A DNA stretch of 64,000 nt from an uncultured Acidobacteriia bacterium. Lineage in GTDB: Bacteria; Acidobacteriota; Terriglobia; Bryobacterales; Bryobacteraceae. Below are positions 1 to 64,000 of this stretch, one piece after another; the stretch's first letter is position 1; every line of letters starts with the position of its first letter. The notes under the pieces were generated by a model that saw only the letters and a program-made list of their open reading frames with translations, searched no databases and was not told where the DNA came from. Location: the NCBI GenBank assembly GCA_903907865.1, contig CAIVPR010000126.1, positions 124,001 through 188,000 of the forward strand. Reading direction: 5' to 3'. A program made the translations under genes and the position numbers.

Positions 1-1344
1 AATACAACCGCCCATGGGGTTGACGCCGTTCTTCTTGTACAGATCCATCATTTCCTGCTGCTTGTTGGCGGCCCTGGGGTCGCTCATCGCCATGCCCTTG
101 TACTTCTCGTTGATTTTGTTGAGCTCAGGCTGGAGCGACTGCATCTTGCGCATCGACTTCAGGCTGGCGAGGCGCAGCGGGAAGGTGGCGAAGCTGATCG
201 CAAGCGTGACCAGCATGATCGCCCAACCGTAGTTGTGCGTCACGCGGGCGTTGGTGAGGCGGAGCAGGAAAAAGATGGGCTTGGCGATGATGCCGAAGAA
301 GCCCCAGTCGATGACGGCTTCGAGCCTCGGATTCACCTTGGCGAGTTCGTCGACTTCCTTGGGGCCGATGTAGACGCCGAACTGGTTGCGCCCGCCGGAA
401 CCGACCGCCACGCCAGGGTAGCCTTCAGGGGCGGAGCTGGCAACCGTCGCGACATTGTCATAGAAAGTGGTCGTCTGGACCGGCGTGCCTTGAGGCGCGA
501 GGAAGACGGCGGTGAAGTATTGGTCCTGGATGCCGGAAAAGTCCAGCATGCCGTCGTTGCGGCTCGGTCCGCCCTGTGCGTCCTTGGCAGCTTGGTTGAC
601 CAGCTTGCCCTTGTCGATGTCGTAGCGGATATTGTCCTGGTGGGCCGAAGCCTTGTCGACACGCATGTCGCCGAAACCGGCGCGCCATTGCATCAAGTGG
701 GGCAGGGGCGCGGCACCGAGTTTGACTTCGTCGGCGTATTGGACGAGGAAGCCGTCACGGGTGAAGGCGAAGCTCTTATGGGCGGTGGTGTTGCCGTCGG
801 AGAAGTTGTATTCGATGGACAGGCCATCGGGACCGGGCTTGGCAAGCCAGAGGGCTTGGTTGAGGTCGGTGGAGGGCTGCTGGGCGCGGAAAACGTAGCT
901 GAACGGGTAGGCGGTCTTGGTGGCTCCAACCTGGTTGATCAGTTCGAGGGGCTTGCCGTTGGAGTCCTTGTAGTTGCGGAGGGTCCAGCTCTTGGCCACA
1001 GCGCCGCGGTTGGAGAAGACGACGCGGAAGGCGTTCGTGTCAAGGACCCATTCGCCCTCTTTGGCCGCGCCGATGAATCCAGCCGGGGTAGCCTCAGCGT
1101 TGGTGTTGGCGCTCGCAGTTGCGGCGGCGCTAGCTGCCGGCGTGGAGGCTGGATCGGCGGGTTTCGCACTCCCGGCTGGCTTGTTCGATTGCTGGGCCGG
1201 TCGGGCAGACGGCGGCGGCTCCAAGCCCAGCTTCCTGAACACGTAGGGCGACCCGGCGAGGATCGCGCCCATCAGGACCACGAAGAGGAACATCCGCAGT
1301 TCGTTGGACAGTTCTTTGGGCTTTTGGTCGGAAGGTGAACTCAT
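1..1344 (-). CDS. yidC: Membrane protein insertase YidC (C-terminus cut by window edge)
   Basis: Minus-strand translation starting MSSPSDQKPKELSNELRMFLFVVLMGAIL and reaching ...SLKSMRKMQSLQPELNKINEKYKGMAMSDPRAANKQQEMMDLYKKNGVNPMGGC, the YidC signature; not in the ORF track because it is open at the edge. Confidence 0.95.
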   Translation of the reverse strand, partial: MSSPSDQKPKELSNELRMFLFVVLMGAILAGSPYVFRKLGLEPPPSARPAQQSNKPAGSAKPADPASTPAASAAATASANTNAEATPAGFIGAAKEGEWVLDTNAFRVVFSNRGAVAKSWTLRNYKDSNGKPLELINQVGATKTAYPFSYVFRAQQPSTDLNQALWLAKPGPDGLSIEYNFSDGNTTAHKSFAFTRDGFLVQYADEVKLGAAPLPHLMQWRAGFGDMRVDKASAHQDNIRYDIDKGKLVNQAAKDAQGGPSRNDGMLDFSGIQDQYFTAVFLAPQGTPVQTTTFYDNVATVASSAPEGYPGVAVGSGGRNQFGVYIGPKEVDELAKVNPRLEAVIDWGFFGIIAKPIFFLLRLTNARVTHNYGWAIMLVTLAISFATFPLRLASLKSMRKMQSLQPELNKINEKYKGMAMSDPRAANKQQEMMDLYKKNGVNPMGGCI

Positions 1345-1359
1345 TGGGGTTTCTGTACC

Positions 1360-1599
1360 TTAGTGCGAATCGCGTTGCCGAGGGGGGACGGCGTCGAAAC
1401 CGCCCGCATGGAACGGGTGGCAGCGGGAAAGCCGCTTTAGGCCGAGCCAGACACCTTTCGCCGGCCCGTGGGTTTCGATTGCCTCGCGCATGTACACCGA
1501 GCAGGTCGGGTAGAATCGGCAGGCGGAAGGGAGCAAGGGGGAAAGAAAGCGCTTGTAGAGGTTCAGGCTTCCGGCGAGGAGGCGGACGACGGGTCCGAC
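1360..1599 (-). CDS. yidD: Membrane protein insertion efficiency factor YidD
   Basis: [45 protein letters not shown]...[11 protein letters not shown]; classic YidD; probable GTG start. Confidence 0.92.
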
Positions 1600-1910
1600 G
1601 GCGTCTCGGGTTGTTGGGGGGAAGCTTTGGTGCACCGCAAGAAAAGACGAAGGACTTCGGCCCGGAGTTCGTCGAACGAGCACTCGAGCGTCTTGCGGCG
1701 AGGATTGAATACAATGGACCACTGCGGATTCAGGTTCGCCAATTCGAGACGGACAGCCTCCCGCACCCGACGGCGAAGTCGGTTGCGCACCACGGCCTTG
1801 CCGAGCGCGCGTGGCGTCGTGAAGCCGATATGCGGACTGTCGGCACCAGGTTGTACGAGATAGAAAGCGGCGAAGAAGGGACACGTATGGCGTGTCCCGT
1901 TGTCGTACAC
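1563..1910 (-). CDS. rnpA: Ribonuclease P protein component (N-terminus uncertain, see findings)
   Basis: [29 protein letters not shown] motif; located between rpmH and yidD. Confidence 0.9.
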
Positions 1911-1968
1911 TTTGCGGAAATCGCTGGACCGTAGGAGCCGGACACTTTTGGGAAAGCCGGGAACCGGG

Positions 1969-2121
1969 CTACCTCAGTTCCGAACTGACGGACAGCTTCT
2001 TGCGGCCCTGCGCGCGGCGGCGGGAAATCACGGCTTGGCCGTCGGCAGTCTTCATGCGGGTCCGAAAACCGTGCGTCTTGGCGCGGCGACGGTTGTTCGG
2101 CTGGAAAGTACGTTTGGGCAT
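1969..2121 (-). CDS. rpmH: 50S ribosomal protein L34
   Basis: [50 protein letters not shown]. Confidence 0.97.
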
Positions 2122-2184
2122 TGTTCCTCTTAATTGTACATCAGAACGCCCCCTCGGGGGCGCGCTCAGGCAGAAAAATCCCCC

Positions 2185-3291
2185 TCACGGCGCACGTTCC
2201 GGCATGCTTGCCGGAGGCACCGCGCCGAGCCTGTATAGGCCGAACGCGATCAGGAGCGCAAGGACGGGATCTGTGACTTCCGGGACGTGGCCGGGAAGCC
2301 ACACTTGGAGAATCTCAATCAAGATTAGCACGGCGGTCACGATGGCCGTCGCGACCGGGAGGGTCCGACCCGTGCGGCTGAAGAGCCAGACCGCTGTCCC
2401 GTAGAGGAAGCTCTTCTCGAACAGGATGCGCAGACCGACTTCCCAGTCCATATTCAGGAAGCCGCCGAAGGGGATCCATGAGAAGGCTCGGGGGGCGCTG
2501 AACTGGAACGGGGCCAGTCCGCGGAGAAAAATTAAAGCCAATAGGACGGGGGCGATGGCGGTGCGGAGGCGCGGGAGAGCTTGGGAGAGAATCGTGCCGA
2601 GGATGGCACCCAGGAAATCGGCGGTGGTGGGTTGGCGGGTGATGATTGCGAATTGCAGCGGGATGAAGAGGATAGAGAAGCTTAGCAGCGTTCGCGGCAG
2701 GTTGGCGGCTTTGAGGAGTTCTCCGGCGGCGAACCACGTGGCGGTCGCTAGCAGGAAAGGGATCGGGGCCGGAAGGAGGCTGTTGCTGATCGCTACGAGT
2801 TTGGCACGGTAGACTCCAAGCCAGAGGACGGGGATGAGGGGAAAAACGAGCGATGCCGCCCAACAGACGAGGAGCGCGAGGGCCCGGCGGTCGGGGATGC
2901 GTCGGAGCGTGGCGGCCGGGTGGATGCGCCCGGCGTAGTCCTCAAATGCAAGACCGAGTGCCACACCGATGATGGTGCCGAAGATGTTGTCGACTAGATC
3001 GATGGCGCTGCAGGCACGTCCTGGGACGTATAGCTGGGTCATCTCGATGGAAGCCGAGAGGACGGTGCCGATGACGACCGGGGCCAACATCGACGCCACC
3101 CGGCCGCGCCGCAGAAACGCCAGATGTCCGGCCATTCCGACTGGGACGTAGAGGGCCCAGTTGATCACGACGTCCGCGATGAAGCGGCGCGTGAATTCCA
3201 CGTCCCACGCATGGAGCAGGATCCACGGGGGGCTGGCGGGAAGGTTGGGCTGGACGAAACGCCACGGATAGAAGGACCCGTAAATGACCAA
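2185..3291 (-). CDS. VanZ-like family membrane protein
   Basis: Multi-TM; NWALYVPVGMAGHLAFLRR...IEMTQLYVPGRACSAIDLVDNIFGTIIG typical of VanZ. Confidence 0.8.
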   Translation of the reverse strand: MVIYGSFYPWRFVQPNLPASPPWILLHAWDVEFTRRFIADVVINWALYVPVGMAGHLAFLRRGRVASMLAPVVIGTVLSASIEMTQLYVPGRACSAIDLVDNIFGTIIGVALGLAFEDYAGRIHPAATLRRIPDRRALALLVCWAASLVFPLIPVLWLGVYRAKLVAISNSLLPAPIPFLLATATWFAAGELLKAANLPRTLLSFSILFIPLQFAIITRQPTTADFLGAILGTILSQALPRLRTAIAPVLLALIFLRGLAPFQFSAPRAFSWIPFGGFLNMDWEVGLRILFEKSFLYGTAVWLFSRTGRTLPVATAIVTAVLILIEILQVWLPGHVPEVTDPVLALLIAFGLYRLGAVPPASMPERAP

Positions 3292-3356
3292 CAGGATGAT
3301 GGTGATGAGGATTGCGGCCAGATTCTGATTCTAGCGCTATATACTGGCACTGAAAC

Positions 3357-6300
3357 ATGGCCACGAAACTCCGGGCATTCGCCCTCACCCTGCCGTTGAT
3401 CTTCGCGACGGTGTCCCAAGCCGCTCCTCCACGTCCTCAGGGTCCGTGCGACATTTACGCCGCCGCAGGAAAGCCCTGCGTGGCTGCGCACAGCACCACC
3501 CGCGCGCTGTACGCGGCCTATAGGGGCCCGCTGTACCAAGTGCTGCGCCAGTCGGACGGAAAGACGGCGGATATCGGCGTGGTCCCGCCGTCCGATTCGC
3601 CGGTGCCGGACGCCGGAGGGTACGCGAACGCCTCCGCGCAGGACGCGTTCTGCGCCAACACGCACTGCTGGATCACGAAGATCTACGACCAATCGCCCAA
3701 ACACAACGACCTCATCCAGGCTCCGCGTGGCGGCTTCTCGGGCCCGGCGATGGGCGGGTTCAACAACCTCCCACTGGCCGACGCCGCCCCGGTCACGATC
3801 ATGGGCCACAAAGCCTACGGCACCTTCATCGCGCCGGGTGTGGGCCTGCGGCAGAACGACGTCAAAGGCACGGCGGTCGATGACCAAGCCGAGGGGCAGT
3901 ATTGGGTCATCAACGGCCAGCACTACAACTCCGGGTGCTGCTTTGACTACGGCAACGCCGAAATCGACAGCCGGGACGACGACAACGGCACCATGGAGAC
4001 CACCTACTTCGGCAACGCCACGGCGTGGTACCACGGGGGGCAGCCGGGTCCGTGGATCATGACCGACCAGGAGAACAACCTGGTAGGGTGCGTGAACTCC
4101 GACACCTCGAAGAACTGCCCCACGCTGCCGAGTATCACGTCGCGATTTGTGACTGCGATGGCCAAGGGCGAGCCGCACCACTGGACCTCAATGGGCGGGG
4201 ATGCGCAGAACGGCGACCTGAAGGTGATGTTCGACGGGCCGCGCATCGATGCCACCTACGATCCGATGCGCAAACAGGGGGCGATCCTCCTCGGCAACGG
4301 TGGCGACAACAGCGTCGGTTCGCAGGGCACCTTCTATGAGGGCGCGATGACGGCGGCGGGGACTTTCCCTTCGGATGCCACCGACCAGTTGGTGCACGTC
4401 AACGTTCTGGCAGCCAGGTACGACGTGCAGCGGGTGAAGATTTCTCCGGCCGGGGTTGCGAATGCTCCGGGGCTGCAGACGTTTACGCCAGGCTCGTCGC
4501 AGGAAACCACAGTCATGTTTACCAACACGACGGGAGCGCCAGTCACGGGTGTCCAGTTGGGCATTTCGGCTCCAAAGGGGTGGACTGTCCAGGCTTCCGG
4601 CGGAACCGCGACGATTCCGGGCCCGGTCGCGCCGGGGTCCAGCGTGAATGCGACCTTCAAGGTGACGTCGGGGGCGACGGCCTTCAATGGCGATTTGGTC
4701 GGCAATGCACGGTGGAGCAGCCAATCGAGCGGCAAGGCGCAGTCCGAGACCACGGTCGAGAAGGTGCGGAACGTGAGCCCGGTCAAGATCAACGAGTTCC
4801 GCGTCAGTTCTCCGGGCAACACGACGGATTCGTTCATTGAGCTTTACAACGCGGGCGGTGGCGGCGTTGACCTCTCCAACTGGACGCTCACGGAGCACCA
4901 GACGCAGCAAGTCATCGCCTCGGCGGTGAGAATTCCGGCGGGGACGAAGCTGGCGGCGGGCGGGTTCTATCTGCTGGGACTGTCAAACTCCGGGCTGGCG
5001 GCGTCGGCGAAGGCGGGCGACAAGACGATCCACGTTCGGAGTGTTGCCGGAATGTCGGCGGGCGACGCGGTGGACGTGGATGGTGAGAGCCGCAAGATTG
5101 CGAGTGTCGGGACGGCCGCCGGGGCGAGCACGACCGTGTGGCAGCCTCTGCCGGACGGTCCTGTGATCACGGTTCCGGTGGGATCGACCAATGTGCCGGT
5201 GACGAGTGTGGCTGGATTTGAGGTCGGACAGAAGATCGCCCTCGGCTACGGCGGCACCTTCCCGGCGGTGGCGAGAACCACGGAGAAGTACGAGGTGGTC
5301 ACGGTCACGGCGGTCGGCAAGGCGGGGACGCAGGCGTTCCTTGGGGCAGACGCGGTGGCGGGTGCGACCAACATCAAGGTGACGTCGGTGGCTGGGATTT
5401 CGGTGGGCGACAAGATCCGACTGGATGTGGAGAGCGTGGACCACGGGGTCGAGACGGTGACGGTGAAGAGTGTGGGCACGCCGTCGATCCGGTCCGGGCT
5501 TTCGGTGAACGTGGCGGCGGGCGCGACGACGATTCGAGTGCGGGGCGCGGGTGGTCCGGGTGGTGGCGCGGTGCCTTTCGCGGTGGGCGACAAGTTGACG
5601 GTGGGGACTCCGGCGAACAAGGAAGTGGTGACAGTCACGGCGGTCGGGGGCGGTGGTGGACAGGGTGGTTTCAGCCTTGAAATCACGCCGGGGCTGGCGC
5701 GGGCGCATATTATCCGGGAGGGTGTCGTCGCGCCGGGCACGGGCCTCGACATTGCTGCGCCTTTGAAGTTCAACCATGCGGCCAACCTGCCGTTCAGCGC
5801 GCGGGGTACCGGGATCACATTCACGCCTGCGACGGCCTTCGCGCATTTCAGCAACGAGCCGGTGCAGCCGCTGGGGACCGGGATCACGCTCGACAGCCCG
5901 TTGGCGCGTGCGCATGGAGTCGACGCGGCGGTGCGGGATGCAGCGGTCAAGAATGCGGGGTACCAGGGGAATCCGGGGCCCAATCAGTGGTTTGGAGGCC
6001 CGGCTTTGTCGAACGCTGCCGGTGCCATGATTCTGCGTGACGCGGCGGGCTTGGTGGTGGACAGCCTGAATTATGGGCTCTTGGTCGACCCGTGGGCTTC
6101 CGAGGGGTACCAAGGACTTTCGGGAGCGGGTCAGGCAGGCTGCCGTGTGCTTTCGCCAGCTCCGGCGGGCGGTTTTGGACCCGCGGCATTGGCGGCACCG
6201 GCGTTCAATCGGAGCGCGGGGCGATTTCCGGACGGTGTCGACACTGACAGCAATTGCAATGACTTCGTCGTGCAGCCTGCGACAACGGTCTCTGCGGCGT

Positions 6301-6755
6301 CGGTGGTCGGCGCAACCAACGTGAAGGTCGCCAACGTGACGGATTTCGCCGTCGGCCAGACCGTGACGATTGATTCGGGGGCGAATGCGGAAGTGGCTAC
6401 GATTGCGACGGTGGGGACGTCGGGCGGCACGTTGGTTGGTGCAGCGACTTCGGCGGGAGCGACCGTGATTCCGGTGGGCGGCGGGATGGGCTTCAGCGTC
6501 GGCCAGACGATCACGATTGATAACGGGGCGAATCAGGAGACGGCGGTTGTGGCGTCGGTGACGGGCGGTCGGGGTGGTGCGTCGATTACGGTTTCGGCAC
6601 CGTTGAATCGGGCACATGCGGTCGCGGCGCAGGTTTCTGGTAGCGGGATCACGTTGACCGGTGCGTTGGCCCGGCCGCATGCGGTTGGGACTCAGGTTAC
6701 GAGCGATCTGCCGACGCCGGGCGCGCCGAATAAATATTCCAAGAGGGGGCGATAA
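3357..6755 (+). CDS. Secreted GH54 alpha-L-arabinofuranosidase catalytic domain plus NEW3-like, lamin-tail-like and repeat domains
   Basis: GPCDIYAAAGKPCVAAHSTTRALYAAYRGPLYQV...DQENN...GNGGDNSVGSQGTFYEG; then VKINEFRVSSPGNTTDSFIELYNAGGGGVDLSNWTL and repeated VGATNVKVANVTDFAVGQTVTID units. Confidence 0.85.
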   Translation: MATKLRAFALTLPLIFATVSQAAPPRPQGPCDIYAAAGKPCVAAHSTTRALYAAYRGPLYQVLRQSDGKTADIGVVPPSDSPVPDAGGYANASAQDAFCANTHCWITKIYDQSPKHNDLIQAPRGGFSGPAMGGFNNLPLADAAPVTIMGHKAYGTFIAPGVGLRQNDVKGTAVDDQAEGQYWVINGQHYNSGCCFDYGNAEIDSRDDDNGTMETTYFGNATAWYHGGQPGPWIMTDQENNLVGCVNSDTSKNCPTLPSITSRFVTAMAKGEPHHWTSMGGDAQNGDLKVMFDGPRIDATYDPMRKQGAILLGNGGDNSVGSQGTFYEGAMTAAGTFPSDATDQLVHVNVLAARYDVQRVKISPAGVANAPGLQTFTPGSSQETTVMFTNTTGAPVTGVQLGISAPKGWTVQASGGTATIPGPVAPGSSVNATFKVTSGATAFNGDLVGNARWSSQSSGKAQSETTVEKVRNVSPVKINEFRVSSPGNTTDSFIELYNAGGGGVDLSNWTLTEHQTQQVIASAVRIPAGTKLAAGGFYLLGLSNSGLAASAKAGDKTIHVRSVAGMSAGDAVDVDGESRKIASVGTAAGASTTVWQPLPDGPVITVPVGSTNVPVTSVAGFEVGQKIALGYGGTFPAVARTTEKYEVVTVTAVGKAGTQAFLGADAVAGATNIKVTSVAGISVGDKIRLDVESVDHGVETVTVKSVGTPSIRSGLSVNVAAGATTIRVRGAGGPGGGAVPFAVGDKLTVGTPANKEVVTVTAVGGGGGQGGFSLEITPGLARAHIIREGVVAPGTGLDIAAPLKFNHAANLPFSARGTGITFTPATAFAHFSNEPVQPLGTGITLDSPLARAHGVDAAVRDAAVKNAGYQGNPGPNQWFGGPALSNAAGAMILRDAAGLVVDSLNYGLLVDPWASEGYQGLSGAGQAGCRVLSPAPAGGFGPAALAAPAFNRSAGRFPDGVDTDSNCNDFVVQPATTVSAASVVGATNVKVANVTDFAVGQTVTIDSGANAEVATIATVGTSGGTLVGAATSAGATVIPVGGGMGFSVGQTITIDNGANQETAVVASVTGGRGGASITVSAPLNRAHAVAAQVSGSGITLTGALARPHAVGTQVTSDLPTPGAPNKYSKRGR

Positions 6756-6843
6756 TCGGGAGCGGTTGTAGCAGCGCCCACCGGTTCAGATTCCGATTGG
6801 ACCGGATAATCCGTTCTGCTACGCTGAACACATAGGGATAGTC

Positions 6844-7251
6844 ATGCTCAAAGATGCCGAGAAAGGGGTACGGATGTCCTCGCCCAAGGTGCCACAAGGC
6901 AAGACGGCTGCTCGACGCGTCCGTGTCATCCTCAATCGCCCACAGGGTAAGGCGGGCCGCAATTCCATCTTCGATGTTGAGGTCAAAGGCGTCGGGCTCG
7001 TCGCCCAGGTTGTCGACACCAACGAGCCCGCTGGGAGGGTTGCGGGCAACGGGCACCATTCAGCCCGGATCCAACCTATCATTTCGCTAGCGACGGATGT
7101 CTTCGGCTCCGAGAACGTGGCCAAGGTCTGGCTACGGACACCCAACCTAGCCACCAACGGCGTGGCTCCGCGTTCCCTGCTCGCGACAGAGTCTGGGGGC
7201 CGACTTGTGGAGAATCTCTTGCACCGGATCGAGTACGGAGTCCTCGCGTAG
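6844..7251 (+). CDS. Antitoxin with ParS/MbcA-type toxin-binding domain (DUF2384)
   Basis: ATDVFGSENVAKVWLRTPNLATNGVAPRSLLATESGGRLVENLLHRIEYG; abuts RES gene. Confidence 0.85.
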   Translation: MLKDAEKGVRMSSPKVPQGKTAARRVRVILNRPQGKAGRNSIFDVEVKGVGLVAQVVDTNEPAGRVAGNGHHSARIQPIISLATDVFGSENVAKVWLRTPNLATNGVAPRSLLATESGGRLVENLLHRIEYGVLA

Positions 7252-7686
7252 ATGCTGGTGGTGCGCCTGTGCAAGCGCAATCACGTCGGGTTGGACGGCA
7301 AGGGTGCTGAATTAACGGGAGGGCGGTGGAATTCTCCCGGTCGGGCAGCGGTCTATGCCGCATCTTGCGGTGCGCTGGCAGCCCTCGAGTACATGGTCCA
7401 CATGACGGCCCTGCCTGCCAACATGCTCCTCCTTCGCATCGAGATTCCCGACACGTTGGAGATGGAGTCCATCGATTCACTTCCCGCCGACCCAAAGGCA
7501 TTTCGGCAACTCGGTGACGAGTGGCTGGAAGCCGGCAAGACTGCCATTCTGAAAGTGCCTTCGGTCTTGGTGCCCCGCCAATGGAACGTGATCATCAATC
7601 CAAAGCACCCATTGGCAGTCGCGATCATGATCGCGGAGAAGACACCATTCGCATTCGACTCGCGACTTCTGTCTTGGTTTCCTTAA
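7252..7686 (+). CDS. RES domain toxin
   Basis: VRLCKRNHVGLDGKGAELTGGRWNSPGRAAVYAASCGALAALEYMVHM...VPRQWNVIINPKHP; RES family. Confidence 0.88.
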   Translation: MLVVRLCKRNHVGLDGKGAELTGGRWNSPGRAAVYAASCGALAALEYMVHMTALPANMLLLRIEIPDTLEMESIDSLPADPKAFRQLGDEWLEAGKTAILKVPSVLVPRQWNVIINPKHPLAVAIMIAEKTPFAFDSRLLSWFP

Positions 7687-7698
7687 CGGCCAAAGCCA

Positions 7699-7726
7699 AA
7701 CGGCTCCCCGTCACCGGGGAGCCGTT
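7699..7726. terminator. Hairpin terminator between convergent RES and tRNA-Leu genes
   Basis: aacggctcccc-gtcacc-ggggagccgtt inverted repeat. Confidence 0.6.
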
Positions 7727-7743
7727 ATGAGCCAAAAGAAATT

Positions 7744-7830
7744 TGGTGCGGAGAGGGGGACTTGAACCCCCACGAGATTGCTCCCGCTAGCACCTCAAGC
7801 TAGTGCGTCTGCCAATTCCGCCACCTCCGC
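7744..7830 (-). tRNA. tRNA-Leu(GAG), CCA encoded
   Basis: gcggaggtggcggaattggcagacgcactagcttgaggtgctagcggg...gggggttcaagtccccctctccgcacca; anticodon loop TTGAGGT; long variable arm. Confidence 0.95.
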
Positions 7831-7863
7831 AGGTGACCCTTGATACTTGGATTTACTTCCCGA

Positions 7864-8196
7864 CTACTTCTTGGCCGGGGCCTGCGCCGGGGCCGACTTC
7901 GGAGCCGCCGGAGCGCCGTTCGTCTGCCGACGCTTCAACTCGGGAAGGCTGGAGACCCCCGATTGCCGCGTGGCCACGATCGACAACGAGATCGACGTGA
8001 TCATGAACAAGATCGCCGAAATCGTGGTCGCCTTGGAGAGCAGCGTAGCCGAGCCCCGCGGTCCGAAGGCCGTCTGGGAACCCTGCCCGCCGAAGGCACC
8101 GGCCAAATCGGCCGCCTTGCCGCTCTGGAGGAGCACCACGATGATCAGGAACAAGCACACAACTACGTGCACGAACGTAAGTAGAAATCCAATCAC
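7864..8196 (-). CDS. secG: Preprotein translocase subunit SecG
   Basis: MIGFLLTFVHVVVCLFLIIVVLLQSGKAADLAGAFGGQGSQTAFGPRGSATLLSKATTISAILFM. Confidence 0.95.
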   Translation of the reverse strand: MIGFLLTFVHVVVCLFLIIVVLLQSGKAADLAGAFGGQGSQTAFGPRGSATLLSKATTISAILFMITSISLSIVATRQSGVSSLPELKRRQTNGAPAAPKSAPAQAPAKK

Positions 8197-8265
8197 AACT
8201 TGACCAGTATAGCGCGTCCGATGGGGGTTTGTCTCGCCTTGCGCGCAAGAAATGCGGCGTCGGAC

Positions 8266-10635
8266 TCAGAATTGGATGGTGCGCCAGTCGTCGAACACCC
8301 TTCGGACGGCATCCACGGACGCTGGCGAGCCTGTGAACAGGTCCGTCGGGAATGGACTGCGACGCTCGATCTCGCCGTAAATCCAGCCAGCGCGGCCCGA
8401 ATTGAGGGCCAGTCCAGCCAAATATTGGAGTCTGAGGCTGCGGTCGCGGTTGATTTGGGCGTTCTTGAGCCAGCCGCGTAAGTCGGAGGTGCGGGAGGCG
8501 TAGGTGCCGAGCAGGTCCGACGCTCCGCGCCAGCCGGTGGAGCGCAGGGATTCGGCCAAACGCGGCGAGGCCTGGATGCGGGACTCCACTGCATCCACAT
8601 CAATATGGATGGGGCCGGTGGAGCCCATCAGGACAACGTCGTAGCCCTGGTCGAAGAGGTCGTAGTTGCCCCAAACGATGGAATCGGGGAAGACCTCCAT
8701 AAAGGTTGCGATCTCGCTCTGGACGGTTGCGAGGTCGCTTTCGTAGAGGGGTACCCACTGGGTGGCGATGCCGCCGGGGTTCAAGTGGGCCCGCACCATC
8801 TCGAAATACTCCTTTGTATAGAGGGTTGCGGCGCCCTTGACCCAGGGGTGGATGGGGTCGGAGGTGATGATGTCGTAGGTGTTGCGGGTGGTGAGGACGT
8901 GGTGGCGGGCGTCGTCGATCACGATGCTGGTGCGGGGATCGCGCATGACGCCGTGGTTCTCCGGCGCGAAGAAGCGGGCGGTGGCGGGCGGGATCAGCGG
9001 CTCGATTTCGCAGATGCGGATGCGCTCAATCTCCGGGTGGACCACGAAGGAGCCTGCCGTGACCCCTGCCCCGCACCCCACGACCAGCGCCGACTTCGGA
9101 TTCGGATGAATCAGGGCGGGCATGTGGCCAAGCAGGCGCTGTACCTTCATGTCGAAGGGGCTGTTGGAGGCCTCACGCTTCCCGGCGACATGGAAGTAGC
9201 GGCGACCGTCGACCCATTGGGTGTACGCGATGGAGGAATTGACGCCCTCGGCGGCGTAGAGATTCTTCCATGGGCCGACCTCGACGGACATCCTCCGTCC
9301 GAAAGCCAGTAGTTGCCAGGGAACCTGGGGAACCGCCCAAGCCGCGGCCAAGGTTGCGAAAACCACGGCGGCGGCCGCGCGGCTTCGCGTGCCGAAGGCA
9401 GACAAGGCGGCGACTCCCGAAATGACCACCAACAGCCGCTCGGCATTGCCGGAGCCGACCGATCCCACGACGAACACGCTGAACGCGACGGCGCCGAGGA
9501 TCGCCCCGAACGTGTTGGCTGCGTAGGTTGCGCCAACTGCCAACCCGGAATCGCCGCGTTCGTCGCGCAGTCCGCTGGCAAGGGCTAGAGGAAAGCTGGC
9601 ACCCCAGAGAAGCGCGGCGGGAAGGATCGCGACAAGGCATTGTGCAAGGTCGACCGCGAAACCTGCCCTGACGCTGGAGGTCGGGGCCAGATCCTTGCCC
9701 CAATATGGCAGCACATTGGAGACCATCCACGCGCCCCAGCACAGGGCGGGAATCAGGCCTGCTTGCGTCCATGCGAGGGCGGTACGGCTGTCGCCGGATG
9801 TCCTGACCCGTCGGCTGGCGACCGCACTGCCGATGCCGAGTCCAACCAGGAAGACGGCAAGGATGATCGAGAAGGTGTAGGTGGTGGGGCCGATGCTGAG
9901 GGCGAGAAGGCGGGTCCACACGACCTCCGCCCCCAAGGCCGTCAGACCGGAGAGGCCGATCGCGATCAGGACGGGAACCGGGATGGAACGCCGCTCATCT
10001 TCGTCAGGCGCTGTGGCTGACGGGAGTCTTCGACTGGCTAAAAACGCCAGCAGGGCGGCAGCGAAATTGAGTCCGACGGCGACGTGTCCGGCGACGTCCT
10101 TATCGAAGATGCGGAGGAGCCAAAACCCCGCACCCAGGCAGCCAAGGACTCCGCCAAGCAGATTGGCCGCGTAGAGCGCGCCGCATCGGGCCGCTCCGAC
10201 ATGCGTGGAAATCGCCGGGAGCGTGGCCCCCATGATCGCGGTTGGGGGCAGAAGGCAGATGGCGCATACCAGCGCTCTGAGTCCGAGGTTCCAGGAGCCG
10301 TCCGTCGCGGCCTGAATGTAGAAATGTTGGACCAAGGGGAGGACCAGCGGCACCGCGATCCCCATCAATCCTGCAAGAAGTTCCAGCGTTGCGTACACGA
10401 GGACCGGATTGCGGGAGGCACCAACCACGCGCGGGAGTGCCAGGCTGCCGAGGCACATTCCGGCCATGAACGTCCCGAGGAGGACGGCCATCGACGCCGC
10501 AGTGGAACCGAGCACCAGCTCCAGCATCTGCAGCCAGACGACCTCGTAGATCAGCGCTGCGCAGCCGCTGGCGGCGAAGAGGACGAACAGGACGCGCGGA
10601 GTTCGAGGTAGCGTGTTCACGGGCTTCCGAATCAT
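8266..10635 (-). CDS. Membrane-fused spermidine synthase-like protein
   Basis: N-terminal TM transporter-like half plus ALVVGCGAGVTAGSF...ITSDPIHPWVKGAATLYTKEYFEMVRAHLNPGGIATQWVPLY. Confidence 0.85.
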   Translation of the reverse strand: MIRKPVNTLPRTPRVLFVLFAASGCAALIYEVVWLQMLELVLGSTAASMAVLLGTFMAGMCLGSLALPRVVGASRNPVLVYATLELLAGLMGIAVPLVLPLVQHFYIQAATDGSWNLGLRALVCAICLLPPTAIMGATLPAISTHVGAARCGALYAANLLGGVLGCLGAGFWLLRIFDKDVAGHVAVGLNFAAALLAFLASRRLPSATAPDEDERRSIPVPVLIAIGLSGLTALGAEVVWTRLLALSIGPTTYTFSIILAVFLVGLGIGSAVASRRVRTSGDSRTALAWTQAGLIPALCWGAWMVSNVLPYWGKDLAPTSSVRAGFAVDLAQCLVAILPAALLWGASFPLALASGLRDERGDSGLAVGATYAANTFGAILGAVAFSVFVVGSVGSGNAERLLVVISGVAALSAFGTRSRAAAAVVFATLAAAWAVPQVPWQLLAFGRRMSVEVGPWKNLYAAEGVNSSIAYTQWVDGRRYFHVAGKREASNSPFDMKVQRLLGHMPALIHPNPKSALVVGCGAGVTAGSFVVHPEIERIRICEIEPLIPPATARFFAPENHGVMRDPRTSIVIDDARHHVLTTRNTYDIITSDPIHPWVKGAATLYTKEYFEMVRAHLNPGGIATQWVPLYESDLATVQSEIATFMEVFPDSIVWGNYDLFDQGYDVVLMGSTGPIHIDVDAVESRIQASPRLAESLRSTGWRGASDLLGTYASRTSDLRGWLKNAQINRDRSLRLQYLAGLALNSGRAGWIYGEIERRSPFPTDLFTGSPASVDAVRRVFDDWRTIQF

Positions 10636-10717
10636 ATAACGCCGGGGGGCGTCTTGTTGCAGTCGGCGAAATTTTCCACTTGCTTTTCTCCTTTTGTTCG
10701 CCTACGATGGTAGGGAA

Positions 10718-11341
10718 ATGCCCTTGACGCCGCGACAGCAAGAAGTAATCCGGTTCATTGCCGGCTACCAGGTGGACTACGGTCGTAGCCCCAGCTACGA
10801 CGAGATCGCGCGGGGGCTGAACCTCGCCTCGATAGCGACGGTGCACAAGCATATTTCGTCGCTGGAGAAGAAGGCATACCTTCGACGGTCGCCGAACCAG
10901 AGCCGCTCGATCGAAGTGGCACCAAAATTCCTGCAGGAAGAGCGCCGGACGAGGCCGACAAGGCCCTTGGAAGTCCCGTTGATGGGCACCATTGCCGCCG
11001 GGTCGCCTGTGGAAGCGTTCGAAGACAAGGCAACGCTAAGTTTCGGCGACTTCATCGGCAACAAGACGACTTATGCGCTGCGCGTGCGCGGATCGTCGAT
11101 GATAGACGACCATATCTGCGACGGAGACATGATCCTAGTGGAGAAAGTTGAGACCGCGAGGGACGGCGATACGGTCGTTGCACTGGTGGAGGGCACGGAC
11201 GCTACCTTGAAGCGCTACTATCGAGAGCCCGGAAACATGATTCGGCTGCAGCCGGCGAACTCCACGATGAGTCCGATCCGCGTGCCAGCCCAGGATGTGG
11301 CAATCCAGGGCCGGCTGCTCGCGGTGCTGCGGAAATACTAG
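10718..11341 (+). CDS. lexA: LexA repressor
   Basis: MPLTPRQQEVIRFIAGYQVDYGRSPSYDEIARGLNLAS...GSSMIDDHICDGDMILVE; S24 peptidase Ser/Lys. Confidence 0.95.
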   Translation: MPLTPRQQEVIRFIAGYQVDYGRSPSYDEIARGLNLASIATVHKHISSLEKKAYLRRSPNQSRSIEVAPKFLQEERRTRPTRPLEVPLMGTIAAGSPVEAFEDKATLSFGDFIGNKTTYALRVRGSSMIDDHICDGDMILVEKVETARDGDTVVALVEGTDATLKRYYREPGNMIRLQPANSTMSPIRVPAQDVAIQGRLLAVLRKY

Positions 11342-11343
11342 GG

Positions 11344-11667
11344 CTATGCCGCCACGTACCGTTTGCGGTATTCGGCTTCCGCGCGGAACCAGTCTTCGAG
11401 TTCGCTGCCGCCTTGGAATCCGCGGGATTCCCAGTAGCCGTAGGCCAACGTGGCGATGAATTCTTCGGGATTGACGATGATCGTCTCGGCTGCGGCGACC
11501 GAGGCCGCGACGGGCGCGCTGGCCGAAACCTTGCTGTGCTTGGAGCTGGTGACGCGGGGAGTTTTTGTTGCGGTACGTGCGGTGGTGGTGGCTGCCGCGA
11601 CCTTTGGCTCGGCAATCTTGCTTGCCTTGGCGGGCTTGACGGTGGTTGTTTCTTTCTTGATGGGCAT
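11344..11667 (-). CDS. DUF2934 domain protein
   Basis: FIATLAYGYWESRGFQGGSELEDWFRAEAEYRKRY. Confidence 0.75.
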   Translation of the reverse strand: MPIKKETTTVKPAKASKIAEPKVAAATTTARTATKTPRVTSSKHSKVSASAPVAASVAAAETIIVNPEEFIATLAYGYWESRGFQGGSELEDWFRAEAEYRKRYVAA

Positions 11668-11717
11668 AATGATACTCCTCCATTATAAAACAGTGACCGT
11701 TACAAACAGACGAAAAA

Positions 11718-12191
11718 ATGTTTTATCCAACGCATAACTTCGCGCAAAATATAACCGCCGAGCTGGCCGTTAACCCCGACCTGTCGTTGGCGGTAGCCGT
11801 CGTTGGGTTGCTGGGAGTCTATGTGGAGTGCTGCGGTCCGGGCCGAATCTTGCCCGGTGTCCTGGGCTCTGCAATGTTGATCTTGGGGTGCTGGGGGCTG
11901 TCGCGGCATCCTTTGGCGTGGACGGGAATTTGCTTGCTGGGGGCATCTCTGGTTGTCACCTGGGGGTGTTCGGCGATTCCATCGCTCCAGGGGCTTGGAT
12001 TCGCGGGTGCAGTCCTCATGTACCGAGGCTTCGCGCAGTTGCTGGCTTCGCCGCCGCTGAACCCTTGGGGCGCACTGGCTGCAGCGGTTGCCATTCAGCC
12101 GATCACATCATTCCTGTTTTCGACAGCCCTGCGCGCGCGCCGCAATAAACTCAACGACACCGGCGGGCTCGCTAGACTGGAGGAATCATGA
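11718..12191 (+). CDS. Small NfeD-like membrane protein
   Basis: VGLLGVYVECCGPGRILPGVLGSAMLILGCWGL, hydrophobic helices. Confidence 0.5.
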   Translation: MFYPTHNFAQNITAELAVNPDLSLAVAVVGLLGVYVECCGPGRILPGVLGSAMLILGCWGLSRHPLAWTGICLLGASLVVTWGCSAIPSLQGLGFAGAVLMYRGFAQLLASPPLNPWGALAAAVAIQPITSFLFSTALRARRNKLNDTGGLARLEES

Positions 12192-12868
12192 GCCAAGGTG
12201 ACGGCGAGAAGGAACTAATTCTCGGCAACAAGCAACTGATCAGTCTGTTCTTTGTGGTGGTAGCGCTGTGCGGCGTGGTCTTCGCGATGGGCTATATGAT
12301 CGGGCGGAATTCGACCAAGCCGGCTTCGCCGATGGCCGACGGAACGACACCGCCGGCCTCGGATTCGGGCCAGCGAAAGCAGCCTGACGTCAAACGGGAG
12401 GATGCGGCTCAAACCGATCCGGGTCCGTCTACATCGGGTGAAACCACGCTGCAGACCCAACCGGCCCAGACGGCTGGGGATGGCCAGCCGGTTCCACAGA
12501 CGCCAGTCCCGGCAACGCTGCCACCGGCCCCCGAGCCCGAGAAGCCTGTGGCGGACAAGGCCAAGCCGACGGCCGAAGCGCCGCCCAAGGAGTACAAGAC
12601 TGCCACTTCTGCCGAGGGCGGGGTACGGCTCACGAAACCAATGGAGGGCACTTCTTTCTGGCAGGTGGCGGCCTACTCCAAGCGCACGGATGCTGACGGC
12701 CTGGTGGTGACACTGCAGGGAGCGAAACTGCCGGTGATCCTGTATCGCATGCCGGACGACCTCTACCACGTCCTGGTAGGGCCGTACCGGACAGCGGTCC
12801 CGCTCTCCGACGCCAAAACCCAGCTCAAAACGCTGGGCTTCGGGCAGCCGCTGTTGAAGAAATTCTAG
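12188..12868 (+). CDS. SPOR domain-containing membrane protein
   Basis: N-terminal TM, Pro-rich linker, C-terminal FWQVAAYSKRTDADGLVVTLQGAKLPVILYRMPDDLYHVLVGPYRT. Confidence 0.85.
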   Translation: MSQGDGEKELILGNKQLISLFFVVVALCGVVFAMGYMIGRNSTKPASPMADGTTPPASDSGQRKQPDVKREDAAQTDPGPSTSGETTLQTQPAQTAGDGQPVPQTPVPATLPPAPEPEKPVADKAKPTAEAPPKEYKTATSAEGGVRLTKPMEGTSFWQVAAYSKRTDADGLVVTLQGAKLPVILYRMPDDLYHVLVGPYRTAVPLSDAKTQLKTLGFGQPLLKKF

Positions 12869-13764
12869 CTGGCGAAGATCTGGTCCATGCCGGCAGAGAT
12901 CGCCTTCATGCCTTCGAGCGAGTTCGACCCGTCCTGCTCGGCGATACCCCAGCCGGTGTAGCCGATCTCGTCCAGCGCGGCCATGACGGCGGGCCAGTCG
13001 TTGTCCCCGCTCAGGTAGGGAACGCGGAATCCGGCGTAGGGCCCTTCCTTGTCGCGCTTCTTCCGGCTGTACTCCTTGACGTGAACTTTGGCGATGCGCT
13101 TGCCCAGCACGCGTATCCACTGCTCGGGAAAACCGAAGTTCACGACATTGCCGATATCGAAGTGCCAGCCGACCCACGGGCTCTCGAACTCGTCGACGTA
13201 GCGCGCCGCTTCGAGGGGGCTGAGCAGGAACTGGTTCCAGACATTCTCGATGGCAATGCGGACACCAAGTTCCTTCGCCATCGGAATGGCCTTCCGGATT
13301 TCCACTTGGGACCGCTTGTAGGCGTCTGGGTAGGAGACCTGCTTGGTCACCGTGGCGGGAACCAGGAGCACCGACGTCGCACCGTAGGCCTTGGCGTCCT
13401 TCAAGGACTGCTCCAACCCTTCCAGCCCAGCCTTCCGCACAGCGGGATCAGGATCGGACAGCGTTTGCTTCCAGTGGGTGGAACAACAAACGCTGGCGGC
13501 CTTGAGTCCGGTGGCACCGAACGCGTCCAAGACCTCGCTCTGGGACATGTGGCTCATCGGCTCGATGCCCTCGAAGCCCGCAGCCTTCACGGCTTTGAAC
13601 TTCTCAAGCACCGAGGCGTCCTTCCTGTCGCCCAACGAAACAGTGCCATACATGATGGCTTTGTGCAGGTCTCGGGTCTTGCCGAAGGCTGTCGGGACAA
13701 GCGCGGCACCGGCTGCGGCGTAACCGGTTACGTTAAGGAATTTGCGGCGGTTCACAACGATCAT
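12865..13764 (-). CDS. Sugar phosphate isomerase/epimerase (AP endonuclease 2-like TIM barrel)
   Basis: FEGIEPMSHMS...VRIAIENVWNQFLLSPLEAARYVDEFESPWVGWHFDIGNVVNFG. Confidence 0.85.
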   Translation of the reverse strand: MIVVNRRKFLNVTGYAAAGAALVPTAFGKTRDLHKAIMYGTVSLGDRKDASVLEKFKAVKAAGFEGIEPMSHMSQSEVLDAFGATGLKAASVCCSTHWKQTLSDPDPAVRKAGLEGLEQSLKDAKAYGATSVLLVPATVTKQVSYPDAYKRSQVEIRKAIPMAKELGVRIAIENVWNQFLLSPLEAARYVDEFESPWVGWHFDIGNVVNFGFPEQWIRVLGKRIAKVHVKEYSRKKRDKEGPYAGFRVPYLSGDNDWPAVMAALDEIGYTGWGIAEQDGSNSLEGMKAISAGMDQIFAS

Positions 13765-13785
13765 GATATCCGATAGAATGACCTC

Positions 13786-15114
13786 ATGAGCACGGCATTC
13801 AACCCATCGACCTCCTCCCGCCGCGATTTCTTCCTCGGCGGCGCTGCCACGACAGCCGCATTGGTGACGGCTCCCGCCATCTTGAAAGGAGCTCCCGCCG
13901 GCGAGGCCATCAAGGTCGGCCTCGTGGGGTGCGGTGGACGCGGCACCGGTGCCGCCAACCAGGCACTTCGGGCTGACGACTACTCGGTCTTGACGGCGGT
14001 TGCCGACGTCTCCCAGGATGCCATTGACGCCTGTCTGTCGACCCTGAACAGGCAACAAGGAGCGAAGGCGTCGACCAAGGTGGCTGTTGAGAAGTCGAAG
14101 CAGTTCGTCGGGCTGGATGCGTTTGAAAGACTGATCGGCTCCGGCGTCGATGTCGTGATCCTTGCCACGCCTCCCGGCTTCCGCCCGTATCACCTGCGCG
14201 CATGCATCGAGGCGAACAAGAACGTATTCTGCGAGAAGCCTGTCGCGACCGACGCCCCGGGGATCCGCCACGTGCTCGAGACCGTCAAAATGGCGAAGGC
14301 GAAGAATCTGAACTTGGTGTCGGGCTTCTGTTGGCGCTACGCCAACCACATCGTGGACACCTTCGACCAGATGCAGAATAAGGGCGCGATCGGCGACTTG
14401 ATCGCCTACTATGCGACCTACTACACCAACCCGGTGAAGCCGATGCCGCCTGCCAACACCCGTCCGGCGGGCATGAGCGACATCGAGTGGCAGATCAAGA
14501 ACTGGTACAACTTCTCGTGGCTATGCGGCGACAGCTTGGTCGAGCAGGCCGTGCACTCGGTCGACAAGGTCGCATGGGCGATGCACGACCAGCCGCCGGT
14601 GAGCTGCGTCGGCGTCGGCGGTCGCCAGATTCCGGCCGAGGGCGGCAACATCTTCGACCACTTCGAAGTGAACTACATCTACCCGAACGGCGTGCGCGCA
14701 TTCGTGGCCAACCGCCAGAGTGAGGGCTGCTACAACGAGAATTCGGACTACATCCTCGGCACGGACGGCGTTTGCACCATTGGACGCGGGCCGAATCCGC
14801 GCATCACGACGCGCGGGGCCAATCCGAAGACCAAATGGACCTTCGAGGGCCAGAAGTACGACATGTACCAGAAGGAGCATGACGAACTCTTCGCCGCGCT
14901 GCGCAAGGGCACGCCGATCAACAACGGCGAGCGCATGACGACCTCGACGCTGCTGGCGCTGATGGGTCGCATGGCGGCCTACACCGGACAGCAGATCACG
15001 TGGGAGCAGGCGCTGAATTCGCAGGAGAGGCTCGGTCCGACGATGCCAATCGACTGGAACGCGAGTTTCAAACCATCGGGGATGCCGTTGCCTGGGGTTA
15101 CGAAGTTCCTGTGA
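13786..15114 (+). CDS. Gfo/Idh/MocA family oxidoreductase with Tat-like signal
   Basis: SRRDFFLGGAATTAAL...IKVGLVGCGGRGTGAANQAL...NKNVFCEKPVATDAPGIR. Confidence 0.92.
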   Translation: MSTAFNPSTSSRRDFFLGGAATTAALVTAPAILKGAPAGEAIKVGLVGCGGRGTGAANQALRADDYSVLTAVADVSQDAIDACLSTLNRQQGAKASTKVAVEKSKQFVGLDAFERLIGSGVDVVILATPPGFRPYHLRACIEANKNVFCEKPVATDAPGIRHVLETVKMAKAKNLNLVSGFCWRYANHIVDTFDQMQNKGAIGDLIAYYATYYTNPVKPMPPANTRPAGMSDIEWQIKNWYNFSWLCGDSLVEQAVHSVDKVAWAMHDQPPVSCVGVGGRQIPAEGGNIFDHFEVNYIYPNGVRAFVANRQSEGCYNENSDYILGTDGVCTIGRGPNPRITTRGANPKTKWTFEGQKYDMYQKEHDELFAALRKGTPINNGERMTTSTLLALMGRMAAYTGQQITWEQALNSQERLGPTMPIDWNASFKPSGMPLPGVTKFL

Positions 15115-16361
15115 GAGTCTTCCCTGCCCTTCTAGTACTGGCGACGGCTGCCCACGCAGCCGTCGATTTCACTAAAGACGTCCAGCCCATCCTCGAACAG
15201 AACTGCACCGGGTGCCATGGCGGCATCAAGCAGTTGGGCGGGATTCGTCTCGACGGGGCGAACGGCTTCGAGCGAGCCAAGCCCGAGGTGGTACTGGCGT
15301 CAGTTGAATCCGGGCGCATGCCCCCCGGAGAACGGGTGACGCCCGCGGAGCAGGCCGCGCTCCGCACCTGGGTACTGGCGGGCGCGAAATGGCCTGCGAG
15401 CGTGGTGATTGCGACGGGTGGCGCGGGGGCGGGCGGGGCCGACAATCTCGCGCTGGTCCGGCGCATCCGGGCCAAGATCGCCGACCCGGGTCCGGCCTCG
15501 GCGATGAAGCCGTATTCAACCGTGGTCCCAGGCACCAACGTCTCGTTCGACATGGTCCCGATCCCGGCCGGGCAGTTCCAAATGGGCGGATCGGGGAAGG
15601 GCGAAGGCCCGGTGCACCCGATGAAGGTCGAGCCGTTCTGGATGTCGGCCCGCGAGGTGACCTGGGACGAATATCGGCTGTTCATGTTTGCCAAGCAGTC
15701 CGGTGAGACCACGAAGGATGACCGGGTCGACGGCGTCAGCCGACCGACACGTCCCTACGTCGAGATGAGTTTCGGCATGGGGATCAACGGGTTTCCGGCG
15801 ATCAGCATGACCCAACACGCCGCCAATAAGTACGCCGAATGGCTGTCGGCCAAGACCGGCCAGTACTATCGGCTACCGACCGAGGCTGAATGGGAATACG
15901 CCTGCCGTGCCGGGTCGACGACCGTGTACCCGTGGGGCGACGACCCGTCGAAGGTAGGCGAGTACGCGTGGTTTGACGGCAACTCCGACGGCAAATATCA
16001 GAAGGTGGGGGCGAAGAAGCCCAATGCCTGGGGCCTCTACGACATGCTGGGGAACGTGATGGAGTGGACGCTGGACCAATACCGGCCCTACCCCGCAGAA
16101 CAGCCGTGGGCGAAATCGACCGAGCCATATCCCCATGCGGTGCGCGGGGGCGGATGGGCCGACGTGGCGGAAAAGTGCACATGCTCGGCGCGGGTGCAGT
16201 CAGACGCGTCTTGGAAGCAGCAGGACCCACAGCTACCCAAGAGCATCTGGTACCTGACAGATGCGCAATGGCTGGGCTTCCGGCTGGTCCGCCCGCTGAA
16301 GACGGCCAGCCCGGAAGAAATGTACGCGGCTTGGAACAACGGAGTGGAGCGCGACCGCTAG
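15111..16361 (+). CDS. Cytochrome c-like (planctomycete type) plus SUMF1 fusion protein
   Basis: GTG start overlapping previous stop; FTKDVQPILEQNCTGCHGGIKQLGG then SUMF1: MVPIPAGQFQMGGS...YRLPTEAEWEYACRAG. Confidence 0.88.
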   Translation: MRVFPALLVLATAAHAAVDFTKDVQPILEQNCTGCHGGIKQLGGIRLDGANGFERAKPEVVLASVESGRMPPGERVTPAEQAALRTWVLAGAKWPASVVIATGGAGAGGADNLALVRRIRAKIADPGPASAMKPYSTVVPGTNVSFDMVPIPAGQFQMGGSGKGEGPVHPMKVEPFWMSAREVTWDEYRLFMFAKQSGETTKDDRVDGVSRPTRPYVEMSFGMGINGFPAISMTQHAANKYAEWLSAKTGQYYRLPTEAEWEYACRAGSTTVYPWGDDPSKVGEYAWFDGNSDGKYQKVGAKKPNAWGLYDMLGNVMEWTLDQYRPYPAEQPWAKSTEPYPHAVRGGGWADVAEKCTCSARVQSDASWKQQDPQLPKSIWYLTDAQWLGFRLVRPLKTASPEEMYAAWNNGVERDR

Positions 16362-17110
16362 TTCCGGTCGTCCCGCAGCTTCGAGAGCAGCCGGATCATT
16401 TCCAGATACAGCCAGATCAGGGTGACCATGAGGCCGAACGCGCCGTACCATTCCATGTACTTGGGAGCCCCGCGATAGGCGGCGTCTTCGATGAAGGCGA
16501 AGTCGAGGATCAGGTTCATCGCTGCCACCACGACTACCACTAGGCTGAACAGGATTCCGATGGGGCCGCTGCCGAAGATTCCCGGAATGTGGACGCCGAA
16601 GATGCCGAGCAGCATGTTGGCGAAATAGACGAGCGCGATGCCACCGGTCGCGGCCACGATCCCCATCGTCAACTTCTCGCTGGCCTTGATGATGCCCATC
16701 CGATAGGCCAATAGCAGGCAGAAGCAGGTGCCGAAGGTGAGCGACACGGCCTGAATCGCGATGCCGGGAAACCGGTATTCCATGGTGGCCGAGATGCCGC
16801 CGAGCGCGAGCCCTTCGAACAACGCGTAAATCGGCGCGGTCACTGCCGACCACTCCTTCTTGAAGATCGTGACCATCGCGGAGATGAAGCCGCCGACCAG
16901 GCCGATCATCATGAAGCCGCTGACGTTCGCGGTTTCCGGATTGTCGAAGAAGCGGCCCCACGTGTAGGCCGCAGTCAGAAGGACCAGCAGCATGAGGATG
17001 CCCGCCTTGTTGGCTGTGCCGGCAATCGTCATCGTGTTGCCGTAGCCCGCAAACACAGCTGACGCTTCGAACGTCGACCCGAATACTGGATTGGAACTCT
17101 TGAGACGCAT
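16358..17110 (-). CDS. Bax inhibitor-1/YccA family protein
   Basis: MRLKSSNPVFGSTFEASA...ALFEGLALGGISATMEYRFPGIAIQAVSLTFGTC. Confidence 0.93.
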   Translation of the reverse strand: MRLKSSNPVFGSTFEASAVFAGYGNTMTIAGTANKAGILMLLVLLTAAYTWGRFFDNPETANVSGFMMIGLVGGFISAMVTIFKKEWSAVTAPIYALFEGLALGGISATMEYRFPGIAIQAVSLTFGTCFCLLLAYRMGIIKASEKLTMGIVAATGGIALVYFANMLLGIFGVHIPGIFGSGPIGILFSLVVVVVAAMNLILDFAFIEDAAYRGAPKYMEWYGAFGLMVTLIWLYLEMIRLLSKLRDDRN

Positions 17111-17176
17111 AGTTGTTAGATGTCCAATTTCATGATAGGTCACAATTGATGGCACCGGGCAAGCGATGATGGTTGT

Positions 17177-17635
17177 TTGGACGCACCCACTCTCCAGTTC
17201 GCCCTCCGTATTGCCGTGATCCTGGGTCCACCTATCGAGGTCGGAGAGACGCCGCGCGGGTTGCACCGCATCGTGCCGATAGTAGGCGGTACGGTCGAAG
17301 GGCCTCTTTTTCAGGGTGTCGTGCTTCCGGGCGGTGCGGATTGGCAGTACATCGCGTCCAATGGACTGACGGACGTGGATGCGAGGTACACGCTCGAAAC
17401 GGCCTCCGGGGTGCGGATCGGGGTCAGTAGCAAGGGCGTCCGGTTTGGCCCCGCAGATGCTTTGGCCCGATTGGCGCGCGGAGAGGCAGTCCCTGCGGAT
17501 CAATACTACTTCCGCACGGCGATCCGACTGGAAGCGCCTGCGGGCGAATTCGAGGGGTTGGGGCGGTCGATTTTCGTGGCGAAAGCTGAGCGGTTACCGT
17601 CGGAAGTGCGGATCGATGTCTATCAGGTCTTGTAA
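17177..17635 (+). CDS. DUF3237 (UPF0311) family protein
   Basis: GLHRIVPIVGGTVEGPLFQGVVLPGGADWQYIASNG...DARYTLETASGVRIGV. Confidence 0.85.
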   Translation: MDAPTLQFALRIAVILGPPIEVGETPRGLHRIVPIVGGTVEGPLFQGVVLPGGADWQYIASNGLTDVDARYTLETASGVRIGVSSKGVRFGPADALARLARGEAVPADQYYFRTAIRLEAPAGEFEGLGRSIFVAKAERLPSEVRIDVYQVL

Positions 17636-17645
17636 AGGAATTGCG

Positions 17646-19400
17646 ATGCGAAACAGCATGAAGTGGTTGGTGTCGGGCTTGATGCCCCTTACGTTGGCGG
17701 CGCAAACGGCCAACCGGGATTGGGTTGCCAAGAGCAACGAGAACGCGAGGCTCGTGCTCGAGGCCAGGATGCGGGAGGCGCCGGAAGCGGCCTCGCAACA
17801 GGGCATGGTGGCGCTCGACACCGAGATCACCCAGATCACGCTCGACCGGACAGAAAAGGCCCGCGCAACTGCGGTTACCGTCAAGGCCGAATTGGAGAAG
17901 CGGATGGCCGCGGAGAAAGATCCGTACGTCAAGCAGGACCTCAAGATCCTGATCGACGCCACGGATCGGAACATCCGCAACATTGATGCTGTCACGAAGG
18001 TCTTTCTGCCCTACAACGATGTCGCGGGGATCATCTTCCAAGGCGAAAACGTCCTGCTGGACGAGCAGGTGGCTGAACCGCGCCGTGCCGCCGCACTGGT
18101 TCGGCTAAGGAAATACACGGGCATGGAGCCAGGATATAGGCCGCTGACGATCCAGGCGGAGGAGCGCTTCCGTGCCAAAGCTGCCAACGGGGCGCTGCTG
18201 GGCCCCGCTCGCCAAGAGGTCGAAAAGGACTTGCAGAATGCTACCGCTTATGTGGACGGCATCGGCATCCTGTTGGAAAAGCGCAAGCTGAAGGGCTACG
18301 AGGAAGCGCTGGGCAAGCTCCGCCAGCAGGTCGGGGAGTACGGCGACTTCGTGCGCAAGGAAGTCCTGCCCCGCTCCCGCAACGACTTCCGCCTGCCTCC
18401 GGAGATCTACCAGCTCGGACTGGAAGGCTTCGGCGTCGACTACACACCGGAAGACCTGATGAAGGTGGCCCACCAGGGTTTCACCGACATCCAGAAGGAA
18501 ATGGCCCCCATTGCGGCACGGATCGCGAAGGCGCGCAACCTGCCGTCGTCGGACTACCGCGATGTGATCCAGGCACTCAAAAAGGAGCAGTTTGCGGGCG
18601 ACCAGATCCTTCCCAAGTACGAGGCAGTTCTCAAGCAGATCGAGGAAATCATCACCAAGAACCACCTCTTGACGCTGCCGCAGCGACCGGCGTTGATTGG
18701 CATTGCCTCAGCCGCCGAAACCGCCCAGCAACCCGCTCCGCACATGCAGCCACCGCCGCTGATGAACAACCACGGCGAGCGCGGCAAGTTCGTCCTGCCG
18801 CTTACGACCAAGGGTGCCGACGGGGCAGAACTGAAGTACGACGATTTCACCTTTGCGGCCGCCGCGTGGACACTGACCGCCCACGAGGCGCGTCCCGGAC
18901 ACGAACTCCAGTTCGATTCGATGGTGGAGCACGGCGTGTCGCTGGCGCGGGCGCTTTTCGCGTTCAACAGCACAAATGTGGAGGGATGGGGATTGTACGC
19001 CGAGTGGTTCATGCTTCCATATATGCCGGACGAGGGGAAATTGATTTCGCTGCAGTTCCGGTTGCTGCGCGCGGCGCGGGCGTTCCTCGATCCCGAGTTG
19101 CAGATGGGGAAGATCACGCCGGAGCAGGCCATGAAGGTGCTGGAGACGGATGTGGCCGGCTCCAAGGCGTTCGCGACCGAGGAAGTGGAGCGCTTCACGT
19201 TCCGCATGCCAGGCCAAGCTGTGTCGTACTACGACGGGTTTACGCGGATCCTGACCATCCGGCAGTTCGCGGAGAAGGCCCTCGGCAAGAACTTCAATGT
19301 TCAGAAGTTCCATGATTTTGTCTTGGGGCAGGGCTTGCTGCCGCCGGATCTTCTACGGAAGGCGGTTGCGGAGGATTTTATTCCTGCTCAGGGCAAGTAG
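17646..19400 (+). CDS. DUF885 family (metallopeptidase-like) secreted protein
   Basis: AWTLTAHEARPGHELQFDSMVEHG...NVEGWGLYAEWFMLPYMPDEG. Confidence 0.88.
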   Translation: MRNSMKWLVSGLMPLTLAAQTANRDWVAKSNENARLVLEARMREAPEAASQQGMVALDTEITQITLDRTEKARATAVTVKAELEKRMAAEKDPYVKQDLKILIDATDRNIRNIDAVTKVFLPYNDVAGIIFQGENVLLDEQVAEPRRAAALVRLRKYTGMEPGYRPLTIQAEERFRAKAANGALLGPARQEVEKDLQNATAYVDGIGILLEKRKLKGYEEALGKLRQQVGEYGDFVRKEVLPRSRNDFRLPPEIYQLGLEGFGVDYTPEDLMKVAHQGFTDIQKEMAPIAARIAKARNLPSSDYRDVIQALKKEQFAGDQILPKYEAVLKQIEEIITKNHLLTLPQRPALIGIASAAETAQQPAPHMQPPPLMNNHGERGKFVLPLTTKGADGAELKYDDFTFAAAAWTLTAHEARPGHELQFDSMVEHGVSLARALFAFNSTNVEGWGLYAEWFMLPYMPDEGKLISLQFRLLRAARAFLDPELQMGKITPEQAMKVLETDVAGSKAFATEEVERFTFRMPGQAVSYYDGFTRILTIRQFAEKALGKNFNVQKFHDFVLGQGLLPPDLLRKAVAEDFIPAQGK

Positions 19401-19545
19401 AGCGGCTCAGTCGAGATTCCAGAAATCGCCGACCAGTCCGAGTCGGTCAATTAGGGCCCCGGATCTGGCCGGGGTTCATGCGTTGCCAGTCCGGGCAATG
19501 ACGACCGGAGTACCACGTTTGGGACAGCGCCCAAAGTGTCTCGGA

Positions 19546-19574
19546 GGCACGGGCGGATGTACCACGCCCGTGCC
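19546..19574 (+). terminator. Strong intergenic hairpin followed by TTTT
   Basis: ggcacgggcg-gatgtacca-cgcccgtgcc-ttttggg. Confidence 0.5.
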
Positions 19575-19712
19575 TTTTGGGACCTCTCTGTTTAGCGGAC
19601 AGATCCAGCGTATTGTTGCTCCAGCCGCATCGGGCCAGATCGACTCGCCACCGGGCGCGAGAACGAGCAGGTGGGCGTAGACGGCACCACGGACGAGCCG
19701 CATGTCTTCCGT

Positions 19713-20429
19713 CTATTGAGTGATCTCGTTGAGCCAACGGCGCATGGCGGCGGTGACGTCGGCGGGCTGCTCCATCGGGGCCATGTGGCCGCTGTTCTCA
19801 ATGATCGCGAGTTGCGATCCCGGAATCCAAGCGGCCATTTCGGCGTGGACATCGGGGCCGCTGAAGCCGTCCTGCGCGCCGCTCAAAAGCAGCGAGGGGC
19901 AGTGGATGGACTGGACGACCTCGACCGCGTCGGGCCTGCCCAGCAGCGCGTTGATCTGCGCGGCTTGGATCGCTGGCGTCTTTCGGCCGAACATGGCGAG
20001 GATTTCTTCGACCAGAACGGTGTCAGACATGCGGTCGGGGTGGACCATCGGCGGCAACCACGTCAGGCCCATGGCGCGCATGCCTGCTGTTTTCGCGATT
20101 TCGAGGAGGGCGTAGCGGCCAGCAGCTTCCCGGTCGCCGGTTTCGCCGACGGGTTTTGGCTTGCAGCCGGTGTTGAACAGACCGAGGCCCCGAACGCGGT
20201 CGGGGGCGCGACGGTAGATCTCCAAGACAACCCTGCCCCCCATCGAATGTCCGGCTACCGCGAACGGGCCCGTCGTGGCCGCGAGAACGCGCTCCGCCAT
20301 CGCGCCAAGTGAGTCGGAGGGACCGTAGTCGGCCACCGTGATCTGGGCGAGATCCGACAGGCCCGTAAGCTGGTGCCGCCACACTGCGGAATCACAGAGG
20401 AATCCTGGAAGCAGTACGAGTTGTTCCAT
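19713..20429 (-). CDS. Alpha/beta hydrolase
   Basis: LVLLPGFLCDSAVWRHQ...VAGHSMGGRVVLEIYRR...GHMAPMEQPADV. Confidence 0.9.
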   Translation of the reverse strand: MEQLVLLPGFLCDSAVWRHQLTGLSDLAQITVADYGPSDSLGAMAERVLAATTGPFAVAGHSMGGRVVLEIYRRAPDRVRGLGLFNTGCKPKPVGETGDREAAGRYALLEIAKTAGMRAMGLTWLPPMVHPDRMSDTVLVEEILAMFGRKTPAIQAAQINALLGRPDAVEVVQSIHCPSLLLSGAQDGFSGPDVHAEMAAWIPGSQLAIIENSGHMAPMEQPADVTAAMRRWLNEITQ

Positions 20430-20443
20430 GAACCGAGAGTGCC

Positions 20444-21643
20444 CTACCAGTCGATCACGGAACCGTCGTCGGGGTCGAACTGCGCCTTGTAGGGGCGGGG
20501 TTCGCCGACTTGGGCCATAAGCTTGTTCTCGTCGATGGTGATGCCGAGCCCGGGTTCCGTGAGAAGAGGCCTGTGACCGTTCACGACCGGTGGCAGCGGC
20601 TTCGCCAGCAGGTCTGTGTATTCGTTGTCGCCGCGCTCCTGGATCAGGAAGTTGGGGATGGACGCCGCCACCTGCAGGCTAGCCGCGAGGGAGCAGGGTC
20701 CTTGCGGGTTATGCGGTGCCAGGGGCGAATAGTAGGATTCGGCCATTCCGGCGATGATCCGGAGTTCGGTGATGCCGCCCGCGTAGCAAACATCGGGCTG
20801 GAGGATGGAGGCTGCGCGCTTCTCCAGGATCTCGCGGAATCCCCATTTGGTGAAGATGCGCTCGCCGGTCGCGATGGGGATGTGGGTCTTCTTCGCCATT
20901 TCGGCCATAACGTCCACGTTCAGGGCCTGGGCGATTTCTTCGTAGAACCACGGCTGGTAGGGTTCCAGCGCCTTCATCAGTGTCATGGCCGTGGGTGGCT
21001 GGACCGCGCCGTGGAATTCGACGCCGATGTCGATTCCCTTGCCCACCCTCTCGCGCAGGGCCTTGAAGCGCTCCACCACTTCGTCGACGAACTGCGGGCC
21101 CTCGTTGTATTTGAACGGCAGGCGCGTCTTTCCGTTGAGGCGCACCTTCATGGCGTTGATGCCTTTTTTCTCGTCGAGGCTACCATAGACCCGTACGCGG
21201 TCGCGCGTCGGCCCGCCGAGCAGCCGGTGCACGGGGACGCCGAAGACTTTACCGGTGATGTCCCATAGCGCTTGGTCGATGCCGCTCTGGATGGCGGTCT
21301 TGACAGGGCCGCCACGGTAGAAGGCGCCACGCTGGATCGCCTGCCAGTGGAAGGCGACCCGCGTTGGGTCTTGGCCGACGAGGTAGTCGGCAACCTCCAG
21401 CGCTCCGGCGGCGCAGGCCTTGGCGTCGTCCTTCAGCATTTCGCCCCAGCCGGTCACGCCGGCGTCGGTCGAGATCTTCACGAAGACCCATGTGTTTTTC
21501 AGGACGAAGGATTCGATCTTAGTGACCTTGATCTTATCCTTGGGGCCGACGGCTGCGGCGTCCGTGCGCATGGCTGCGAACGGGGCTGCGGCGCTGAGCA
21601 TCGTTTTCAACCAGGAACGACGATGGAGTTGGGGAACTGGCAT
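20444..21643 (-). CDS. Mandelate racemase/muconate lactonizing enzyme family (enolase superfamily)
   Basis: GWGEMLKDDAKA...QALWDITGKVFGVPVHRLLGGPTRDRVRVYGS...IPIATGERIFTKWGFREIL. Confidence 0.9.
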   Translation of the reverse strand: MPVPQLHRRSWLKTMLSAAAPFAAMRTDAAAVGPKDKIKVTKIESFVLKNTWVFVKISTDAGVTGWGEMLKDDAKACAAGALEVADYLVGQDPTRVAFHWQAIQRGAFYRGGPVKTAIQSGIDQALWDITGKVFGVPVHRLLGGPTRDRVRVYGSLDEKKGINAMKVRLNGKTRLPFKYNEGPQFVDEVVERFKALRERVGKGIDIGVEFHGAVQPPTAMTLMKALEPYQPWFYEEIAQALNVDVMAEMAKKTHIPIATGERIFTKWGFREILEKRAASILQPDVCYAGGITELRIIAGMAESYYSPLAPHNPQGPCSLAASLQVAASIPNFLIQERGDNEYTDLLAKPLPPVVNGHRPLLTEPGLGITIDENKLMAQVGEPRPYKAQFDPDDGSVIDW

Positions 21644-21700
21644 TTGGTGACAGTTTATCCCATCCGGGGGCCGAGTGGGGAGACCCATTAAGATGAACTC

Positions 21701-21847
21701 ATGTGGACCGCCGTCGTGACCCTGCTTGTGATCTGGCTCGTGCTGATTGTCTCCCGCCAGACCTTGGGAGGTTGGGGCCACGGGTTCTTCGTGGCTTCCG
21801 TTGTGCTCGGTTTGTACCAGATCCTAGCCGGGAAAAAAGTGGCCTAA
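21701..21847 (+). CDS. 48-aa small hydrophobic protein
   Basis: MWTAVVTLLVIWLVLIVSRQTLGGWGHGFFVASVVLGLYQILAGKKVA; clean ORF with TM helices, not in supplied track. Confidence 0.5.
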   Translation: MWTAVVTLLVIWLVLIVSRQTLGGWGHGFFVASVVLGLYQILAGKKVA

Positions 21848-21848
21848 C

Positions 21849-24464
21849 CTACCATTTCGGCGTTGCCAGCCAATCCATTCCGCCTTCGCCTCCGATGGGC
21901 GCACCGGGAGGCGCGTCGGGAGCGGGCATGACCTTCGCGGTTTCGGCAGGACGTTCCAGGAATCGCTTGATATCGCCCGCCAGGAGCACCCGGTGCGCCT
22001 GTTCCGATTCGTCCTTGCCGGGATCCGCTTTCACCCGCGCGGCCAGCTTTGAAAGTTTCAGCGAGGCGATGGCGCGGACTTGAGCGTTCGACGCTCCTTG
22101 AGCCAGCCACATCACACGGTCGACCAGTACGCGCTCTTCGGCACGGCGGACTTCGGCTTCATAGGGATTTGCCGCCGAGGCGTCGAAGGTGGCCTTTGTC
22201 AGCCTATCGATGACTTCTTCTAGACCGGGCAGCGTCGGATCGACAGCGTGCTGCGCCACCATGCGGGCTGCGCGATCGAGCTGCAAAACAAAGCCGATGG
22301 TGACGTCGGAGGCGACCATGGCGGGGCTCAGTGGGTCGAAGCCGTCCCCGGTGGTGCGGGGGAAGAGTTCCCGGTGGCGTCCGTAGCCCGGCGGACGCGG
22401 CGGGATCAGTTCCAACACCTTCCTCGGCACGGTCAGTTCGGACGGTTTCAGTGTGGCCGCCAGTGCGTCCAATGCCTTGCGCTGGTTGGTTGCGGACTCC
22501 CATTTGACTGCGGTGCGGCCATCGCCGCGCATGCCGTAAATGTAGTCCAGCCCCCCCACCATGGATGAGGCGGACTCCACTGTGTAGCGGTGGTACATGT
22601 AGATCGGGACCAAGGGTTCCTCGACGGTCGCCAAAGGCGCGCCGGTGCGGATGGTCTGTTCGCCCAAGCGGTCGAGAGCCGAACGTCGCACCTTCATGAG
22701 ACGGCTCAACTCATCGGCCTGGTTCAAACCGTTGGACCACTGGTCGACCTTTGGATTGGCGTCGGTGTCCTGATTGGTCATGTAGCGAAGATCCTGGGCC
22801 CAGGCGTCGTTGAGTATCTTGGCCAGAGGGGCCGCTTCGTCGCCCGGCGGCAACGACCGGTAGCCGTAGTTGATGGCGACCTTGTCCCAGTCTCCGATCT
22901 TGGCCGGGTAGGCGTCGGAGATGTCGATCAGACCGTCCGCAGTGAGTTTTTCCTGCGGATGCGGGTAGTCCATCACGGAAATCCAGCCGCGCTCACTGTC
23001 GTAGTAGTTGTGGCCGAGACCAAGCGTGTGGCCGACCTCGTGCGCAGCCAACTGCCGGATCCGCTTCAAGGCAGTCTGGTAAAGGATGTCGGGCTTTTCC
23101 GACCCAGTTTTGTAAGGGGAGAGCAGTCCTTCGAAGATCAGGTAGTCCTGACGGTCGCGCAATGAGCCCAATGTCACGGTGGCCTTGATGATTTCACCCG
23201 TTCGGGGATCGGCAACTGAGGCACCGGTACTCCAGCCGCGGGTGGAGCGGTGCACCCAGTTGATCATGTTGTAGCGGATATCCATCGGGTCGATTCCGTC
23301 CGGCAGGACCGCAACTTTGAACGCATTGCGGAAACCGGCGGCTTCGAAGGCTTGGTTCCACCAGCTTGCACCTTCCACCAAGGCTGCGCGGACATCTGCC
23401 GGGGCACCGGGGTCCACCCAGTATTCGATCGGCTTCACAGGCTCGCTGACTGCTGCGGTCGGGTCCTTCTTTTCCAATCGGTGGCGGCGGATGAAGTGCC
23501 GCACCATCGGGTCACCGATGGGAGTGCTGTAGTCGACGTAGGTCAATCCGCCGTATCCGGCGCGTGGATCGTCCTCGCGCGCTCGGTAGTTGTTGTCAGG
23601 AAGCTCCACCAGCGAGTAGTGTTCGCGCAGCGTCACGGATTCGGCAGTTGGAGAAACGCTGGCTACGGTACCCGAGAAGAGTCCTCCACCGCCGCGCCCG
23701 CCTCCACCGCCGCCAGCCATGCCGATCGGTGGCGGACCCTGGGTGGGGAATCCGAAACCTCCACGCCCGCCCGCCTCATTGGCGAATGTCAGCAGAACCT
23801 CGATCTCGGAATTCTTGGGGAACGCTTTGGTCCGGGGAATGTAGACGGCGCTGCGTGTGGGGTCCACCCGATAAGCGCCCGGCCGCAACGCCGCTCCGGC
23901 ACCGTGCCCGTCGCGCACGAAGAACGCGGTGGCGTCGACCAGCACGCGCCCGCCGGATTCGGCACCCACAGTAAAGCCCCACAGCACCGACTTGGCGAAC
24001 GAGTCTTCGACCGACTTCCGCTCGGCTGGATTTGAGCTCGATGAACGAAACGATTCGTTGGACGCGACCAGCATTACCTTTGGCCCGACACGATGGAACG
24101 TAACCAGCCGGCCTTGGCCGCTCTGGCCTCGGTCGAGTCCGATGTCGTTCGAGCCCAGGCCTGCGGCCAAGCCCGTGGTGTAGAGGAATTCGGAGTCGAA
24201 CCGGGGAATCTCCAGCCAGAGGGTGCCCGCCCGTTCCTCCCAGTAGAGCGGGAAGAAGCCGTCCAGTTTCTGCATGCCGACTGTCCTCGCCTCGATTGTC
24301 GGCACGGCACCACCCGCAGGGGCCGCGCCGCCTGCGGGTGGACCTCCACCACGCTGGGCATTGACGTCAAGCGCCGCCACAAGCGCCACGGTCGCAGTCA
24401 GGACAGCCAGGCGTGTTCGGGGATAGATCATGGTTGGGAACTCCTTAGCTGCGATTGTAGCCAT
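21849..24464 (-). CDS. Zinc-dependent metalloprotease (DUF5117/DUF5118 type)
   Basis: LAAHEVGHTLGLGHNYYDSERGWISVMDYPHP. Confidence 0.88.
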   Translation of the reverse strand: MATIAAKEFPTMIYPRTRLAVLTATVALVAALDVNAQRGGGPPAGGAAPAGGAVPTIEARTVGMQKLDGFFPLYWEERAGTLWLEIPRFDSEFLYTTGLAAGLGSNDIGLDRGQSGQGRLVTFHRVGPKVMLVASNESFRSSSSNPAERKSVEDSFAKSVLWGFTVGAESGGRVLVDATAFFVRDGHGAGAALRPGAYRVDPTRSAVYIPRTKAFPKNSEIEVLLTFANEAGGRGGFGFPTQGPPPIGMAGGGGGGRGGGGLFSGTVASVSPTAESVTLREHYSLVELPDNNYRAREDDPRAGYGGLTYVDYSTPIGDPMVRHFIRRHRLEKKDPTAAVSEPVKPIEYWVDPGAPADVRAALVEGASWWNQAFEAAGFRNAFKVAVLPDGIDPMDIRYNMINWVHRSTRGWSTGASVADPRTGEIIKATVTLGSLRDRQDYLIFEGLLSPYKTGSEKPDILYQTALKRIRQLAAHEVGHTLGLGHNYYDSERGWISVMDYPHPQEKLTADGLIDISDAYPAKIGDWDKVAINYGYRSLPPGDEAAPLAKILNDAWAQDLRYMTNQDTDANPKVDQWSNGLNQADELSRLMKVRRSALDRLGEQTIRTGAPLATVEEPLVPIYMYHRYTVESASSMVGGLDYIYGMRGDGRTAVKWESATNQRKALDALAATLKPSELTVPRKVLELIPPRPPGYGRHRELFPRTTGDGFDPLSPAMVASDVTIGFVLQLDRAARMVAQHAVDPTLPGLEEVIDRLTKATFDASAANPYEAEVRRAEERVLVDRVMWLAQGASNAQVRAIASLKLSKLAARVKADPGKDESEQAHRVLLAGDIKRFLERPAETAKVMPAPDAPPGAPIGGEGGMDWLATPKW

Positions 24465-24586
24465 AGGCCGTCATTGCTAGGGTGGAAGCGATTTTTTTCG
24501 GACGGCCTAACCTCGGATCGGAGCCATGCGGCGAGGTCGTGATCATAGGACTGGACGGTCCTTGAAACACCTATGTTGCTTCTCAC

Positions 24587-24766
24587 ATGGCGACTGCCGC
24601 TCTACATCGTAATGAAAAGGCTCATGCCCAAGCCGAACTACATGCCTACACGAAGGTCGGACACGGGTTCGGCGTCCGACCGACAACCAAAGGTCCGGTT
24701 GGACTCTGGCCGCAGCGCTTCTACGAGTGGCTCGACTCCCGCGACCTTCTCCACAAGGCCGCGTAG
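24587..24766 (+). pseudogene. C-terminal remnant of alpha/beta hydrolase (dienelactone hydrolase/xylan esterase-like)
   Basis: AELHAYTKVGHGFGVRPTTKGPVGLWPQRFYEWLDSRDLL; only catalytic-His end present, no upstream body. Confidence 0.65.
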
Positions 24767-24845
24767 GCACCCACTCGATACGTGGAATAGATCGGCGGAT
24801 TGGTGACATAACTTTAGGGGGCAACCAGCTTCCCCAGGAAAATAT

Positions 24846-25406
24846 ATGCACACCAGACGCCGACTGCTTTCCACCGTCCTCACTTTGCCGTTGCTGGCCT
24901 TGAGCCTGCAGGCCGCTCAACCGACCGTTGGCGACAAGGTGCCGGATTTCACGCTGACCTCGTTCGACGGGAAGCAGACCGCCCTCGCCGGCCTATACGA
25001 AAAAGGCCCGGTTGCACTGGTCGTTCTCAGAGGGTATCCAGGCTACCAATGTCCGTTCTGCCAGCGCCAGGTGCAAGAGTTTGTCGAACATGCCGCCGAG
25101 TTCGATGCTGCGGGCATCCAAGTCGTCTTCGTTTACCCCGGACCGCCGGACCAATTGCAGTCCAGGGTGGCCGAGGCACTGACCGGCAAGAATTTTCCTG
25201 CCTCCTATACGATGCTGCTGGACCCCGGCTACGCCTTCACGACCCAATACGGTCTGCGTTGGGACGGGCCGAACGAAACGGCCTACCCGTCGACCTTCCT
25301 CATCTCCAAGGGCGGCGCGGTCTTCTACGCACAGATTGCCAAATTGCACAGCGGCCGAACGTCGGCGGCGACGATCCTCTCGTATTTCCCGAAGAAGAAG
25401 GGATAG
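24846..25406 (+). CDS. Peroxiredoxin-like (AhpC/TSA) protein with signal peptide
   Basis: VGDKVPDFTLTSFDGKQTAL...LRGYPGYQCPFCQRQVQEF. Confidence 0.9.
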   Translation: MHTRRRLLSTVLTLPLLALSLQAAQPTVGDKVPDFTLTSFDGKQTALAGLYEKGPVALVVLRGYPGYQCPFCQRQVQEFVEHAAEFDAAGIQVVFVYPGPPDQLQSRVAEALTGKNFPASYTMLLDPGYAFTTQYGLRWDGPNETAYPSTFLISKGGAVFYAQIAKLHSGRTSAATILSYFPKKKG

Positions 25407-25489
25407 GATCGAACACGCGGCAGCGCCACCCCTTCGCGTCTCTCCCCTCGCCACACCTTGGATGGTGCCGCGTTGGGCTGCTCAACTAA

Positions 25490-26008
25490 CTACCGCGCCG
25501 ATTGGGCCCGCGCTTCCAACCACGCAAAGAAGGTGGGCACCGCGTCGAGACGGATCAACAGCAATTGTCCGCACTTCTGGCCCTCTGCCGAGCCCATCGC
25601 AACCAACAAGCGGTTGCCGCCCAGTTTGCGCACACGGGCCTTGAATTGGGGAGATTTTTCATCGGGCCAGTACCGCATCTCGGTCTCTTCTTTGGGGAAA
25701 AGATGGTCGACATTGACCTCCGGGTCAAACGCCCTTGTAATACTCACGAGCTTTCCGTCGGACGAACGGAAGAGCAGCGTGTGGCTGAAATCCTCGTCGC
25801 TCATCCCGACTTGGTAGAACCACGACCAATAGCCGGGCCCGAACGATCCGGTATGGATCGGCGAACCCAGCTTGGCCAATGTTTGGGCGCGCGTCTCGTC
25901 CAACGTGAATGCAAGCAATTCCGCTCCAGGCAGCGTCGGCGGCGCTTCTTGTGCGATGCAGAGCGTGGTTGCCGCCAACGACGCGGCCAAGAGTCGGAGT
26001 GCGGTCAT
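25490..26008 (-). CDS. Hypothetical secreted protein
   Basis: 172-aa ORF with signal peptide. Confidence 0.6.
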   Translation of the reverse strand: MTALRLLAASLAATTLCIAQEAPPTLPGAELLAFTLDETRAQTLAKLGSPIHTGSFGPGYWSWFYQVGMSDEDFSHTLLFRSSDGKLVSITRAFDPEVNVDHLFPKEETEMRYWPDEKSPQFKARVRKLGGNRLLVAMGSAEGQKCGQLLLIRLDAVPTFFAWLEARAQSAR

Positions 26009-26010
26009 CG

Positions 26011-28071
26011 CTACTTTCCAAACGTCTTCGGGTAGTTGCTGCTATTTCGGATCTGGTCAACAATCTTGTCGCCGTCCGCCGTGTCGCCGGTGATCGAGAG
26101 GGCCATTTTGAAGAACAGGTCGGTTTGGTCCTGGTAACCAGTGAACAGATACGCGCCAGGGCCTTCGGCCGTCACTGGAACAGTGGAACCAGTGTGGTCG
26201 CCTGTCCGGTAGCCAACCGCCAGACGGCGGAGTACGCTGCCGGGTGCCGCCACGTTGGTCGGATAGCCCGTCTTGGGATCCAAGTTGTATGCAGGGAATC
26301 CGTAGTAGGTGGAATACGTGTCGCCGTAGGGGTTGGCCGCCGTGGCCGTCGGCGGAATAGTCGAAGGCATGCCACCGGCACCTTTGTTATTGGTGGCAAC
26401 GTCGCTGGAGTTGGTGAACGGCAGTCCCGCGCGGGTGTTGGAAAAGGAGTCGCCCCAAACGGTTGCGGATTGGTCGCCCCGACCCGACTTCCAAGCGATG
26501 TCCACGCTCTTGGTGCGGTCGAAGTAGTCCGAATCGGCACTGTTGCTCACACCGATGATCGACATCGACTGGTCGTGGTCGGCGGTGACAAGGATCAGTG
26601 TGTCGTTGCGATTGGCAGCCCAGGCGCGGGCAGCCCCTACCGCCTTGTCGAGTTCAATTGTGTCCCAAATGGTGCCCGCGGAATTGTTCGGGTGCGACTG
26701 CTTGTCGATCGATGCGCCCTCCACCATCAAGATGAACGGGGGGGTACCGAAGGTACCCGAAAGCGCTTCCAGCGGTGAAGCCCCCTGCGAGAGGATTTCG
26801 ATCGCCTTCTGGGTCATCAGGTCGAGCATTGGCTGGTCCGTGTAGCCCTGCAGATTGGCAACGGGTTCAGACGCGGGACGCGTTAGACCCAGCTTGTCGT
26901 AGGCTACGTCCATGTTCGAGTCCGAGGCGGCCAAGCCCACCGAGTTGGAGGCGGGCGTCAGGTTGCCACGGAAAAGGCCGAGCGTTGGTTGCCCATACCT
27001 TAGGGCTTTGAGTTCGGTTGCAGTCTGGACATACCGGTATCCAATGGATTGGAACTCCCCGATCAAGTCACGCTTGTCGGTACGGGCACTCGCAGTGAAC
27101 TGGTCCTTGCCGCCGCCGAAGATCACGTCCAAGGCGGGTCGACCGCCCAGCATCGGATTTTCGCGGTATTGGCGGGCGATCTCGAAGCGGGTTTGGCGGT
27201 AACCGGAATATGCGCCTTCCACTGCCGGGGTGGCGTCTGTCACGTCCGCGGTTGTCACCACGCCCGTGCGGTATTTGAAGCGGCGCTTGAGGTACTGCCA
27301 CAGGTTTTCAACGCGGGGGTTGTCCAAGATGAACCCAAGGTTCGAGGCGTTGGTTGCCCCGTTGAAGCGCCACTGACAATCGGTTCCGTCTGCAAGAGAG
27401 TTCACCGCGTTCAGATAGCTCTTGTTGCCGGTCGCCCAGTTTGTGCCGGTGTTGGCCGAGTCCGGAACCACCGAGTCGGAGCCGTATGTCATCACATTGC
27501 CCGAGATCGGCATTTTGTCCATCTCGAGGAGGTTGTCGAAGAATCCCTCACGGAACGAGCTGTTGCCCTTGTCGTCCAAGATCGAACGCGAAACCAAACG
27601 GGCCGCGTCGCGATAGGCGGTACCCATCGCGTCGCCAATGAAGAGAATTACGTTCCTGCGTCCTGCGCTCAACGAAAACGGGCGCACATCGATAGTGCGG
27701 CTGTCCGAGACGGCCTTTCCGTCTGCCAGAAGGTTCACCTGGAGTTTCACAGAGCCCGCCGCGAATGACTGCAGGTCTGCCCGGATGACCCAGTCGGGCG
27801 TCGAATTGCAGTCCAACTGCGCCGACTTGGCTGTGAACTTCGAGGTTATGTCGTTGGCACCTGCCGTCACACTCAGGCCGGAAACGCTCGTCGTGTTGCG
27901 GACCTCCAAGACAAGGTCGACGAGTTGGCCGTCCAAGAGCCTTGTGCGTTCCGGCAGGAGGATCTTGACGCTTGGTTGGGGCGTGCTTTGAGCCGTCAGA
28001 CCAGCGGTGAACAAGGTGCACGTTAGGGCGACCGCGACGACGGGGCGCAGGTACTGGGTGATAGAACGCAT
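26011..28071 (-). CDS. Alkaline phosphatase
   Basis: NVILFIGDAMGTAYRDAARLV...VPDSANTGTNWATGNKS...LILVTADHDQSMSIIGVS. Confidence 0.9.
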   Translation of the reverse strand: MRSITQYLRPVVAVALTCTLFTAGLTAQSTPQPSVKILLPERTRLLDGQLVDLVLEVRNTTSVSGLSVTAGANDITSKFTAKSAQLDCNSTPDWVIRADLQSFAAGSVKLQVNLLADGKAVSDSRTIDVRPFSLSAGRRNVILFIGDAMGTAYRDAARLVSRSILDDKGNSSFREGFFDNLLEMDKMPISGNVMTYGSDSVVPDSANTGTNWATGNKSYLNAVNSLADGTDCQWRFNGATNASNLGFILDNPRVENLWQYLKRRFKYRTGVVTTADVTDATPAVEGAYSGYRQTRFEIARQYRENPMLGGRPALDVIFGGGKDQFTASARTDKRDLIGEFQSIGYRYVQTATELKALRYGQPTLGLFRGNLTPASNSVGLAASDSNMDVAYDKLGLTRPASEPVANLQGYTDQPMLDLMTQKAIEILSQGASPLEALSGTFGTPPFILMVEGASIDKQSHPNNSAGTIWDTIELDKAVGAARAWAANRNDTLILVTADHDQSMSIIGVSNSADSDYFDRTKSVDIAWKSGRGDQSATVWGDSFSNTRAGLPFTNSSDVATNNKGAGGMPSTIPPTATAANPYGDTYSTYYGFPAYNLDPKTGYPTNVAAPGSVLRRLAVGYRTGDHTGSTVPVTAEGPGAYLFTGYQDQTDLFFKMALSITGDTADGDKIVDQIRNSSNYPKTFGK

Positions 28072-28388
28072 TCGCTGTGAACTCTCCGGGTGGATTTACG
28101 TCCTGTCCGGGGTCCGGACAGCACACTTCAGAAGCATAAAGCAGGAATGTTGCGTTCAGATGAACATAAGGTGAATGATAGTCCAATAGACTCACCCGCG
28201 TGTTCTGTCTTGGTCTGATGTAGTCGGAAGCGACACTGCCAACGCCACCGCGTCCGTCCGGCGTCTCCTCGGAACGCGCGCGTGGAGGTCGGACGGAACG
28301 AAACATGCAATCGGGATGCATCGGACGAGCACGCCGCTGACAGTCATTTTCGCAGCTCCCACGGAAGAAGGGATAGGATGGAAGGCGC

Positions 28389-29471
28389 ATGCAACGCCTT
28401 CCCCGACGCGATTTCCTAGCCCTCGCCGCAGCAGCCCCACTGGCTGCGGCGAGTCCCCGCACGACTGTTTCGATCCATGGCGACAGTTTCCTGATCAACG
28501 GTCGGCCAACGTACACGGGACGCGTGTACCAAGGCCGCAAGATTGAGGGCCTGTTGCTGAATGTGCGCGCGGTGCAGTGCATTTTCGACGATTCGAATCC
28601 TCAAACACGCTCCAGATGGGCCTATCCGGACACCAAACAGTGGGATCCGGACCGCAACACGCGGGAATTCATCGCCGCCTTGCAGGAATGGCGCGCGCAT
28701 GGGATTCTGGCGTTCACGGTAAACCTGCAAGGAGGCAGTCCCGAGGGCTATTCCAAGGACCAGCCTTGGGAAAATACCGCCTTCGATCCGGATGGCAACC
28801 TGAAACCCGCCTACATGGCGCGGTTGGCCAAGGTCTTGGACCGCGCCGACGAGCTGGGAATGGTCGTGATCGTGGGGTATTTCTACTTCGGGCAGGACGA
28901 ACGAGTGCGCGACGAGGCGGCCGTGCGGCGTGCTGTCTCGAACGCCACCAGTTGGCTTCTGGACCGGAATTCCCGCAACGTACTTGTGGAAATCGACAAC
29001 GAATGCAATGTGCCGCGATACGACCACGCGATTCTGAAGCCGGAGCGCGTCCACGAGCTGATTGAACAAGTGAAGGGGATGACGCGGAACGGGCGGCGGC
29101 TGTTGGTCGGGACGTCGTACGGCGGCGGGGCACCGGCCACGCCGAACGTGGTAAAGGCGTCGGACTTCCTGCTCCTGCATGGCAACGGCCCGGACGACCC
29201 GGCCCGGATTCGGAAGATGATCAAGACCAGCCGGGCGCAGGCCGGGTACCGCCCGATGCCGGTGTTGATCAACGAAGACGACCATTTCCGCTTCGACGAG
29301 GCCGGGAACCATTTCATGACGGCGCTGGATCAGCGGGTGTCGTGGGGATTCTTCGATCCGGGGAAGAATGACTACGTGGAAGGATACCAGTGCCCGCCGG
29401 TGAATTGGGGATTGAATACGGCACGGAAGCGGGAGTTTTTCGAGTTGGCGAAGCGGGTGGCGGGGGTGTAG
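28389..29471 (+). CDS. Glycoside-hydrolase-like TIM-barrel secreted protein
   Basis: Tat-like MQRLPRRDFLALAAAAPLAAAS; DELGMVVIVGYFYFGQDE...NVLVEIDNECN. Confidence 0.65.
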   Translation: MQRLPRRDFLALAAAAPLAAASPRTTVSIHGDSFLINGRPTYTGRVYQGRKIEGLLLNVRAVQCIFDDSNPQTRSRWAYPDTKQWDPDRNTREFIAALQEWRAHGILAFTVNLQGGSPEGYSKDQPWENTAFDPDGNLKPAYMARLAKVLDRADELGMVVIVGYFYFGQDERVRDEAAVRRAVSNATSWLLDRNSRNVLVEIDNECNVPRYDHAILKPERVHELIEQVKGMTRNGRRLLVGTSYGGGAPATPNVVKASDFLLLHGNGPDDPARIRKMIKTSRAQAGYRPMPVLINEDDHFRFDEAGNHFMTALDQRVSWGFFDPGKNDYVEGYQCPPVNWGLNTARKREFFELAKRVAGV

Positions 29472-29485
29472 CCATTCGCCACAGT

Positions 29486-30472
29486 TTAGAAGACATTGCG
29501 CCGGGAGCGTTCGACACCGTTTTCGAGATCCACCGCAGTGATGCGCCCCGAGCTGGTGAGCAGAAACGCGGCGTTTGCGTAGCCGGACAGGGCGGCATCC
29601 TTCAGCATCTCTCCCGCCGGGAGCGGGATTTCCGTGTGAGCGGCCGTGACCGTATTTGTGAGGCGAATCGTGTCGGGCCGGTCGTCGCGGCTGTAAAGAA
29701 CCCACTGGCCGTCATTGCTGATGCCATAAAGCGCGATGTAATGAACCTCCGTCGCGGAGAGCTCCAGCACAGTCACCGAGCCGGTAGGCAGGTCTGTCGC
29801 GAAGAACCTCGTTGCATTCCCGATGTATGCGGAGTCTTGCGAGACAACTACCCGCGCGTCCGCGCTGATACCGATGGGGACCCCCAACGGCTGGGCGGGG
29901 TATGCGAGCGGGACGACCCCGTCCGGTCGCCAAACAGTACTGGCGTAGAGGTTGAATTGGACAATGGATCCGTCGTCCGCGATCCAGACTGGTGCCCAGA
30001 CTTGGTACGGGACCAAGGTTTGTTTCCCGCTTTCCAAGTCTGTCAGGAAACTGTTCGGCCCGGGATAGATTGAGCCATAGTCTCGCGCTGTCAGCAACGC
30101 CCAGCGCCCGTTGTGGCTGACAGATAGTGTCCCCTGCCCCAAAGTCTTGCTGATGCTGCCCCGTAGTTCGCCTGTCGTGTAAGGACCGGGCTGGCACGCA
30201 TAGAACTGCGGGCAATAGGCATCGCTGTTGTATCCCACCAACCGGCCATCGCCGGAGACAAACGGCATGTAGAGCGCGGGCTGAATATTTGGGTCGTGAT
30301 ACCCCGGCAGATTGGGCGGGATTTCCGCAAAGACTTCGACACCCGCGTCGGTGATCCGGTAGATCAGGGCGTTTGCGGCGAAGTAGAGTTGCCTGCCGTC
30401 GTCGGTAGAGGCAAGCGAGTGTCGCTGGGCCGAGGCGGTCAGCGCCGCCACGAGGAGAAGGAGGAATCGCAC
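29486..30472 (-). CDS. Beta-propeller-like (TolB/PD40-like) secreted protein
   Basis: Repeated VSHNGRWALLTARD / ISNDGQWVLYSRDD blades. Confidence 0.6.
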   Translation of the reverse strand: MRFLLLLVAALTASAQRHSLASTDDGRQLYFAANALIYRITDAGVEVFAEIPPNLPGYHDPNIQPALYMPFVSGDGRLVGYNSDAYCPQFYACQPGPYTTGELRGSISKTLGQGTLSVSHNGRWALLTARDYGSIYPGPNSFLTDLESGKQTLVPYQVWAPVWIADDGSIVQFNLYASTVWRPDGVVPLAYPAQPLGVPIGISADARVVVSQDSAYIGNATRFFATDLPTGSVTVLELSATEVHYIALYGISNDGQWVLYSRDDRPDTIRLTNTVTAAHTEIPLPAGEMLKDAALSGYANAAFLLTSSGRITAVDLENGVERSRRNVF

Positions 30473-30516
30473 CTATGGATACAGTGGTGCGATCGGCGAT
30501 TCTTCTCACGGAAAGT

Positions 30517-30939
30517 TTAAGCGCCGCTCAACCCCCGGAAACGCCCATACTCAGGTTCCACCGGTCCGTCTAGACCGGCTCGTAGCAGTCGGACCATGAG
30601 CCGCACGTCGAGCCCACGCTTTCGGTAGTCGTCAACTCTGGAGGCAAGGAATTCCGGCACACCGACAGAGGCCTCGTCCGCAAACCCGATTTGACCGTAG
30701 AATTGCGTCAGGTGGGCATACGGCACGCAGTAGCATTGGCGTTCGCCGAGCCAAGTAGCGACCACTTGCAGCAACTGCTTGCCGATGCCACGTCCGCGCC
30801 ACGGTGCGGCGACCTGCATGCCGCGCAGTACGAGCGTTCCATGCTCGGGCGCCACCCTCACGACACCCGCCAAACCGTCCAGTGTCTCGGCGAGCCGCGC
30901 CGGTGGTTTACCCGCCCACCAACCCCCGGAACCGCGCAT
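30517..30939 (-). CDS. GNAT acetyltransferase, probably 5'-truncated
   Basis: LVLRGMQVAAPWRGRGIGKQLLQVVATWLGERQCYCVPYAHLTQFYGQIGFADE; acetyl-CoA loop present but N-terminal strands missing; ORF runs into rhaB 3' end. Confidence 0.65.
   Translation of the reverse strand: MRGSGGWWAGKPPARLAETLDGLAGVVRVAPEHGTLVLRGMQVAAPWRGRGIGKQLLQVVATWLGERQCYCVPYAHLTQFYGQIGFADEASVGVPEFLASRVDDYRKRGLDVRLMVRLLRAGLDGPVEPEYGRFRGLSGA
30529..30592. repeat. Diverged direct copy of the rhaB 3' end (partner at 30920-30985)
   Basis: caacccccggaaacgcccatactcaggttccaccggtccgtctagaccggctcgtagcagtcgg vs caacccccggaaccgcgcatactcccggtcccaccggtccgtctcgaccggctcgtagcggtcgg. Confidence 0.85.
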
Positions 30940-32368
30940 ACTCCCGGTCCCACCGGTCCGTCTCGACCGGCTCGTAGCGGTCGGACGGGAACGAACGCGC
31001 AATCGCGGCCCGCGCCTCGGCTAGGGATGAAACCGCGCCGGTCGCGAGCATCTGTACCGCGACATTCCCGAGCGCCGTCGCTTCCACCGGCCCGGCCAGC
31101 ACCACGCGACCCGTCGCGTCCGCCGTGAACTGGTTCAGCATCCGGTTCTTCGACCCGCCGCCGATGATTTTGATCTCAGTGAGCGGGGTTCCGGTCAGTT
31201 CCTCCAGCGAATCCATCGTGTAGCGGTACTTGAACGCCAGGCTTTCGAGGATGCAGCGGGTGAACGCGCCGCGCGAATCCGGCACGGGCTGGCCGGTCCG
31301 CGCGCAATAGCGCTCGATCTCCTCCACCATGTTGTCGGGGCTGTGGAACGCGGGATAGTCCGGGTCTACGAGCGACCGGAACTGCCGTTTTTCGTCGCGG
31401 CAGGCGGCCAGAAGGTCGTCATACGAGTACTCTCGGCCCGCCTCGGCCCACATGCGACGGCACGACTGGAGCAGCCACAACCCGCCGATGTTCTTGAGCA
31501 GCCGGGTGGTCCCGCAGACGCCGCCCTCGTTGGTGAAGTTGAGTTCGAGGGCGCGCGGCGTCATGACCGGCGCAGCGACCTCGGTTCCGAGCAACGACCA
31601 CGTGCCGGAACTCAGGAACGCCGCCCGGCCCATGGTCTCCACCGCCGCGACGGCCGACCCCGTGTCGTGGCACGCGGGCACCACGACCGGCGTGTCTTCG
31701 AGCGCCTTGGACACGTCGCCGCGCAGTTTGCCGATCACCTCGCCGGGCTCGAAAATTTGGGGGAGCAGGCGCGCGGGGAGTCCGAGGGCGTCGAAGATTT
31801 CGGTGGCCCAGCCGCGGGTGCGGGCGTTCATGAACTGGGTGGTGGTGGCGTTGGTGTACTCGGCGCCCAAGTTGCCGGTCATCCAGTAGTTGAAGAGGTC
31901 GGGGATGGTGACGAGCGCGTCGGCCGCAGCGATGAGCCTTGGCGACGACTGCGCGCCCGCGTAGAACTGGTAGAGGGTGTTGATCGGCATGAACTGGATG
32001 CCGGTCAGTTCGTAGATGCGCGCGCGGCCCGCGATGCCGCAGACCTCGTCGACCATGCCCTCGGTGCGGCGGTCGCGGTAGTGGTAGGGGTTTTCGAGGA
32101 GCTGCCCGCCTTCGCCGATGAGAGCGTAGTCGACGCCCCAAGTGTCGAAGCCGATGCTTTCGACCTTGGTGGCGGGCGGGTGTTCGAGGACGCGGCGGAT
32201 TTCCGACCAGAGGCGGAGGACGTCCCAGCGGAGGGTGCCGGACTGGGCGACGGGGAGGTTGGGGAAGCGGGCGACTTCCTTGAGGTCTATGGTGGCACCG
32301 TCGTAGCGGGCGAGGATGGCGCGGCCGCTTTCCGCGCCGAGGTCGAAGGCTAAGTAATCAGCGTGCAT
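30908..32368 (-). CDS. rhaB: Rhamnulokinase
   Basis: FGGY kinase: MHADYLAFDLGAESGRAILARYDG...ESIGFDTWGVDYALIGEGGQLLENPYHYRD...IKIIGGGSKNRMLNQFTAD. Confidence 0.92.
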   Translation of the reverse strand: MHADYLAFDLGAESGRAILARYDGATIDLKEVARFPNLPVAQSGTLRWDVLRLWSEIRRVLEHPPATKVESIGFDTWGVDYALIGEGGQLLENPYHYRDRRTEGMVDEVCGIAGRARIYELTGIQFMPINTLYQFYAGAQSSPRLIAAADALVTIPDLFNYWMTGNLGAEYTNATTTQFMNARTRGWATEIFDALGLPARLLPQIFEPGEVIGKLRGDVSKALEDTPVVVPACHDTGSAVAAVETMGRAAFLSSGTWSLLGTEVAAPVMTPRALELNFTNEGGVCGTTRLLKNIGGLWLLQSCRRMWAEAGREYSYDDLLAACRDEKRQFRSLVDPDYPAFHSPDNMVEEIERYCARTGQPVPDSRGAFTRCILESLAFKYRYTMDSLEELTGTPLTEIKIIGGGSKNRMLNQFTADATGRVVLAGPVEATALGNVAVQMLATGAVSSLAEARAAIARSFPSDRYEPVETDRWDREYARFRGLVGG

Positions 32369-32804
32369 TTTCGTTGGGGGAGACGGGATTCCTTACCAGC
32401 ACCTCGGGGGGCATCCGGTCCCGGACGAAGGTCCGGACTTGGGCGGATGTTTGGAGGGCGCGGTGTGCATCCGCGAGTCGCGGCTCGATCCAGTCATCGC
32501 CGTATCGCACTTCGACCGCGTATGGATTGAGTTCCGCAAGAATATCGACTGGCACAGGAAAACCAAGATCCGCGGGAATGAGCGCAAACAACAGCCGCAA
32601 GTTGTGCGTTCGGGGTGCTTCGATTCCGAGAAACGTCAGTAGGCACTTGACGTACTTCTCGCAGGCCTGCTGGCAGTGGAAGCAGACCGCGTCGAACGGG
32701 CAGTCCTGCTCGATCACCATGATTCGATTGGCGGCCTCGAGATCGTGCTCCGCCTTGCGGATCCATTGCCGCAGCGCGTCGGCCAGATTAGGCGGCACGT
32801 TCAT
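32358..32804 (-). CDS. HEPN domain toxin (MNT/HEPN module)
   Basis: ALRQWIRKAEHDLEAANRIM...DAVCFHCQQACEKYVKCLLTFLGIEAPRTHNL. Confidence 0.88.
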   Translation of the reverse strand: MNVPPNLADALRQWIRKAEHDLEAANRIMVIEQDCPFDAVCFHCQQACEKYVKCLLTFLGIEAPRTHNLRLLFALIPADLGFPVPVDILAELNPYAVEVRYGDDWIEPRLADAHRALQTSAQVRTFVRDRMPPEVLVRNPVSPNENAR

Positions 32805-33129
32805 ATAGGACCTTGCCTTCGCGAGATACAGGCCAGTAGATGGTGTTGACCACGTTCCGGAAGCGCTCGTAGCGGTAGGTGGTGGACACAAGGATGTCGG
32901 TCGCACGGGGAAAGTCCAATAGGGCGATCTCGATGTCAACGGCCCGCTTGCGCGGGTTGTCCACTTCGTCGAACAGCACCATCAGGTCGACATCGCTGTC
33001 AGGGCCGTTGTCGCCACGGGCGCAGGAGCCGAAGAGGATGATCTTGTCGGGCGAGAAACGGTCGGCGATCCGCTGGACCAAGCGGTCGGGGAACGCGGAC
33101 GTGTCGGGGACGGGACTCACCATTGCCAT
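32788..33129 (-). CDS. MNT-type nucleotidyltransferase antitoxin
   Basis: IILFGSCARGDNGPDSDVDLMVLFDE (GSX10DXD). Confidence 0.9.
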   Translation of the reverse strand: MAMVSPVPDTSAFPDRLVQRIADRFSPDKIILFGSCARGDNGPDSDVDLMVLFDEVDNPRKRAVDIEIALLDFPRATDILVSTTYRYERFRNVVNTIYWPVSREGKVLYERAA

Positions 33130-33151
33130 TATATGTGGCTCGTTGGGCGCT

Positions 33152-33617
33152 TCAGACTCTACGAGGCGCTCGGGGGCGACGCCCCTTCAATTCGTGGGCG
33201 TCACCGAGATCTTTGGATCGACCGGTAGATTCCTTGTTCCGCACCAAATCGTCGAAGCCTAGAAACTCGACCTGGACTCCGTCTATATTGCCGGGTGCCC
33301 GGTTCTCCCACGCCGCGTCGAATCCGACCCCTGAAACCGACGTCATGATGTCGATGCGGTTCGGCTTCGCACCCAGTTGAATCACTTGGTTGGGCTTGGT
33401 CAAATCGTCTGGCGTAATCTTCAAGCTGCCGAACCCGAAATCGCGCAAGGCCGCCAAGATCGCCTCGGTATTCGCTTGGGTTGACCGAACGAAGAAATCG
33501 ATGTCCGCCGTGAATCGGGGATAGCCATGCCACGGCGAACCCGCCGACGACAAGGTACTCAACCTCGTTCGAGTTGAGTGATTCGACAAAGTCGCGCAGG
33601 TCCTTGTTCAGCGGCAT
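33152..33617 (-). pseudogene. Frameshifted AbiEii/DUF6036-like nucleotidyltransferase
   Basis: Frame 1 MPLNKDLRDFVESLNSNEVEYLVVGGFAVAW continues in another frame as HGYPRFTADIDFFVRSTQANTEAILAALRDFGFGSLKITPDDL. Confidence 0.82.
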
Positions 33618-33747
33618 CGGGATAGATCCAAGTCTGAAGCTCCAACACAGTCGCGATTCGCTGCTCGGGCGTCGAGGCCATGTCTTCTTCGATGTCGGCC
33701 AGGTCCGCAGCCTCGAACGAGTTAAAAATGCGGATGGTTTTGTCCAC
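33559..33747 (-). CDS. Small partner protein of the nucleotidyltransferase (antitoxin-like)
   Basis: MDKTIRIFNSFEAADLADIEEDMASTPEQRIATVLELQTWIYPDAAEQGPARLCRITQLERG; overlaps next gene. Confidence 0.65.
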   Translation of the reverse strand: MDKTIRIFNSFEAADLADIEEDMASTPEQRIATVLELQTWIYPDAAEQGPARLCRITQLERG

Positions 33748-33779
33748 ACCGTTATTCTACGCTGCCCGCGCTGAGGGCT

Positions 33780-34616
33780 CTAGGAGTCCCAGATTGTCGG
33801 TCGCCGTCTATGCTGAATGTTGTCGAGCATGCGTCTTGCTGCGCGTTCATGTTCTGCTCGTTTGGTGGCATCTTCACGCAGTTGGGAGCGCACGCTCTCC
33901 GACATCTCGTTGGAGCGCTCGAGTTCCGCCAGCAGAGCCGTCCGTTGCTCCGCGGCCGCTGATGCAGATCCCCGAACGGCGTCTTCGATGCTCCCTAAGG
34001 CTGTTTGATTCTGCCTCGATAATTCCTCGACCGCAGAAACCACGCGATCTCCCAATCTCTCAATCGCCTGGCCAAGTGACGTGAAGCCTTTGATCAGGAC
34101 GGCGGTATTGCGCCGCAACTCATAAATATTTGCGAAATCGGGATTGGTTTGGGCCTCTCGATACAATTCGATCAAACGCTGGTGAACTGGTCCTGGGTCC
34201 GGCAAGGTCTTGATGCCTAACTGGAACTTGGGGGCCAAGTCTCCGAGCGGCGAACTCTGCTCGGCGTGGCGTGCTTTCAGGCTTGCAATCCGATCCAAGG
34301 TTTGGTCGAAGGCATACAACTGGCGGGTCGACTCTTCGACGGCTTCCCAAAATGGTGAATACCGACGTTCTCTCAACTCGAGTTCTGCCCGGTCCGAGTC
34401 CAAGTAGGCTTGCGCCAGCAGGCTGGACAAGGAAAGCGACGCGTCCCGTGCCTCAGAAACAATCTGCCGAACGCGGAAGATGGCAGCGTCCAACTCTTCC
34501 CGTCTTCGCCGTTCCTCCGCCTCGAGTCTTTGCCGCTCTTCGGCATCCGAGTTCCAGAGGTCATAGAAGAGTACCCCAACCACGGCAAGAAACAGGACAA
34601 GAAGGACACCCATCAA
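33780..34616 (-). CDS. Membrane-anchored coiled-coil protein of unknown function
   Basis: N-terminal TM MMGVLLVLFLAVVGVLFYDLW then long heptad-rich charged region. Confidence 0.65.
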   Translation of the reverse strand: MMGVLLVLFLAVVGVLFYDLWNSDAEERQRLEAEERRRREELDAAIFRVRQIVSEARDASLSLSSLLAQAYLDSDRAELELRERRYSPFWEAVEESTRQLYAFDQTLDRIASLKARHAEQSSPLGDLAPKFQLGIKTLPDPGPVHQRLIELYREAQTNPDFANIYELRRNTAVLIKGFTSLGQAIERLGDRVVSAVEELSRQNQTALGSIEDAVRGSASAAAEQRTALLAELERSNEMSESVRSQLREDATKRAEHERAARRMLDNIQHRRRPTIWDS

Positions 34617-34867
34617 GCTACCCTTGCTCCGTTCGGAGAGGCGATAATCTCATACATCACATCGGGGGCAAGGTCGATCTCGCCGGGCCACGCAACCGCG
34701 CCGGAGTCGATGAAAACCCGCTCGAAGAAAGACTGGTCCTTTAGTGGCTCAAGGACACCGGTCAAACCATCTTCGCGCATGCTGAAGTGACCTGTCAGAC
34801 CGTCTTGAAAACGGACGAACAGGCGCAGTCCAGACTCGGGTTTTACTTCAACTACGTCCCAATACAC
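34613..34867 (-). CDS. DUF2442 family protein
   Basis: WDVVEVKPESGLRLFVRFQDGLTGHFSMRED...FFERVFIDSGAVAWPGEIDLAPDVMYE. Confidence 0.88.
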   Translation of the reverse strand: MYWDVVEVKPESGLRLFVRFQDGLTGHFSMREDGLTGVLEPLKDQSFFERVFIDSGAVAWPGEIDLAPDVMYEIIASPNGARVA

Positions 34868-34900
34868 GAACTCTCCGCCAGAGCGGCCCGGTTATCGCCC

Positions 34901-36112
34901 CTACGACAACTTCTTAGTCGGCGCTTCCGGATTCCCCGGTCCAAAGTGCTTCAGCATCACCAAATTCTCCGTCGCCGACCTATTCTCAATCACGACGCCC
35001 GCCTTCGCAGCATCCGCCGTCACAAAGAACTCGTCCTGCGTCATCTGGCCATACCGGATCAGGCTAGGCGTCTCCGCCACGTGCTTGCCGATCAGGCCCC
35101 AGCCCGACGTCAGAATCATGCCGTATGCCGCCGCGTCCGTGATCTTCACGGTCTGGCCCGGGTACACCGTCAACTCCTTCGCCGAGTAGTGCGGCGTCGA
35201 GTACACGATCCACTTGTCGCTGTAACCCAAGTCCAGCGTCCCCGTCCCAGGAACCTCATAAGGATGGAACAACCGGTTCGCCGAGTAGTCCGGGTCCACG
35301 TTCGCGTCCCAGTCCAGCATGTCGATGAGGTAGTCCAGATCCTGGTGGTGCTCCACCGGAACGTCCTTCACCAGCAGGTCCCACGGCACCCCGCGGCCTT
35401 CCACCAGCGACTGGTACATCGCGAAAACGTCCGAGTTTACCTGCGGCTCGTACGTCACCAGCGACCCCGGCGCGTGCAGAATGCCCGGATCCACCTGCCA
35501 GCCCGTACCCGGCTTCAGCTTGTAGGCGCGCGAGAGGTACAGGATCTCGTTGTCGCCTTCATTCCACTTCTCCAAGCAACGGCGCAGATCGTCCTTCGTC
35601 GTCCCCGGATTCAACCCCATGAAGGTATAGGGGAAGTTGTTGTCCTTGAAGTTGTACTGCGGCGGGAAGTAGTAGGCTTCCGGCTTGCCCTTCTGGCCGA
35701 CGCGCGCCGCGAACTCGTCGTTCTGGTGCAGGTGGTGGGGAATCGGGCCGAGATTGTCGAAGAACTTGCAGAGCAGGTTCCAGCCGCCATGCTCGGCCAT
35801 CACGTCCGCGCCTAGGAACAGGTCGCCGACGGTCTCGATGGCCTCCTTGAGCAGAACCTTCTTCCCTGCGAGCTCGATGTAGCTGAGCCCTTCGTCCTCC
35901 GCCGTGAGCGGACCGTTGGCGGCCTTGGTGGTGGAGGAGAACCAGCGCTCGTCGATGCCGCCGCGGTGTGCGCCGAGGGCATAGAGGTCGCGCGGGTCGA
36001 GCTTCAGCCGCCCGCCGGGCATCAGGAACGAACGCGGCACCCAGCAGGGCGCCAGACGGACGATACCGTCGCCCGCTGTGAGGGCGTCAGTGAAGAAGGT
36101 TCTGTTCGACAT
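34901..36112 (-). CDS. Cupin-type sugar isomerase-like protein
   Basis: NLGPIPHHLHQNDEFAA...YLSRAYKLKPGTGWQVDPGILHAPGSL; next to rhamnose aldolase gene. Confidence 0.65.
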   Translation of the reverse strand: MSNRTFFTDALTAGDGIVRLAPCWVPRSFLMPGGRLKLDPRDLYALGAHRGGIDERWFSSTTKAANGPLTAEDEGLSYIELAGKKVLLKEAIETVGDLFLGADVMAEHGGWNLLCKFFDNLGPIPHHLHQNDEFAARVGQKGKPEAYYFPPQYNFKDNNFPYTFMGLNPGTTKDDLRRCLEKWNEGDNEILYLSRAYKLKPGTGWQVDPGILHAPGSLVTYEPQVNSDVFAMYQSLVEGRGVPWDLLVKDVPVEHHQDLDYLIDMLDWDANVDPDYSANRLFHPYEVPGTGTLDLGYSDKWIVYSTPHYSAKELTVYPGQTVKITDAAAYGMILTSGWGLIGKHVAETPSLIRYGQMTQDEFFVTADAAKAGVVIENRSATENLVMLKHFGPGNPEAPTKKLS

Positions 36113-36166
36113 TTCGGAGATTCCTTATTTCTATCAGTGGCGCTCCCCTACCGGAGAAACGCAGCT

Positions 36167-38380
36167 CTACCGCAAGAACGCTTCGTGCAGACCGCCGTCG
36201 ACCGGGATGATGTGCCCCGTCGTCTTGGCGCTTTCCTCGCCCGCGAGCCACACGATGGCCGCCGCGTTGTCCTTCGGCAGGATCGGACGCTTGGTGATCG
36301 TGCGTTGGGCGTAGAAGTTTGCCAGCTTATCACGGAGGTCCTCGGTGGACTCCGATTCGTCGTACGCGATCTTGTATTTCGAGAGCGACTGCATGACGCG
36401 GTCGCGCGGGAACATGGTCGATCCGGCCACAACGGTCGCCGGGGCGATGCCGTTGACGCGCGCGAGCGACCCGAAACCGACCGCCAGTTCACGGATCAGG
36501 TGGTTCAGGGCGGTCTTGCTGATGTCGTAGGCCTCGCTGCCGAACTTCGGCACCACGGCGTTGGCGGAGCTGGTCAGGACGATGGTGGAGGGCAGACCCT
36601 GTTCCACCAGAACCTTCTTGACTTCCTCGGCCAGCAGGAAGTTGCCGGTGACGTTGACGAGGAAGGTGGTGTTCCACTGCGATTCGGTGAGCTTGCCGCC
36701 GGCGCCCGTGCCCACAGGGAAGATCGCGGCCGTGTTGATGACCGTGTCGACGCCGCCGAAGGTCAGCACCGTGTGGCGGATCGCAGCAGCGAGGCTTTCG
36801 GCGGAACACAGGTTCGCGGCCACTGATGACACCGTCTCGCTGGAGGTCAGCTTTGCGACTTCCTTGGCGACATCAGCAGCCGCGTCGGCGTTCATGTCAG
36901 CGACCACGACGTGCGCGCCGCGCTTGGCGAGCATGATGGCCACTTCGCGGCCGATGCCGCTGCCGCCGCCGACCACGAGCGCGATCTTGCGGCTGAACTC
37001 GGCCTCGGGAGGCATACGCTGCAGCTTGGCCTCTTCGAGCGCCCAGTATTCGATTTTGAATGCTTCCGGCCGGGGCAGGGCGACGTAGTTGTGGGCGGTC
37101 GCGAAGTGCTGCGACTGCTCCGGCCGACGCGCCTGCGCCAGCGGGTTGGGGATATTGCCGTCCTCGAGGGCCGCCGCGCCCGCCATCACGTGGATGGCGT
37201 TGATGAAGAACTCCGTGGTGATGCGCGCTTCCTTCTTGTTCTTGCCGAAGCCGAAGAGGCCGAGGCCGGGGATCACGACAACCGACGGGTTGGAATCGCG
37301 GAGCTTGGGGGATTCCGGCGTCGCCCAGGCGTTGTAGTAGTCGGCGTATTCCTTGCGGTAGACTTGCGCCGTATCGGCGATGCGCTTCTTCAGCACATCA
37401 AGGCTTTCGCCCGGGGTCCAATCGACGAACATCGGGCAGATGCGGGTGCGGAGGAAGTGGTCCGGGCAGCTGGTGCCGAGTGCGCAGAGTTCCTGGCCCC
37501 ACTCGGAACCGGCGAATTCGAGGGCGTCCGGATGGTCGGCGTAGTGGGCGATCTGGCGCTTGTTGGAGGAGCAGATGCCGCGCAGGGCGGGTAGGATGGC
37601 GGCGGCGACGGCTTGGCGGTCCTCAATGGTTTCGCGCTTGACGCCGCCGAACACCTTGCCCTTGGTGGCGGCACCGGCGCTGATGAAACGGCCCATCTGG
37701 TCGATGGTTTCGACGGAGTTGACGTAGCAGGAGCGCTGGGTGTCGCCCCAAGTGAAGAGACCGTGGCTGCCGAGGAAGAGGCCATCGGCCTTGGGGTTTT
37801 CCTTGACGGCGTTTTCCAGCATCAGCGCGAGCTCGAAACCGGGGCGCTGCCACGGGAGCCACACGATGTTGCGGTTGAATTCCTTGTTGAACTCGTGCAT
37901 CTTGCGCTCGCCGTTGGCGCTGGCTGCGATGGCGATGGCCCAGTCGGGGTGGAGGTGGTCGACGTGGTCCCAGGGGAGGAAGGCATGGAGGGCGGTGTCG
38001 ATGGAGGCTGCGACGGAGTTGCGTCCGAAGGCCGCGAGCGGGTAGAAGGACACCATCTCGTCCTCGAACTCCTCGCCCCGGTAGATGGTCTTGAGCTGGT
38101 TGAGCCGGTCCATGTAGAGGATGGCGAAACCGCTTTCCTTGATGGAGCCGATGTCGCCGCCGGAGCCTTTGACGGCCATCACGCGCGTCGGCTGGCCGGT
38201 GAAGGGGTCGGAGAGGTCGAACTTGGAGCTGGTGTTTCCACCGCCGAAGTTGGTGATGCGGAGGTCTGCGCCGAGAAGATTCGAGCGGTAACGCAACAGG
38301 GCGAGCGGGTTGGAGGCGAGCTTTTCAGCCTCGGAATCCAGCCAGAGATCTTGAAGGAGTTCAGTGTTGGCTTTAGACAT
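36167..38380 (-). CDS. Bifunctional rhamnulose-1-phosphate aldolase/short-chain dehydrogenase
   Basis: Class II aldolase N-half (ITNFGGGNTSSKFDLSDPFTG...FLGSHGLFTWGDT) and SDR C-half (KIALVVGGGSGIGREVAIMLAKRGAHVVVAD). Confidence 0.93.
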   Translation of the reverse strand: MSKANTELLQDLWLDSEAEKLASNPLALLRYRSNLLGADLRITNFGGGNTSSKFDLSDPFTGQPTRVMAVKGSGGDIGSIKESGFAILYMDRLNQLKTIYRGEEFEDEMVSFYPLAAFGRNSVAASIDTALHAFLPWDHVDHLHPDWAIAIAASANGERKMHEFNKEFNRNIVWLPWQRPGFELALMLENAVKENPKADGLFLGSHGLFTWGDTQRSCYVNSVETIDQMGRFISAGAATKGKVFGGVKRETIEDRQAVAAAILPALRGICSSNKRQIAHYADHPDALEFAGSEWGQELCALGTSCPDHFLRTRICPMFVDWTPGESLDVLKKRIADTAQVYRKEYADYYNAWATPESPKLRDSNPSVVVIPGLGLFGFGKNKKEARITTEFFINAIHVMAGAAALEDGNIPNPLAQARRPEQSQHFATAHNYVALPRPEAFKIEYWALEEAKLQRMPPEAEFSRKIALVVGGGSGIGREVAIMLAKRGAHVVVADMNADAAADVAKEVAKLTSSETVSSVAANLCSAESLAAAIRHTVLTFGGVDTVINTAAIFPVGTGAGGKLTESQWNTTFLVNVTGNFLLAEEVKKVLVEQGLPSTIVLTSSANAVVPKFGSEAYDISKTALNHLIRELAVGFGSLARVNGIAPATVVAGSTMFPRDRVMQSLSKYKIAYDESESTEDLRDKLANFYAQRTITKRPILPKDNAAAIVWLAGEESAKTTGHIIPVDGGLHEAFLR

Positions 38381-38700
38381 CGGATGCTTCCATTTTGACA
38401 GACGAGCGGCTTCGGCGCGGCTTTGAAACGTATCAGACGTGCCAAGCATATCGATTGGCGGACGTTTCGTCAAGTCAAACCGTTGGAATGTCAGTGCAGA
38501 ATGGAAACGGCCGCATCACTGCGGCACGGGGAGCTCTGCGTTTGGGTAGCATTTGTCGGACGGTAGGGAACGAAACGCCGACGGTCTATGACACCGCTTG
38601 GAACCGGGGTCGAGGTGGTGAGGTGGGGATCGGACGGAGTCGAACGTGACCAGCAGTCTCTTGGGTACAAGACTTAGCCGGCGACTACTAGCTTTGACAG

Positions 38701-38728
38701 AAGGCCCGGTGTGATACTCCGGGCCTTC
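38701..38728. terminator. Intergenic terminator hairpin
   Basis: aaggcccgg-tgtgatact-ccgggcctt. Confidence 0.6.
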
Positions 38729-38748
38729 ATCGAGATGACGGACTGCAC

Positions 38749-39219
38749 TTACTTCTTGACTGGCGGGAGAAGCACGGCGTCGATCACATGGATTACACCG
38801 TTGTCACAGATGATATCGGTCTTGACGACGGTCGCGGCACCAACCGTGACCTTGCCACCTTTGGCAGAGATCTTGACGGACTGGCCCTCCACGGTCTTGG
38901 CAGACTTCAGCTTCACCACGTCGGCAGCCAACACCTTTCCGGCAACAACGTGGTAGGTCAGGATGCCCTTGAGCTTGTCGGTGTCTTTCAGAAGAGCCTC
39001 GATCGTCCCGGCGGGCAGCTTTTTGAACGCGTCGTCTGTCGGGGCGAAAACGGTGAAGGGACCGGCACTCTTGAGGGTATCCACGAGTCCGGCAGCCTTC
39101 ACGGCAGTTACCAAGGTCGTGAAGTTCCCTGCGGCAACCGCAGTGTCGACGATGTCCGCGGCGAATGCTCCGAAAGAGCAGGAGAGAGCGAGCGCAATGA
39201 GGGGTAGGATGCGTTTCAT
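38749..39219 (-). CDS. Secreted fasciclin domain protein
   Basis: [60 protein letters not shown]. Confidence 0.95.
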
Positions 39220-39259
39220 GTGTGTGTTGTTAGAGAGGTATCTCTGCTCGGGTAGATGA

Positions 39260-39453
39260 CTAGCTTCGCGGCACAGATTTATATTTCTTGCACGATTGTT
39301 GCGCCTCCACCGGAGTACCCACCATCGTGACGAGCGAGTGGAAGACCATACGGTTCCCGAAGAGATCCTCCCGAGAACGACCGTCGGCAAGGCCAGAGCC
39401 TCGCAGGCCGCTTCGACCATGTGGCGGATGCGGACCAAGTCCTCAGCGCTCAT
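39260..39453 (-). pseudogene. Frameshifted, truncated HepT (DUF86) toxin
   Basis: [20 protein letters not shown] then, one nt off frame, [24 protein letters not shown]. Confidence 0.8.
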
Positions 39454-39744
39454 ACTGGGGGACGGCCTCTGCGACGACCCGGTCGCGGAAGAATCGGCTT
39501 AAATCGCCAGGCGGCCGGAGATCGACCTGGCGGCCGAGCATCCCGGTGAGCTCGCGCTCCATGCGGATGACGCCCAGGAGTCCCGCACCACGACCGGGCT
39601 CGAATTCGACAGAACGTCGATGTCGCTTTCATCGCGGAAACGGGGCGTGAGGATGGACCCGAACAGGGACAGTTTCCGCATGTGGTTGCGTCCGCAGAAC
39701 TCGGCGATGGCTTCGCGGGGCATCTCGATGGGAAGAGCGGCCAT
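39443..39744 (-). pseudogene. Frameshifted MntA-like nucleotidyltransferase antitoxin
   Basis: [45 protein letters not shown] then, shifted frame, [54 protein letters not shown]. Confidence 0.85.
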
Positions 39745-39793
39745 GTCCGTATTTCTCGCACCCGGGCCACCCAATAGGTATGCGTCCAGATGG

Positions 39794-40141
39794 CTAACCA
39801 GCCAACCGGGTCTTTTCTTCACGGTCCAGTCCGGCCCGCAACAGCATCTTGATGTATGTCTGGTATCCGATCCCCTTCTCGGCGGCGAAATGACGCGCCT
39901 TCTCGACGTCGCCGGTGGGAATGCGCAGCATGACTTTCTGTGACGGCGGCTTGCGCAGCACCCCGCCGCGCGAGGCGATCGACCCGGCGGCCAGCGTGAT
40001 CCCCACACTCTTGTCGCCGATCCGCAGCACCCCGTCCTTTCCCGCCTGCTCGAACAGTTCCAGCAGCCGGTCCTGATTGTCCTCGAACCAGCGCGCCTCC
40101 TCGGCCTCGCTCTTGAATTCAACTTGTTTCCGCGTTGCCAT
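39794..40141 (-). CDS. BrnA/CopG-like antitoxin
   Basis: MATRKQVEFKSEAEEARWFEDNQDRLLELFEQAGKDG...QKVMLRIPTGDVEKARHFAAEKGIGYQTYIKMLL; 8 nt downstream of BrnT. Confidence 0.75.
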   Translation of the reverse strand: MATRKQVEFKSEAEEARWFEDNQDRLLELFEQAGKDGVLRIGDKSVGITLAAGSIASRGGVLRKPPSQKVMLRIPTGDVEKARHFAAEKGIGYQTYIKMLLRAGLDREEKTRLAG

Positions 40142-40149
40142 TTGTATCC

Positions 40150-40452
40150 TCACATTACAGGAGTTTCGCCCGACAGGCGCTGCCATACTGCCCGCCACTT
40201 CCGATTCGCCGGAAAAGCCGTGACCACCCGGACCTTGCCCAGGCGACCGGTCCATACCACGAGTAGCAATCGCCCCGCAGCCGTTTGGCCCAACTCGGTG
40301 TGCCGGTCTTCGCCATTGCGCTCTTCCACGTCGAGCATGACCGTTGCGCCGAGAACGACCTGCTCGGCCTCAACTGTGGTGACATCGTGCTTAGCGATGT
40401 GGGAAATGTTGCCAGCGTCCCAATCGAAAACGGGCGGCTCGAATCGATCCAT
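40150..40452 (-). CDS. BrnT family toxin
   Basis: FDWDAGNISHIAKHDVTTVEAEQVV...RNGEDRHTELGQTAAGRLLLVVWTGRLGKVRVVTAFPA. Confidence 0.9.
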   Translation of the reverse strand: MDRFEPPVFDWDAGNISHIAKHDVTTVEAEQVVLGATVMLDVEERNGEDRHTELGQTAAGRLLLVVWTGRLGKVRVVTAFPANRKWRAVWQRLSGETPVM

Positions 40453-40503
40453 CCGCTACCAGTGTATACCCATTGTCCATGCTTTGCCAAGATTGGAGTT
40501 AGG

Positions 40504-40722
40504 CTACTTCAGATGTGCGGCCAAGGTGTCCAAGTCGATCCCCGCCTGTGGCATGATGCCCTTCAGTGTTCCAGGAGCGATTGTTTGGTGCGCGGGCACG
40601 GTAACCCGACTCGGTCCACCGGCCAAACGTATATGCGATCCCGACTGGAGAACGGTCTCGAACCCGAGCCTTTCAAGAGCCCGAACGACGTCGACTCCTG
40701 AAACATCCCGTCGCAGTTTCAT
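40504..40722 (-). CDS. hicA: HicA mRNA interferase toxin
   Basis: VVRALERLGFETVLQSGSHIRLAGGPSRVTVPAHQTIAPGTLKGIMPQAGID. Confidence 0.9.
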   Translation of the reverse strand: MKLRRDVSGVDVVRALERLGFETVLQSGSHIRLAGGPSRVTVPAHQTIAPGTLKGIMPQAGIDLDTLAAHLK

Positions 40723-40952
40723 GTGGCGGCAAGGAGCAAATCTTGTTCGAAAGGCAGGAAAATGCGCTTGGGCTGTTCTTCAGGATCGAAATGGACCTCG
40801 ATGGCTTCCAAGATGTTCGCCTCTAGCCCAGGCAAGTGGTGGGCTTGGGTAGTCAATCCACCGAGGCCGTTGGGGTCGTTCCACGACGCGATCAGTATGC
40901 CGGTCTCCTTGCAGTTCTTGACGGCGATTGTGATGGATTCCATGGATTCCAC
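40719..40952 (-). CDS. HicB-like antitoxin
   Basis: 77-aa ORF overlapping hicA start; ETGILIASWNDPNGLGGLTTQAHHLPGLEANILEAIEVHF. Confidence 0.75.
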   Translation of the reverse strand: MESMESITIAVKNCKETGILIASWNDPNGLGGLTTQAHHLPGLEANILEAIEVHFDPEEQPKRIFLPFEQDLLLAAT

Positions 40953-41038
40953 ATTCCTAGGCTACCAAGACTCTCAGAGGTCTGGAGTCCGCAACGCTGG
41001 CTCTGATTGGTCATCTTCTCGTCGTGCCGGGGATGCGT

Positions 41039-41938
41039 TCAACGCAACTCTTGGAGTACCTCCTTGGGCAGGGTCTTTGACAGCAAGCGTCCTCCCTCGG
41101 AGTTCCAGTCTCCGCGCGCTATCTTCTGAAACAGCAGCTTGAGCACCTTCTGCTGCTGAACTACCGGGTCGTTGTCGTGAACATCTCTGCTACCCTCGAT
41201 TACGGCACGGACATCAGCCGCGTTGAATGCGTCAAAGGGTGGACTGGTAAGAAGCCCGGGTTCGACGTTCCCGGGTGTAAGAGCTCCGACAGCCTGCAAG
41301 ACTCCACCGAAAGTCTGGAGGATCGCGGTGCGGGCTTGGTTTGCCACCAAACGATAGTTGCCGCTTGGAATTGCTGCACGGTAGGCGTCGACGACGGGAT
41401 CACTGTAGGGATCCACGTCCGTACACCAGAGTAGATCGCCGAGGTTTCCCCTGTAGGTGCCAATGAACGTCAGAGCATTCTGGTAGTCGTCGCCCGGCCT
41501 GAACTTCGCCTTCAGGACTTCGAGGTCGATCTTTCCCGGAGCCTTCGCGGCCTTCTTCTTGGCTTCCATCAGCTCGTTCGCTACCTGCTCAGCCTCCCGC
41601 TTCTTCCGTTCTTCCTTCAGTTCTGGGCGGATGCTTTCCCTAACATCGCGGTTATCCGTGTCCATATCTTGAACGTAGAAGAGGCTGCTATCGAAAACGA
41701 GCCTTGCGGTGACCTTCCCTTTAGAGCCCGAGAGGTGGACATACCGGCGAATCTCCCCAGTATTGGTGTCGAACGTCAGGAACCCGTCCGGCGTTGCCGA
41801 GACCTGCCATTTATCATAAGAACCGCGGCTGGAGCTTGAAGAACTTGCGGAGCTGGACGGGCTGTCGCCGCAACTGCTCAAGAGCAGGGACACGACGGCG
41901 AACAGAACCAGGTGAACCTTTCGGTGATCAAGGGACAT
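41039..41938 (-). CDS. Putative lipoprotein of unknown function
   Basis: Lipobox LLLSSCGDS, Ser-rich linker. Confidence 0.6.
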   Translation of the reverse strand: MSLDHRKVHLVLFAVVSLLLSSCGDSPSSSASSSSSSRGSYDKWQVSATPDGFLTFDTNTGEIRRYVHLSGSKGKVTARLVFDSSLFYVQDMDTDNRDVRESIRPELKEERKKREAEQVANELMEAKKKAAKAPGKIDLEVLKAKFRPGDDYQNALTFIGTYRGNLGDLLWCTDVDPYSDPVVDAYRAAIPSGNYRLVANQARTAILQTFGGVLQAVGALTPGNVEPGLLTSPPFDAFNAADVRAVIEGSRDVHDNDPVVQQQKVLKLLFQKIARGDWNSEGGRLLSKTLPKEVLQELR

Positions 41939-42151
41939 GATTCAAGAATGATCCCCCCCCCCGAAATTGTCAAGCCAAACTGGTATCCGCTGTCAAGCAG
42001 CGATCAGGTGGCCCAAGGGCGGGCCATGATTCAGGTGAAGGTCGCACGCTTCGCGAATGTCCGCTTAGCGGCTGAAAGCCGTCAGGTTTCCGTCCGTCGC
42101 CGCCGTTGGGCAGAACATCCGCCACATGGTCCGTCGAGGGTGCCACTTAGG

Positions 42152-45100
42152 TCACTCCCCCACCACCCGGATCGCCACCCTATTCATCAAATAAATCCGC
42201 AGTCCATCCGCCCAAATCGACCCCGTCGCCCTGACCGTAACGGCCCGGTCCTCCCGCACGACCTCCCGGATCCGAATCTCCGTCTCCATCTTCTTCGTAG
42301 TCGGGAACACCATGCCGCGGTACTTGAAGTCACCCTCCTCCACATACTCGAAGCGCGGATTCACAATCCCCGCGTCCAGCTTGTGGTACGACACATAGAA
42401 CTCCAGCGTCTGCATGATCGCCTCCAGCCCCAGCGACCCCGGCTGCACCGGGTCCTGGTAGAAGTGCGCCTTGAAGAACCACTGGTTCGGCAGCACGGTC
42501 TTTTCGGCCCGGATGATCTGGCCCTTTTCCGCGTCGCCCCACATGCCCGTGATCCGGTCGATCATCAGCAGATTCCCGGTCGGCATCAGCCGCTGCGGGG
42601 TCGCGCGCAGGTCCACTTGGAACGACGACGGCGCGGTATGCTCCGCCATTTCCTCGGGTGAAGCCGGAACGCCCACTTGGCGCGCCAGATGCTCCTTCTT
42701 GAAGTACCCGAAACTGGTGATCGAATCCAGCAGCGGCTTGCCGTCCAACGTCGTGTGGACCTCGAAGAACTGGATCGTCATGCCGCCCGACGAGTTCAAC
42801 TTCGTCATCCGCGACGTCGTCTTCAGCGTCTTCTTCGTCCCCGGCGCGGGCTTGGTAATGGGCCCGTGGATCGTCATCGTGCCGTCCAGATTGCGGAAAT
42901 ACACCGTCCGGTCCGAATGCAGCGCCGTCCCGCAATAGGACCCCAGCCATCCGCACGGCTGCAAAACCGACTCGATCAGCACGCCGAACGGCATCACAGG
43001 CGTCCCGTTCTGCTGATAGAACCACTCCGAGCCGTCCACATCCAACTCCGACGTGAACCACGCGCCCGGCTTCTCCACCCCGAATTCGCCATGCACCGAC
43101 GTCACACGCGTCACCAAATGGTACGGCGGCGAGGGCAGGCGCGGCAACTGGTACCCCTGATCGAACTTCGCGAACGGCGCACCCATCGCCAAGCTCGGCG
43201 GACCCACCGCGCAATGCAGCAGCGCCGTGTAGTCCTGCCGGACGCCGTTCATGATCGCGACCTCGGTGTTATCCACCGATTTCGGCATGTAATCCGGGTC
43301 GTCGTCATGCGGGAAGCCGGGGATCAGCTTCAAGCCGAGGCGGCGGCAGTGGAACGCCTTCAGGCCGTCCACCGTGCAGAGGACGTCGGCCCAGAGGATC
43401 GGCTCGTGGCCGGGCACGTACTCGTCGACGAAAACCTCGTAGTCGAGGATGCGTGACGACGGAATCGCCTGGCCGCGGCATTTCAGCACGTAATTCGTAT
43501 CTTGGACGACCTCGAAGCGCCAGCCGTCCCGGTAGATGGTCTCGCCGAGCGCCATCATGTAGAAGGCCATGGTCTGGATGCAGCCGTCGAACATGAGGGT
43601 GCCCGGCATGCAGGGGTCGTCCTTGAAGTGCGGGTCGAAGAACCAGTTGTCGGGACGGAGCGGCATGCGGGCCTTCAGGTAGCCGCGCTTCCAAGCGCCT
43701 CCATTGAAGTCGAGGTCGAGCACTTCCTCGAACAGCAGGTTCTTGCCTGTGGAGAAGCCGGGGCCGCGTTGGTGCGCGCCCGCAAATTCAAAGCCGTCGC
43801 CGAAGCATTCCCAGGCGTTGCCGATGGCGGCTTCGCGGAGCTGGTCGATGGTGAAGCGCTTGCGGACGTTCTTGACGAACGGGGTGGGGAGGACGGCGTT
43901 CGGAGTGGGCTCGGAGGCTGCGGGGTCCCAGAGGACGCCGTTGGATCCGGCCAATTCCTCGTCGGTGAAGAAGCCGGCCTGGCCGTTGCGCACGGAAAGG
44001 CGGGTTTTGCCGTTGACGCGGGTGTCGGAGTGGAAGAAGAAGAGGCGGACCGGGCCCTGTTTGGCGTGGCGGTCGATGTGGATTTCGTGGCAGAGGGTGT
44101 CGCCCGCGACCGGCGCGCCGCCGTGGAAGGTGAGTTCGCAGCCGAGGAGACGGTAGATGCGGTCGCCCTTCATTTCGAAGTCGACGCCGAGCCAAGAGAT
44201 GAGGAGGAGGTCGGCCTGGCCGGATTCGACGAGCATGCCGGGGGAGACGCGGTCGCGGAAGACGAACCACTTGTCGGAGGTGAGGTCGGTTTCGGTGTGG
44301 ATGGCACCGGTGCCCATGCTCAACGGGGTGGCGTCGACGGAAACGACGCGGTCAGCCAGCAGCAGCGGGGGCATGGGCATGCGGACCACGCGGCGGAACT
44401 TGTCGATGGGGGCGAATTCGGGTCCGAGGATGGCCGAGACCGGGCCGGAGGCGATGGCTTCGAGGTCCTGGCGGGTCATCCAGATCTTGTGCTCGGACTT
44501 GGACGCGGCGGGGACGGGCATGGCAGGGGCTGGAGCCGGAGGCGCGGCCTGGACAACGGGGGCGGCCTTAACTGCCGGGGTTGGGACTACCGGCGCTTGG
44601 ACCACCGGGGCCGTCAGGACCCCGGTCGGCGCGACGTACGACACCGGGGCGGCACCGGTCGCCGCGACATAGGCGCGCTGCGAGATCGCGAGGAAGTCGG
44701 CGTGCGCCGAAGCCCCGGTCTTGGCGAATTCCATGTGGGCGCGGGTCAACGCGGCGGCGTGCTGCTCAAACAGGGACGGGTTGGCGAAAGTGGGTTGTGT
44801 GGACACGATGGGTGTGGGGGGGACAACAACAACAACAATAGGTTCAGGTTGCGGTGGAGCCGGAGGCCGGGGTATCGAAACCGGCGCGGCGTGGGCAGGG
44901 AACGTCAGGCGCTTGCCCGGAGGGGGCGTTTGCCGACGCTGCGGCCGGTCGAAATACTGCAGCAGCGACGGGTCAATCTGCCCGATGGCGTTCTTCGCCT
45001 GTTGCAGCGAATCGGCGGACATCAGGTCGTAGGAGACGGCCAAGTGCGGGCGGTCGCCCAAAATCCGGCGGATCGACGCCGAACAGCCGCCTTGCGGACC

Positions 45101-48019
45101 GTGTTCCAGGAAGATCCGGATGCCGTCGGCGTAGGCCTGTTCGATGAGCGCCGGGAAATCGAGCGGCTTCAGCGCTTGGCCGGTGAGGGCGTCGGCGACG
45201 AGGTCTCGGGTCGGGGTATATGCGTTGCCGAAAGCGTGGGCGTAGTACCGGACACCGGCAGGGGCAACGGTTTCGCGCGAGTGGACCGCGCGCCAAGTGT
45301 CGCGCCAAGGGGCGAATTCGGGCGTGTGGATGACCAGGTCGTAGTGGATGCGCTGGGACTTGCCCTTCGGCAGCGAATCGACCATACCGGCAACCACATA
45401 CTCGCCGGGACCATTGATGGAAGTCAGTCGCAGGCCGGGATTCGCGGCCAAGATCTCACGGAGTTCGGGCTCGGAAACCGCCAGACGCCAAGTCTGCCAG
45501 CCTTGTTCCGCCATGGACTCGAAAATCCGGCAGGCCTCGAACTCGTCGTGGAAGTTGTCGATGTCGCGCCAAGCTCCTAGCGCCGCGATGCCATTGGTCT
45601 CGCCGGAACTGACCCCGATCACGGCGGCGGGCCGCAACCCGAGCACGTTCAGGGAGAAACTGGCGTGGAACTGGCTGAGGAACGACGCGCCCCAGAGCGT
45701 CTGGTACGGGCCCGGCTTTTCAGTGGACTCGTCGTACAGCCACTGGGCGGAAGCGGCGACGGTCGGCATGCGCTCGACCACGTCGGCCACAACCTCCGGG
45801 AACGAGGTGACGAAACTGCGGCCCGAGCCCTTGTAGGCGGCTGCGGCACCGGGGAAAACGAAGGCGAGGTCGGGCCGGATGGCACCGGAACGCCGGGCCA
45901 CCGGGGGCGCGCTCAGGGTGACGGCAGCAGCGCCCATCCTTACTGTATGGGTGGTGGAAACGAGACTGGGTTTGTTTTGTTGCGCGAGTTGCGCGGCGAC
46001 CCGCAGTGCCCCTACGGCGGCATGGACATAGCCGAACAGCGGTGAAACGTTGTCGGGGACGGAGGGATTGGCGGTGTCGGACCCATCGATCAGGGCGAGG
46101 ATCTCGTCGCCCGCCGCAACCGCGTCGTCGAGGCGCTTCAACACGAAGAACGCGCCCCCGTCGCCCGCCGGGAGGGGCAGGGCGGTCCGGTGGACGATTT
46201 CGCAGGAAAGGTCGGCGGCACCGGCGATGGCGGCGTCGATTTCACCGGCGGCCAGGGCGCGCGCGGCGAGTCGCAGTGCGACCAAGCCCGAAACTTCCTC
46301 GGACATGACGGCGAAACTGGGCCCGCGGAAGTCGTAGCGGCTCGAAATGCGGTTGGCGACGATATTCGCGAGGCGTCCGAGGACGGCTGCGGGAGTGAGC
46401 TCGGGGCAGACCTCGTGGTTGCCCGTGCGCCAGCGGAGGCCGTAACGACCGACTTCGGCATCCACCGTCATCCCCGCAAAGACGCCTGTTCGGGCATGGG
46501 GAAGGGGGCCGGTTTTCGAGATCGCCTCGGCGGCGGCCTGCATCGCAAGGATCTGCTGGGGCAGCGCTTGGACGAGGTCGTTCGGCGGGAACCCGAGATT
46601 CTTCATTTCCAGCGCAAGGGTAGCGGTTTCGGAATCCAGCGGGGTCCCGGCGGCGATGGCGGCCTGGAATGCGTCGGAACCCTCGGTCTTACCGGCCACG
46701 ACGCCTACGGAAACGATGGCGATCCTGGGTTTAGCGGTCGCGCTGGGCGCAGCCGTCGGAAGCGGGGAGATGTATTCCTCCAGAATCAGGTGGCCATTAT
46801 TACCGCCGAATCCGAAGGCGCTCAACGCCGCGCGTCGGGGACCGTTCGACTCCCATGGTTCATTGGCGGCCAAAACGCGGAAAGGCGAGTGCGCCAGTTC
46901 CGGGTTGACCGGCGCTCCGGCAACATGCAGCGTCCCGGGGCGGGTCTTGGCCTCCATTGCGGCCATGATTTTGAATAGTCCAGCCATGGCGGCGGCGGTG
47001 ATGGGGTGCCCGATATTCGATTTCACCGATCCGATGGGCACGTTCTTGAGACCCGCATAGACCTTGCCGGTGCTACGGAGTTCGCAGCCGTCGCCGACCG
47101 GGGTCCCCGTGGCGTGGCATTCCAATAAGGATATGTCGGCGGGGCTCAGGCCCGAGAGAGCGTAGGCGTTGCGAATGACGGTTTCCTGGCCGGATTCGGA
47201 AGGGGTGAGGAGTCCTGCGGTACGACCGTCGTTGCCGATCCCGATGGCCCGGATCACGGCGAGGATCTTATCGCCATCGCGTTCGGCGTCGCGGAGTCGT
47301 TTGAGGAGCGCGAAACCGGCACCTTCGGAGGGCAGGAGGCCGTCGGCTCCGGCGTGGAATGGGCGGCTTTGTCCGGTCGGGCTGACCGCGTGGAGGGTGT
47401 GGAAGCCGATGTGGAGGTAGAGGTCGTCGGAGCGGTTAACGGAACCGGCGAGCATGAGGTCGGCGCGACCGTCGTGCAGGGCGTCGCAGGCCAGTTTGAG
47501 GGCGTAGATGCCGGATGCGCAGGCCCCATCTAGGGCGAAACCGCCGAGACCGAGGCCCAGGGCGCTGGCGACGGTGTGGACGGCGTGGCCCGCCATGAAG
47601 CGGTTTTCCGGCGCAACCCAATTCTCGACGCCGAGCCAGACGTTTTCAGCGTACTGGGCGAGGCTTTCGGAGGGCAGTCCGAGGACTCCGGCGACGACTC
47701 CGGTGCGTGACGGGAGCTGGGTAAGTCCCGATTCGCGAATGGCCTCGCGGGCGCAGTAGACGAGCCACTGGGTCATGACGTCGTACTTTTCGAGCGCCGG
47801 GTCCGGGTTGACGAAGCCGTAGACGTAGCCGCCCTTGTCCGTGGGGCATGTTTCCGGGCCCTCGCGGACGACTTCGGAGACAGGTTTGCGCCAGCGGTCG
47901 GGCGGGCAGCTGGTGACCGCGTCCACGTTGCCGAGGACGAGGTCACTGAACTGGCCGGGGGTGAGTGCGCCGGGGAAGACGCAGCCCCGGCCGATGATTG
48001 CGATGGGCTCGAACGGCAT
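42152..48019 (-). CDS. PfaC-like megasynthase: KS-CLF-AT-DH-DH
   Basis: Active KS (DGACASG, HATGTPVGD, NIGH); Cys-less CLF (FAVMSEEVSGL); AT (GVSSGE); two double-hotdog dehydratases (NWFFDPHFKDDPCMPGTLM, NQWFFKAHFYQDPVQPGSLG). Confidence 0.9.
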   Translation of the reverse strand: MPFEPIAIIGRGCVFPGALTPGQFSDLVLGNVDAVTSCPPDRWRKPVSEVVREGPETCPTDKGGYVYGFVNPDPALEKYDVMTQWLVYCAREAIRESGLTQLPSRTGVVAGVLGLPSESLAQYAENVWLGVENWVAPENRFMAGHAVHTVASALGLGLGGFALDGACASGIYALKLACDALHDGRADLMLAGSVNRSDDLYLHIGFHTLHAVSPTGQSRPFHAGADGLLPSEGAGFALLKRLRDAERDGDKILAVIRAIGIGNDGRTAGLLTPSESGQETVIRNAYALSGLSPADISLLECHATGTPVGDGCELRSTGKVYAGLKNVPIGSVKSNIGHPITAAAMAGLFKIMAAMEAKTRPGTLHVAGAPVNPELAHSPFRVLAANEPWESNGPRRAALSAFGFGGNNGHLILEEYISPLPTAAPSATAKPRIAIVSVGVVAGKTEGSDAFQAAIAAGTPLDSETATLALEMKNLGFPPNDLVQALPQQILAMQAAAEAISKTGPLPHARTGVFAGMTVDAEVGRYGLRWRTGNHEVCPELTPAAVLGRLANIVANRISSRYDFRGPSFAVMSEEVSGLVALRLAARALAAGEIDAAIAGAADLSCEIVHRTALPLPAGDGGAFFVLKRLDDAVAAGDEILALIDGSDTANPSVPDNVSPLFGYVHAAVGALRVAAQLAQQNKPSLVSTTHTVRMGAAAVTLSAPPVARRSGAIRPDLAFVFPGAAAAYKGSGRSFVTSFPEVVADVVERMPTVAASAQWLYDESTEKPGPYQTLWGASFLSQFHASFSLNVLGLRPAAVIGVSSGETNGIAALGAWRDIDNFHDEFEACRIFESMAEQGWQTWRLAVSEPELREILAANPGLRLTSINGPGEYVVAGMVDSLPKGKSQRIHYDLVIHTPEFAPWRDTWRAVHSRETVAPAGVRYYAHAFGNAYTPTRDLVADALTGQALKPLDFPALIEQAYADGIRIFLEHGPQGGCSASIRRILGDRPHLAVSYDLMSADSLQQAKNAIGQIDPSLLQYFDRPQRRQTPPPGKRLTFPAHAAPVSIPRPPAPPQPEPIVVVVVPPTPIVSTQPTFANPSLFEQHAAALTRAHMEFAKTGASAHADFLAISQRAYVAATGAAPVSYVAPTGVLTAPVVQAPVVPTPAVKAAPVVQAAPPAPAPAMPVPAASKSEHKIWMTRQDLEAIASGPVSAILGPEFAPIDKFRRVVRMPMPPLLLADRVVSVDATPLSMGTGAIHTETDLTSDKWFVFRDRVSPGMLVESGQADLLLISWLGVDFEMKGDRIYRLLGCELTFHGGAPVAGDTLCHEIHIDRHAKQGPVRLFFFHSDTRVNGKTRLSVRNGQAGFFTDEELAGSNGVLWDPAASEPTPNAVLPTPFVKNVRKRFTIDQLREAAIGNAWECFGDGFEFAGAHQRGPGFSTGKNLLFEEVLDLDFNGGAWKRGYLKARMPLRPDNWFFDPHFKDDPCMPGTLMFDGCIQTMAFYMMALGETIYRDGWRFEVVQDTNYVLKCRGQAIPSSRILDYEVFVDEYVPGHEPILWADVLCTVDGLKAFHCRRLGLKLIPGFPHDDDPDYMPKSVDNTEVAIMNGVRQDYTALLHCAVGPPSLAMGAPFAKFDQGYQLPRLPSPPYHLVTRVTSVHGEFGVEKPGAWFTSELDVDGSEWFYQQNGTPVMPFGVLIESVLQPCGWLGSYCGTALHSDRTVYFRNLDGTMTIHGPITKPAPGTKKTLKTTSRMTKLNSSGGMTIQFFEVHTTLDGKPLLDSITSFGYFKKEHLARQVGVPASPEEMAEHTAPSSFQVDLRATPQRLMPTGNLLMIDRITGMWGDAEKGQIIRAEKTVLPNQWFFKAHFYQDPVQPGSLGLEAIMQTLEFYVSYHKLDAGIVNPRFEYVEEGDFKYRGMVFPTTKKMETEIRIREVVREDRAVTVRATGSIWADGLRIYLMNRVAIRVVGE

Positions 48020-48040
48020 CCTGGATTCCGGGATAGTTCG

Positions 48041-51000
48041 TTACACCAGCGGGTGGCCGAGGACGATCTCGACCTCGCTGTCAGCCCCGCTGAGGATCTC
48101 ATCGACGAACAACTCCGCGCCTTCCTCGATGCCGAGCAGTTTGATCCCGTTCTGCGCGAAGTGCTTGCGCAGACCAGGTGTCACCATGCCACCGTCCCAC
48201 GGGCCCCAATTCAGGCTCTTCACGCGCGTGCCTTTCCCAGCCTTGGATTGCGCGACGCGGTTCAGAACCTCGTTCGCCATCGCGTATGCAGCTTGGCCGG
48301 TGTTGCCTGTGCGCGCCGCGACAGACGAGAACATGCAGAGGAACTTCAACTTGTCGGAAGCCGTCGCGTCGAGCAGCGCTTCGAGCCCCTCCACCTTGGT
48401 GGAGAAAACGGCTTCGAATTTGTCGGGCGTAAGTTCCGTCAGAAGCTTGTCGGCCAGCACGCCAGCACCGTGGACGATCCCGGCGACCGGGCCCCAGTCC
48501 TTGCGAACTTGGTCGAGAGCCTGCGAGACTTCCGCGGCCTTGCGGATGTCGAGCGCGACGTAACGGGCTTCGGCTCCGGCAGTTTGGAATCCGGCGAGCA
48601 CTTCGCGCACTTCGCGTGATGCGATCACCTGCGACACCTTCTTACCTACGGCAGCGGGCGAGGCCGATTCGCCGCGCGACTTGGCGTCGGCGATGAAGGC
48701 CTGCTTGAGTTCCGATTCGGTCGTCTTCCCCGCGCAGAAGGCGGGCTCGTCGGCGATGGGCGTCCGTCCTAGCAGGACGTAGCGTCCCCCGGCCCGGCGC
48801 GCGAGGTGGATCAAGGATTGGGCCGTCACGCCCCGGGCTCCGCCGGAAGCGACGATGACGGCATCCTTGGCGAGACCAAGGTCCGACCCTGAGGCCGGGC
48901 CGAAGGTGGTTTCAACGGCAACCCGTTCGTTGCGGGCCCCGAGGCCGACTTCCAGTTCCTTGCCGCCGTTCAGAAGCTCGTTGAGCAGCGCTTGGGCGAT
49001 GGTGTGCGGCGTACGGCCGGCGAGGTCGATGTCGATAGCCTTCACCTTCGCCTTGGGCCACTCGATGGCAGCGGTCTTGGCGAGGGCGGACAGGCCGCCG
49101 GCCCAGGCGCGGTCATCCTTAGGAGCGAAACTGCCGCCGGTGTCCTGCACGGTCACGAAGACTCCGCCTTCGGCCGAAAGGACCGGGGCAATGGCGTGGG
49201 CTGTGCGGTAGGCCTGCTCGTTGGCGGCGACGGCCTGCTCACGGTTTTCGAAGGGGCGGATGCCGGACAGGCAGATCACGGCGCGCATTCCGCCGGGGAT
49301 TTCGTCCACAACTGCGGCCTCGAAGCCGCGGACGATGAGAAGTTCGCTGAGGGCGTCGGCAATGCCCATTCCGTCGTCAGTGATGGTCACGGAGCCGATG
49401 GATTCGTCGAGGATCGAGTGGCCGGTTGCGGCGGCGGGACGGGTGTGGAGCACTTGGCGGAGTCCGGTGGGAGCGGGTTGGGGCGCTGTCGCGGCGGAGG
49501 GAGTTGGGGTGGGGGCCGGTGAGCCGGCCCCCAGGTAGTTGGCGATGTCGGCGATGGTGCGGAGCGGCCCGAGTTCGGCCATGTCCGGCTCGTTCATGCC
49601 GGGGACTTTCTCGATCATGGCGGCGAAGATTTCCACGCGCTTGATCGAGTCGATGCCGAGGTCGGCTTCGAGCGCCATGTCGGGGTTCAGCATGTCGACT
49701 GGGTAGCCGGTTTTGTCGGCAATCACGTCGATCAGGACTGCTGTGTAGTTGACGGATGGGGCGGTGGGGGCTGCCGCGACGGGGGCCACGGCCGGAGCGG
49801 GAGATCCAGCCCCGAGGTAGTTGGCGATGTCGGCGATGGTGCGGAGTGGCCCGAGTTCGGCCATGTCCGGCTCTTTCATGCCGGGGACCTTTTCGATCAT
49901 GGCGGCAAAGATTTCGACGCGCTTGATGGAGTCAATGCCGAGGTCGGCTTCCAGGGCCATGTCGGGATTCAGCATGTCAACGGGATAGCCTGTCTTGTCG
50001 GCGATCACGTCGATCAGAACTGCGGTGTAGTTGACGGATCGGGCGGCGGGTATCGCCACCACCGGTGTGGAGGCCGCTGCCGGGGCAGGAGATCCAGCCC
50101 CGAGGTAGTTGGCGATGTCGGCGATGGTGCGGAGCGGCCCGAGTTCGGCCATGTCCGGCTCTTTCATGCCCGGAACCTTCTCGATCATGGCGGCGAAGAT
50201 CTCGACGCGCTTGATGGAGTCGATGCCGAGGTCGGCTTCGAGGGCCATGTCCGGGTTCAGCATGTCCACGGGATAGCCGGTTTTGTCGGCGATCACGTCG
50301 ATTAGGACGGCGGTATAGTTGACGGACGGGGCGGCGGGTTTTGCAGGCGCTGGTGCGGGTGTCGCCGCGACCGGAGCCGGAGAACTGGCACCCAGGTAGT
50401 TGGCGATGTCCGCGATAGTCCGCAACGGGCCAAGTTCGGCCATATCCGGTTCCTTCATGCCTGGAACCTTTTCGATCATGGCGGCGAAGATCTCGACGCG
50501 CTTGATGGAGTCGATGCCGAGGTCGGCTTCGAGGGCCATGTCCGGGTTCAGCATGTCTACGGGATAGCCGGTTTTGTCGGCGATCACGTCTAGGAGGACG
50601 GCGGTGTAGTTGACGGTCGGGGCGGCGAGTTTCGAAGGCGCTGCCACAGTCGCGGCCACCGGGGCGGGGGAACTGGCACCGAGGTAGTTGGCGATGTCGG
50701 CGATGGTGCGGAGCGGGCCGAGCTCGGCCATGTCCGGCTCTTTCATGCCGGGAACTTTCTCGATCATGGCGGCGAAGATCTCGACGCGCTTGATCGAGTC
50801 GATGCCGAGGTCGGCTTCGAGGGCCATGTCGGGGTTGAGCATGTCGACGGGATAGCCGGTTTTGTCGGCGATTACGTCGAGGAGCACGGTGGTGTAGTTG
50901 ACTGCGGCTTTCGCGGCGGCGACTGGCGCGGGATTGGGGGCTTGCGGCGCGGGTGGCGCAGCGACCGGGGCTTTTGAGACTGGAGCGGGAACGGCGGCGG

Positions 51001-54000
51001 CAACGGGCGGTGGTGGTGCTGGGGCAGTCGGAGGTACGGTTACTGCCGCCTGAAAGGCGGCTGCAGGCAAGAATGCCTGCCCCACAGCTGGTGCCGGGGT
51101 GATAGGTGCTGGAGCGACGCCGGCGGTGCGGGCGACAGGGGTGCCGAGTGCTGCCAGATACGCCCCTTCGATCGTCTTCAGGTAGTCTTCATGCGCCTTC
51201 GCCAAGCTCGACTGCCATCCGAAATGGGCCTGGGAGATCGATTCCTGGAAGACCCGATACAGGTCGGTCGCGTTGTTGGGTGTAGTTGTCGGGGCGGACA
51301 TTTGCGGGGCGATAGGTTTGGGTGTTGGCGGCGCTACTGGCGCTGGAGCGGGTGCCGGAGCGGCGGCGACGGGCGGCGGCGGAGTTGGTTTCGGGGCTTC
51401 GACAGCCTTTGCGACGACCACCGGTGCCGCTGCTACCGGTGCAACGACCACGGCCTTGACCACAGGCTTCGGCAGCGCCGCAGCGCCACCAGCCGGTGGG
51501 TACGGGCGGCCATAGTTGCCGCCATTGATCTTCACAACGAATTTCGGAGCCGGACCCGGCTCGGGCAGAATATCGTGCTGCTTACGCAGGTCCGCCCAGT
51601 TCATCGGGACTCCCTGCACAGCCAACTGGCCCAATCCATGCCACAGCGCGGTCACGCCGTTTGTCCCCTGGCGGTCGAGCGAGATCGCCGTGAACGGCCG
51701 ATCCCCCAAAATGCTCTTTACCAGCGACGACAGCACGGCCGACGGACCCACTTCCACGAAAGTTCGGACCCCATCCTCGTACATCTTCTCCACCATTTCA
51801 TGGAAGCGGACGGAGCTGGCAACTTGGTCGGCCAGACGGTCGCGCATCAGAGACGGTGCGGTCGGGTGCAGGTCGCCGTCAAAGTTGGCGTAGAACGGAA
51901 GTGTCGCCTCGGAGAGATAGCAATCCTCCAGATGCGCGCGGAACGCCCCGGCGGCGGGCGCGACCAGCGGCGAATGGAACGCCGTCGATACCGGCAGCCG
52001 CACCACCGTGTTGCCGCGCTCCTTGAAGCGCAACTCGGCTTCCGCGATGGCGGTCACGGTGCCCGAAAGCACCGTCTGGGTCGGGCTATTACGATTTGCC
52101 ACGGAGACATCGACGCCCCATTCGGTCAGCATCGCCTGTGTCTGGTCGGCTCCGTCGCGGACCGACAGCATCGCACCGGGAACGCTGGACGCCAAGGCCA
52201 TCAACTCGCCGCGTTTGCGGGCGATGCCGACCATTGTGTCCAGATCCGTCCCACCCGACGCGTACAGCGCCGTGATTTCGCCGAAGCTGTGCCCTCCGAC
52301 GCAGTCCGGGCTCACGCCCAGCGTCGTCAGGATGTTCAGAATTGCCACGCTGGCGGTGCCGATGGCGGGTTGCGCCCATTCGGTCTGCCGCAGGGTGGCG
52401 GCTTGGGCGTTGCGGTCGGCGTCCGAATAAACGGGCTGCGGGAAGACGGCCTCGCCCAGCCACGGCGCACCGTCCCAAGCGGCGCGGGCTTCCTGGAAGG
52501 CCATCGAGATGTCGGAGGTCATGCCGACGTACTGGCTGCCCTGGCCGGGGAACAGGAACGCGGTCGTGCCCGTCGGCTTGGTGGAACCCGAATAGACGCC
52601 GGGCATGGCGCGGTTGGCCGGATCCAGCTTCTTTCTCAGATCCGCGACGTTTTCGGCGACGGCAGCCATCCGGAAGGGCGCGGCGGCGTCGAACGAAACC
52701 TGCGATTCGCGGGCCTGTAGGGGGAAATTGTGGTCCGTGACCTTGCCTGCCAGCGCCTTGCAACGGGAATCGAGATCGGCCTGGCTGCTGCCGGAAACGG
52801 TGAATAGTTCCGAGGCCGCGTTCCAATGCTGTGGCGGACGCACGCCGGGGCCGTCATATTCCTCCATCGCAACGTGGAAATTGGTGCCACCGAAACCGAA
52901 CGAGCTGATCGAGGCGCGACGCGGGTAATCCGCCGGGCGCACCCACGGCCGGGTCTTGGTATTCAGATAGAACGGGCTGCTGCCAATGTTGATCTTCGGA
53001 TTCGGCTGGTCCACCTTGATTGTGGGCGGCAGAATCCGGTGGTGCAGCGACATGGTCGCCTTGAACAGGCTGGCGGCACCGGCGGCGGCCTTGGTGTGGC
53101 CAATCTGCGACTTCACCGAGCCCAACGCGCACCACTGCTTCTCCTCGGATGCTTCCGAGAACACTTGGCGGAGGCCTTCGAACTCGGCCGCGTCGCCCGC
53201 AACCGTGCCCGTGCCGTGCGCTTCCACCATCCCGACCGTTTCGGGACCGTAACCGGCCGACTCGTAGCAGCGGCGCAACGCCTTGGCTTGTCCTTCGGGG
53301 ACCGGCGCGTAGATCGACTTCGAGCGCCCGTCCGACGACGACCCGAGACCGCGGATTACCGCATAGATCCGGTTGCCGTCGCGTTCGGCGTCTTCGAGGC
53401 GGCGCAGGGCGAACAGCGAAACACCTTCGCCTAGGATGGTGCCGTCGGCCTTGTCCGAGAACGGCCGGCAATCGCCCGACTTCGAGAGCGCTGGGGTTTT
53501 GGAGAATGCCACGAACATCGGCGCGTCGTTGAAGGTGTCCGCGCCGCCGGTGATGACGAGGTCGGAGTGGCCCAGGTGCAGTTCGTCCACGGCCATCGCG
53601 AGCGCCGAAAGCGAGCTGGCGCAGGCGGCGTCGATCACACAGTTGGTGCCGCCGAGGTTGAACCGGTTAGCGATGCGGCCTGCGACCACGTTCCCGAGCA
53701 GTCCGGGGAAGGTGTTTTCCTGCCACGGGACGTAGGAATTGGTGATGCGGTCGCAGATTTGCTTGGCTTCTTCCTCGACCACGCCGGATTCGCGCAGGGC
53801 CTTCATCCAGACGCCACGTTGGAGGCGGCAGGTCACGTTGAGGAAGAGCTGTTGGCCGGAGGTGACGCCGAGGATGACGCTGGCGCGCTCGCGGTTCAGC
53901 TCGGTGAACTGGTTTTTCATCGCGTCGTCGAGGACCTGGCGGGCGGCGATGAGGGCGAGGAGCTGGCAGGTGTCGGTGGCGGCGATGGCGGTGGGCTGGA

Positions 54001-54253
54001 CGCCGAATTCGATGGGGTCGAAGTCGATCTCGCCGAGGAAGGAGCCGCGGCGGCAGTAGGTTTTGTCTTCGGCCTTGGGGTCGGGATCGTAGTGGTCCTG
54101 GAGGAGCCAGCGGTGTTCGGGGACGTCGGTGATGAGGTCGCGGCCAGCGAGGATGTCACGCCAAAAGCCGTGGGCGTCAGTGGAGCCGGGGAAGATGGCG
54201 CTGGCTCCGACGATGGCGATGGGCGGGAAGTGGGCCTTTTTTGGGCTAGACAT
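48041..54253 (-). CDS. PfaA-like megasynthase: KS-MAT-5xACP-KR
   Basis: KS (IDAACASSL, EAHGTGT, QIGHTKAAAG); MAT (GGHSFGE); five tandem LGIDSIKRVEIF ACPs; KR (VASGGARGVTAQSLIHLARRAGGRYVLLGRTP). Track ORF extends to 54427 but MSSPKKAHFPPIAIVG is the likely start. Confidence 0.92.
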   Translation of the reverse strand: MSSPKKAHFPPIAIVGASAIFPGSTDAHGFWRDILAGRDLITDVPEHRWLLQDHYDPDPKAEDKTYCRRGSFLGEIDFDPIEFGVQPTAIAATDTCQLLALIAARQVLDDAMKNQFTELNRERASVILGVTSGQQLFLNVTCRLQRGVWMKALRESGVVEEEAKQICDRITNSYVPWQENTFPGLLGNVVAGRIANRFNLGGTNCVIDAACASSLSALAMAVDELHLGHSDLVITGGADTFNDAPMFVAFSKTPALSKSGDCRPFSDKADGTILGEGVSLFALRRLEDAERDGNRIYAVIRGLGSSSDGRSKSIYAPVPEGQAKALRRCYESAGYGPETVGMVEAHGTGTVAGDAAEFEGLRQVFSEASEEKQWCALGSVKSQIGHTKAAAGAASLFKATMSLHHRILPPTIKVDQPNPKINIGSSPFYLNTKTRPWVRPADYPRRASISSFGFGGTNFHVAMEEYDGPGVRPPQHWNAASELFTVSGSSQADLDSRCKALAGKVTDHNFPLQARESQVSFDAAAPFRMAAVAENVADLRKKLDPANRAMPGVYSGSTKPTGTTAFLFPGQGSQYVGMTSDISMAFQEARAAWDGAPWLGEAVFPQPVYSDADRNAQAATLRQTEWAQPAIGTASVAILNILTTLGVSPDCVGGHSFGEITALYASGGTDLDTMVGIARKRGELMALASSVPGAMLSVRDGADQTQAMLTEWGVDVSVANRNSPTQTVLSGTVTAIAEAELRFKERGNTVVRLPVSTAFHSPLVAPAAGAFRAHLEDCYLSEATLPFYANFDGDLHPTAPSLMRDRLADQVASSVRFHEMVEKMYEDGVRTFVEVGPSAVLSSLVKSILGDRPFTAISLDRQGTNGVTALWHGLGQLAVQGVPMNWADLRKQHDILPEPGPAPKFVVKINGGNYGRPYPPAGGAAALPKPVVKAVVVAPVAAAPVVVAKAVEAPKPTPPPPVAAAPAPAPAPVAPPTPKPIAPQMSAPTTTPNNATDLYRVFQESISQAHFGWQSSLAKAHEDYLKTIEGAYLAALGTPVARTAGVAPAPITPAPAVGQAFLPAAAFQAAVTVPPTAPAPPPPVAAAVPAPVSKAPVAAPPAPQAPNPAPVAAAKAAVNYTTVLLDVIADKTGYPVDMLNPDMALEADLGIDSIKRVEIFAAMIEKVPGMKEPDMAELGPLRTIADIANYLGASSPAPVAATVAAPSKLAAPTVNYTAVLLDVIADKTGYPVDMLNPDMALEADLGIDSIKRVEIFAAMIEKVPGMKEPDMAELGPLRTIADIANYLGASSPAPVAATPAPAPAKPAAPSVNYTAVLIDVIADKTGYPVDMLNPDMALEADLGIDSIKRVEIFAAMIEKVPGMKEPDMAELGPLRTIADIANYLGAGSPAPAAASTPVVAIPAARSVNYTAVLIDVIADKTGYPVDMLNPDMALEADLGIDSIKRVEIFAAMIEKVPGMKEPDMAELGPLRTIADIANYLGAGSPAPAVAPVAAAPTAPSVNYTAVLIDVIADKTGYPVDMLNPDMALEADLGIDSIKRVEIFAAMIEKVPGMNEPDMAELGPLRTIADIANYLGAGSPAPTPTPSAATAPQPAPTGLRQVLHTRPAAATGHSILDESIGSVTITDDGMGIADALSELLIVRGFEAAVVDEIPGGMRAVICLSGIRPFENREQAVAANEQAYRTAHAIAPVLSAEGGVFVTVQDTGGSFAPKDDRAWAGGLSALAKTAAIEWPKAKVKAIDIDLAGRTPHTIAQALLNELLNGGKELEVGLGARNERVAVETTFGPASGSDLGLAKDAVIVASGGARGVTAQSLIHLARRAGGRYVLLGRTPIADEPAFCAGKTTESELKQAFIADAKSRGESASPAAVGKKVSQVIASREVREVLAGFQTAGAEARYVALDIRKAAEVSQALDQVRKDWGPVAGIVHGAGVLADKLLTELTPDKFEAVFSTKVEGLEALLDATASDKLKFLCMFSSVAARTGNTGQAAYAMANEVLNRVAQSKAGKGTRVKSLNWGPWDGGMVTPGLRKHFAQNGIKLLGIEEGAELFVDEILSGADSEVEIVLGHPLV
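49532..50905 (-). repeat. Five near-identical tandem ACP-encoding repeats
   Basis: VNYTxVLxDVIADKTGYPVDMLNPDMALEADLGIDSIKRVEIFAAMIEKVPGMxEPDMAELGPLRTIADIANYLGA repeated five times, about 285-bp period. Confidence 0.95.
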
Positions 54254-54455
54254 TTGGGTTAGAGTTCCGTTTCCGGTACGTGGATGTGGGTGGAGAGCTT
54301 TCCGGGAAGACTGGGAACGACGGGGCCGGGCCGGACAGGGTCCGCGCCAGACGCTTCGAGTTCTTCTGCTTGAGGCGCTGCTTGAGCCAAGAGATTGAGT
54401 CCCGGGGTGGTGAAACCATGGCGTCACGCGCGACGCCGATGTCCCAGAATTGCAT
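54246..54455 (-). CDS. 69-aa leader ORF overlapping the start of the PfaA-like gene
   Basis: MQFWDIGVARDAMVSPPRDSISWLKQRLKQKNSKRLART...SNPNV; its TAG stop lies inside the megasynthase start (ATGTCTAG). Confidence 0.4.
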   Translation of the reverse strand: MQFWDIGVARDAMVSPPRDSISWLKQRLKQKNSKRLARTLSGPAPSFPVFPESSPPTSTYRKRNSNPNV

Positions 54456-54535
54456 GGGAAGAGGGGGTGGGGAAAGGGGGTGGACGGGGTTGGGGGTGGG
54501 TATTACCGAAGTATTACGTTGGGGGTGGGGGGAGA
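54456..54535 (+). promoter_or_regulatory. G-tract cluster (G-quadruplex-capable) with embedded cUUCGg hairpin in the megasynthase leader
   Basis: gggaagagggggtggggaaagggggtggacggggttgggggtgggtattaccgaagtattacgttgggggtgggggg. Confidence 0.5.
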
Positions 54536-54601
54536 ACGTCATTCGAACTCCCGGCTTCGATGGCTGGAACGGATCAGGCCGCCCCAAGGCCGCGAGCGTG
54601 T

Positions 54602-55630
54602 TTATGGTACGACGAGATCTGCAAGACCTGCCTCCGTAACAGTCCGATCAAACGCGCTGCGGGCGCACATACGGCCAGGCTGAATCCCCACGAGGGAGAT
54701 GCGGGCATAGTCGTTTTCGTTGGGTACGTTTGCTCCAACGTCTCTCTGCTCAATGGCGACCGGGAGCGAAACGTAATCACGCCTCTCTCCTTTCACAATT
54801 GTTAGCGTGAACGGATACCGACCAGCAGTCCTAGACAAAAGCAGCCTAGACTCGCATTCTTTGTAGTAGTGAGACAAGAAAAACGCCGCGCCCCTAGAAA
54901 CTCCGCGGAACAAGTAGGTCTTGCCATGCGATCTAGCAATCTGCAGAATATCCTTCAGTAGTTTAAGTCTTGACTCCGAGTACAGCATGTCTCTGAACTC
55001 GGCCCGGCCCGGCACCACTTCGAAGTCTAGACGGACACCTTGGTGCGAGTCTCCAAATTCATTCCACATGAGATCTTCGTCTGGCGATGTCGTGAACGAT
55101 GTATAGAACAGGTCCTCGGCCATTTCCTTATAAATCTTACTATATGCTGGTTCACCGGTTGTAGGATCTACCTGTCCCTCGTCATACCCACACAACGTCA
55201 GGAACGGCTCTAATTCCCCTCCTTTGCTGCGCCGTTCTCTAAGAGAGTGCAGTCGCAACGTCCCTGAGCTGACAATGCTCTTGAAACTGTCTAACGAGGT
55301 ATAATGTGCGACCCTCCGACTGGGTATGGCAGGGAACGAATGCTGGTAGATGAGGTTGGAGAGTGGCGGATTGCGGGTGTCGAACTCGTGAATACACTGA
55401 TCGGTAACTACCAGGTCGTTGTCGTCAAACTCTTCTTGGTGCCCGTTCTGACGGAGAGCCTCGTTGATCTCGAAGTAGATTTGATATGCTTGGGGCGGAT
55501 TCGGCCCTCGGATGAGTTCACTTAGCCGGTGCTGTTTCCTGCCAAATGGCAGGTCGCCATTTGACTCCCCAAAACCATGGAACTGCGGAGTAGTTGCGCA
55601 ATAGAGTTCGTTGTCTTTTGGCTCAATCAT
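54602..55630 (-). CDS. DUF2971-like protein
   Basis: VAHYTSLDSFKSIVSSGTLRLHSLRERRSKGGELEPF...LFYTSFTTSPDEDLMWNEFGDSHQGVRLDFEV; ATG overlaps HepT-like stop. Confidence 0.65.
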   Translation of the reverse strand: MIEPKDNELYCATTPQFHGFGESNGDLPFGRKQHRLSELIRGPNPPQAYQIYFEINEALRQNGHQEEFDDNDLVVTDQCIHEFDTRNPPLSNLIYQHSFPAIPSRRVAHYTSLDSFKSIVSSGTLRLHSLRERRSKGGELEPFLTLCGYDEGQVDPTTGEPAYSKIYKEMAEDLFYTSFTTSPDEDLMWNEFGDSHQGVRLDFEVVPGRAEFRDMLYSESRLKLLKDILQIARSHGKTYLFRGVSRGAAFFLSHYYKECESRLLLSRTAGRYPFTLTIVKGERRDYVSLPVAIEQRDVGANVPNENDYARISLVGIQPGRMCARSAFDRTVTEAGLADLVVP

Positions 55631-55848
55631 TCTGTCGCCTCCATTTCTAAGTTTCGTCCCGCCTCGCTCACACGCTCCAAGCAACGTTCGACTGCATCGT
55701 ATGTCTTGAGGTTGTCGAGAAACGAGTCCTCGTTGAAACCGACGACGTGTTCTTCAATCCGGCGGATGTTCTCGGCGATATCCTCAAACCGTTGACGCGG
55801 GTCTCTAGAAGGCAAGGACTTGGTCCCTCTCTGCGCTGCTCTGGACAC
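55627..55848 (-). CDS. Truncated HepT-like (DUF86) protein
   Basis: IEEHVVGFNEDSFLDNLKTYDAVERCLERVSEAGRNLE then stop; lacks the C-terminal RX4-6H region. Confidence 0.75.
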   Translation of the reverse strand: MSRAAQRGTKSLPSRDPRQRFEDIAENIRRIEEHVVGFNEDSFLDNLKTYDAVERCLERVSEAGRNLEMEATE

Positions 55849-56101
55849 GGGGTTTGAGTGTCCCCTCCTCCATCAGGTCGACCCGTTGCCCGAGCATCTC
55901 AGACAGGCGCAGCTCGATTCCGATGACCTTCAACAACGACAAGCGCTTCGAATCGTCGAACTTTGCAAGCAGATCGACACCCGAATCCGGACGTCGGTCG
56001 CCCCGCGCGGTCGAGCCGAAAACGGAAAGCCGGACAACTCCCTGCTCACGCAGCGCCGCCTCGTTCTCACGCAGTTTCGCAATCACGTCGTCGCGCGTCA
56101 T
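55805..56101 (-). CDS. MntA-like nucleotidyltransferase with altered DxD motif
   Basis: VVRLSVFGSTARGDRRPDSGVDLLAKFDDSKRLSLLKVIGIELRLSEMLGQRVDLMEEGTLKP; G where first D of DXD expected. Confidence 0.88.
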   Translation of the reverse strand: MTRDDVIAKLRENEAALREQGVVRLSVFGSTARGDRRPDSGVDLLAKFDDSKRLSLLKVIGIELRLSEMLGQRVDLMEEGTLKPRVQSSAERDQVLAF

Positions 56102-56256
56102 GCCTTGATTATCGCGCAGAAACGACGAGGGCTGCGTTGTTCCCGCCATCACGTCCGCGAAATCGATGGGGTATCTGCAACACCCGACATCTCTTTTGGC
56201 ACCACTCCCCGTAACCGTCCAGAGCCGTGATCGATACAAGAACCGTTGCAGCCACC

Positions 56257-56290
56257 CAAAACAAAAGGTCCGCTCAACTTCGAGCGGACC
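56257..56290 (-). terminator. Rho-independent terminator of tRNA-Leu
   Basis: Minus strand ggtccgctc-gaagtt-gagcggacc-ttttgtttt. Confidence 0.85.
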
Positions 56291-56311
56291 GAGTTAACTG
56301 CTTTATAATCT

Positions 56312-56398
56312 TGGTGCGGATGAGAGGACTTGAACCTCCACTGAGTTGCCCCAACTAGAACCTGAATCTAGCGCGTCTGCCAATTCCGCCACATCCGC
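56312..56398 (-). tRNA. tRNA-Leu(CAG), CCA encoded
   Basis: gcggatgtggcggaattggcagacgcgctagattcaggttctagttgg...ggttcaagtcctctcatccgcacca; loop TTCAGGT. Confidence 0.95.
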
Positions 56399-56441
56399 AG
56401 GAGGGGGGAAACCTTCATTCTCCCCCCTGGAAGGCCATTTG

Positions 56442-57611
56442 TCAAGCGGGAGTCGACAATCCGGCCAGCACTTCCTTGAAAACGTGCTTCGCGCCCTCCA
56501 CCCCGTCCCACGGACCGGACTCGTATTCGAGCGCGAATGTCCCCCGGAAGCCCGCCGCCAGCATGATCCTCGTGGACCGCTGGATGTCGTTGTTCTCGCC
56601 CCAGCGGTCCCAATACTTGGCGTGCACATTGGTGTGGGCGTAAGGCGCGAGGTCCCGCAGTGCGTTGTATAGCAGGTACTCATGCTCCCAGTTGCAGAAA
56701 TCGGGCGATGCCTCGCAGTACGGGTGGTTGACCTCGTCGATGATGATCCGGATGTTGATGGGATTCGCCGTCAGCCCCCAGTGGTTTTCCAGGGTGACCT
56801 TCACGCCGCGCTTGCCGCCGTACTCCGCCATCTCCTTGAAACTCTCGATGCACTGGCTCAGGTACTTCGTCAGCGGCTCGTTCTTCGGATAGCCCGTCGT
56901 AGGGTCCGGACCGGCCGCGGGAGCGACCCGCGGTCCCCCGCTGTTCACGCGCATCGATTTGGTTCCCAGTACCTGCGCCGCATCGATCCAATTTTTGGCG
57001 ACCTGGATACCCGCCTTGCGCGCGCTGTTGTCCAACTCGCAGATGTCCAGCGGGGCGTTGTTCGAAATGTGCTGGCAGGTAGTCCCAGTCGCCGCCATCT
57101 TGGCCGCCATTTTGTCGAGCCACTTGCGGCCGGAGGGACTGTGGGGTTGGAATTCGCGGGTAGTGCGGGGCGCGCCGTCGAAGATGCCTGTCTGGTCGGC
57201 AAACATGGAATCGTCGGACATGTCGCCGAACAGGCCGGAGAAGATGTCCATGCGCGTCACGCCGGGAAAGTGCTCCTTAGTGAACGTCGGGACGTCGAGC
57301 ATGGTGATTTCGCCGTACTTCTTGCGCATCTGTTCCGACAGTGCCAACTCGCGGGCCATCACCTGGCTGACCGGGGCACCGTTGCGCGTCCGCACGTAGG
57401 GCCAGCCCTTGAAGATGTGGCGAAGTGGCCAGGTGTTGGATGCGATGCGGTCCAGCTTGTCCTGTTCCGTCATGGGACGGGCGGAGGCTGTGGATTCTGC
57501 CGCGAGTGCGACACCGGCGGCGGTTGCGGTTTGCAGGAAGCCACGGCGGGCCATGTTTCCGACTGGAGCGATGCTTCCGACTGGAGAGGTGGAGGAGTGT
57601 TGTACCGGCAT
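56442..57611 (-). CDS. Sugar phosphate isomerase/epimerase-like TIM-barrel protein, Tat-like signal
   Basis: MARRGFLQTATAAG...KRGVKVTLENHWGLTANPINIRIIIDEVNHPYCEASPDFCNW. Confidence 0.8.
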   Translation of the reverse strand: MPVQHSSTSPVGSIAPVGNMARRGFLQTATAAGVALAAESTASARPMTEQDKLDRIASNTWPLRHIFKGWPYVRTRNGAPVSQVMARELALSEQMRKKYGEITMLDVPTFTKEHFPGVTRMDIFSGLFGDMSDDSMFADQTGIFDGAPRTTREFQPHSPSGRKWLDKMAAKMAATGTTCQHISNNAPLDICELDNSARKAGIQVAKNWIDAAQVLGTKSMRVNSGGPRVAPAAGPDPTTGYPKNEPLTKYLSQCIESFKEMAEYGGKRGVKVTLENHWGLTANPINIRIIIDEVNHPYCEASPDFCNWEHEYLLYNALRDLAPYAHTNVHAKYWDRWGENNDIQRSTRIMLAAGFRGTFALEYESGPWDGVEGAKHVFKEVLAGLSTPA

Positions 57612-57747
57612 TCCAGTACTTTACCGCAAACTGGAGCCAAGAACGAGGAAGGAAATCTGGAGGTATACGCGGAGGGCGGAACTGCCGGACGCAAGTCGGG
57701 CCGAACGCTCGGATCCCGTGGGGTTCCGAGCGGTCGGCCCGGGAAAA

Positions 57748-57891
57748 CTACATCTTCTTGTCGGTGCTGTCGGTCGACTTCTTCTTCTTGCCCTTCTTCT
57801 TCTCGGTCTTCTTGTCGTCCTGGGGCTGGGCGAACGAAACGGTGCCGAGGATCAGGCCGAGGCCGATGGACATTGCGATGAGCTTTTTCAT
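57748..57891 (-). CDS. 47-aa secreted Lys-rich peptide, copy 1
   Basis: MKKLIAMSIGLGLILGTVSFAQPQDDKKTEKKKGKKKKSTDSTDKKM. Confidence 0.8.
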   Translation of the reverse strand: MKKLIAMSIGLGLILGTVSFAQPQDDKKTEKKKGKKKKSTDSTDKKM

Positions 57892-58078
57892 GTTGGTAAG
57901 TCTCCTGTTGGAATTTTGTCGTGCAGACGATGCCGTCACTCAGAATGATCCCACCCCCACATGAACCCGGCCTTAAGATCTGATTAAACAAGCTTCATCT
58001 TTCGAAGATGACAGAACGCCTCAATGGAATCAATAGCTTGTACGTTGAAGCCGGGCGGGGACACACGAAGTCGGGCCA

Positions 58079-58206
58079 TGAAAAAGGCTGAACCGATTCA
58101 TGAAGTGGCAAAGATAGGAGGGGAGGTAAGAAGGAATTCTACAGGGGGAAATTTGGGCGTGGGAACTGCCGGACGCAAGTCGGGCCGACCGTCCGGGTTC
58201 CCGTAG
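58079..58206 (+). pseudogene. Truncated duplicate of HU-like gene
   Basis: MKKAEPIHEVAKIGG... matches first ~13 residues of MKKPELIHEEAKRSG at 58560 then diverges and stops. Confidence 0.7.
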
Positions 58207-58233
58207 GATTCCCGTGCGGTCGGCCCGGGAAAA

Positions 58234-58371
58234 CTACATCTTCTTGTCGTCGGTGCTGGTCTTCTTCTTGCCCTTCTTCTTTTCGGTCTTCTTGTCGTCC
58301 TGGGGCTTGGCGAACGAAACGGTGCCGAGAACGAGGCCGAGGCCGATGGTCATTGCGATGAGCTTTTTCAT
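58234..58371 (-). CDS. 45-aa secreted Lys-rich peptide, copy 2
   Basis: MKKLIAMTIGLGLVLGTVSFAKPQDDKKTEKKKGKKKTSTDDKKM. Confidence 0.8.
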   Translation of the reverse strand: MKKLIAMTIGLGLVLGTVSFAKPQDDKKTEKKKGKKKTSTDDKKM

Positions 58372-58559
58372 GTGTGTGATCTCCTGGTGGAATTTTGTCT
58401 TGCCGACGTAATTGCCGTCACTCAGAATCATCCCACCCGTACATGAACGCGTCCTTAAGAGACGATTAAATAATCTTCATTTTTCAGTCACAAGGAATTG
58501 CATCAATGGATTCAACAACTTACATCTTGAACCGTGGTTCAGAGTGGTACTGTGGGGCC

Positions 58560-58757
58560 ATGAAAAAGCCTGAACTGATTCATGAAGAGGCCAAACGCTC
58601 CGGTACTGAGCCCGGAACGGCGGCAGACCAGATGGACCGCGCGGTCAACCGCTTACTGCGGGCCCTGCGCTGCGGCCACCCCGCAAAACTCCCAGGACTG
58701 GGAACGATTACCCCAGGGCGTAGCTGGGTGTTCCGGCAGGAGCCCCATGACCGCTGA
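58560..58757 (+). CDS. Short HU/IHF-like DNA-binding protein
   Basis: MKKPELIHEEAKRSGTEPGTAADQMDRAVNRLLRALRCGHPAKLPGLGTITPGRSWVFRQEPHDR; HU N-terminal helices and GLGT strand, no DNA-binding arm. Confidence 0.65.
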   Translation: MKKPELIHEEAKRSGTEPGTAADQMDRAVNRLLRALRCGHPAKLPGLGTITPGRSWVFRQEPHDR

Positions 58758-59304
58758 GGACCTCGCCATTCTGATTTGCCGCTCTCTCGAACATTCGCCA
58801 GCCGTTGAGGTGGATGGACTCGGAGTCTTCGCGCGTGACGGCGACGGCAGCATCTCATTCCGCGGCGGCGACATGCCCCGCGTCTTCATCGCCTACGCGG
58901 TGGAGGACTTTGCCGCCGCCGAGCGGCTCTACGAGGGTCTTGAAGCCACGGGCCATGCGCCTTGGCTGGACCGCCGGAAACTGCTGCCGGGCCAGAACTG
59001 GCCGCGCAGGATCCAGGAGGCTATCGAGACTGCGGACTTCTTCATCCCGTGTTTCTCCACCAACTCGGTCAACAAACGGGGCGGGTTCCAGGCGGAGATC
59101 CGCTATGCGCTCGACTGCGCCAGCCGCGTCCCTCTGGACGATGTCTTCCTGGTGCCGGTTCGGCTGGACACCTGCCGGGTGCCGGCGCGGATCACCCGCG
59201 AGACCCAATACGTCGATCTCTTTCCCGACTGGGAGGCCGGGTTTGAGCGCATCGCGCAGATGATCGCCAAACAGCGGTCCCGGCGGGATACAATCCTGAA
59301 ATGA
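58747..59304 (+). CDS. TIR domain protein with short N-terminal HU-like segment
   Basis: MTAEDLAILICRSLEHSPAVEVDGLGVFARDGDG + PRVFIAYAVEDFAAAERLYEGLEATGHAPWLDRRKLLPGQNWPRRIQEAIETADFFIPCFSTNSVNKRGGFQAEIRYAL. Confidence 0.88.
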   Translation: MTAEDLAILICRSLEHSPAVEVDGLGVFARDGDGSISFRGGDMPRVFIAYAVEDFAAAERLYEGLEATGHAPWLDRRKLLPGQNWPRRIQEAIETADFFIPCFSTNSVNKRGGFQAEIRYALDCASRVPLDDVFLVPVRLDTCRVPARITRETQYVDLFPDWEAGFERIAQMIAKQRSRRDTILK

Positions 59305-61283
59305 GGGTGCCGAGACATCTTGGGCTGGTCCTGCTGGCGGCGGCTGCGGCCCGCGCGCAGGACCCTGGCCAGCAGGAGCGCCTCAAAGGTCTGACCCTCG
59401 AGCAACTGGGCCAGATCGAAGTCACAACCGTCTCGAAATCGCCGGTCGCCGTTTCGCGGACCCCAGCGGCGATCTACGTCATCACACAGGACGATATCCA
59501 CCGCTCCGGAGCGGCCAGCCTGCCGGAGGCGTTGCGGCTCGCTCCGGGAGTCGAGGTTGCCCGCATCGACGGCGTGAAATGGGCGATCGGCATCCGGGGC
59601 TTCCAGAGCCGGCTTTCGCGCAACGTCCTTGTTTTGATCGACGGTCGAACTGTCTACTCACCCCTTTTCCACGGCGTGTACTGGGAAGTCCAGGAGACCC
59701 TGATGGAGGACATCGAGCGGATCGAGGTCATCCGGGGCCCAGGCGGCACGATCTGGGGGGCGAACGCGGTCAACGGCGTCATCAACATCATCACCAAGAG
59801 GGCCCGCGACACCAAGGGAACGTTGGTCTCGGCGGGAGCAGGTTCGGTGGAACAAGCGACCGTGGACCTTCGGCACGGTGGCGGCAATGGCACTGGCTTT
59901 GACTACCGGGTCTACGGCAAGGCCTTTGAACGCGGTCCAGAGTTCCACCGCGACAACAGAAATTTCGACGACTTCCGGCGCGCTCAGGCTGGATTCAAGA
60001 CCGAGTGGGTCGTGAATCCCCGCGACACGCTAACCGTGCAGGGCGACATCTACGACGGGCGGGACGGCGAGAGCTACCAACTTACGCGTCTGTCGCCTCC
60101 ATCCACCTACATCGTCGACCGGAACGGCCGGCTCTCGGGCGGCAACGTTCTGGCACTGTGGAAGCGCGACCTTGGTTCAGGATCGGACCTCCAGATCCAG
60201 ACCTACTATGACCGGGTGAACCGCGAGCAGCCGAACCAAAAAGAGCTGCGCGACACTTTCGACGTCGATCTGGTCCACCACCTTGCGTTGTCGGACAGAC
60301 ACAGCCTCATTTGGGGTCTTGGGGCGCGCATCAGCCTTGGCAGGATCCCACCGGTAGTGCCGACAATTACGTTCGAGCCGACCCACCGTACCGACCACTT
60401 GTTTACCGGTTTTATCCAGGACGAAATTCAAATCGCCAAGAACAAACTTTCGCTGACCCTGGGGAGCAAGATTCTCCAAAGCTCATACACCGGCCTTGAC
60501 GGGCAGCCCAGTGCCCGCCTCCTTTGGACGCCCTCCACACGCCAAACGCTTTGGGGCGGGGTGACCCGCGCCGTACGGACGCCCTCGGACATCGAAGATA
60601 CGCTGACGACAACAAGCCTTCGTTCCTCCAACCCGGTCGCCTTCACTCGGACCACCGGCGACCGAATCTTCACCTCGGAAACGATGCTGGGCTATGAGAT
60701 CGGATACCGCCAGTTGGTCCGGCCCGACCTATCTTTGGATCTCGTCGGCTACTACAACCGATACAACCACCTGCTGAGCCTTGAGCCCCAGGCTTCCTAC
60801 TTCGACCCAACCGCCAACGGCACGATCTATCCCCAGGTAAACCGCAACGGCGTGTACGGAACCACTGCCGGACTGGAACTGGCGGCGAACTGGAAGCCGC
60901 GCCGGTGGTGGCGGATCGAAGGCTCCTACGCATGGCTCAACATGGACATGCACAAGCGGGCGGATAGCATGGATACGACGACGGTCGCCAGCTTGAAGGG
61001 GTCCAGCCCGGGACACCAGGTGGTCGTGCAATCCTACATCGGCCTGCCAGGCCATCTGGAGTTTACCCAAATCTTCCGCAGTATCAGCGGTCTGCCAGCC
61101 CAGCAGGTTACGGGATATAGGACCGCCGACGTACGGCTTTCGTGGCAGAAGTTCTCCCATTTGGAATTCGGAATCACGGGACGCAATCTACTCCAGCCGC
61201 ACCACGCCGAATTCAGCGGCGATCCAGGCCCATTGGTCGGCATCAGACGAAGCGTCTCAGCCGACATTACGTGGAGAAAATAA
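59301..61283 (+). CDS. TonB-dependent receptor
   Basis: Plug: VTTVSKSPVAVSRTPAAIYVITQDDIHRSGAASLPEALRLAPGVEVARI...IERIEVIRGPGGTIWGANAVNGVINIITK. Confidence 0.95.
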   Translation: MRVPRHLGLVLLAAAAARAQDPGQQERLKGLTLEQLGQIEVTTVSKSPVAVSRTPAAIYVITQDDIHRSGAASLPEALRLAPGVEVARIDGVKWAIGIRGFQSRLSRNVLVLIDGRTVYSPLFHGVYWEVQETLMEDIERIEVIRGPGGTIWGANAVNGVINIITKRARDTKGTLVSAGAGSVEQATVDLRHGGGNGTGFDYRVYGKAFERGPEFHRDNRNFDDFRRAQAGFKTEWVVNPRDTLTVQGDIYDGRDGESYQLTRLSPPSTYIVDRNGRLSGGNVLALWKRDLGSGSDLQIQTYYDRVNREQPNQKELRDTFDVDLVHHLALSDRHSLIWGLGARISLGRIPPVVPTITFEPTHRTDHLFTGFIQDEIQIAKNKLSLTLGSKILQSSYTGLDGQPSARLLWTPSTRQTLWGGVTRAVRTPSDIEDTLTTTSLRSSNPVAFTRTTGDRIFTSETMLGYEIGYRQLVRPDLSLDLVGYYNRYNHLLSLEPQASYFDPTANGTIYPQVNRNGVYGTTAGLELAANWKPRRWWRIEGSYAWLNMDMHKRADSMDTTTVASLKGSSPGHQVVVQSYIGLPGHLEFTQIFRSISGLPAQQVTGYRTADVRLSWQKFSHLEFGITGRNLLQPHHAEFSGDPGPLVGIRRSVSADITWRK

Positions 61284-61294
61284 CGGTGGAGCGA

Positions 61295-61837
61295 ATGAAA
61301 CCCGCCTACCGCCGGGTCCTCCTCCTGTTGGCTACGTGCCTCCCGCTGGTTGCGCAGGCCCCGGTTCCAACCGAATACCAAGTGAAGGCCGCCTATCTTT
61401 CCAATTTCGGGCGATTCGTCGAGTGGCCAGCCCGGACGCCGTTGGCGGATGGCCAGCCGTTCCACATTTGCGTCCTTGGCGACGACCCGTTCGGCAGTAT
61501 CTTGGATTCCGCGCTGTCAGGCGAACTCATCAAACACTCTCCGCTGGTGCCGAAGCGGATCACCCGCGTCCAGGATGCCGCCGGATGCCGGATCGTATTT
61601 GTCTCCGCCTCCGAGGCCTCCCGGCTCAAGACCATCGTAGCCGAACTGGAACGTGGAAACGCCCTGACAGTAAGTGACATTCCGCAGTTCGCGGCACAGG
61701 GCGGCGCGATCGAACTCGTTCTGGTTGGCAAGACGGTCCGATTCCAGATCAATCTCGCGGGATCCGACCGGGCGGGCCTCAGCTTGAGCTCCGAATTGTT
61801 GAAGCTGGCACTCAGCGTGCGGAAGGGAGCCCGATGA
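61295..61837 (+). CDS. YfiR family protein (DUF4154)
   Basis: VPTEYQVKAAYLSNFGRFVEWPA...HICVLGDDPFGSILDSAL...GGAIELVLVGKTVRFQINL. Confidence 0.92.
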   Translation: MKPAYRRVLLLLATCLPLVAQAPVPTEYQVKAAYLSNFGRFVEWPARTPLADGQPFHICVLGDDPFGSILDSALSGELIKHSPLVPKRITRVQDAAGCRIVFVSASEASRLKTIVAELERGNALTVSDIPQFAAQGGAIELVLVGKTVRFQINLAGSDRAGLSLSSELLKLALSVRKGAR

Positions 61838-64000
61838 AGCGTTTTCGAATCGGCGACTTTCCGATCAAGAAGAAGCTGACGTGGATGAACATGCTCGTCA
61901 GCGGCGCAGCCCTGCTGGTCGCGTCGGCGGCGTTTCTTGCCTATGAGCTCACCAGCCTGCGGGTCGCAATGGTTCGGAATCTTTCATTGCAAGCGCAGAT
62001 CAGCGGTAGAAATTGCGCATCGGCCCTCCTGTTTGACGATCCGCAGTCGGCCGATGGGACCTTGGCGGCGCTGAACGTCGCGCCGAACATTCTGTTTGCC
62101 GGGATTTACCGAGTTGCCAGCACCCCCGGCAGCCAGCCCTTCGCGGAATACCGGCGCGAACCAACTTCACACGCCCCCGCGCTTCCAGCAATCCCTTCGG
62201 CGCCGCTCGCCGAATCCTATCGTTTCTCGTCCCGGTCGTTGGGCTTGTGGCGGCCAATTATCCTCCAAGACAAGCTCGTCGGCATCATCTACATCGTCTC
62301 CGACCGGCGGGAGGAGTCCGAGCGGCTCCAGAGTTACGGTGAGATCGTTGCGGCGGTGCTGGCAATCTCGCTATTTGCGGCATGGTCGCTCTCCTCGGTA
62401 TTCCAACGGACGATAGCAGAACCGATCATGGCCCTCGCACGCATCGCCCGGACGGTTTCCGGCGAAAAGCGCTACTCGCTCCGTGCACCCTCCACCAGCA
62501 ACAGGGACGAGGTGGGCGTCCTGATCGACGCGTTCAACGAGATGCTGGCCAACATCCAAGACCGCGACGCAGCCCTCCAACAGGCGCACGAGCGGCTGAA
62601 TCTGGCCCTGAGGTCCTCCGGCACAGGCACTTGGAGCTGGTCGGAAGGCGATCCGGCAATGGCTTGGGACGATTACATGCATCCGCTTTTCGGTATCAGC
62701 GCCCTAGGCTCCCAGCGTTTGCTGCCGGAGATCTTGGCTATGATCCACCCCAAGGACCGGGAACGGGTGCTCGCGACCGTCGCCGAATTCAACGCGCAAC
62801 GCGCGGGCGGGACACAGTCCACCGACGTGGAATTCCGTACGGTATGGTCGAACGGAACCGTCCATTGGCTCACTGTCCGTGGCACGATGTTCCGGGGCCA
62901 GTCGGGCAAGCCACTCAGAATGGCGGGCGTGTGCTGGGACGTCAGTGCTCGTAAGCTTGTCGAGGAAGACCGGCAGAAGTTCGTTTCATTGATCGACCAG
63001 AGTGCGGACCTGATTGCCGTTGCCGGTCCCGACGGCAAGCTGACGTACCTGAATCCCTCCGGCCACGCCTTGACCGGGCTCTCCGGCATCAACGAGCCGA
63101 GGTTCCTTCCCGACCTGTTCGGACACGCTTGGCGCGAACGAATCGAAACCGATGTGATTCCGGCGCTCTTGAACGGTCGCAATTGGGTCGGGGAGGCGCA
63201 ACTGGTCCGGGTCTCGGATGGCACCGCGGTCGACGTCCTGTTGAATTTGTTTCCCGTCAATGATCCGGAGACTGGAAACCTGCTTTGTCTGGCGGCGGTC
63301 GCCCGCGACATCACCGAGCGGCGCAAACTGGAACTGCAACTCAGGGAGGCGCAGAAATTGGAGACCCTGGGCCAGTTGGCAGGCGGCGTCGCGCATGACT
63401 TCGGCACCCTGCTCACGGTGATCAGTGGATTCGCCCAGTTGATCGCTTCCCAGTTCCCGGACGGCCACCAGGTCCGCGAATCGGCCGACGAAATCTACAG
63501 CGCCGCCAACAGGGCCACTGCCCTTACTCGGCAACTTTTGGCCTTCGGTCGGCGCCAGAGCGTGCTCGAGCGGGACATTGCAATCAACAGCCTGGTACGA
63601 AGCGTCGAGAAGATGCTGCGTCCGTTAATGGGAGACGACTCGGATCTGGTTTTATCCCTTGATGAAACCGCGGGCTACCTCCGGGCCGACCGTGGGCAGT
63701 TGGAACAAGTGATCGTCAACCTGGTTATCAACGCCCGCGACGCGATTCCATCCGGGGGTAGGGTTGAAGTGGGTACGTCGAGGGTCTATCTCGACGAAGA
63801 GTTTGCCGCCGAGCACGGCTCGATGCAGCCCGGCGAATACGTCGAGTTGTTCGTCGCCGACACCGGCTCAGGAATGACCGCCGAGGTGAAGGAACGCATC
63901 TTCGAGCCGTTCTTCACGACCAAGGAGCCCGGAAAAGGCACGGGACTGGGCCTCGCCATGGTGCACGGCATCGTAACCCAGAGTCGCGCATTCATCCAAG
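61834..64000 (+). CDS. PAS/HAMP sensor histidine kinase (C-terminus beyond window)
   Basis: [28 protein letters not shown] (CHASE8-like), [89 protein letters not shown]. Confidence 0.93.

Follow-up and report, generated by a model that had tools for sequence, protein, structure and literature searches.

Tandem duplication of a gene for a small, lysine-rich, putatively secreted peptide beside an HU-TIR gene pair in an uncultured acidobacterium

A stretch of about 480 bp carrying the gene of a small lysine-rich peptide was almost certainly duplicated head to tail in the lineage of an uncultured acidobacterium from soil or freshwater, together with the promoter of the peptide and the first codons of a divergent HU-like gene. 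The duplication itself is ordinary biology. The account that explains the locus best, to which somewhat better than even chances are given as a whole, combines such an ordinary duplication with an exported, stress-protective peptide that would be activated by a regulator of the OmpR/PhoB class. The window, i.e., the whole 64,000-nucleotide stretch of DNA analysed here, comprises positions 124001-188000 of contig C126 in a 7.5-Mb draft genome (G000). The named relatives in the peptide alignment come from acidobacterial MAGs, several of them bearing the label Bryobacterales or Bryobacteraceae, and the two nearest are YR_bin-1866 (G015) and Umea1_bin-2613 (G018). The features of the locus are the following, in window coordinates.

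56442..57611, minus strand: TIM-barrel (AP_endonuc_2) gene, which bounds the duplication and adjoins the locus also in G015 and G018
57678..58112, minus strand: left unit, the derived copy, with 3' hairpin, peptide gene, promoter and dead HU 5' end (blastn; the sister genomes are single-unit)
57698..57741, minus strand: left 3' hairpin, directly past the stop codon (fold -39.2 kcal/mol, z -7.6)
57748..57891, minus strand: left peptide gene, 47 aa, with the putative signal peptide MKKLIAMSIGLGLILGTVSFA and then a mature part of about 26 aa (42% Lys)
57944..57949, minus strand: putative left -10-like hexamer, atcatt, about 10 nt past the last repeat (promoter alignment)
57961..57998, minus strand: left promoter box, four 11-bp direct repeats ATGAA, TTAAT, TTAAG, TTCAT (exact pattern match and column conservation)
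58078..58113, plus strand: left-unit remnant of the first 12 HU codons (38/44 identical at +482, then 6/27)
58162..58594, minus strand: right unit, adjoining the intact HU-TIR pair (blastn and repeat search)
58181..58227, minus strand: right 3' hairpin, inverted repeat I2 (fold -37.8 kcal/mol, z -6.2)
58234..58371, minus strand: right peptide gene, 45 aa, mature part about 24 aa (46% Lys)
58426..58431, minus strand: putative right -10-like hexamer, atgatt (promoter alignment)
58443..58480, minus strand: right promoter box, four repeats as in the left box (pattern match and column conservation)
58560..58757, plus strand: HU-like protein, 65 aa, HU match over residues 1-54 only (PDB profile search, Foldseek)
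58747..59304, plus strand: TIR protein, 185 aa, half-HU N-terminus, 11-nt overlap with HU (TIR_2, hhalign, Foldseek)
59301..61283, plus strand: TonB-plug receptor gene, 4-nt overlap with TIR

Elsewhere in the window there are two tRNA-Leu genes, at 7744-7830 (gag) and 56312-56398 (cag), the latter immediately downstream of the TIM-barrel gene. A nucleotidyltransferase at 55805-56239 matches the PADLOC candidate PDC-S09 (1.3e-20) and, with the small ORF downstream of it, is possibly an MNT/HEPN-type pair.

When positions 57600-58150 were compared with the window by blastn, a single second match was returned: 57678-58112 aligns with 58162-58594 over 445 columns at 81.3% identity (E 1.5e-113), and a repeat search places the two copies in register at spacings of 479-486. 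This one alignment covers the 3' flank, the hairpin, the peptide gene, the leader, the promoter, the intergenic spacer and HU up to codon 12. It confirms the tandem duplication of terminator-like repeat, peptide gene, promoter and HU start that a preceding sequence-only reading of the same DNA had proposed. The outcome that would have overturned that proposal, similarity confined to signal-peptide coding sequence, is excluded along with similarity of low complexity, since the match also covers the hairpin, the 5' leader, the promoter and the start of HU. An assembly duplicate was likewise rejected, because the copies differ by about 19% and other genomes have pairs of their own. The repeat is by far the strongest in the window, except for those within a large polyketide-type gene (four to five tandem repeats of 84-90% identity at 49512-50922, in a 2128-aa polyketide/fatty-acid synthase-type gene at 48041-54427), which are apparently tandem acyl-carrier domains.

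Similarity between the units is unevenly distributed. The two peptides are 89% identical in protein and 95% in coding sequence. At register +482, the promoter box region (43/53 identical, 81%) and the HU start (38/44 nt) each have a chance probability near 3e-16, the intergenic spacer is at 32/66 (48%), and beyond HU codon 12 identity falls to 6/27, the chance level. The HU copy of the left unit is thus truncated, as had been read from the sequence; its frame runs on beyond the homology until a stop, and the remnant is presumably non-functional. Within 58004-58113, more identity is retained in this dead HU start than in the adjoining spacer, a difference for which simple decay offers no explanation.

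The sister genomes G015 and G018 have one unit only, flanked by HU-TIR and by the TIM-barrel gene, whose product in these genomes shares 88% identity with that of the window over 389 aa. One unit at the equivalent site implies that the tandem duplication arose in the lineage of the present genome. The left and right copies also have a common 3' flank that is missing from both sisters. The junction with HU is intact in the right copy and that with the TIM-barrel gene in the left, the pattern that unequal recombination would leave. By such ordinary recombination the duplicate would have been produced, and it may have been retained because it raises the dose of the secreted peptide. The whole arrangement is kept in the right copy, beside HU-TIR, while the left copy is a complete peptide transcription unit with an HU fragment. 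The earlier statement of a joint duplication of peptide gene and HU-TIR operon goes too far: besides the peptide unit, only the intergenic region common to both sides and about 12 codons of HU were copied; TIR is absent from the duplicated stretch, and on the HU side the left unit is without the GTGAC element of HU-adjacent promoters described below.

The divergent linkage of the peptide with HU-TIR, also pointed out in the sequence-only reading, is found across the genus. In most genus genomes the peptide gene diverges from HU and TIR with start codons usually 182-188 nt apart; G007 has the same divergent order and G006 has it with wider spacing, and it recurs in G019, G024 and G032, which represent three other genera of the family. 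The arrangement predates the duplication. Two members of the genus, G001 and G016, have a contig end close to the peptide that interrupts the locus, and in G004 the TIR ortholog (L103, G004:C89:59585-60118) has an internal TGA stop and the peptide copies are unlinked from HU-TIR. The HU-TIR pair is single-copy in 29 of the 61 genomes searched, spanning 14 of the 19 genera of the family, and among these 61 genomes it was absent from other families of the order at E<=1e-30. Such a single-copy, family-wide spread looks vertically inherited. The linkage with the peptide is not obligatory, since in other genera many HU-TIR loci showed no linked peptide, and since G021 carries a peptide and its box but no TIR ortholog. 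An extension of the operon to the TonB-plug gene was considered on account of the 4-nt overlap in the window and was rejected, as the sister genomes are without that neighbour.

The peptide family duplicates repeatedly. Adjacent copies occur in seven of the 19 genus genomes (G000, G002, G003, G005, G010, G011 and G016), G002 carrying three in tandem, and G004 has two copies 3.4 kb apart. Second copies have their own box in G000, G002, G010 and G011 and lie in an operon without one in G003, G005 and G016; peptide duplication has thus happened in more than one way. Among the other tandem pairs of the genus only a doubtful HU remnant was seen, in G002, and it is not claimed. A third copy in the present genome, on contig C88 (L006 3843-4058; G000:C88:67845-68012), agrees with the right unit in 136 of 138 coding bases and has a 33-bp in-frame insertion (LRAVQDPLDHT). 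Its promoter is unrelated to that of the right unit, and its promoter and 3' region resemble a second locus of G015 and G018, at which the coding sequence is no more than 92-94% similar to the C88 copy or the right unit. The simplest reading is that the C88 copy was probably homogenised by ectopic gene conversion confined to the coding sequence.

The peptides are built from a conserved MKKLIAMTIGLGLVLGTVSFA, followed by Q, K or D and then by 24-30 residues. In the intact forms inspected, the mature part contains 32-46% Lys and has a net charge of +6 to +8. The signal peptide was judged by eye and by conservation, and cleavage would occur at the conserved SFA/Q(K,D) junction. Across 14 sequences pN/pS is 0.34 for the signal part and 0.60 for the mature part. 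The peptide is thus a coding sequence under constraint, which in the mature part acts mainly on composition. Conservation is higher in the signal peptide than in the mature part, as would fit a non-specific polycation and also a peptide that depends on its hydrophobic segment; best conserved of all is the glycine-patterned hydrophobic stretch. The peptide reaches no Pfam or NCBIfam model, and the family is found in none of the libraries searched. NCBIfam Spy and TrsH matches were dismissed as signal-peptide matches far under the cut-off, and two Pseudomonas matches (L085 and L088) as lipoproteins with only the signal peptide in common.

Directly past the stop codon, nearly all peptide genes have a GC hairpin (mean z -4.9). 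The description of this element as terminator-like holds as far as a strong GC hairpin goes; in the window, TTTT stands before it and no T-run follows, and in nearly all peptide genes of the genus the hairpin is likewise preceded by TTTT and usually lacks a T-run after it. It may represent the terminator style of the group or an mRNA stabiliser. A conserved-looking 5' hairpin (GACG...CGTC) has a folding mean z of only -0.7 and is not claimed.

In 23 aligned peptide promoters, four conserved pentamers (ATGAA, TTAAT, TTAAG and TTCAT) recur at an exact 11-bp period, and a -10-like hexamer lies about 10 nt past the last repeat. The promoter string atcattcagaatgacggca given before was misread: the peptide strand has atcattctgagtgacggca in the left unit and atgattctgagtgacggca in the right. 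Regulators of the OmpR/PhoB class bind tandem repeats of this geometry, the last of which would replace the -35 element, and the promoter layout makes it likely that a regulator of this class controls the peptide. A three-repeat pattern with <=2 mismatches occurs in the 7.5 Mb of the present genome only at the two units, and the left box is still an exact match to the consensus. In 19 genomes the box pattern with <=1 mismatch gave 22 matches, compared with 1 for a reversed control. Twenty of these precede such peptides, including the third tandem copy in G002, which the protein search had missed; one (L135, G011:C79:18686-18712) precedes a different small secreted protein rich in Lys, Ala and His, and one, in G010, is without a clear gene. 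That the box is the most conserved part, that the linkage is old at the level of the genus and that the peptides duplicate recurrently had all been absent from the earlier interpretation.

Membership in a plain Pho regulon was not favoured, because the half-sites upstream of the genome's own pstS (TTCTAAC-TCGTAAC-TTGAAAC) differ from those of the peptide box, which this genome has at the two units only. With pstS readable in about three genomes, the two kinds of promoter have in common the 11-bp period and the distance of about 10 bp to the -10, whereas the half-sites differ. On the HU side, 12 of the 19 HU-adjacent promoters contain a GTGAC element, compared with none of eight other copies, one of which is the left unit (Fisher p 0.003, with related sequences counted as independent). 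The left unit has kept what the peptide needs and lost what HU probably needs. The left copy can thus be regarded as a natural dissection, in which box and peptide gene survive and the HU-side element is gone, and which assigns the parts of the divergent promoter.

The proposed mechanism begins with an OmpR/PhoB-class response regulator that would bind the four 11-bp repeats standing in for the -35 and switch the peptide on. The product would be exported by Sec and cleaved after SFA, and the mature 24-30 residues would act as a disordered polycation in the periplasm or outside the cell, protecting the envelope or proteins under acid, phosphate or metal stress, as Asr does in E. coli. The proposal of a protective role draws on the signal peptide, on amino-acid composition, on how the promoter is laid out and on the other gene preceded by the box. 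Taken alone, the view of the peptide as an abundant, disordered, polycationic envelope-stress peptide working like Asr is plausible and has a little less than even chances.

The two proteins encoded across the divergent promoter bear on what else the peptide might do. In a profile search against PDB the HU-like protein matched HU proteins (best 3e-10), and the top Foldseek matches of its modest model (pLDDT 69) were all HU, with TM 0.7-0.8; an HU fold is therefore predicted. No DNA-binding arm was found, the HU match ending at residue 54 of a protein that ends at 65. The window protein stays under the Pfam cut-off (15.9 vs 22.4 bits), and 18 of 18 HU-like relatives match both PF00216 and PF18175 at E up to 0.1. 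The TIR protein matches TIR_2 (E 2.6e-27), and its residues 1-43 match the second half of the HU-like protein (hhalign, E 2.3e-7). Its fold resembles the NAD-consuming SPARTA and SARM1 TIR domains in Foldseek, and in the motif GGFQAE[IVL]R the glutamate E117 is invariant in all aligned members; fold and catalytic glutamate of a TIR NADase are both present, and the protein is a candidate NADase. Matches to ThsB were weak (best 0.0012), and no APAZ, Argonaute or ThsA was identified among the neighbours scanned beside TIR. A literature search on HU-TIR gene pairs found nothing on point.

The conserved glutamate and the SPARTA/SARM1-like fold, together with a divergent linkage kept at near-constant spacing across the genus and in three other genera, could suggest that the peptide is a secreted or regulatory partner of an HU-TIR immunity module to which the divergent promoter couples it, acting perhaps as a sensor ligand or as an inhibitor of the TIR enzyme. 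This is unlikely, given that a signal peptide would remove the product from the cytoplasm, where TIR is expected, and that the distribution looks vertical, unlike that of patchy defence islands. Moreover, the peptides are duplicated alone, G021 has the peptide without HU-TIR, and in the 14 of 19 genera that have the HU-TIR pair, as a single copy, mostly no linked peptide was found. Another reading takes the product for a hydrophobic membrane peptide of the type I toxin kind and the tandem copies for toxin-antitoxin repeats; it would agree with the small size, the tandem copies, the strong 3' hairpin and the conservation of the glycine-patterned hydrophobic stretch. However, the SFA/Q(K,D) junction is conserved as a signal-peptidase I site and an elaborate activator-type promoter precedes each copy, while Rfam gives neither an antisense RNA nor a known system, only a sub-threshold hairpin match; this reading is very improbable.

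It could also be that the second copy is useless, a recent neutral duplication heading for loss, as its short length, its restriction to a single lineage and its decaying HU remnant would allow. Yet the left spacer is down to 48% identity while the box remains at 81% and the peptide coding sequence at 95%, the left box matches the consensus exactly, and copies recur in other species, so that little probability is assigned to neutrality. A further and distinctly speculative possibility, which is thought quite unlikely, is a housekeeping module of the Bryobacteraceae. The arm-less HU and the half-HU/TIR protein would sense an intracellular state and be linked through the divergent promoter with a polycationic peptide, the near-exclusive target of its OmpR-class regulator. 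If this were true, a TIR system would serve envelope-stress physiology rather than phage defence.

The ordinary duplication leads to a peptide family with a near-private 11-bp-repeat box, neighbour to an apparently vertically inherited HU-TIR pair and present in nearly every genome of an uncultured genus. The family offers a way into envelope-stress biology in a group of which few members have been cultured, and the HU-TIR locus a handle on TIR proteins outside defence islands.

Among known systems, the closest comparison for the peptide is Asr (PF06392, NF033636), with which it has in common a small size, a secretion signal judged by eye and conservation, and a Lys-rich, low-complexity mature part. 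The mature part of Asr is much longer than the 24-30 residues of the peptide, which also differs in its admixture of acidic residues, in the sequence of its box and in phylum. PF06392 gave no match at E<=10 in the 19 genus genomes (an E. coli control matches), and the best score for NF033636, from a relative in G001, was 16.1 vs a cut-off of 50. By the tests made, the peptide is not a member of the Asr family and at most works like Asr, an intrinsically disordered periplasmic chaperone (PMC10746267). The promoters are alike in having OmpR/PhoB-class direct repeats about 10 bp before the -10; in E. coli asr, for which RstA is the acid activator, the PhoB box overlaps the -35 and lies 9 bp from the -10 (PMC9026648). 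The box-bearing protein of G011 is also similar to Asr in composition, with no match to the Pfam Asr model. Compared with HU/IHF (PF00216) and with the offshoots HU-CCDC81/HU-HIG of that family (PF18175, PF18291), the HU-like protein has the two helices and the first strands, in residues 1-54, and is without the DNA-embracing arm and the C-terminal helix of HU/IHF. The TIR protein has the TIR fold and the conserved glutamate in common with SPARTA TIR-APAZ and Thoeris ThsB, and is distinguished from these systems by its fusion to a half-HU domain and by its family-wide single-copy occurrence in the Bryobacteraceae.
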